From Verrucomicrobiaceae bacterium (GTDB taxonomy: Bacteria; Verrucomicrobiota; Verrucomicrobiae; Verrucomicrobiales; Akkermansiaceae): a stretch of 15,091 bases of DNA. Shown one piece after another: positions 1-15,091 of the stretch. Both the position numbers and the translations under genes were made by a program. The notes under the pieces were generated by a model. The model worked only from the letters and a program-made list of their open reading frames with translations, had not been told where the DNA came from and searched no databases. Within the stretch, counting starts at the first letter, position 1. The number at the start of each line of letters is the position of its first letter. The stretch lies in the NCBI GenBank assembly GCA_947372405.1, contig CANBTO010000055.1, positions 1 to 15,091 on the forward strand. The letters run 5' to 3'.

Positions 1-3000
1 AGGCAGAAGGATCTGCCTGACCGCCGTGTGCACCTTCGCGCCGTGCACGGTGATGCCTTCGATGAACATGTTAGGCATGTCCTTGAGATCGAGCGGCACC
101 GCGACTTCCATGCTTTTGCCATCGAGCTGGATGCGCTTCGCCTCGCGGCCCGCTCCGCCAGCAATGTGGAGGAAGAGCCAGACATTGGCGTTCTCACGGT
201 CGCTGTTGACGCGGAGTTTCACCGACTCGCCGGGCTTGTAATCGGTCTTGTCCGAAACCAGTTCGAGCGGGCCGAACTTCCATGCTTTGGGATCATCGCG
301 GCCGGGACCGTGGATGTTGAGGATGGTGGCTCCTTCCGCAGCCTCGCCGCCCTTGAACGAAAGGCTGGCGGCAAGCCGGTATTGGCCGGTGGCGGGTGCG
401 GCGAGTTGTTGTTTCAACTGGCCTTCGGCATCGGTTTCAGCGGGCCATGACTGGATTTCCTTTTCATCGACGCGGCCGTTCGCACCCATCACGAGCTGAT
501 AGAGTTTGAGCGTGCCTTTCGCACCGACGACCGGTTTGCCCGCCAGCGTGGCGGAGGAAACCGTGGCCTCTACGGCATCACCGGCTTTGGCATAACCCCG
601 GTCCGTCCAGACCACCACTTCAAAGGGTTTGCGCGCGGCGATGACCGAGCCCGTGCCACGTTCCTCGCGACGCGAGGCGTCCACCACCCGGGCCTCGATG
701 GAATAACGCGCATCCATGTCGCCCTGGACGGCCTTGGCGGTGGAGGTGTCGATCTCCACCTTGGCGGTGCCGTCCGCACTGATCGGGACGTTTTGTTTGA
801 GAACCAGTTCGTCCGGCGTCCAGCGGTTGCCCTGCCACCACGGCGGATTCGGCGGGATGCAGCCCCAACTCTTCCATGTGGGATGCCACGAGGCTTCCGC
901 GCCGTTCCACCATGCGCCTGAGCCATAGAGCCAGTCCCAGCGCCACACCGGGAACCAGCGCTCACCGAGCGACGAGCGCTTGACGATGATCTCGACGTTC
1001 GCGTTTCTAACAGGCGCGCCGTGGAAGTAGCTGGCCTTCACCGTGGCGGTGAACTTGTCGCCGAGTCTCACCGTTTCTTCGGGAGCCACCACCTTCACCT
1101 CGTATTCCGGCTTGCGGTATTCCTCGACCTGGATGGCCACGGAAGCGGTGATCTGGTCGGGAATCTGATAGACGGCGCTCCACTGCCCGAGCGGCGCGTC
1201 CTTCGGGATGACGACTTCGGATTCGACGGAGCCAAGCGCGTCGGTCCTGAGGTTCTCGATTTTCATCGCCTCCTCGCCGCGGCCGTTGTTGAGGACGAGC
1301 GTGCCGGTCTTGTTCGCCCAGCGGGAGTCATCGGGCTTGAAGTAGCCGAGATTGCGCATGAAAAACTTGAGATGCACCTTGTCGCCCGGCTTGTAGAGCG
1401 GCCGGTCGCTGATGCCGTATGACAGGTCACGGTTGCCGTTTTCCCAATCCGCTTCCTGCACGTAGTATGGCTGGAATCCGAAGAATGCCGGACTGCGGCC
1501 CTTCTTGCGCGCGATGGCGAGCCATTGGTAGTTTTCATTCCAATCGCCGGGTTTGAGCAGGGTTTTGCCATCGGCATCGGTGGTGCGGTTGAACTCCTTC
1601 ACCTTCACATCCATGCGGCGGCCGAGCGGCAGCTTGCGTTCATGATAGATCGCCTGGTAACCGAAAAACTGGATCTCGGATTCCGCGACCGGCGCACCGC
1701 CATCGGCATCGGCGACCCACCACTGGATCCTGCCGGCGGTGTCGCGCTGGACGAGCACGGAATCGACGATCCAGACGAGCGTGTGAAACTCATTGCCATC
1801 GCCGATTTTTCCGGTGACCCACCAGGCTCCGGCCTTGTCGAGCGGCACTTCGATCTCGGTGCGGGTGTCGCGGTGTTTGTCACCGGGTGTGAGTGGCGCT
1901 TCCCATGTCGCGGCGACGGCACCGATGAACTTGGCCTTCTTGCCGGTGATCAACTGGCTGGCGATCTCCGACGGATTCACACGCTCCTCGTTGAGATTGG
2001 AGGGATTACTTCGCAGGTAATCCAGCGTTTCCTTGATCACCGCCTCCATGTCCACCGGCGCGGCTGTTAGAGTGATCTTCGAGGCGTTGCGGAACACCAG
2101 CAGCAGCTTCGGTTTCACACCGGCAGGAACGGTTTCCGCGGATTCGAAACGCCCCCAGTTGCCGGTGATCTGCTTGAGGAGTTTCTTGCGGTGGTCCTCA
2201 TAACCCGCGCCGTGTTTGGCGATGGTTTTTTCCAACACCTCGCGGGCCGTGTCGTATTGGCGGCGGTTGAGGAAGACCTGGGCGAGCGCGTCACCAGCCT
2301 GGCTGCTTTGATCAAGGATTGAGCGATAAAGCGCGATGAAATGCTGGGCTGCGGGGAGTTTGAAACGGCGGACGCCATCGGAGGTCTTGGCGAGGCATTC
2401 ATCCTCGGTGAGCGTGTCCATTTCAAGAATGCCTTTGGCGCTTTCCGGGTCCTGCTGCCGCCACCAACCGTAGGATGAAAGCGTTTCCGTGCCGAACTGG
2501 GATTGCGAGAAACGCGCGAGTTGCAGCGTGACTTCGTATGCGGCGGCAGGCTTGAGCCGGGCTTCCTCCGCCAGCGCGAAACGCCAGCGTTCACTATCGT
2601 TTTTCGCGGTCTCCCATGATGCGGGCACTTCGTAAAGCACCGGCCCGTCCTTCGCCCATGGCGCACCTTCGGTGCCGCCTTCGGGTCCGGGCTCACCCCA
2701 TTCCGGCAGAGCGTCGATGGGTGTTAGAGTCTGGAGTTTCCATGACTCGCCGTTGTGAAGGTTTCCCGCCAGATTTCCCCAGATGTGGTGACGCGCGTCG
2801 TCGTCTTTTGCCATGGCGAGCGCCTGACGGAACAACTGCAGCGACCGGATGTGATCGCGGTAAGTCGTTTCCACGGCAGCGCCGGAGGACGCCTCGGGAT
2901 CTTCGGACGGCATCATTCCCCGTCTGCCATAACGGAATGCGCCGTCGCGTTTGAATTCTCCGGCGATCAATCTTCCTCCATGGGGGACCCGGACGTATGC

Positions 3001-3300
3001 CACCGCGGCGGATTCGAGCAGCGCGGCGTTTTCCGGATGCGAGGAAACCGCCTTCTCCACCAGAACGTCGAACTCGCCCCATGCATCGAGTCCCCTTACG
3101 GCCTCAATGGCTTCGCTCAGATCCTCACCGGATTCCGCATCCGAGACGGGCAGCAGTTTTTCCGAATAATGCTTCAACGCATCCCGCCACAGACCGCGCT
3201 TGTGGAGCTTGTCACGCTCCTTGCGCGAGCCGACCGCGTCCTGCGCCATCAGATTGAGGGGGAGAAAAACAGCGAAACACAGGTAGGCCAGGATTTTCAT
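1..3300 (-). CDS. Alpha-2-macroglobulin family protein, N-terminal part (runs off left edge)
   Basis: About 1100 residues are visible; the C-terminus lies outside the window. The start at 3300 gives a clear Sec signal peptide: basic MK, hydrophobic core, and a likely signal peptidase cut after LNLMA at residue 19. There is no lipobox, so a secreted or periplasmic protein is expected. Residues ~20-400 look helical and repeat-like (TPR-like), followed by macroglobulin beta domains. Diagnostic motifs are DRPLYKPGD (ending at residue 640) and EEYRKPEYEV (~722-731), both typical of bacterial A2M proteins. A tryptophan-rich stretch lies at ~781-828. Bacterial A2Ms are thought to trap or inhibit proteases in the cell envelope. 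Whether this one has the thioester motif cannot be seen, because that lies in the missing C-terminal part. It is divergent from the SDR gene, with 127 bp between the two starts. The frame was checked at four points along the gene (2727, 2070, 1011 and 75) and stays open. Confidence 0.88.
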   Translation of the reverse strand, partial: MKILAYLCFAVFLPLNLMAQDAVGSRKERDKLHKRGLWRDALKHYSEKLLPVSDAESGEDLSEAIEAVRGLDAWGEFDVLVEKAVSSHPENAALLESAAVAYVRVPHGGRLIAGEFKRDGAFRYGRRGMMPSEDPEASSGAAVETTYRDHIRSLQLFRQALAMAKDDDARHHIWGNLAGNLHNGESWKLQTLTPIDALPEWGEPGPEGGTEGAPWAKDGPVLYEVPASWETAKNDSERWRFALAEEARLKPAAAYEVTLQLARFSQSQFGTETLSSYGWWRQQDPESAKGILEMDTLTEDECLAKTSDGVRRFKLPAAQHFIALYRSILDQSSQAGDALAQVFLNRRQYDTAREVLEKTIAKHGAGYEDHRKKLLKQITGNWGRFESAETVPAGVKPKLLLVFRNASKITLTAAPVDMEAVIKETLDYLRSNPSNLNEERVNPSEIASQLITGKKAKFIGAVAATWEAPLTPGDKHRDTRTEIEVPLDKAGAWWVTGKIGDGNEFHTLVWIVDSVLVQRDTAGRIQWWVADADGGAPVAESEIQFFGYQAIYHERKLPLGRRMDVKVKEFNRTTDADGKTLLKPGDWNENYQWLAIARKKGRSPAFFGFQPYYVQEADWENGNRDLSYGISDRPLYKPGDKVHLKFFMRNLGYFKPDDSRWANKTGTLVLNNGRGEEAMKIENLRTDALGSVESEVVIPKDAPLGQWSAVYQIPDQITASVAIQVEEYRKPEYEVKVVAPEETVRLGDKFTATVKASYFHGAPVRNANVEIIVKRSSLGERWFPVWRWDWLYGSGAWWNGAEASWHPTWKSWGCIPPNPPWWQGNRWTPDELVLKQNVPISADGTAKVEIDTSTAKAVQGDMDARYSIEARVVDASRREERGTGSVIAARKPFEVVVWTDRGYAKAGDAVEATVSSATLAGKPVVGAKGTLKLYQLVMGANGRVDEKEIQSWPAETDAEGQLKQQLAAPATGQYRLAASLSFKGGEAAEGATILNIHGPGRDDPKAWKFGPLELVSDKTDYKPGESVKLRVNSDRENANVWLFLHIAGGAGREAKRIQLDGKSMEVAVPLDLKDMPNMFIEGITVHGAKVHTAVRQILLP

Positions 3301-3427
3301 GACATCGGGAATGACACACGAGCGGCCATTTCCTTAGAAGGAAAATCGTGGATTTCCTCCAAACCGCTTCCTTTGAAAAACATGCCGCCGCTACTTGACG
3401 GGGAACCCCTCCCCTCCAAGTTCCGCC

Positions 3428-4123
3428 ATGCCCCGCACAGTCCTTCTAATTGGTGGAAATTCAGGCATCGGCCTGGCCACGGCGCGCTTGTTGTTAGCTG
3501 AGGGTTTTTCGATCCTCGCAGCGGGGCGCACCCCCGGCCCGCTATCGGATCTCGGCATTGTGGTGCAGGCATTCGACGCGCTGGCTCCCGGACCTCTGGA
3601 GCTGCCACCGGTTCTGGACGGGCTCGTTTATTTTCCCGGCAGCATCACGTTGAAACCCTTCCACCGACTCACGGCGGAGGATTTCCTGAATGACTTCCAC
3701 ATCAACTGCCTCGGCGCAACCGCGGCCATCCAGGCGGCGCTGCCATCGCTGAAAGCCGCACCCTGCGCCTCCATCGTGTTGTTTTCCAGCGTCGCGGTGG
3801 CTCAAGGCATGCCGTTCCATGCTTCCATCGCCGCCGCGAAAGGCGCGGTCGAGGGGCTCGCCTTGTCGCTTGCCGCAGAACTCGCGCCGAAGATCCGCGT
3901 GAACGTGATCGCACCTTCTCTCACCGACACGCCACTGGCCGGCAATCTCCTCAACTCCGACGCGAAACGCGAAGCCGCCGCCAAACGCCACCCGCTCCAA
4001 CAGACCGGCGATCCCGAGGACACCGCGAAACTCACCGCCTTTCTTCTATCAGACGCCGCCCGGTTCATGACGGGCCAGATCCTCCGCCCGGACGGCGGCC
4101 TGTCCTCCGTCCGCACGTTTTGA
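3428..4123 (+). CDS. SDR-fold (short-chain dehydrogenase/reductase) protein lacking the catalytic Tyr
   Basis: A 231-residue protein of usual classical-SDR length. The N-terminus carries the Rossmann nucleotide-binding motif GGNSGIG (residues 9-15). The C-terminal segments AELAPKIRVNVIAPSLTDTP and MTGQILRPDGG are typical of the family. The active-site serine is S121 and the lysine is K138, but the position normally held by tyrosine (S+13, K-4) is I134, in HASIAAAKGA. The usual NNAG motif is replaced by YFPG. It probably still binds NAD(P)H; whether it is a reductase is uncertain, and the substrate is unknown. ATG 3428 is preferred over an in-frame TTG at 3395, because the Rossmann strand normally begins a few residues after the start. 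No clear Shine-Dalgarno is present. It stands alone, divergent from the A2M gene. Confidence 0.85.
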   Translation: MPRTVLLIGGNSGIGLATARLLLAEGFSILAAGRTPGPLSDLGIVVQAFDALAPGPLELPPVLDGLVYFPGSITLKPFHRLTAEDFLNDFHINCLGATAAIQAALPSLKAAPCASIVLFSSVAVAQGMPFHASIAAAKGAVEGLALSLAAELAPKIRVNVIAPSLTDTPLAGNLLNSDAKREAAAKRHPLQQTGDPEDTAKLTAFLLSDAARFMTGQILRPDGGLSSVRTF

Positions 4124-4321
4124 AATCCATGGACCCTTGCTCGTTGAAAACAAGAAACCGGCGGAATCCGGAGCACATGGGGGGCAGAGGCTTCGGGTTC
4201 CACCGGCGGTTCATGTCCGGGGAGGATTTGTTTTTGGGAGTTTGCCTCAGGCTTTTCCCGGGGGGAGGAGGACGCTGCCAGCGACAAGAGAACCCTAGCT
4301 CTTTTCCGGCCGTTGCACAGT

Positions 4322-4335
4322 CACGTGATCACGTG
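4322..4335. promoter_or_regulatory. Perfect 14-bp palindrome CACGTGATCACGTG
   Basis: A perfect dyad with no spacer, made of two CACGTG boxes flanking a central AT, located 135 bp upstream of the precursor start. Its symmetry fits a dimeric regulator site. No regulator gene other than the operon's own sigma/anti-sigma pair is next to it. A second inverted repeat, CACGG-AAA-CCGTG, follows at 4342-4354. Function is inferred from position and symmetry only. Confidence 0.45.
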
Positions 4336-4380
4336 GGCAACCACGGAAACCGTGTGCCGGAAAAATCATTCAAAATTCCT

Positions 4381-4407
4381 GTTAACCATTCGTCGATCCG
4401 CTACGAC
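4381..4407 (+). promoter_or_regulatory. Candidate ECF sigma-dependent promoter of the RiPP operon
   Basis: GTTAACC (4381-4387) is followed after 16 bp by CGAC (4404-4407). ECF promoters typically have an AAC-containing -35 element and a CG-containing -10 element at this spacing, and ECF sigma factors often transcribe their own operon. The predicted start would be near 4413, giving a leader of about 55 nt. The match is short, so this is a hypothesis. Confidence 0.35.
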
Positions 4408-4469
4408 TTACCTTTGTCGCCCATCATTCGCGGGCGCAAAACCAAACAAACAACCAAACCAATACCGAC

Positions 4470-4844
4470 ATGAAAAACAGCAAATTAATCACCGCCGCCG
4501 TTCTCGGACTCCTCAGCGCCGGTTCCATCGCCACCCAAGCCGCCACCGCCGGAACCATCGCACCCGCCGAAAAGGAAGGCTGCAAGGGCAAGGACGGCTG
4601 CAAGGGCGAGAAGAAGGATGAGAAAAAGGACGGCACCTTCGCCTACGTTGCTCCTGCGGACAAGGATGCCTGCAAGGGCAAGGATGCCTGCAAGGGCAAG
4701 GATGGCTGCAAAGGTGAGAAGAAGGACGCTAAAAAGGACGGCACCTTGGCCTACGTGGCTCCTGCGGACAAGGATGCATGCAAGGGCAAAGACGGTTGCA
4801 AGGGTGAGAAGAAGGACGCGAAGAAAGAAGGCACCATCCTCTAA
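4470..4844 (+). CDS. Secreted Lys/Cys-rich repeat peptide, putative MNIO-modified RiPP precursor (bufferin/HvfA-like)
   Basis: 124 residues. Residues 1-24 or 1-27 form a Sec signal peptide: MKNSK, a hydrophobic core, and a cut near ATQA or AATA. The rest is low-complexity and made of three related units (starting at residues 31, 61 and 97), each opening with APA[ED]K and containing CKGK/CKGE boxes followed by GEKKD and KK. Seven cysteines (38, 44, 68, 74, 80, 104, 110) are all followed by KG, all preceded by an acidic residue plus G or A, and spaced exactly six residues apart within a unit. There are no cysteines in the signal. This matches precursors of MNIO (DUF692) enzymes, which carry a signal peptide and repeated Cys motifs, and the MNIO and DUF2063 genes lie in the same operon. 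The expected product is an exported peptide with oxidatively modified cysteines that binds a metal such as copper. I infer the function from context and composition, not from a known family match. Confidence 0.78.
   Translation: MKNSKLITAAVLGLLSAGSIATQAATAGTIAPAEKEGCKGKDGCKGEKKDEKKDGTFAYVAPADKDACKGKDACKGKDGCKGEKKDAKKDGTLAYVAPADKDACKGKDGCKGEKKDAKKEGTIL
4560..4841 (+). repeat. In-gene tandem repeat of the precursor (3 units)
   Basis: Three imperfect units at 4560-4649 (30 codons), 4650-4757 (36 codons) and 4758-4841 (28 codons). The middle unit is longer by one extra six-codon Cys module (DACKGK). The pattern suggests growth or shrinkage by 18-bp and ~90-bp slippage or recombination. Confidence 0.85.
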
Positions 4845-4851
4845 CCACCAC

Positions 4852-4887
4852 ATGTTCCGCCACGGTCATCCGGCCGTGGCGGAACAT
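4852..4887 (+). terminator. 14-bp perfect hairpin between precursor and doxX (attenuator or processing stem)
   Basis: The arms ATGTTCCGCCACGG and CCGTGGCGGAACAT (4852-4865 and 4874-4887) pair perfectly around an 8-nt loop. It begins 8 nt after the precursor stop codon. No T-tract follows (the next bases are TCCCCC), so full intrinsic termination is unlikely. Partial termination, or a stem that protects the upstream mRNA from 3' decay, would give more precursor than enzyme. Confidence 0.6.
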
Positions 4888-4908
4888 TCCCCCGCACACC
4901 TTTGCACC

Positions 4909-5382
4909 ATGAAATTCAGGAAACCGTTCGCCATTGTCGGAACACTAACACCTTGTTTGCAATCCGCGGTCTTGCTGATGATCCGAATCACCATGGGCTG
5001 GGGTTTTTTCCTGACAGGCAAGGGCAAGCTTCTTCACCTTGAAAAAACCACAAACTTTTTCGCATCGCTGAATCTGCCTGCTCCCAAGTTCCAGGCCATG
5101 CTCGCTGGTTCCACCGAGATGTGCGGCGGTCTCCTGCTGCTGGCGGGTCTCGGCACGCGCCTCATTTCCATCCCACTCGCCTTCACCATGGTGGTCGCCT
5201 ACCTGACGGCGCACCGGGAAGATGCGTTCAAGTCACTTTCGGATTTCACCGACCAGGCCCCCTTCCCTTTCCTGATGGCCGCCCTGGTGACGCTCGCGTT
5301 CGGCGCGGGGAAAATCTCGCTCGACCATCTGCTCAAGCCGCTGTTTGACAAGGTTTGCCCCCTCCATACCGTGCCGTCGTGA
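4909..5382 (+). CDS. DoxX-like integral membrane protein (BufD/HvfD-like position)
   Basis: 157 residues with four predicted membrane helices (about 19-37, 63-82, 85-101, 118-133), the size and layout of DoxX family proteins. Characteristic features are RITMGWGFFLTGKGKL at the end of helix 1, and E70 with a GG-rich helix 2. DoxX proteins recur in MNIO/DUF2063 operons, but their role there is not settled; a membrane accessory in export or quinone-linked redox is an inference. ATG 4909 is chosen because it sits just after the intergenic hairpin. The frame stays open upstream across the precursor repeats, but that extension is Arg-rich low-complexity sequence and is not believed. The stop overlaps the sigma factor's GTG start (GTGA). 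Confidence 0.82.
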   Translation: MKFRKPFAIVGTLTPCLQSAVLLMIRITMGWGFFLTGKGKLLHLEKTTNFFASLNLPAPKFQAMLAGSTEMCGGLLLLAGLGTRLISIPLAFTMVVAYLTAHREDAFKSLSDFTDQAPFPFLMAALVTLAFGAGKISLDHLLKPLFDKVCPLHTVPS

Positions 5383-5957
5383 ATTCACCTGACGAAATTC
5401 TCATTGATGATCTCATGGAACACGCGCTGGCACTTTACGGTTATGCCTACGCGCGGCTGAGAAACCACCATCTCGCGGAGGATCTCGTGCAGGACAGCCT
5501 GATCGCCGCATGGAAATCACGTGAAAACTATCAGGGCGGAGCCGCTCTAACATCATGGCTCACCGGCATCCTGCGCCACAAGATGATGGACCACCACCGC
5601 TCGGCTTCGCGCAGGCCAGTGGAATCGCTCGATGCAAGGGCGGAACGCAACGGTTCCACAAAGGATCTTTTCAGCGATAGCGGCGACTGGGCCATCGATC
5701 CCAACCACGGCATGCATGAGCTGATGCAGTCCCCCGCCAAAGCCGCGCAGAACTCGGACCTGCGCAAGTGGATCACCCTCTGCATGGAGAAACTCCCCGA
5801 CCGCCTGCACATCCTCTTCACCGCCCGCGAGGTGGACGAGCTCCCGGTGGCGGACGCCGCGAAAGTCGCGGGTGTCACGGCAGGCAGCGCCGCGGTGCTG
5901 CTCACCCGCGCCCGCCAGATGCTGCGGCTCTGCCTGCAGGAATCCCTGAACCGATGA
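5379..5957 (+). CDS. ECF-type RNA polymerase sigma factor
   Basis: 192 residues from a GTG start at 5379 that overlaps the doxX stop codon by 4 bp, implying translational coupling. An in-frame TTG at 5355 is possible but less likely. Region 2 covers residues ~14-75, with ARLRNHHLAEDLVQDSLIAA (core-binding helix) and LTSWLTGILRHKMMDHHR (-10 recognition). Region 4 covers ~139-187, with LPDRLHILFTAREVDELPVA and a helix-turn-helix (AAKVAGVTAGSAAVLLTRAR). The linker between regions (~80-135) is longer than average. It most likely transcribes its own operon. It is followed at once by the zinc-finger protein (ATGA overlap), the usual sigma/anti-sigma arrangement. Confidence 0.9.
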   Translation: MNSPDEILIDDLMEHALALYGYAYARLRNHHLAEDLVQDSLIAAWKSRENYQGGAALTSWLTGILRHKMMDHHRSASRRPVESLDARAERNGSTKDLFSDSGDWAIDPNHGMHELMQSPAKAAQNSDLRKWITLCMEKLPDRLHILFTAREVDELPVADAAKVAGVTAGSAAVLLTRARQMLRLCLQESLNR

Positions 5958-6301
5958 AACCTTCCCTGCCGCCACCGCCAGCGTCCTACCGCAGGAGCCA
6001 CGTCGTGCTGGCTCCCGTGCTCAAACTCCTGCACATGTCGTGCAACCATTACTCGGACCTCACCCTGCAGTCGATGGACCGGCCACTCGACTTCGGCGAG
6101 AAACTGCGCCTGAGACTCCACTACCTCGCATGTTCCATGTGCCGTGACTTCCAGAAGCAGATGAACGCGCTTTCCGCACTTGTGAAAAGCACCTTCGCCA
6201 GCCAGGAACCGGCCAAGCCCGCCCCCGCCTTCCTTGAAACCGTCCGCGGAAAACTAACAGAGATCGCGGGTGACGAAGGAAAGTCCCCCGGTCCAGACTG
6301 A
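5954..6301 (+). CDS. Zinc-finger (ZAS-type) putative anti-sigma factor, soluble
   Basis: 115 residues; the ATG overlaps the sigma stop codon by 4 bp. It contains the ZAS signature C30 ... H56-x3-C60-x2-C63 (HYLACSMC), which in ZAS anti-sigma factors binds zinc and clamps the sigma factor. The N-terminus is proline-rich. There is no transmembrane helix, so unlike many anti-sigmas it should be cytoplasmic and could sense metal or thiol stress directly through the Cys/His site. Identification rests on the motif and on its place after an ECF sigma gene. A larger open frame begins upstream inside the sigma gene, but the coupled ATG is the sensible start. Confidence 0.75.
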   Translation: MKPSLPPPPASYRRSHVVLAPVLKLLHMSCNHYSDLTLQSMDRPLDFGEKLRLRLHYLACSMCRDFQKQMNALSALVKSTFASQEPAKPAPAFLETVRGKLTEIAGDEGKSPGPD

Positions 6302-6308
6302 TTGAACC

Positions 6309-7175
6309 ATGGCGCACCCGAGATTCACCGGAGGCAAAACACTCGGCACGGGCATCGGCCTGCGCGTGCCGCACTACGACCACATCCTCGTCGAGAAACC
6401 CGCGGTGGACTGGTTCGAGATCATTTCGGAAAACTTCATGGTCCGAGGCGGCCGGCCGCTCGCCGTGCTGGACACCATCCTCGAACAATACCAGGTGGTG
6501 CAGCACGGCGTGGGCCTCTACCCCGGCGGCGCGAAGGGCCTGGACATGGACCACCTCCGCCGCCTCAAGGAACTGGTGAAACGCACGAACACCCCTTGGA
6601 TCTCCGACCATCTCTGCTGGGGAAGCGTGGACGGCAGCATGAGCCACGACCTGCTGCCCCTGCCCTACACCTTCGAGGCTGTTAGAAAAACCGCGGAGAA
6701 CCTCCGCATCGCCCAGGATTTCCTCGAAGTGCCGCTGGCGATGGAAAACGTCAGCAGCTATGCCGAGTTCAACGACGACGAGATGACCGAGTGGGAGTTT
6801 CTATCAGAAGTCACCGAGTCCGCGGACGTCGGCATCCTGCTCGACGTGAACAACATCTACGTATCCTCAGTGAACCACGGCTTCGATCCGCTGGACTATG
6901 TCAATTTCGTCCCGGCCGACCGCGTGGCGCAGATCCACATCGCCGGGCACTCGCGCTACCAACGATTCATCATCGACACCCATGACCACCCGGTCACCGA
7001 CCCGGTATGGAAGCTCTACGCCCGCGCCATCGAGCGCTGCGGGCCGACGGCCACCCTGCTGGAATGGGACGCGAGCATCCCCTCATTCGAGGAGGTATGG
7101 ACCGAGGCGAAAAAATCCGAGAACTGGCGCGAGTGGCTGATCCAGGGAAAAGGAGGGAACGATGCCGGATCTTGA
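6309..7175 (+). CDS. MNIO (DUF692) multinuclear non-heme iron oxidase, BufB/HvfB-like
   Basis: 288 residues, full family length, TIM-barrel fold. Family segments seen in order: GIGLRVPHYDHIL (15-27), WFEIISENFM (35-44), QHGVGL (65-70), PWISDHLCW (96-104), AMENVSSYAEF (144-154), ILLDVNNIYVSSVNHGFDP (176-194), QIHIAGHS (208-215), IDTHDHPV (222-229), LLEWD (250-254). Candidate iron ligands are H66, H101, E146, D179, H190, H210, D223, H225 and E252, so the active site looks intact. MNIO enzymes use 2-3 iron ions and O2 to rearrange peptide cysteines (oxazolone/thioamide, thiooxazole or related products), with a partner protein that delivers the substrate. The likely substrate is the Cys-repeat peptide of the same operon. 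It starts 7 nt after the anti-sigma stop and overlaps the DUF2063 start by 14 bp. Confidence 0.93.
   Translation: MAHPRFTGGKTLGTGIGLRVPHYDHILVEKPAVDWFEIISENFMVRGGRPLAVLDTILEQYQVVQHGVGLYPGGAKGLDMDHLRRLKELVKRTNTPWISDHLCWGSVDGSMSHDLLPLPYTFEAVRKTAENLRIAQDFLEVPLAMENVSSYAEFNDDEMTEWEFLSEVTESADVGILLDVNNIYVSSVNHGFDPLDYVNFVPADRVAQIHIAGHSRYQRFIIDTHDHPVTDPVWKLYARAIERCGPTATLLEWDASIPSFEEVWTEAKKSENWREWLIQGKGGNDAGS
7151..7156 (+). promoter_or_regulatory. Strong Shine-Dalgarno AGGAGG for the DUF2063 gene
   Basis: A perfect AGGAGG lies inside the last codons of the MNIO gene, 5 nt before ATG 7162. It fixes the DUF2063 start and shows independent ribosome loading. Other starts in the window lack a comparable match. 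Confidence 0.8.
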
Positions 7176-8052
7176 CCAACTTCAGCGCGAGTTTTTCAAG
7201 GCGCTGCTGCTTCCCCTGCGTGGCTCCAGCAGGAACTCCACCGAGCTGTCGGCCACGGAGGAAGGGCATTCGCCCGAGTTTTTCCGCATCGCGGACGAGA
7301 TCATCAAACCCGGACCATCGCTCACATCCGCGGAGCGGCTGGAACTCTATCACCGGCAGTACTGGTTCCGCATCCTGGACTCGCTGGCCGAGGATTTCCC
7401 AGTCCTGCGAAAAATGGCGGGCGACGCCGTCTTCTGGGATCTGGTCGAGGCATATCTGCTTGAACGTCCGTCGCACAGTTTCACCCTGCGCCACCTCGGC
7501 GAGGCGTTTCCTGGATTCATCGGAACATCATCGCTACTAACAGAAACACAAAGGCGGTGGTTTGGCGCCGTGGCGGGCATCGAGTATGCGTTCATGGAAT
7601 GTTTCGAATCCGCGCAGGGTGCGCTGCCCGAGCCGGAGGATCTCGAATCCTCAATCATCGAACTTCAGGAACATGTCAAACTTCTCCACCTGCCGGTCCC
7701 CGCCGATCTCTGCTGGGAATGGCCGGATTTCTCAGCCGCCGAGGCCGTGGAGCCACAGGAAACCCACGTGGCAGTCTGGCGCGGGCCTTCCGGCCGGAGC
7801 CATCACGAACGCATCGAGGCGGCGGAAGTACCGCTACTGGTCCGGCTCAAAAAAGGCATTCTCCTGGCCGAGCTTTTCGATTCACTACCGGAGCCCGCGC
7901 CCACCGAAGAGGAGATCACCCGCTGGTTCGCCAAATGGCAAAGCCACCGCTGGCTGGGCGTGCGCGGCAAGGAAGGCAAACAGGAACTCGACTCCACCGG
8001 CGGCTGGCAAGGCATGGACCGCATGAGCTCGCAGGCGGTGACAATGGATTGA
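7162..8052 (+). CDS. DUF2063 domain protein, putative MNIO partner (BufC/HvfC-like)
   Basis: 296 residues. The N-terminal helical DUF2063 domain is seen in LQREFFKALLLPL (7-19) and in RLELYHRQYWFRILDSLAED then FPVL (59-82), the core signature of the family. The C-terminal half (~150-290) is a second, less conserved domain containing HLPVPADLCWEWPDF and an acidic patch PEPAPTEEE. In known systems the partner recognises the precursor leader and presents it to the MNIO enzyme, and both are needed for modification. It is translated from a strong Shine-Dalgarno within the MNIO gene and is the last gene of the operon; the next gene has its own promoter-like sequence. Confidence 0.88.
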   Translation: MPDLDQLQREFFKALLLPLRGSSRNSTELSATEEGHSPEFFRIADEIIKPGPSLTSAERLELYHRQYWFRILDSLAEDFPVLRKMAGDAVFWDLVEAYLLERPSHSFTLRHLGEAFPGFIGTSSLLTETQRRWFGAVAGIEYAFMECFESAQGALPEPEDLESSIIELQEHVKLLHLPVPADLCWEWPDFSAAEAVEPQETHVAVWRGPSGRSHHERIEAAEVPLLVRLKKGILLAELFDSLPEPAPTEEEITRWFAKWQSHRWLGVRGKEGKQELDSTGGWQGMDRMSSQAVTMD

Positions 8053-8086
8053 GCCCGTACGATACCCACAGTCCACAACGCCGAGA

Positions 8087-8115
8087 TTGACATGACTAAG
8101 TCACTTGACTAGGTT
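8087..8115 (+). promoter_or_regulatory. Candidate promoter with overlapping operator for the toxin-antitoxin pair
   Basis: TTGACA (8087-8092) is a perfect -35 box; 17 bp later is a weak -10, TAGGTT (8110-8115). Between them lies the palindrome TGACTAAGTCA (8093-8103), and TGACTA recurs at 8106-8111, one 13-bp step away. Palindromes overlapping the promoter are typical of autoregulated type II TA operons, where the antitoxin or the complex binds. Confidence 0.5.
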
Positions 8116-8122
8116 TCCACTC

Positions 8123-8398
8123 ATGAAAACCGTGTCGATTCATGAAGCCAAAACGCATCTGTCACGGCTGATTCAGCAGGCTTTGGATGGCGAGGAGATC
8201 ATCATCGCCAACCGCAACGAGCCGATGGTCCGGCTGGAAGTAATCCGTGAAAAACAAAGCGCTCGGCGCTTCGGTGGATTGAAGCCAATGGTCGTCGCGA
8301 TGGGGCCGTCGTTTGACGAACCGCTCGAGGATTTCGACGCCTATGCCCCGCCGGCGACGATGAAGGTGGCGGAGGATCCGGTGAATTACCGCGTATGA
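8123..8398 (+). CDS. Type II antitoxin, Phd/YefM family
   Basis: 91 residues. The N-terminal MKTVSIHEAKTHLSRLIQQA is the classic Phd/YefM DNA-binding fold (start strand, EAKxxLSxLI helix), followed by GEEIIIANRNEPMVRLEVI. The C-terminal tail (FDEPLEDFDAYAPP), acidic and likely unfolded, is the part expected to neutralise the toxin. ATG 8123 is preferred over an in-frame TTG at 8105, which would lie in the operator region. The stop overlaps the toxin start by 4 bp (ATGA), giving coupled synthesis. Confidence 0.9.
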   Translation: MKTVSIHEAKTHLSRLIQQALDGEEIIIANRNEPMVRLEVIREKQSARRFGGLKPMVVAMGPSFDEPLEDFDAYAPPATMKVAEDPVNYRV

Positions 8399-8784
8399 AA
8401 TTGCTGTTAGACACCCACACGATCCTCTGGATGGTAGCGGACGACGCGCGACTCACCGGGAATGCGCGGCGCATGATCTCTGATACGGCCGACATCGCAT
8501 GGAGCGTTGCCTCGCTATGGGAGATCGGCATCAAGCTCAGCCTGAACCGACCGGACTTCATGCTGCGGCAGGGTTGGGAACGGCTGATCCCCGAGGAAAT
8601 GACCCGCAACGGCATCCGCCGCCTGGATTTGCTGCCCGTCCACTGCGCGGCGGTTTCCAAGCTGCCATGGCATCATCGGGATCCATTCGACCGCCTGCTC
8701 GTCGCACAGGCCCGCTGCGAAAAACGCAAACTGCTGAGCTGCGATCCGGCATTGGATGCCTACGACGTGGCTCGCATCTGGTGA
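8395..8784 (+). CDS. vapC: PIN-domain toxin, VapC family
   Basis: 129 residues, normal VapC size. It opens with KLLLDTHTILW (D6). The other acidic metal-binding residues are E43 (SLWEIGIK), D96 and D99 (HRDPFDRLLVAQA), and D117 near the end (LLSCDPALD). PIN toxins are Mg-dependent RNases that stop growth by cutting tRNA or rRNA. The catalytic set looks complete, so the toxin is probably active. It is coupled to the Phd-type antitoxin through ATGA. The target RNA cannot be told from sequence. Confidence 0.92.
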   Translation: MKLLLDTHTILWMVADDARLTGNARRMISDTADIAWSVASLWEIGIKLSLNRPDFMLRQGWERLIPEEMTRNGIRRLDLLPVHCAAVSKLPWHHRDPFDRLLVAQARCEKRKLLSCDPALDAYDVARIW

Positions 8785-8883
8785 GTCCAAGGGACACAAG
8801 ACGGCGATGGATTGAGTGGCATGAATCCCGTCTTGCCCCGCGCCGTGCCGCCTGCTTCCATCAGCCCCCCAACACGCATTCCC

Positions 8884-10257
8884 ATGGCCAACAAAGACGT
8901 CACCGATCCCGCCCGAATGGAGAAAATCGTTTCTCTCTGCAAACGCCGGGGCTTCATTTTCCAAGCTGGCGAACTCTACGGCGGACTCAACGGCTGCTGG
9001 GATTACGGCCCGCTCGGTGCCGAACTCAAGCGCAACCTCAAGGACTTCTGGTGGCGCAAGACCGTGCAGGAACGCGACGATGTGCTCGGCATGGACGGCG
9101 CGATCCTGACCATGGAACAGGTGCTGCAGTCGTCCGGTCACATCGGTGGATTCTCCGATCCGATGGTCGATTGCAAGACCTGCAAGGGCCGCTTCCGCGC
9201 GGACAATCTGGAAACCTCGCAGTGCAAGGAGAAGCCGAGCGTGTGCCCCGGCAACTCGCCGAAATGCGAGCTAACAGAACCGCGCCAGTTCAACCTGATG
9301 CTCCAGACGAACTTCGGCGCCACCGGCGAGCAGATCGCCTATCTCCGCCCGGAGACCGCGCAGTCGATCTTCTGCCAATACAAGAACATCCTCGATTCGA
9401 ACCGCATCAAGCTTCCCTTCGGCATCGCCCAGTGCGGCAAGTCGTTCCGCAACGAGATCAACCCGCGCAACTTCACCTTCCGCTCGCGCGAGTTCGAGCA
9501 GATGGAGATCGAATACTTCTGCCACCCGGACGACGGCATGCGGCTCACCGACGAGTGGTTGGAGGCGCGTCTCTCGTTCTACGAGGAGATCGGCATCCCA
9601 CGCGAAAAGCTCCACATCCTCGACGTGCCGGATGGCGACCGCGCGTTCTATTCGAAGAAGACCTACGACATCGAATACGAGTTTCCCTTCGGCATCCAGG
9701 AGCTCGAAGGCGTCGCCTATCGGACCGACTACGACCTCGGCGTCCATCAGAAGGGCGCGGGCAAACCGCTCGAATACTTCGACGAGGAAACGAAACAGCG
9801 GTTCCTCCCGCATGTCGTCGAGCCGTCCGCCGGTTGCGACCGCACCGTGCTCGCGCTGATCTGCGAGGCCTTCGACGAGGAAATTCTAACCGATGAGAAG
9901 GGCAAGGAGGACATCCGCACCGTGCTGCGCTTCAAGCCCACCATGGCGCCGATCAAGGTCGGCATTTTCCCGATGCTGAAGAAGAACGAGGAGCAGGTCC
10001 GCATCGCCCGGGACATCCAGAAGTCGCTGCAGAAATGGATGACCGCTTTCTACGACGACGGTGGCGCGCTCGGCCGCCGCTACCGCCGCCAGGACGAAGT
10101 CGGCACGCCATACTGCGTGACTGTGGACTTCGACAGCCTCGGCGAGAACGGCGAGGAACTCAAAGGCACCGTCACCATCCGCCACCGCGATTCGATGGAA
10201 CAGGAGCGCATCAAAATCGACGCGCTTCTGCCATGGCTGCTGGAGCGGGTGAGGTGA
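8884..10257 (+). CDS. glyQS: Glycyl-tRNA synthetase, single-chain alpha2 (class IIa) type
   Basis: 457 residues from ATG 8884; earlier in-frame starts (8812 TTG, 8821 ATG) would add a proline-rich leader not expected in the family. It joins glycine to tRNA-Gly in the cytoplasm. Visible signatures are MEKIVSLCKRRGFIFQAGEL, YGGLNGCWDYGPLG, class II motif 2 FRNEINPRNFTFRSREFEQM (from 188), and motif 3 GCDR (317-320). A Cys-rich insert (C97, C100, C114, C121, C128) probably binds zinc. The anticodon-binding domain covers ~355-457 (APIKVGIFPMLKKNE to LLPWLLERVR). This is the form found in many Gram-positives, archaea and eukaryotes, rather than the alpha2beta2 GlyQ/GlyS form. It is followed at once by a double-hairpin repeat. 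Confidence 0.96.
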   Translation: MANKDVTDPARMEKIVSLCKRRGFIFQAGELYGGLNGCWDYGPLGAELKRNLKDFWWRKTVQERDDVLGMDGAILTMEQVLQSSGHIGGFSDPMVDCKTCKGRFRADNLETSQCKEKPSVCPGNSPKCELTEPRQFNLMLQTNFGATGEQIAYLRPETAQSIFCQYKNILDSNRIKLPFGIAQCGKSFRNEINPRNFTFRSREFEQMEIEYFCHPDDGMRLTDEWLEARLSFYEEIGIPREKLHILDVPDGDRAFYSKKTYDIEYEFPFGIQELEGVAYRTDYDLGVHQKGAGKPLEYFDEETKQRFLPHVVEPSAGCDRTVLALICEAFDEEILTDEKGKEDIRTVLRFKPTMAPIKVGIFPMLKKNEEQVRIARDIQKSLQKWMTAFYDDGGALGRRYRRQDEVGTPYCVTVDFDSLGENGEELKGTVTIRHRDSMEQERIKIDALLPWLLERVR

Positions 10258-10263
10258 TGGGAG

Positions 10264-10313
10264 GAACGGGGACAGGTTGTCCCCGCGACGGAATGGGACT
10301 GCAAGTCCCAGCC
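10264..10313. repeat. Double-hairpin 50-bp repeat, copy 1 (3' end of glyQS)
   Basis: Hairpin 1 pairs GGGGACA (10268-10274) with TGTCCCC (10278-10284); hairpin 2 pairs TGGGACT (10294-10300) with AGTCCCA (10304-10310). It starts 6 bp after the glyQS stop and is followed by a six-T run (10322-10327), so it can act as the glyQS terminator. Copy 2 at 11113-11162 is identical at 45 of 50 positions. Confidence 0.75.
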
Positions 10314-10325
10314 ACTGTGACTTTT

Positions 10326-10784
10326 TTAATATTCACCCGCCGAGTGGTATACCTTCTTGTTTGTGTTTGAAATCCTGAAAACGCCTGCCGCCAAGAGCAA
10401 GGTGGCGGGCATTGCACAGGACCAATATTCGGCGGGTTCCGCAGGTCCGTATTCATAGTCATGAAACGAGTCTTGGTTCAGATTTTCAAACCGAACCATC
10501 ATGATGGCGAAGAGCAACACCCCACTTGTGATACAAATCACTCCCGCAACAACCGAATCACGGCAGAGCCACAACATCGGCAAAAGGACCGTCATGACGA
10601 AAAGCACGATGCAAAGACCATAATACCAACCACTGCCTATCGGCGACCAATTCATCGGCCCGCCAAATCTGGTCGGTGACGTTGCCGCCATGCAATAAAG
10701 GAGCGTGCCGACACATCCAGCGAGGAGCATCATGGTTCCTGTCAAGGATCGTAAAATCCGTCGGCTCTTGTTCTCGCGTCGCAT
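10326..10784 (-). CDS. Hypothetical four-helix membrane protein
   Basis: 152 residues, not recognised. The hydrophobic segments are about 14-34, 54-74, 77-97 and 119-138. The N-terminus is strongly basic (MRRENKSRRILR), which suits an inside N-terminus. The loop between helices 3 and 4 is acidic and aromatic (NQDSFHDYEYGPAEPAEYW). Base composition is clearly lower in GC (around half) than in its neighbours, which may mean recent acquisition. It is convergent with glyQS; the two stops are about 70 bp apart, with a double-hairpin repeat between them. No sequence-based function can be given. Confidence 0.6.
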   Translation of the reverse strand: MRRENKSRRILRSLTGTMMLLAGCVGTLLYCMAATSPTRFGGPMNWSPIGSGWYYGLCIVLFVMTVLLPMLWLCRDSVVAGVICITSGVLLFAIMMVRFENLNQDSFHDYEYGPAEPAEYWSCAMPATLLLAAGVFRISNTNKKVYHSAGEY

Positions 10785-10855
10785 GAAGATTCCGAACTGC
10801 CGGCTTCTTACACAAAGACAAACGTCTCCTGTAAACCTAGAAAGAAAAATAGAAC

Positions 10856-10970
10856 CGCAGATGGACTCAGATTCACGCAGATGATCAAAGAGTTGTGTTG
10901 ATCGGGTCGCTCACCCAAAGGGTTGACGTCCAATTGCCCTCAAGCCTCTTAACATCAATGTCCATCTGCG
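10856..10970. repeat. Inverted-repeat element with CGCAGATGGAC ends
   Basis: CGCAGATGGAC (10856-10866) and its exact complement GTCCATCTGCG (10960-10970) bracket 93 bp. Near the left arm the words CAGATT (10868-10873) and CGCAGATG (10876-10883) repeat the theme. No open frame lies inside. It resembles a small non-autonomous or degenerate interspersed element; its mobility is unproven. Confidence 0.4.
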
Positions 10971-11112
10971 TTAATTTGACTCATTGTTGATATTTCCAGT
11001 TCGTCCATCTCCGCTTCGCTCCGGTTGCGGTTCATTTTCCTCTTTAGGGTAATGAATTTTCGGTGAATTTGAAAACAGTGTGGATATCAGGACCATGCTC
11101 GGTGGCTGAGAA

Positions 11113-11162
11113 GAACGGGGACAACATGTCCCCGCGACGGACTGGGACTTCAAGTCCCAGCC
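11113..11162. repeat. Double-hairpin 50-bp repeat, copy 2 (3' end of ABC transporter gene)
   Basis: Same stems as copy 1: GGGGACA/TGTCCCC (11117-11123, 11127-11133) and TGGGACT/AGTCCCA (11143-11149, 11153-11159). Four of the five differences from copy 1 are in the loops and one in the spacer; the stems are unchanged. It ends 1 bp before the ABC gene's stop codon (11164-11166), so it lies in the 3' end of that mRNA. No T-tract is seen in that direction. Confidence 0.75.
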
Positions 11163-11163
11163 G

Positions 11164-12897
11164 CTACCGCGCTTCTGCTGTTAGAAACGACTTGCGGCAG
11201 AGCTCCGAGTATTTGCCTCCGCGGGCGAGCAAGGTGGCGTGAGTGCCTTGTTCGATGACCTCGCCTTTTTCGAGCACGTAGATGCGGTCCGCGTTCTGGA
11301 TGGTGGACAGGCGGTGGGCGATGACGAAGGCGGTGCGGTTCTCCATCAGGCGGTCGAGCGCGTCCTGGATCTGGCGCTCGGTCTCGGAATCCACGGAGGC
11401 GGTGGCTTCGTCTAACAAAAGAATCGGCGCGTTCCTGAGCAGGGCGCGGGCGATGGAGAGGCGTTGTTTCTCGCCACCTGAGAGTTTCACGCCACGCTCG
11501 CCGACGTTGGTGTCGAGCTGCTTGGGCAGCTCGCTGACGAAGGTTTCGGCATGGGCGGCGGTGAGGGCGATCCAGAGTTCGGCGTCGGTGGCTTCGCGCT
11601 TCGAAAGCAGCAGGTTTTCCCTAACGGTGCCGTTGAAGAGGAACGGCTCCTGGGTGACGTAGGCGAGGCGTTCGCGCAGCGAGGATTTCGCGAGCGTTTC
11701 GATCGGGATGCCGTCGATGCTGATGGTGCCGGAGGTGGCCTCGTAGAAACGCGCGAGCAGTGACAGCACCGTGGTTTTCCCCGCACCGGTGGAGCCGACG
11801 AGCGCGATGGTTTGTCCCGGCAGCGCGTCGAGCGTGACGCCGTGGAGTGTGGGCTGGTCCTGATAGGAGAACGTGACATTCTCGAAACGGACGTGGCCGC
11901 GGATTTCCGCCGGCAAGCTGTCTCCGGAGCTGGCGTTGGGTTCTTCTCCGGCGTCGAGGATCTCAAAGACGCGGTCCGCCGCCGCCCGACCTGATAGAAG
12001 CATCTGGTTGAGGGAGTTCAGGCGGTCGATGGGCTCGTAGAAGAGCGAAAGGAAAAGCAGAAACTTGGTGAAGTCCCCCAGTGTGAGGTCTCCCTTCATG
12101 ACAGCGAAGCCGCCGAAGGCCAGCACCAGCACGTAGCCGGTCATCCGCAGGAAGGACATGCCGGGCGAGTAGATGGCCCACCATTTCATCATGCGCAGGG
12201 TGGTCTGGCGCAAGTGGTCGGAAAAGCGGTTGAAGCGCTCGTGCTCGGCGGTCTCTGCTGCGTAGGCCTTGATCTGGCGGACGCCGGAAATGTTGTCATG
12301 GAGCAGGGCGTTGAGGTCGGAGGCGGCGTCCCGCTGGTTGCGGTAGCGGTCCCGTCCCCTCGTCGAGTAGATCCAAGCTCCCAAAGCCAGGAATGGCACG
12401 GGCAGCGTGGCCCAGGCGGCCACCACGGGGTTCAGGAAGAAAAGATAGACGCCAATGCCCAGCACCTGCATCGCCGCGATGAGGCCCTGCTCGACGCCGT
12501 CGATGAGGACACGCTCCATGTTCGTCACGTCCTCGACGACGCGGGTCATGATGTCGCCCGTGCGCCGCGTATCGAACCACCGGAGCGGCAGGCGCTGGAT
12601 TTTCCCGTAGAGATCCGAGCGGATGTCGAAGATGACCCTCTGCTCGAAGGTGTTGTTGATGAAGATCCGCAGGGCGTTCAGGCCGTCCTTGGCCAGGAAC
12701 CCGGCCAGCGCGATGAAAATCCAGAAAGGAAACTCCGAGTGACGGCCGGGATCGGGAATGATCTTGTCGATCACGTGGCCGGTGGCGTTTGGAAACACGA
12801 AAACCGCCACGGTCATGCCGATCGCGCATAAAAGCTGGGCGGTGGCGAGGCCCGGGTAGTGGCGCAGATAAGAGAATACGCGGAGAATCGACTTCAT
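11164..12897 (-). CDS. ABC exporter half-transporter (MsbA/lipid- or multidrug-type)
   Basis: 577 residues: an N-terminal six-helix membrane domain (~1-310) fused to one ATPase domain (~340-577), the standard exporter half-unit that works as a dimer. ATPase motifs: Walker A GSTGAGKTT (368-376), Q-loop YVTQEPFLFNGTVREN, signature LSGGE (472-476), Walker B ILLLDEA (D496, catalytic E497), and switch His 528 in IAHRLST. All key residues are intact. WFDTRRTGDIMTRVVEDV in the membrane domain is the usual coupling region. The substrate is unknown; lipid, peptide or drug are all possible. ATG 12897 (MKSILRVFSYLRHYPGL) is chosen over an upstream in-frame start at 13020, which would add 41 residues without ABC features and overlap the divergent leader. 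Confidence 0.94.
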   Translation of the reverse strand: MKSILRVFSYLRHYPGLATAQLLCAIGMTVAVFVFPNATGHVIDKIIPDPGRHSEFPFWIFIALAGFLAKDGLNALRIFINNTFEQRVIFDIRSDLYGKIQRLPLRWFDTRRTGDIMTRVVEDVTNMERVLIDGVEQGLIAAMQVLGIGVYLFFLNPVVAAWATLPVPFLALGAWIYSTRGRDRYRNQRDAASDLNALLHDNISGVRQIKAYAAETAEHERFNRFSDHLRQTTLRMMKWWAIYSPGMSFLRMTGYVLVLAFGGFAVMKGDLTLGDFTKFLLFLSLFYEPIDRLNSLNQMLLSGRAAADRVFEILDAGEEPNASSGDSLPAEIRGHVRFENVTFSYQDQPTLHGVTLDALPGQTIALVGSTGAGKTTVLSLLARFYEATSGTISIDGIPIETLAKSSLRERLAYVTQEPFLFNGTVRENLLLSKREATDAELWIALTAAHAETFVSELPKQLDTNVGERGVKLSGGEKQRLSIARALLRNAPILLLDEATASVDSETERQIQDALDRLMENRTAFVIAHRLSTIQNADRIYVLEKGEVIEQGTHATLLARGGKYSELCRKSFLTAEAR

Positions 12898-13048
12898 GGA
12901 GACGCCACGAGCGATGGCCGGACGTGGATGCTTTGTAAAGCCAAGGCCGAAAGAAGATTGAAAGAAGGTGAAATTTGGGATTGCGGAGGCTGACAACGAC
13001 TTCCTAGTGTCCTTCCACACGGAATTTAAAGCTCCACTTTACAAACCC

Positions 13049-13846
13049 ATGGCCAACGTCTTCGGAATCCTCACCGCCATCGTCCTCGCACTGTCGGCAT
13101 TCATCGCGTATCAGAACAAAAAGGCTTACGAGAACGAGATCTCGGAAACCGCTAACCAGAAGGGCAAACTCCGCGAAAGCGAGAAGAGGCTCAAAACCGC
13201 AAAAGACAACTTGGCCTCCACCATCGCCGAACGCACCGGTGTGGACGAGGAGAACCTCAGGTTGACAGGTGTTGAGGCGACCCAGAAAAAAGACAACGAG
13301 GACCTCAACCAACAGATCTCCGCCAAGACAACCAAAACCGCCGCCAACAAGGAGCAGCTCGACAAGTTTCGCGAACAGACATCGAAGATCGGCGACGTGA
13401 AGGAACTTGCCTCCAAGATGCGCCAGACCAACTCAGATCTTGAAGAGCTCGCCCAGTCGATCAAGGCAACCGATGACAAGCTGGCCAATCTCACTGCGGA
13501 CAACAACAAGACCGAGGCCCACGCTACTGCGATCAAGAAGAAGTTCGAGACCATCAGCAACGTGCTCTCGCTGCCGACGCTCAACACGCGCATCCGCTCG
13601 ATCTATCCTTCCTGGGGCTTTGTCACCCTTGCCGCAGGCAACAATGGCGGCGTCGTGGCAAACTCCACACTTGATGTCGTCCGCGGGAGCAACGTGATCG
13701 CCAAGCTGATGGTGACCGCGGTGGAAAGCAATTCCGCCTCCGCAAGCATCATCCCCGATTCCATGGCACAGGATGTCACACTGATGGTCGGCGACCGCGT
13801 CGTCCCCTCCCAGAAGTCCGCCGCTCCCCAACCTTCCAAAAACTGA
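13049..13846 (+). CDS. Membrane-anchored coiled-coil protein, paralogue A
   Basis: 265 residues. One N-terminal membrane helix (~4-21, VFGILTAIVLALSAFIAY) is followed by a long Lys/Glu/Asp-rich region with heptad-like character (~22-175) and a compact C-terminal beta-type domain (~178-255) containing PSWGFVTLAAGNNGG and LMVGDRVVPS. The tail is Pro/Ala-rich. The C-terminal domain aligns without gaps to that of the next gene. The protein probably projects into the periplasm. Family not identified; the final domain recalls SH3-like or FlgT-C-like beta domains, but this is a guess. ATG 13049 is preferred because it places the helix at the N-terminus; an in-frame GTG at 12968 would add 27 polar residues. 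Divergent from the ABC gene. Confidence 0.8.
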   Translation: MANVFGILTAIVLALSAFIAYQNKKAYENEISETANQKGKLRESEKRLKTAKDNLASTIAERTGVDEENLRLTGVEATQKKDNEDLNQQISAKTTKTAANKEQLDKFREQTSKIGDVKELASKMRQTNSDLEELAQSIKATDDKLANLTADNNKTEAHATAIKKKFETISNVLSLPTLNTRIRSIYPSWGFVTLAAGNNGGVVANSTLDVVRGSNVIAKLMVTAVESNSASASIIPDSMAQDVTLMVGDRVVPSQKSAAPQPSKN

Positions 13847-13885
13847 TCCACGGATTTTTTCCGACACAGACCTTCCTCAAACCCC

Positions 13886-14695
13886 ATGAAAGCCATTCTT
13901 TACGTTGTTGCCATCATCGCAGCACTTGGTGCCGTCTACTTCACTCTGGATCACACCAAGAAGTTCGAAGCGCTCCAGACCGTCCGCCGTGAAACCATCG
14001 CAACCAACAAGAAAACTTCCGCAGATGCGGACGTGACGGAAAACAAGCTCAAACATGAAAAGGAAGTGCTTGTGACTTCCACTTCACGCCGCGAGGAACT
14101 CACCCAGAGCATCACCACTCTCAAGTCCACCGGCTCCACCCTGAAACGTCAGGTTGATGAACTGGACGCCACGCTGGCAGCTCAGGATGCGGAATTCGCG
14201 GAACTGAAAAAAACCTTGGAGGAGGTCAACAAGATCCTCAAGGACCTCGGTGGCAACGTGACGCTCGAAAGTCTCCCCGATAAGATCAAGGAGATCGAGG
14301 CGGATAAGAAATCCCGCCAGGACAAGCTTGAGGAACTCCAGACACTCGTGGCGGCCGCCGAAAAACTGCTTGAGAAAAACCGCGCGGAAGTGGACCGCTT
14401 GATGAAGCGCGACATGGAGCGCAACAGCCACATCGGCCGCAACTCGATGGAGTCCGTGGTCACTGCCGTCAACCAGGACTGGGGTTTCCTCGTCATCGGA
14501 GCGGGATCGAACTCGGGCTTCACCCCGCAGACCAGCCTCATCGTGCAGCGCAACGGTCGGCTTATCGGACGCGTCCATCCATCGGCGATCGAGCCGACCC
14601 AGACCATCGCCGAGATCGATTTCAACAGCCTGGCCACCGGCGTGCGGCTTCAGCCGGGTGACCGCGTGATTCTTTCCAAGCCCGCCACGAACTGA
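13886..14695 (+). CDS. Membrane-anchored coiled-coil protein, paralogue B
   Basis: 269 residues with the same plan as paralogue A: N-terminal membrane helix (~3-20, AILYVVAIIAALGAVYFTL), a long charged coiled coil (~25-180), then a C-terminal domain (~190-265) with NQDWGFLVIGAGSNSG, LIVQRNGRLIGRV and LQPGDRVILS. It follows paralogue A by 39 bp in the same direction, so they are probably co-transcribed and may form a hetero-oligomer. Function unknown. A strong terminator follows. Confidence 0.82.
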   Translation: MKAILYVVAIIAALGAVYFTLDHTKKFEALQTVRRETIATNKKTSADADVTENKLKHEKEVLVTSTSRREELTQSITTLKSTGSTLKRQVDELDATLAAQDAEFAELKKTLEEVNKILKDLGGNVTLESLPDKIKEIEADKKSRQDKLEELQTLVAAAEKLLEKNRAEVDRLMKRDMERNSHIGRNSMESVVTAVNQDWGFLVIGAGSNSGFTPQTSLIVQRNGRLIGRVHPSAIEPTQTIAEIDFNSLATGVRLQPGDRVILSKPATN

Positions 14696-14718
14696 GTTTC
14701 ACGGGTATTTTTCAATCC

Positions 14719-14755
14719 AGGCTCCGAGGGCTTGCAAGCTCCGGAGCCTGTTTTA
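14719..14755 (+). terminator. Rho-independent terminator after the coiled-coil pair
   Basis: Outer stem AGGCTCCG (14719-14726) with CGGAGCCT (14742-14749), plus an inner stem around GCTTGCAAGC, followed by GTTTTATG. It starts 23 bp after the stop of paralogue B. It also separates that operon from the lipoprotein gene. Confidence 0.8.
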
Positions 14756-14765
14756 TGTTCGCACG

Positions 14766-14957
14766 ATGAAACGCAACCTTTCCCTGTTGTTAGTGGCGCT
14801 GCTCGCGGGTCTTGGATTCAGCTCCTGTGCCGATGAGCCCGAGAAGAAACCGGTGGGTCCGGTTTCGGAAACCAGCAAGATGCCTTGGAACATTGCAGGT
14901 CCCAACCAGGGCATGGGTCAGTTCGGCATGATGCCGCAGAACCAGTACCGCAGATAG
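14766..14957 (+). CDS. Small lipoprotein, unknown function
   Basis: 63 residues. MKRN is followed by a hydrophobic core (LSLLLVALLAGLGF) and a lipobox-like SSC with the modified Cys at residue 21. The mature part (~43 residues) is Pro/Gln/Met/Asn-rich (PNQGMGQFGMMPQNQYRR) and probably unstructured. The residues after Cys are AD; whether it stays in the inner membrane or moves to the outer cannot be judged in this phylum. It starts about 10 bp after a terminator, so it needs a promoter overlapping that region, or read-through. Confidence 0.7.
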   Translation: MKRNLSLLLVALLAGLGFSSCADEPEKKPVGPVSETSKMPWNIAGPNQGMGQFGMMPQNQYRR

Positions 14958-14966
14958 CGGCCGTTG

Positions 14967-15091
14967 TTACTCCCGGGCCTTTGCGTTCATTTCCCAGCGG
15001 TCCTTGGCGATCAGCACTGCCTTGGCTCCTTCTCCATCAAGCCAGGCCTTCGCCTCCGGGTTGTGCTTGAGCTCAGCATCCCAGAATGCCG
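14967..15091 (-). CDS. Unidentified protein, C-terminal 40 residues (runs off right edge)
   Basis: On the minus strand a frame is open from the window edge to TAA at 14967-14969, encoding AFWDAELKHNPEAKAWLDGE then GAKAVLIAKDRWEMNAKARE. The composition is that of a real soluble helical protein, and the frame has the right length and end for a gene convergent with the lipoprotein gene (9 bp between stops). Family not recognised from so little. Confidence 0.6.
   Translation of the reverse strand, partial: AFWDAELKHNPEAKAWLDGEGAKAVLIAKDRWEMNAKARE

Follow-up and report, generated by a model that had tools for sequence, protein, structure and literature searches.

In a Verrucomicrobiota bacterium related to Akkermansia, six genes appear to produce a secreted peptide, cysteine-rich and probably metal-binding, to modify it chemically, and to carry a stress switch of their own. 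They form a block at 4470-8052 of the window, by which we mean the whole stretch of 15,091 nucleotides that was analysed. We regard the block as probably a captophorin-type operon (bufferin-like, Cys-Lys class) with its own redox or metal switch. This kind of locus is already known from Neisseria, and the variant lies in the peptide and the enzyme. The peptide and the putative substrate-reading position of its MNIO represent a branch that we have not found described in the literature.

Gene content and layout

All six genes were found on the plus strand where the sequence-only reading had placed them, and open reading frames and profile matches agreed with the families that it had named (Table 1). 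It had also described overlaps of 4-14 bp at most junctions, and three of the five junctions do overlap: DoxX/sigma by 4 nt with GTG 5379 as the sigma start, sigma/anti-sigma by 4 nt and MNIO/DUF2063 by 14 nt. The anti-sigma and MNIO genes are separated by a gap of 7 nt. The precursor and DoxX genes do not overlap, the gap between them being 64 nt with the DoxX ATG at 4909 and 7 nt with a start at 4852. Comparison with the DoxX of a relative (genome G001) points to ATG 4909 as the start. For the sigma gene GTG 5379 is the likely start and TTG 5355 a possible one. The window contains no tRNA and matches no Rfam family at gathering score.

Table 1. Features of the six-gene block and its upstream region (window coordinates).
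Feature	Position	Strand	Remarks
Promoter-like dyad TGTTAA-N18-CGACTTA	4380..4410	+	Putative target of the ECF sigma factor that the operon encodes
Precursor peptide, 124 aa	4470..4844	+	7 Cys, three CKGKDGCKG-type cassettes, C-terminus GTIL
RNA hairpin between precursor and DoxX	4852..4887	+	16 pairs; stem in 7/7 six-gene operons
DoxX/HvfX-type membrane protein	4909..5382	+	PF07681, NF050144
ECF sigma factor	5379..5957	+	TIGR02937
Soluble zinc anti-sigma factor	5954..6301	+	NF052368, zinc-ligand spacing
MNIO (BufB-type) enzyme	6309..7175	+	NF050167, PF05114, PDB 3bww match
DUF2063 partner protein (PME type 1)	7162..8052	+	PF09836

The hairpin between the precursor and DoxX genes had not been mentioned in the sequence-only reading. 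The 75-nt stretch that contains it folds with -32.9 kcal/mol, and the consensus from an alignment of the seven six-gene operons has 12 pairs, of which 8 have changed at least once on each side.

The precursor peptide

The cysteines of the precursor are at positions 38, 44, 68, 74, 80, 104 and 110 and follow a 36-residue period, which in the DNA appears as a 108-nt unit in 2.2 copies with 88% matches. The units are rich in Lys, Glu and Asp and contain CKGKDGCKG, and Lys directly follows all seven cysteines. The start of the precursor resembles a signal peptide by eye and in the alignment with relatives (top 19-residue hydropathy 1.58, at residue 6), and its leader aligns with those of Buf2-like precursors. 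No Pfam match was found at E up to 1. With the NCBIfam BufA2 model the precursor scored 14.9 bits (E 0.023), below the cut-off of 60. None of the 10 tabulated relatives' precursors reached this cut-off either (best 50.1, one without a match). Of 25 precursors scanned, 23 gave a match to the model with E no higher than 1. Buf2 precursors have 6 or 12 conserved cysteines according to the available text of PMC12452194, and neither number fits the window precursor with its seven. The 22 assigned clade precursors have 3 to 8.

The sequence-only reading had set this precursor apart from the short EGKCG-type peptides. The difference is real, as EGKCG is absent and the units are long and charged, but its closest kin were missed: judged from its motifs and leader, the precursor is kin to the Cys-Lys (Buf2-like) peptides and not a lengthened EGKCG peptide. 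An EGKCG-type precursor was rejected on the absent motif and on the wrong residues in the MNIO. Identity as a collagen-like adhesin was likewise rejected, the SclA match (E 7.9e-5) being a low-complexity one whose 22.4 bits fall far short of the cut-off of 400.

The modifying enzyme, its partner and DoxX

The MNIO scored 348.4 with PF05114 (cut-off 25) and 340.8 with the bufferin-type model NF050167 (cut-off 310), and it matched PDB 3bww with E 6.7e-46. The DUF2063 protein, whose gene adjoins that of the MNIO as expected for a partner, scored 63.4 with PF09836 against 27.2. It remained below the NCBIfam HvfC cut-off (42 against 142), and a search of PDB sequences gave nothing meaningful (best E 0.091). 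DoxX, scored on the translation from 4852, reached 76.6 bits with PF07681 (cut-off 23.6) and 84.7 against 80 with NF050144 (HvfX). By these scores, enzyme, partner and DoxX all fit captophorin/bufferin models (BufB, DUF2063, HvfX).

Two recognition rules have been published: Lys-Cys is read by Phe and Cys-Lys by Asp. In Cys-Lys enzymes this Asp comes right after the catalytic one (PMC13097082, available text). The window MNIO has Ala255 in its place, directly after Asp254, and the aligned motif suggests that Asp254 corresponds to the catalytic Asp of FonB. Val occupies the second Arg site (position 20), at which Arg is absent from all 101 aligned rows.

A clade of charged repeat precursors

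We compared 101 MNIO loci, in 93 of which a Cys peptide was assigned (that of locus L001 lies on another contig). The tree unites the MNIOs of the window's clade, 23 rows, in a single branch (support 100/99), and those of the six-gene loci in one of 7 (support 98/91). The same gene order, for which the sequence-only reading had suggested searching Verrucomicrobiota genomes, occurs in Akkermansiaceae relatives. Seven loci have it, the window included, one of them spread over two contigs. Each clade locus has at least part of a Cys peptide (in L122 a fragment at the contig end), so no operon lacking such a peptide was encountered within the clade.

Charged repeats are common to the precursors of this clade, in which the median K+D+E fraction is 0.515 against 0.23, and 21 of the 22 assigned clade precursors end in Ile-Leu, compared with none of the 71 others. 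Of the 101 loci, 71 have Asp after the catalytic-type Asp, 16 have Ala, 11 Gly and 3 another residue. Within the clade, Ala or Gly replaces Asp at this MNIO position, which putatively reads the residue following Cys. At the Gly loci, Pro follows 32 of 42 cysteines. The change from Asp to Ala is tied to precursor type, but not strictly. Ala occurs with near-canonical precursors in L042 and L032 and without any assigned precursor in L074 and L052, and Gly occurs with Cys-Lys/Cys-Ser precursors in L004/L044. A single MNIO copy was found in each of 8 genomes searched (E up to 1e-10).

The sigma/anti-sigma pair and its putative target

Regions 2 and 4 were matched in the sigma factor, which scored 72.9 with TIGR02937 against 42.9 and 116.8 with TIGR02943, below the cut-off of 162.2. 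Among 22 genomes searched, seven relatives each have one ortholog, with 51-72% identity. The anti-sigma factor scored 55.8 with NF052368 (cut-off 50). Its zinc ligands C30, H56, C60 and C63 are spaced C-26-H-4-C-3-C, the same spacing as in MseR and RsrA (PMC2893595, available text), and no membrane segment was seen (top 19-residue hydropathy 0.66), in keeping with a ZAS protein. The earlier proposal that regulation is encoded inside the operon is supported by these two genes.

Upstream of the precursor gene lies a dyad of the pattern TGTTAA-N17/18-CGACTYA, on which the sequence-only reading had been silent. The window has one match and 200 shuffles had none, the pattern itself being drawn from alignments that include this site. 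All 5 six-gene operons that were aligned have the dyad at the same place, and it was these operons that defined the pattern. A relaxed form occurs upstream of the precursors in G001 and G187, and a blind search for the dyad located the missing G001 precursor through the sole match in that genome. Other matches lie 5' of msrA-msrB in G002, of msrB/msrA-like ORFs in G003 (identified by eye), and of several arsenosugar-type cluster genes and the captophorin operon in G187, with about 200 nt between one of the G187 matches and the ORF that follows. In G005, the genome of L005, whose sigma factor shows 43% identity, both strict and relaxed dyads are absent; L005 is a related locus of the cultured Luteolibacter pohnpeiensis. 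A reversed pattern gave 8 matches against 14 real ones in 13 genomes. The corresponding figures were 12 and 18 for the seven sigma-bearing genomes, and 2 and 1 for another nine. As these counts are hardly above the control, we dropped them as proof on their own, and the case rests on the position of the matches, although 3 of the 19 relaxed ones are not at a plausible promoter position. From the placement of these sites, control by the sigma factor probably extends beyond its own operon.

Comparison with known systems

The published systems are described here from the available parts of the cited papers. The sigma-E operon of Neisseria, NMB2140-2145 (presumably corresponding to NGO1948-1943; gonophorin, MseR), has the same six gene kinds as the window, its precursor being a periplasmic protein. 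It is autoregulated, and its sigma factor controls msrA/msrB (PMC2893595, PMC2954202). The architecture of the window therefore has a precedent. The order differs: Neisseria has DoxX-precursor-MNIO-DUF2063-sigma-anti-sigma, whereas in the window DoxX, sigma and anti-sigma stand between precursor and MNIO (PMC2893595, PMC2954202). The Neisseria precursor also has EGKCG motifs, unlike that of the window (PMC13097082). In Haemophilus, an ECF sigma factor with a small soluble anti-sigma factor (RpoE2/HrsE regulon) controls the hvf (oxazolin) cluster of doxX, MNIO and DUF2063 together with msrAB (PMC7907618), but the sigma genes lie elsewhere, near msrAB, and the precursor is of the EGKCG type (PMC13097082). 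The Buf2 (BufA2) bufferins or Cys-Lys captophorins share with the window CKGxxxCKG, a similar leader, a BufB-type MNIO, DUF2063 and DoxX (PMC12452194, PMC13097082). The window differs from them in its seven cysteines in 36-residue charged repeats, the C-terminal Ile-Leu, Ala for Asp in the enzyme and the presence of sigma genes, which the available text reports as absent from Buf2 clusters (PMC12452194).

Proposed mechanism and alternatives

Thiol or metal(loid) stress would lead the zinc anti-sigma factor to release the ECF sigma factor, and the freed sigma factor would start transcription at the dyad 60-90 nt 5' of the precursor gene and at other stress genes, for example msrAB. The hairpin after the precursor gene may leave the precursor in excess over the enzymes. 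In the cytoplasm the DUF2063 protein would present the precursor to the MNIO, which is predicted to convert the cysteines of the CKGKDGCKG cassettes to 5-thiooxazole-type groups. The putative Sec signal would then export the peptide to the periplasm, where it may bind copper or some other soft metal, and DoxX may help at the membrane.

A lesser but real possibility is that the operon serves metalloid or hypochlorite defence and not copper, the sigma factor being a general thiol-stress regulator and the peptide binding arsenite or taking up oxidants. In G187 the sigma/anti-sigma pair shares a cluster with arsenosugar glycosyltransferases, an ArsM-like methyltransferase and ArsS (425.7 against 300). 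This setting is consistent with such a role, as are the dyads in G187, G002 and G003 and the control of msrAB and a doxX-MNIO cluster by Haemophilus RpoE2 on hypochlorite (PMC7907618, available text). However, co-regulation does not equal binding, captophorins tested in other systems bind copper (PMC13097082, available text), and the six-gene operon itself contains no arsenic gene.

The precursor could also be an unmodified metallothionein-like or Lys-rich surface protein, with the MNIO acting on another substrate and the genes mere neighbours. The strong charge of the clade precursors would suit such a protein, and so would the SclA match, better by E value than that of BufA2 through the low-complexity KGKDG repeat. 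We consider it improbable: the precursor lies directly 5' of the MNIO in clade loci without sigma genes, its leader is Buf2-like, the reading residue of the MNIO shifts along with the precursor motif (with the exceptions above), and the genomes searched have only one MNIO each. DoxX, MNIO, DUF2063 and ECF regulation, common to the Haemophilus and Neisseria systems, might suggest a lengthened EGKCG/oxazolin (Lys-Cys) system, but this is very improbable, as the precursor is Cys-Lys and the MNIO has neither Phe after the catalytic-type Asp (PDB 3bww reads ERDF) nor Arg at position 20.

Beyond the captophorin-type operon that we favour, we offer a broader and doubtful proposal. A separate MNIO lineage in the Akkermansiaceae would have escaped both recognition rules, its Ala/Gly enzymes modifying charged repeat precursors with Cys-Lys, Cys-Ser and finally single Cys-Pro sites. 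The peptide of the sigma branch would belong to one thiol/metalloid regulon with arsenosugar synthesis and Msr repair. Because of this shared stress regulon, the peptide may deal with arsenite, either in place of copper or in addition to it.

The clade provides a natural series in which to test how MNIOs choose their cysteines, the enzyme going from Asp through Ala to Gly and the substrate from Cys-Lys to Cys-Pro. It would also extend control by a sigma factor and zinc anti-sigma factor to Cys-Lys clusters, from which such control was reported absent in a survey (PMC12452194, available text), and it suggests a testable link between metal-binding RiPPs and arsenosugar genes.

Organization of the six-gene operon

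Our analysis showed that six genes run in one direction in the operon of the window, in the order precursor, DoxX, ECF sigma factor, zinc anti-sigma factor, MNIO and DUF2063 protein. Three of the five junctions overlap, by 4, 4 and 14 nt. The gap between anti-sigma and MNIO is 7 nt, and that between precursor and DoxX is 64 nt, taking 4909 as the inferred DoxX start, with a strong hairpin inside it. The MNIO scored above the NCBIfam BufB cut-off (340.8 vs 310) and aligned to PDB 3bww (E 6.7e-46). DoxX exceeded the HvfX cut-off (84.7 vs 80), and the anti-sigma factor that of NF052368 (55.8 vs 50), with no match in the Pfam scan. The sigma factor passed the cut-off of an ECF superfamily model and missed that of TIGR02943; the DUF2063 protein passed its Pfam cut-off (63.4 vs 27.2) and fell below that of NCBIfam HvfC (42 vs 142).

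Coordinates of the features in the window and in the compared loci
Feature	Coordinates	Strand	Observation
Six-gene operon	window 4470-8052		
Promoter-like dyad	window 4380-4410		
Long open frame	window 1-3333	minus	single frame of 1111 residues, leaving the window; signal-like start; by eye, looks like an alpha-2-macroglobulin-type protein
Antitoxin-toxin pair	window 8105-8784	plus	Phd/YefM-type antitoxin with a PIN-domain toxin, immediately after the operon
Coiled-coil-like protein	window 12968-13846	plus	no Pfam match; C-terminal end similar to that of the adjoining protein, by eye
Coiled-coil-like protein	window 13886-14695	plus	adjoins the preceding protein
Cys-Pro precursor example	L127:3880-4485		locus orientation as analysed
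Cys-Pro precursor example	L120:3638-4210		locus orientation as analysed
L052 peptide	L052:4711-4929		CSGKSGCSGKD...KKKDKKKDK
L147	G187:C101:44500-64000		arsenosugar-type cluster that includes a sigma/zinc anti-sigma pair and five dyad copies

The precursor and its relatives

The precursor has 124 residues with seven cysteines (38, 44, 68, 74, 80, 104 and 110) and three cassettes of 36-residue period, seen in the DNA as a 108-nt repeat. It matched the BufA2 model weakly (14.9 bits vs a cut-off of 60), and its best NCBIfam matches by E-value were collagen-like adhesins, far under their cut-offs. Of 25 precursors chosen among those found, 23 matched BufA2 at E up to 1; in a table of ten relatives the top score was 50.1 bits, none reached 60, and that of L005 (Luteolibacter pohnpeiensis) gave no match. 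Matching BufA2 yet missing its cut-off, the family is, judged by its sequences, Buf2-like, of the Cys-Lys type, and outside the curated model. Signal peptides were judged by eye.

A protein database search with the precursor gave nine relatives at E up to 0.001. P0001-P0005 share its CKGKDGCKG style and Ile-Leu end, and P0006-P0009 are looser forms of the pattern. A text search of open-access main texts found none of CKGKDGC, CKGKDAC, CKGKNSC or DDCPGKD. Six-Cys DUF692 precursors of Antarctic soil, in Proteobacteria, are described in the available text of PMC8692599.

A distinct MNIO lineage

A scan of genome contigs for MNIOs confirmed at least 573 loci, of which the best 80 were kept. Of these 80, 71 have an ORF on the same strand that encodes two or more CKG motifs and four or more cysteines, mostly six-Cys peptides from Acidobacteriota and Verrucomicrobiota. 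MNIO matches were also present in 26 of 244 genomes from the G002 family, an even sample of a larger set, and 20 wider regions were taken from them; the 80, the 20 and the window make up the 101 loci compared. A precursor was assigned in 93, the exclusions being L022, L052, L057, L066, L069, L072, L074 and L122. By eye, Cys peptides or fragments were visible in these loci except L057 and L074, where none was seen.

A maximum-likelihood tree built from the 101 MNIOs placed 23 rows, the window among them, on a single branch (bootstrap 100, SH-aLRT 99), here called the clade, and the seven six-gene loci likewise on one (98/91). Four genomes (G134, G070, G084 and G046) each carry a second MNIO beside a canonical six-Cys precursor, and these copies cluster separately from the clade (100/99). 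This indicates that the clade lineage is more than a local variety of Buf2. G147 has a partial second MNIO match, 30% identical. A C-terminal Ile-Leu was found in 21 of the 22 assigned clade precursors (the other ends in Ile-Ile) vs 0 of 71 outside, and the median K+D+E fraction was 0.515 vs 0.23. The MNIO of L052, on a contig labelled Deltaproteobacteria, is a long-branched sister of the clade, reflecting either a mislabelled bin or transfer.

Reading residue and cysteine context

The residue following the catalytic Asp is reported to help read the substrate, being Phe in Lys-Cys and Asp in Cys-Lys enzymes (PMC13097082, available text). We took position 255 of the window MNIO as its counterpart, from the motif alignment (3bww LLERDF, window LLEWDA). 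It is Asp in 71 of the 101 loci, Ala in 16 (window included), Gly in 11, and Glu, Asn and Gln in one each. In loci with an assigned precursor, leaving out the first 22 residues of each, 310 of 394 cysteines in Asp loci (n=66) are followed by Lys; in Ala loci (n=14), 55 of 87 are followed by Lys and 15 by Ser; in Gly loci (n=10), 32 of 42 are followed by Pro. All are raw counts over related rows. There are exceptions to this covariation: the window has Ala yet Cys-Lys at 7/7 cysteines, L042 and L032 have Ala with near-canonical precursors, and L004 and L044 have Gly with Cys-Lys and Cys-Ser precursors.

L119-L127 have orthologous precursors of single-Cys repeats, Cys then Pro (DDCPGKDKEKKEE), with up to seven cysteines, adjoining MNIOs with Gly at the reading position.

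Gene order and linked sigma factors

The gene order of the window was found again in L002, L003, L113, L114 and L115. In genome G001 (L001) it is split over contigs, sigma to DUF2063 on one and precursor with DoxX near the end of another. L005 has the order precursor-MNIO-DUF2063-DoxX-sigma-anti-sigma, L128 precursor-MNIO-DUF2063-DoxX, and the remaining 14 clade loci precursor-MNIO-DUF2063 (a precursor fragment in L122); the fetched flanks of these 14 gave neither a DoxX nor a sigma match.

Outside the clade, a sigma match (tblastn, E up to 0.01) was present in the fetched flanks of 27 of 78 loci, many of them incomplete, and an HxxxCxxC ORF follows it in 22. Some of these matches lie 1-2 kb from the precursor, and the figure denotes presence in flanks, not operon membership. 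Sigma genes have been reported absent from Buf2 clusters (PMC12452194, available text). These loci qualify that report, with the reservation that the precursor rows inspected score under the BufA2 cut-off.

Anti-sigma factor, promoter-like dyad and hairpin

The predicted zinc ligands of the anti-sigma factor are C30, H56, C60 and C63, the same spacing as in MseR (4, 30, 34, 37) and RsrA (11, 37, 41, 44) (PMC2893595, available text). Hydropathy indicated no membrane segment.

A dyad, TGTTAA-N17/18-CGACTYA, the proposed target of the ECF sigma factor, was defined from the sequences ahead of five six-gene operons (window, L002, L003, L113 and L115), which align poorly outside it; the L114 sequence begins 37 nt before its precursor. 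The strict dyad gave 14 matches vs 8 for the reversed control in 13 genomes. The relaxed dyad gave 19 in 16 genomes: 18 vs 12 in the seven that carry a sigma ortholog, and 1 vs 2 in the nine others, which include G005 (43% sigma). Since the control is not low, base composition matters, and the argument rests on position. Six of the 19 relaxed matches lie ahead of precursors, and the sole match of G001 led to the missing precursor and DoxX gene of that genome. In G002 one match precedes msrA-msrB and another DUF547-TIGR04282; in G003 one precedes msrB/msrA-like ORFs (by eye, apparently broken). Matches in G065:C32, G086:C116 and G006:C233 are at no fitting promoter position.

In G187 the captophorin operon, which has a relaxed dyad, is on a different contig from the sigma/anti-sigma pair. 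That pair sits within an arsenosugar-type cluster, and its sigma factor is 51% identical to that of the window. The other seven dyad matches of G187 lie ahead of an ArsM-like gene (named from NCBIfam matches under cut-off, 341.1 vs 500), a small membrane-like ORF (~200 nt off), ArsS (425.7 vs 300), a Pyr_redox flavoprotein and one gene each with a DUF547, a CMD and a VTT domain. Arsenosugar glycosyltransferases were named from scores over the cut-offs (TIGR04282, 192.5 vs 134; TIGR04283, 233.2 vs 182). In open-access main texts we found nothing joining MNIO, sigma factor and arsenic, or arsenosugar, sigma factor and Verrucomicrobiota.

Clade operons without a linked sigma gene (L004, L044, L116, L119, L120, L121, L123 and L124) show by eye another upstream pattern, approximately TGGAATAAT; in several of them TCTCAT/TCGTAT-like bases come next. 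Another sigma factor may recognise this pattern.

In each of the seven six-gene operons, the interval from precursor to DoxX holds a stem. Its consensus has 12 pairs, eight with at least one pair-keeping double change; certain pairs fail in one or two rows, and L114 and L115 are near-copies in the alignment. Mononucleotide shuffles gave z-scores of -2.2 to -6.7. The hairpin may act as a brake or a stabiliser.

Precedent in other bacteria

Among the matches listed from open-access main texts, none joined DUF692, MNIO or thiooxazole with Luteolibacter or Akkermansiaceae. Neisseria NMB2140-2145 (probably NGO1948-1943) is reported to hold the same six gene kinds in a single autoregulated operon, whose sigma factor controls msrA/msrB (PMC2893595, PMC2954202, available text). 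Haemophilus RpoE2 is reported to control msrAB and a doxX-MNIO cluster (PMC7907618, available text). The six-gene architecture thus has precedent. The window differs from these systems in gene order, in precursor class and in the reading residue of the enzyme.
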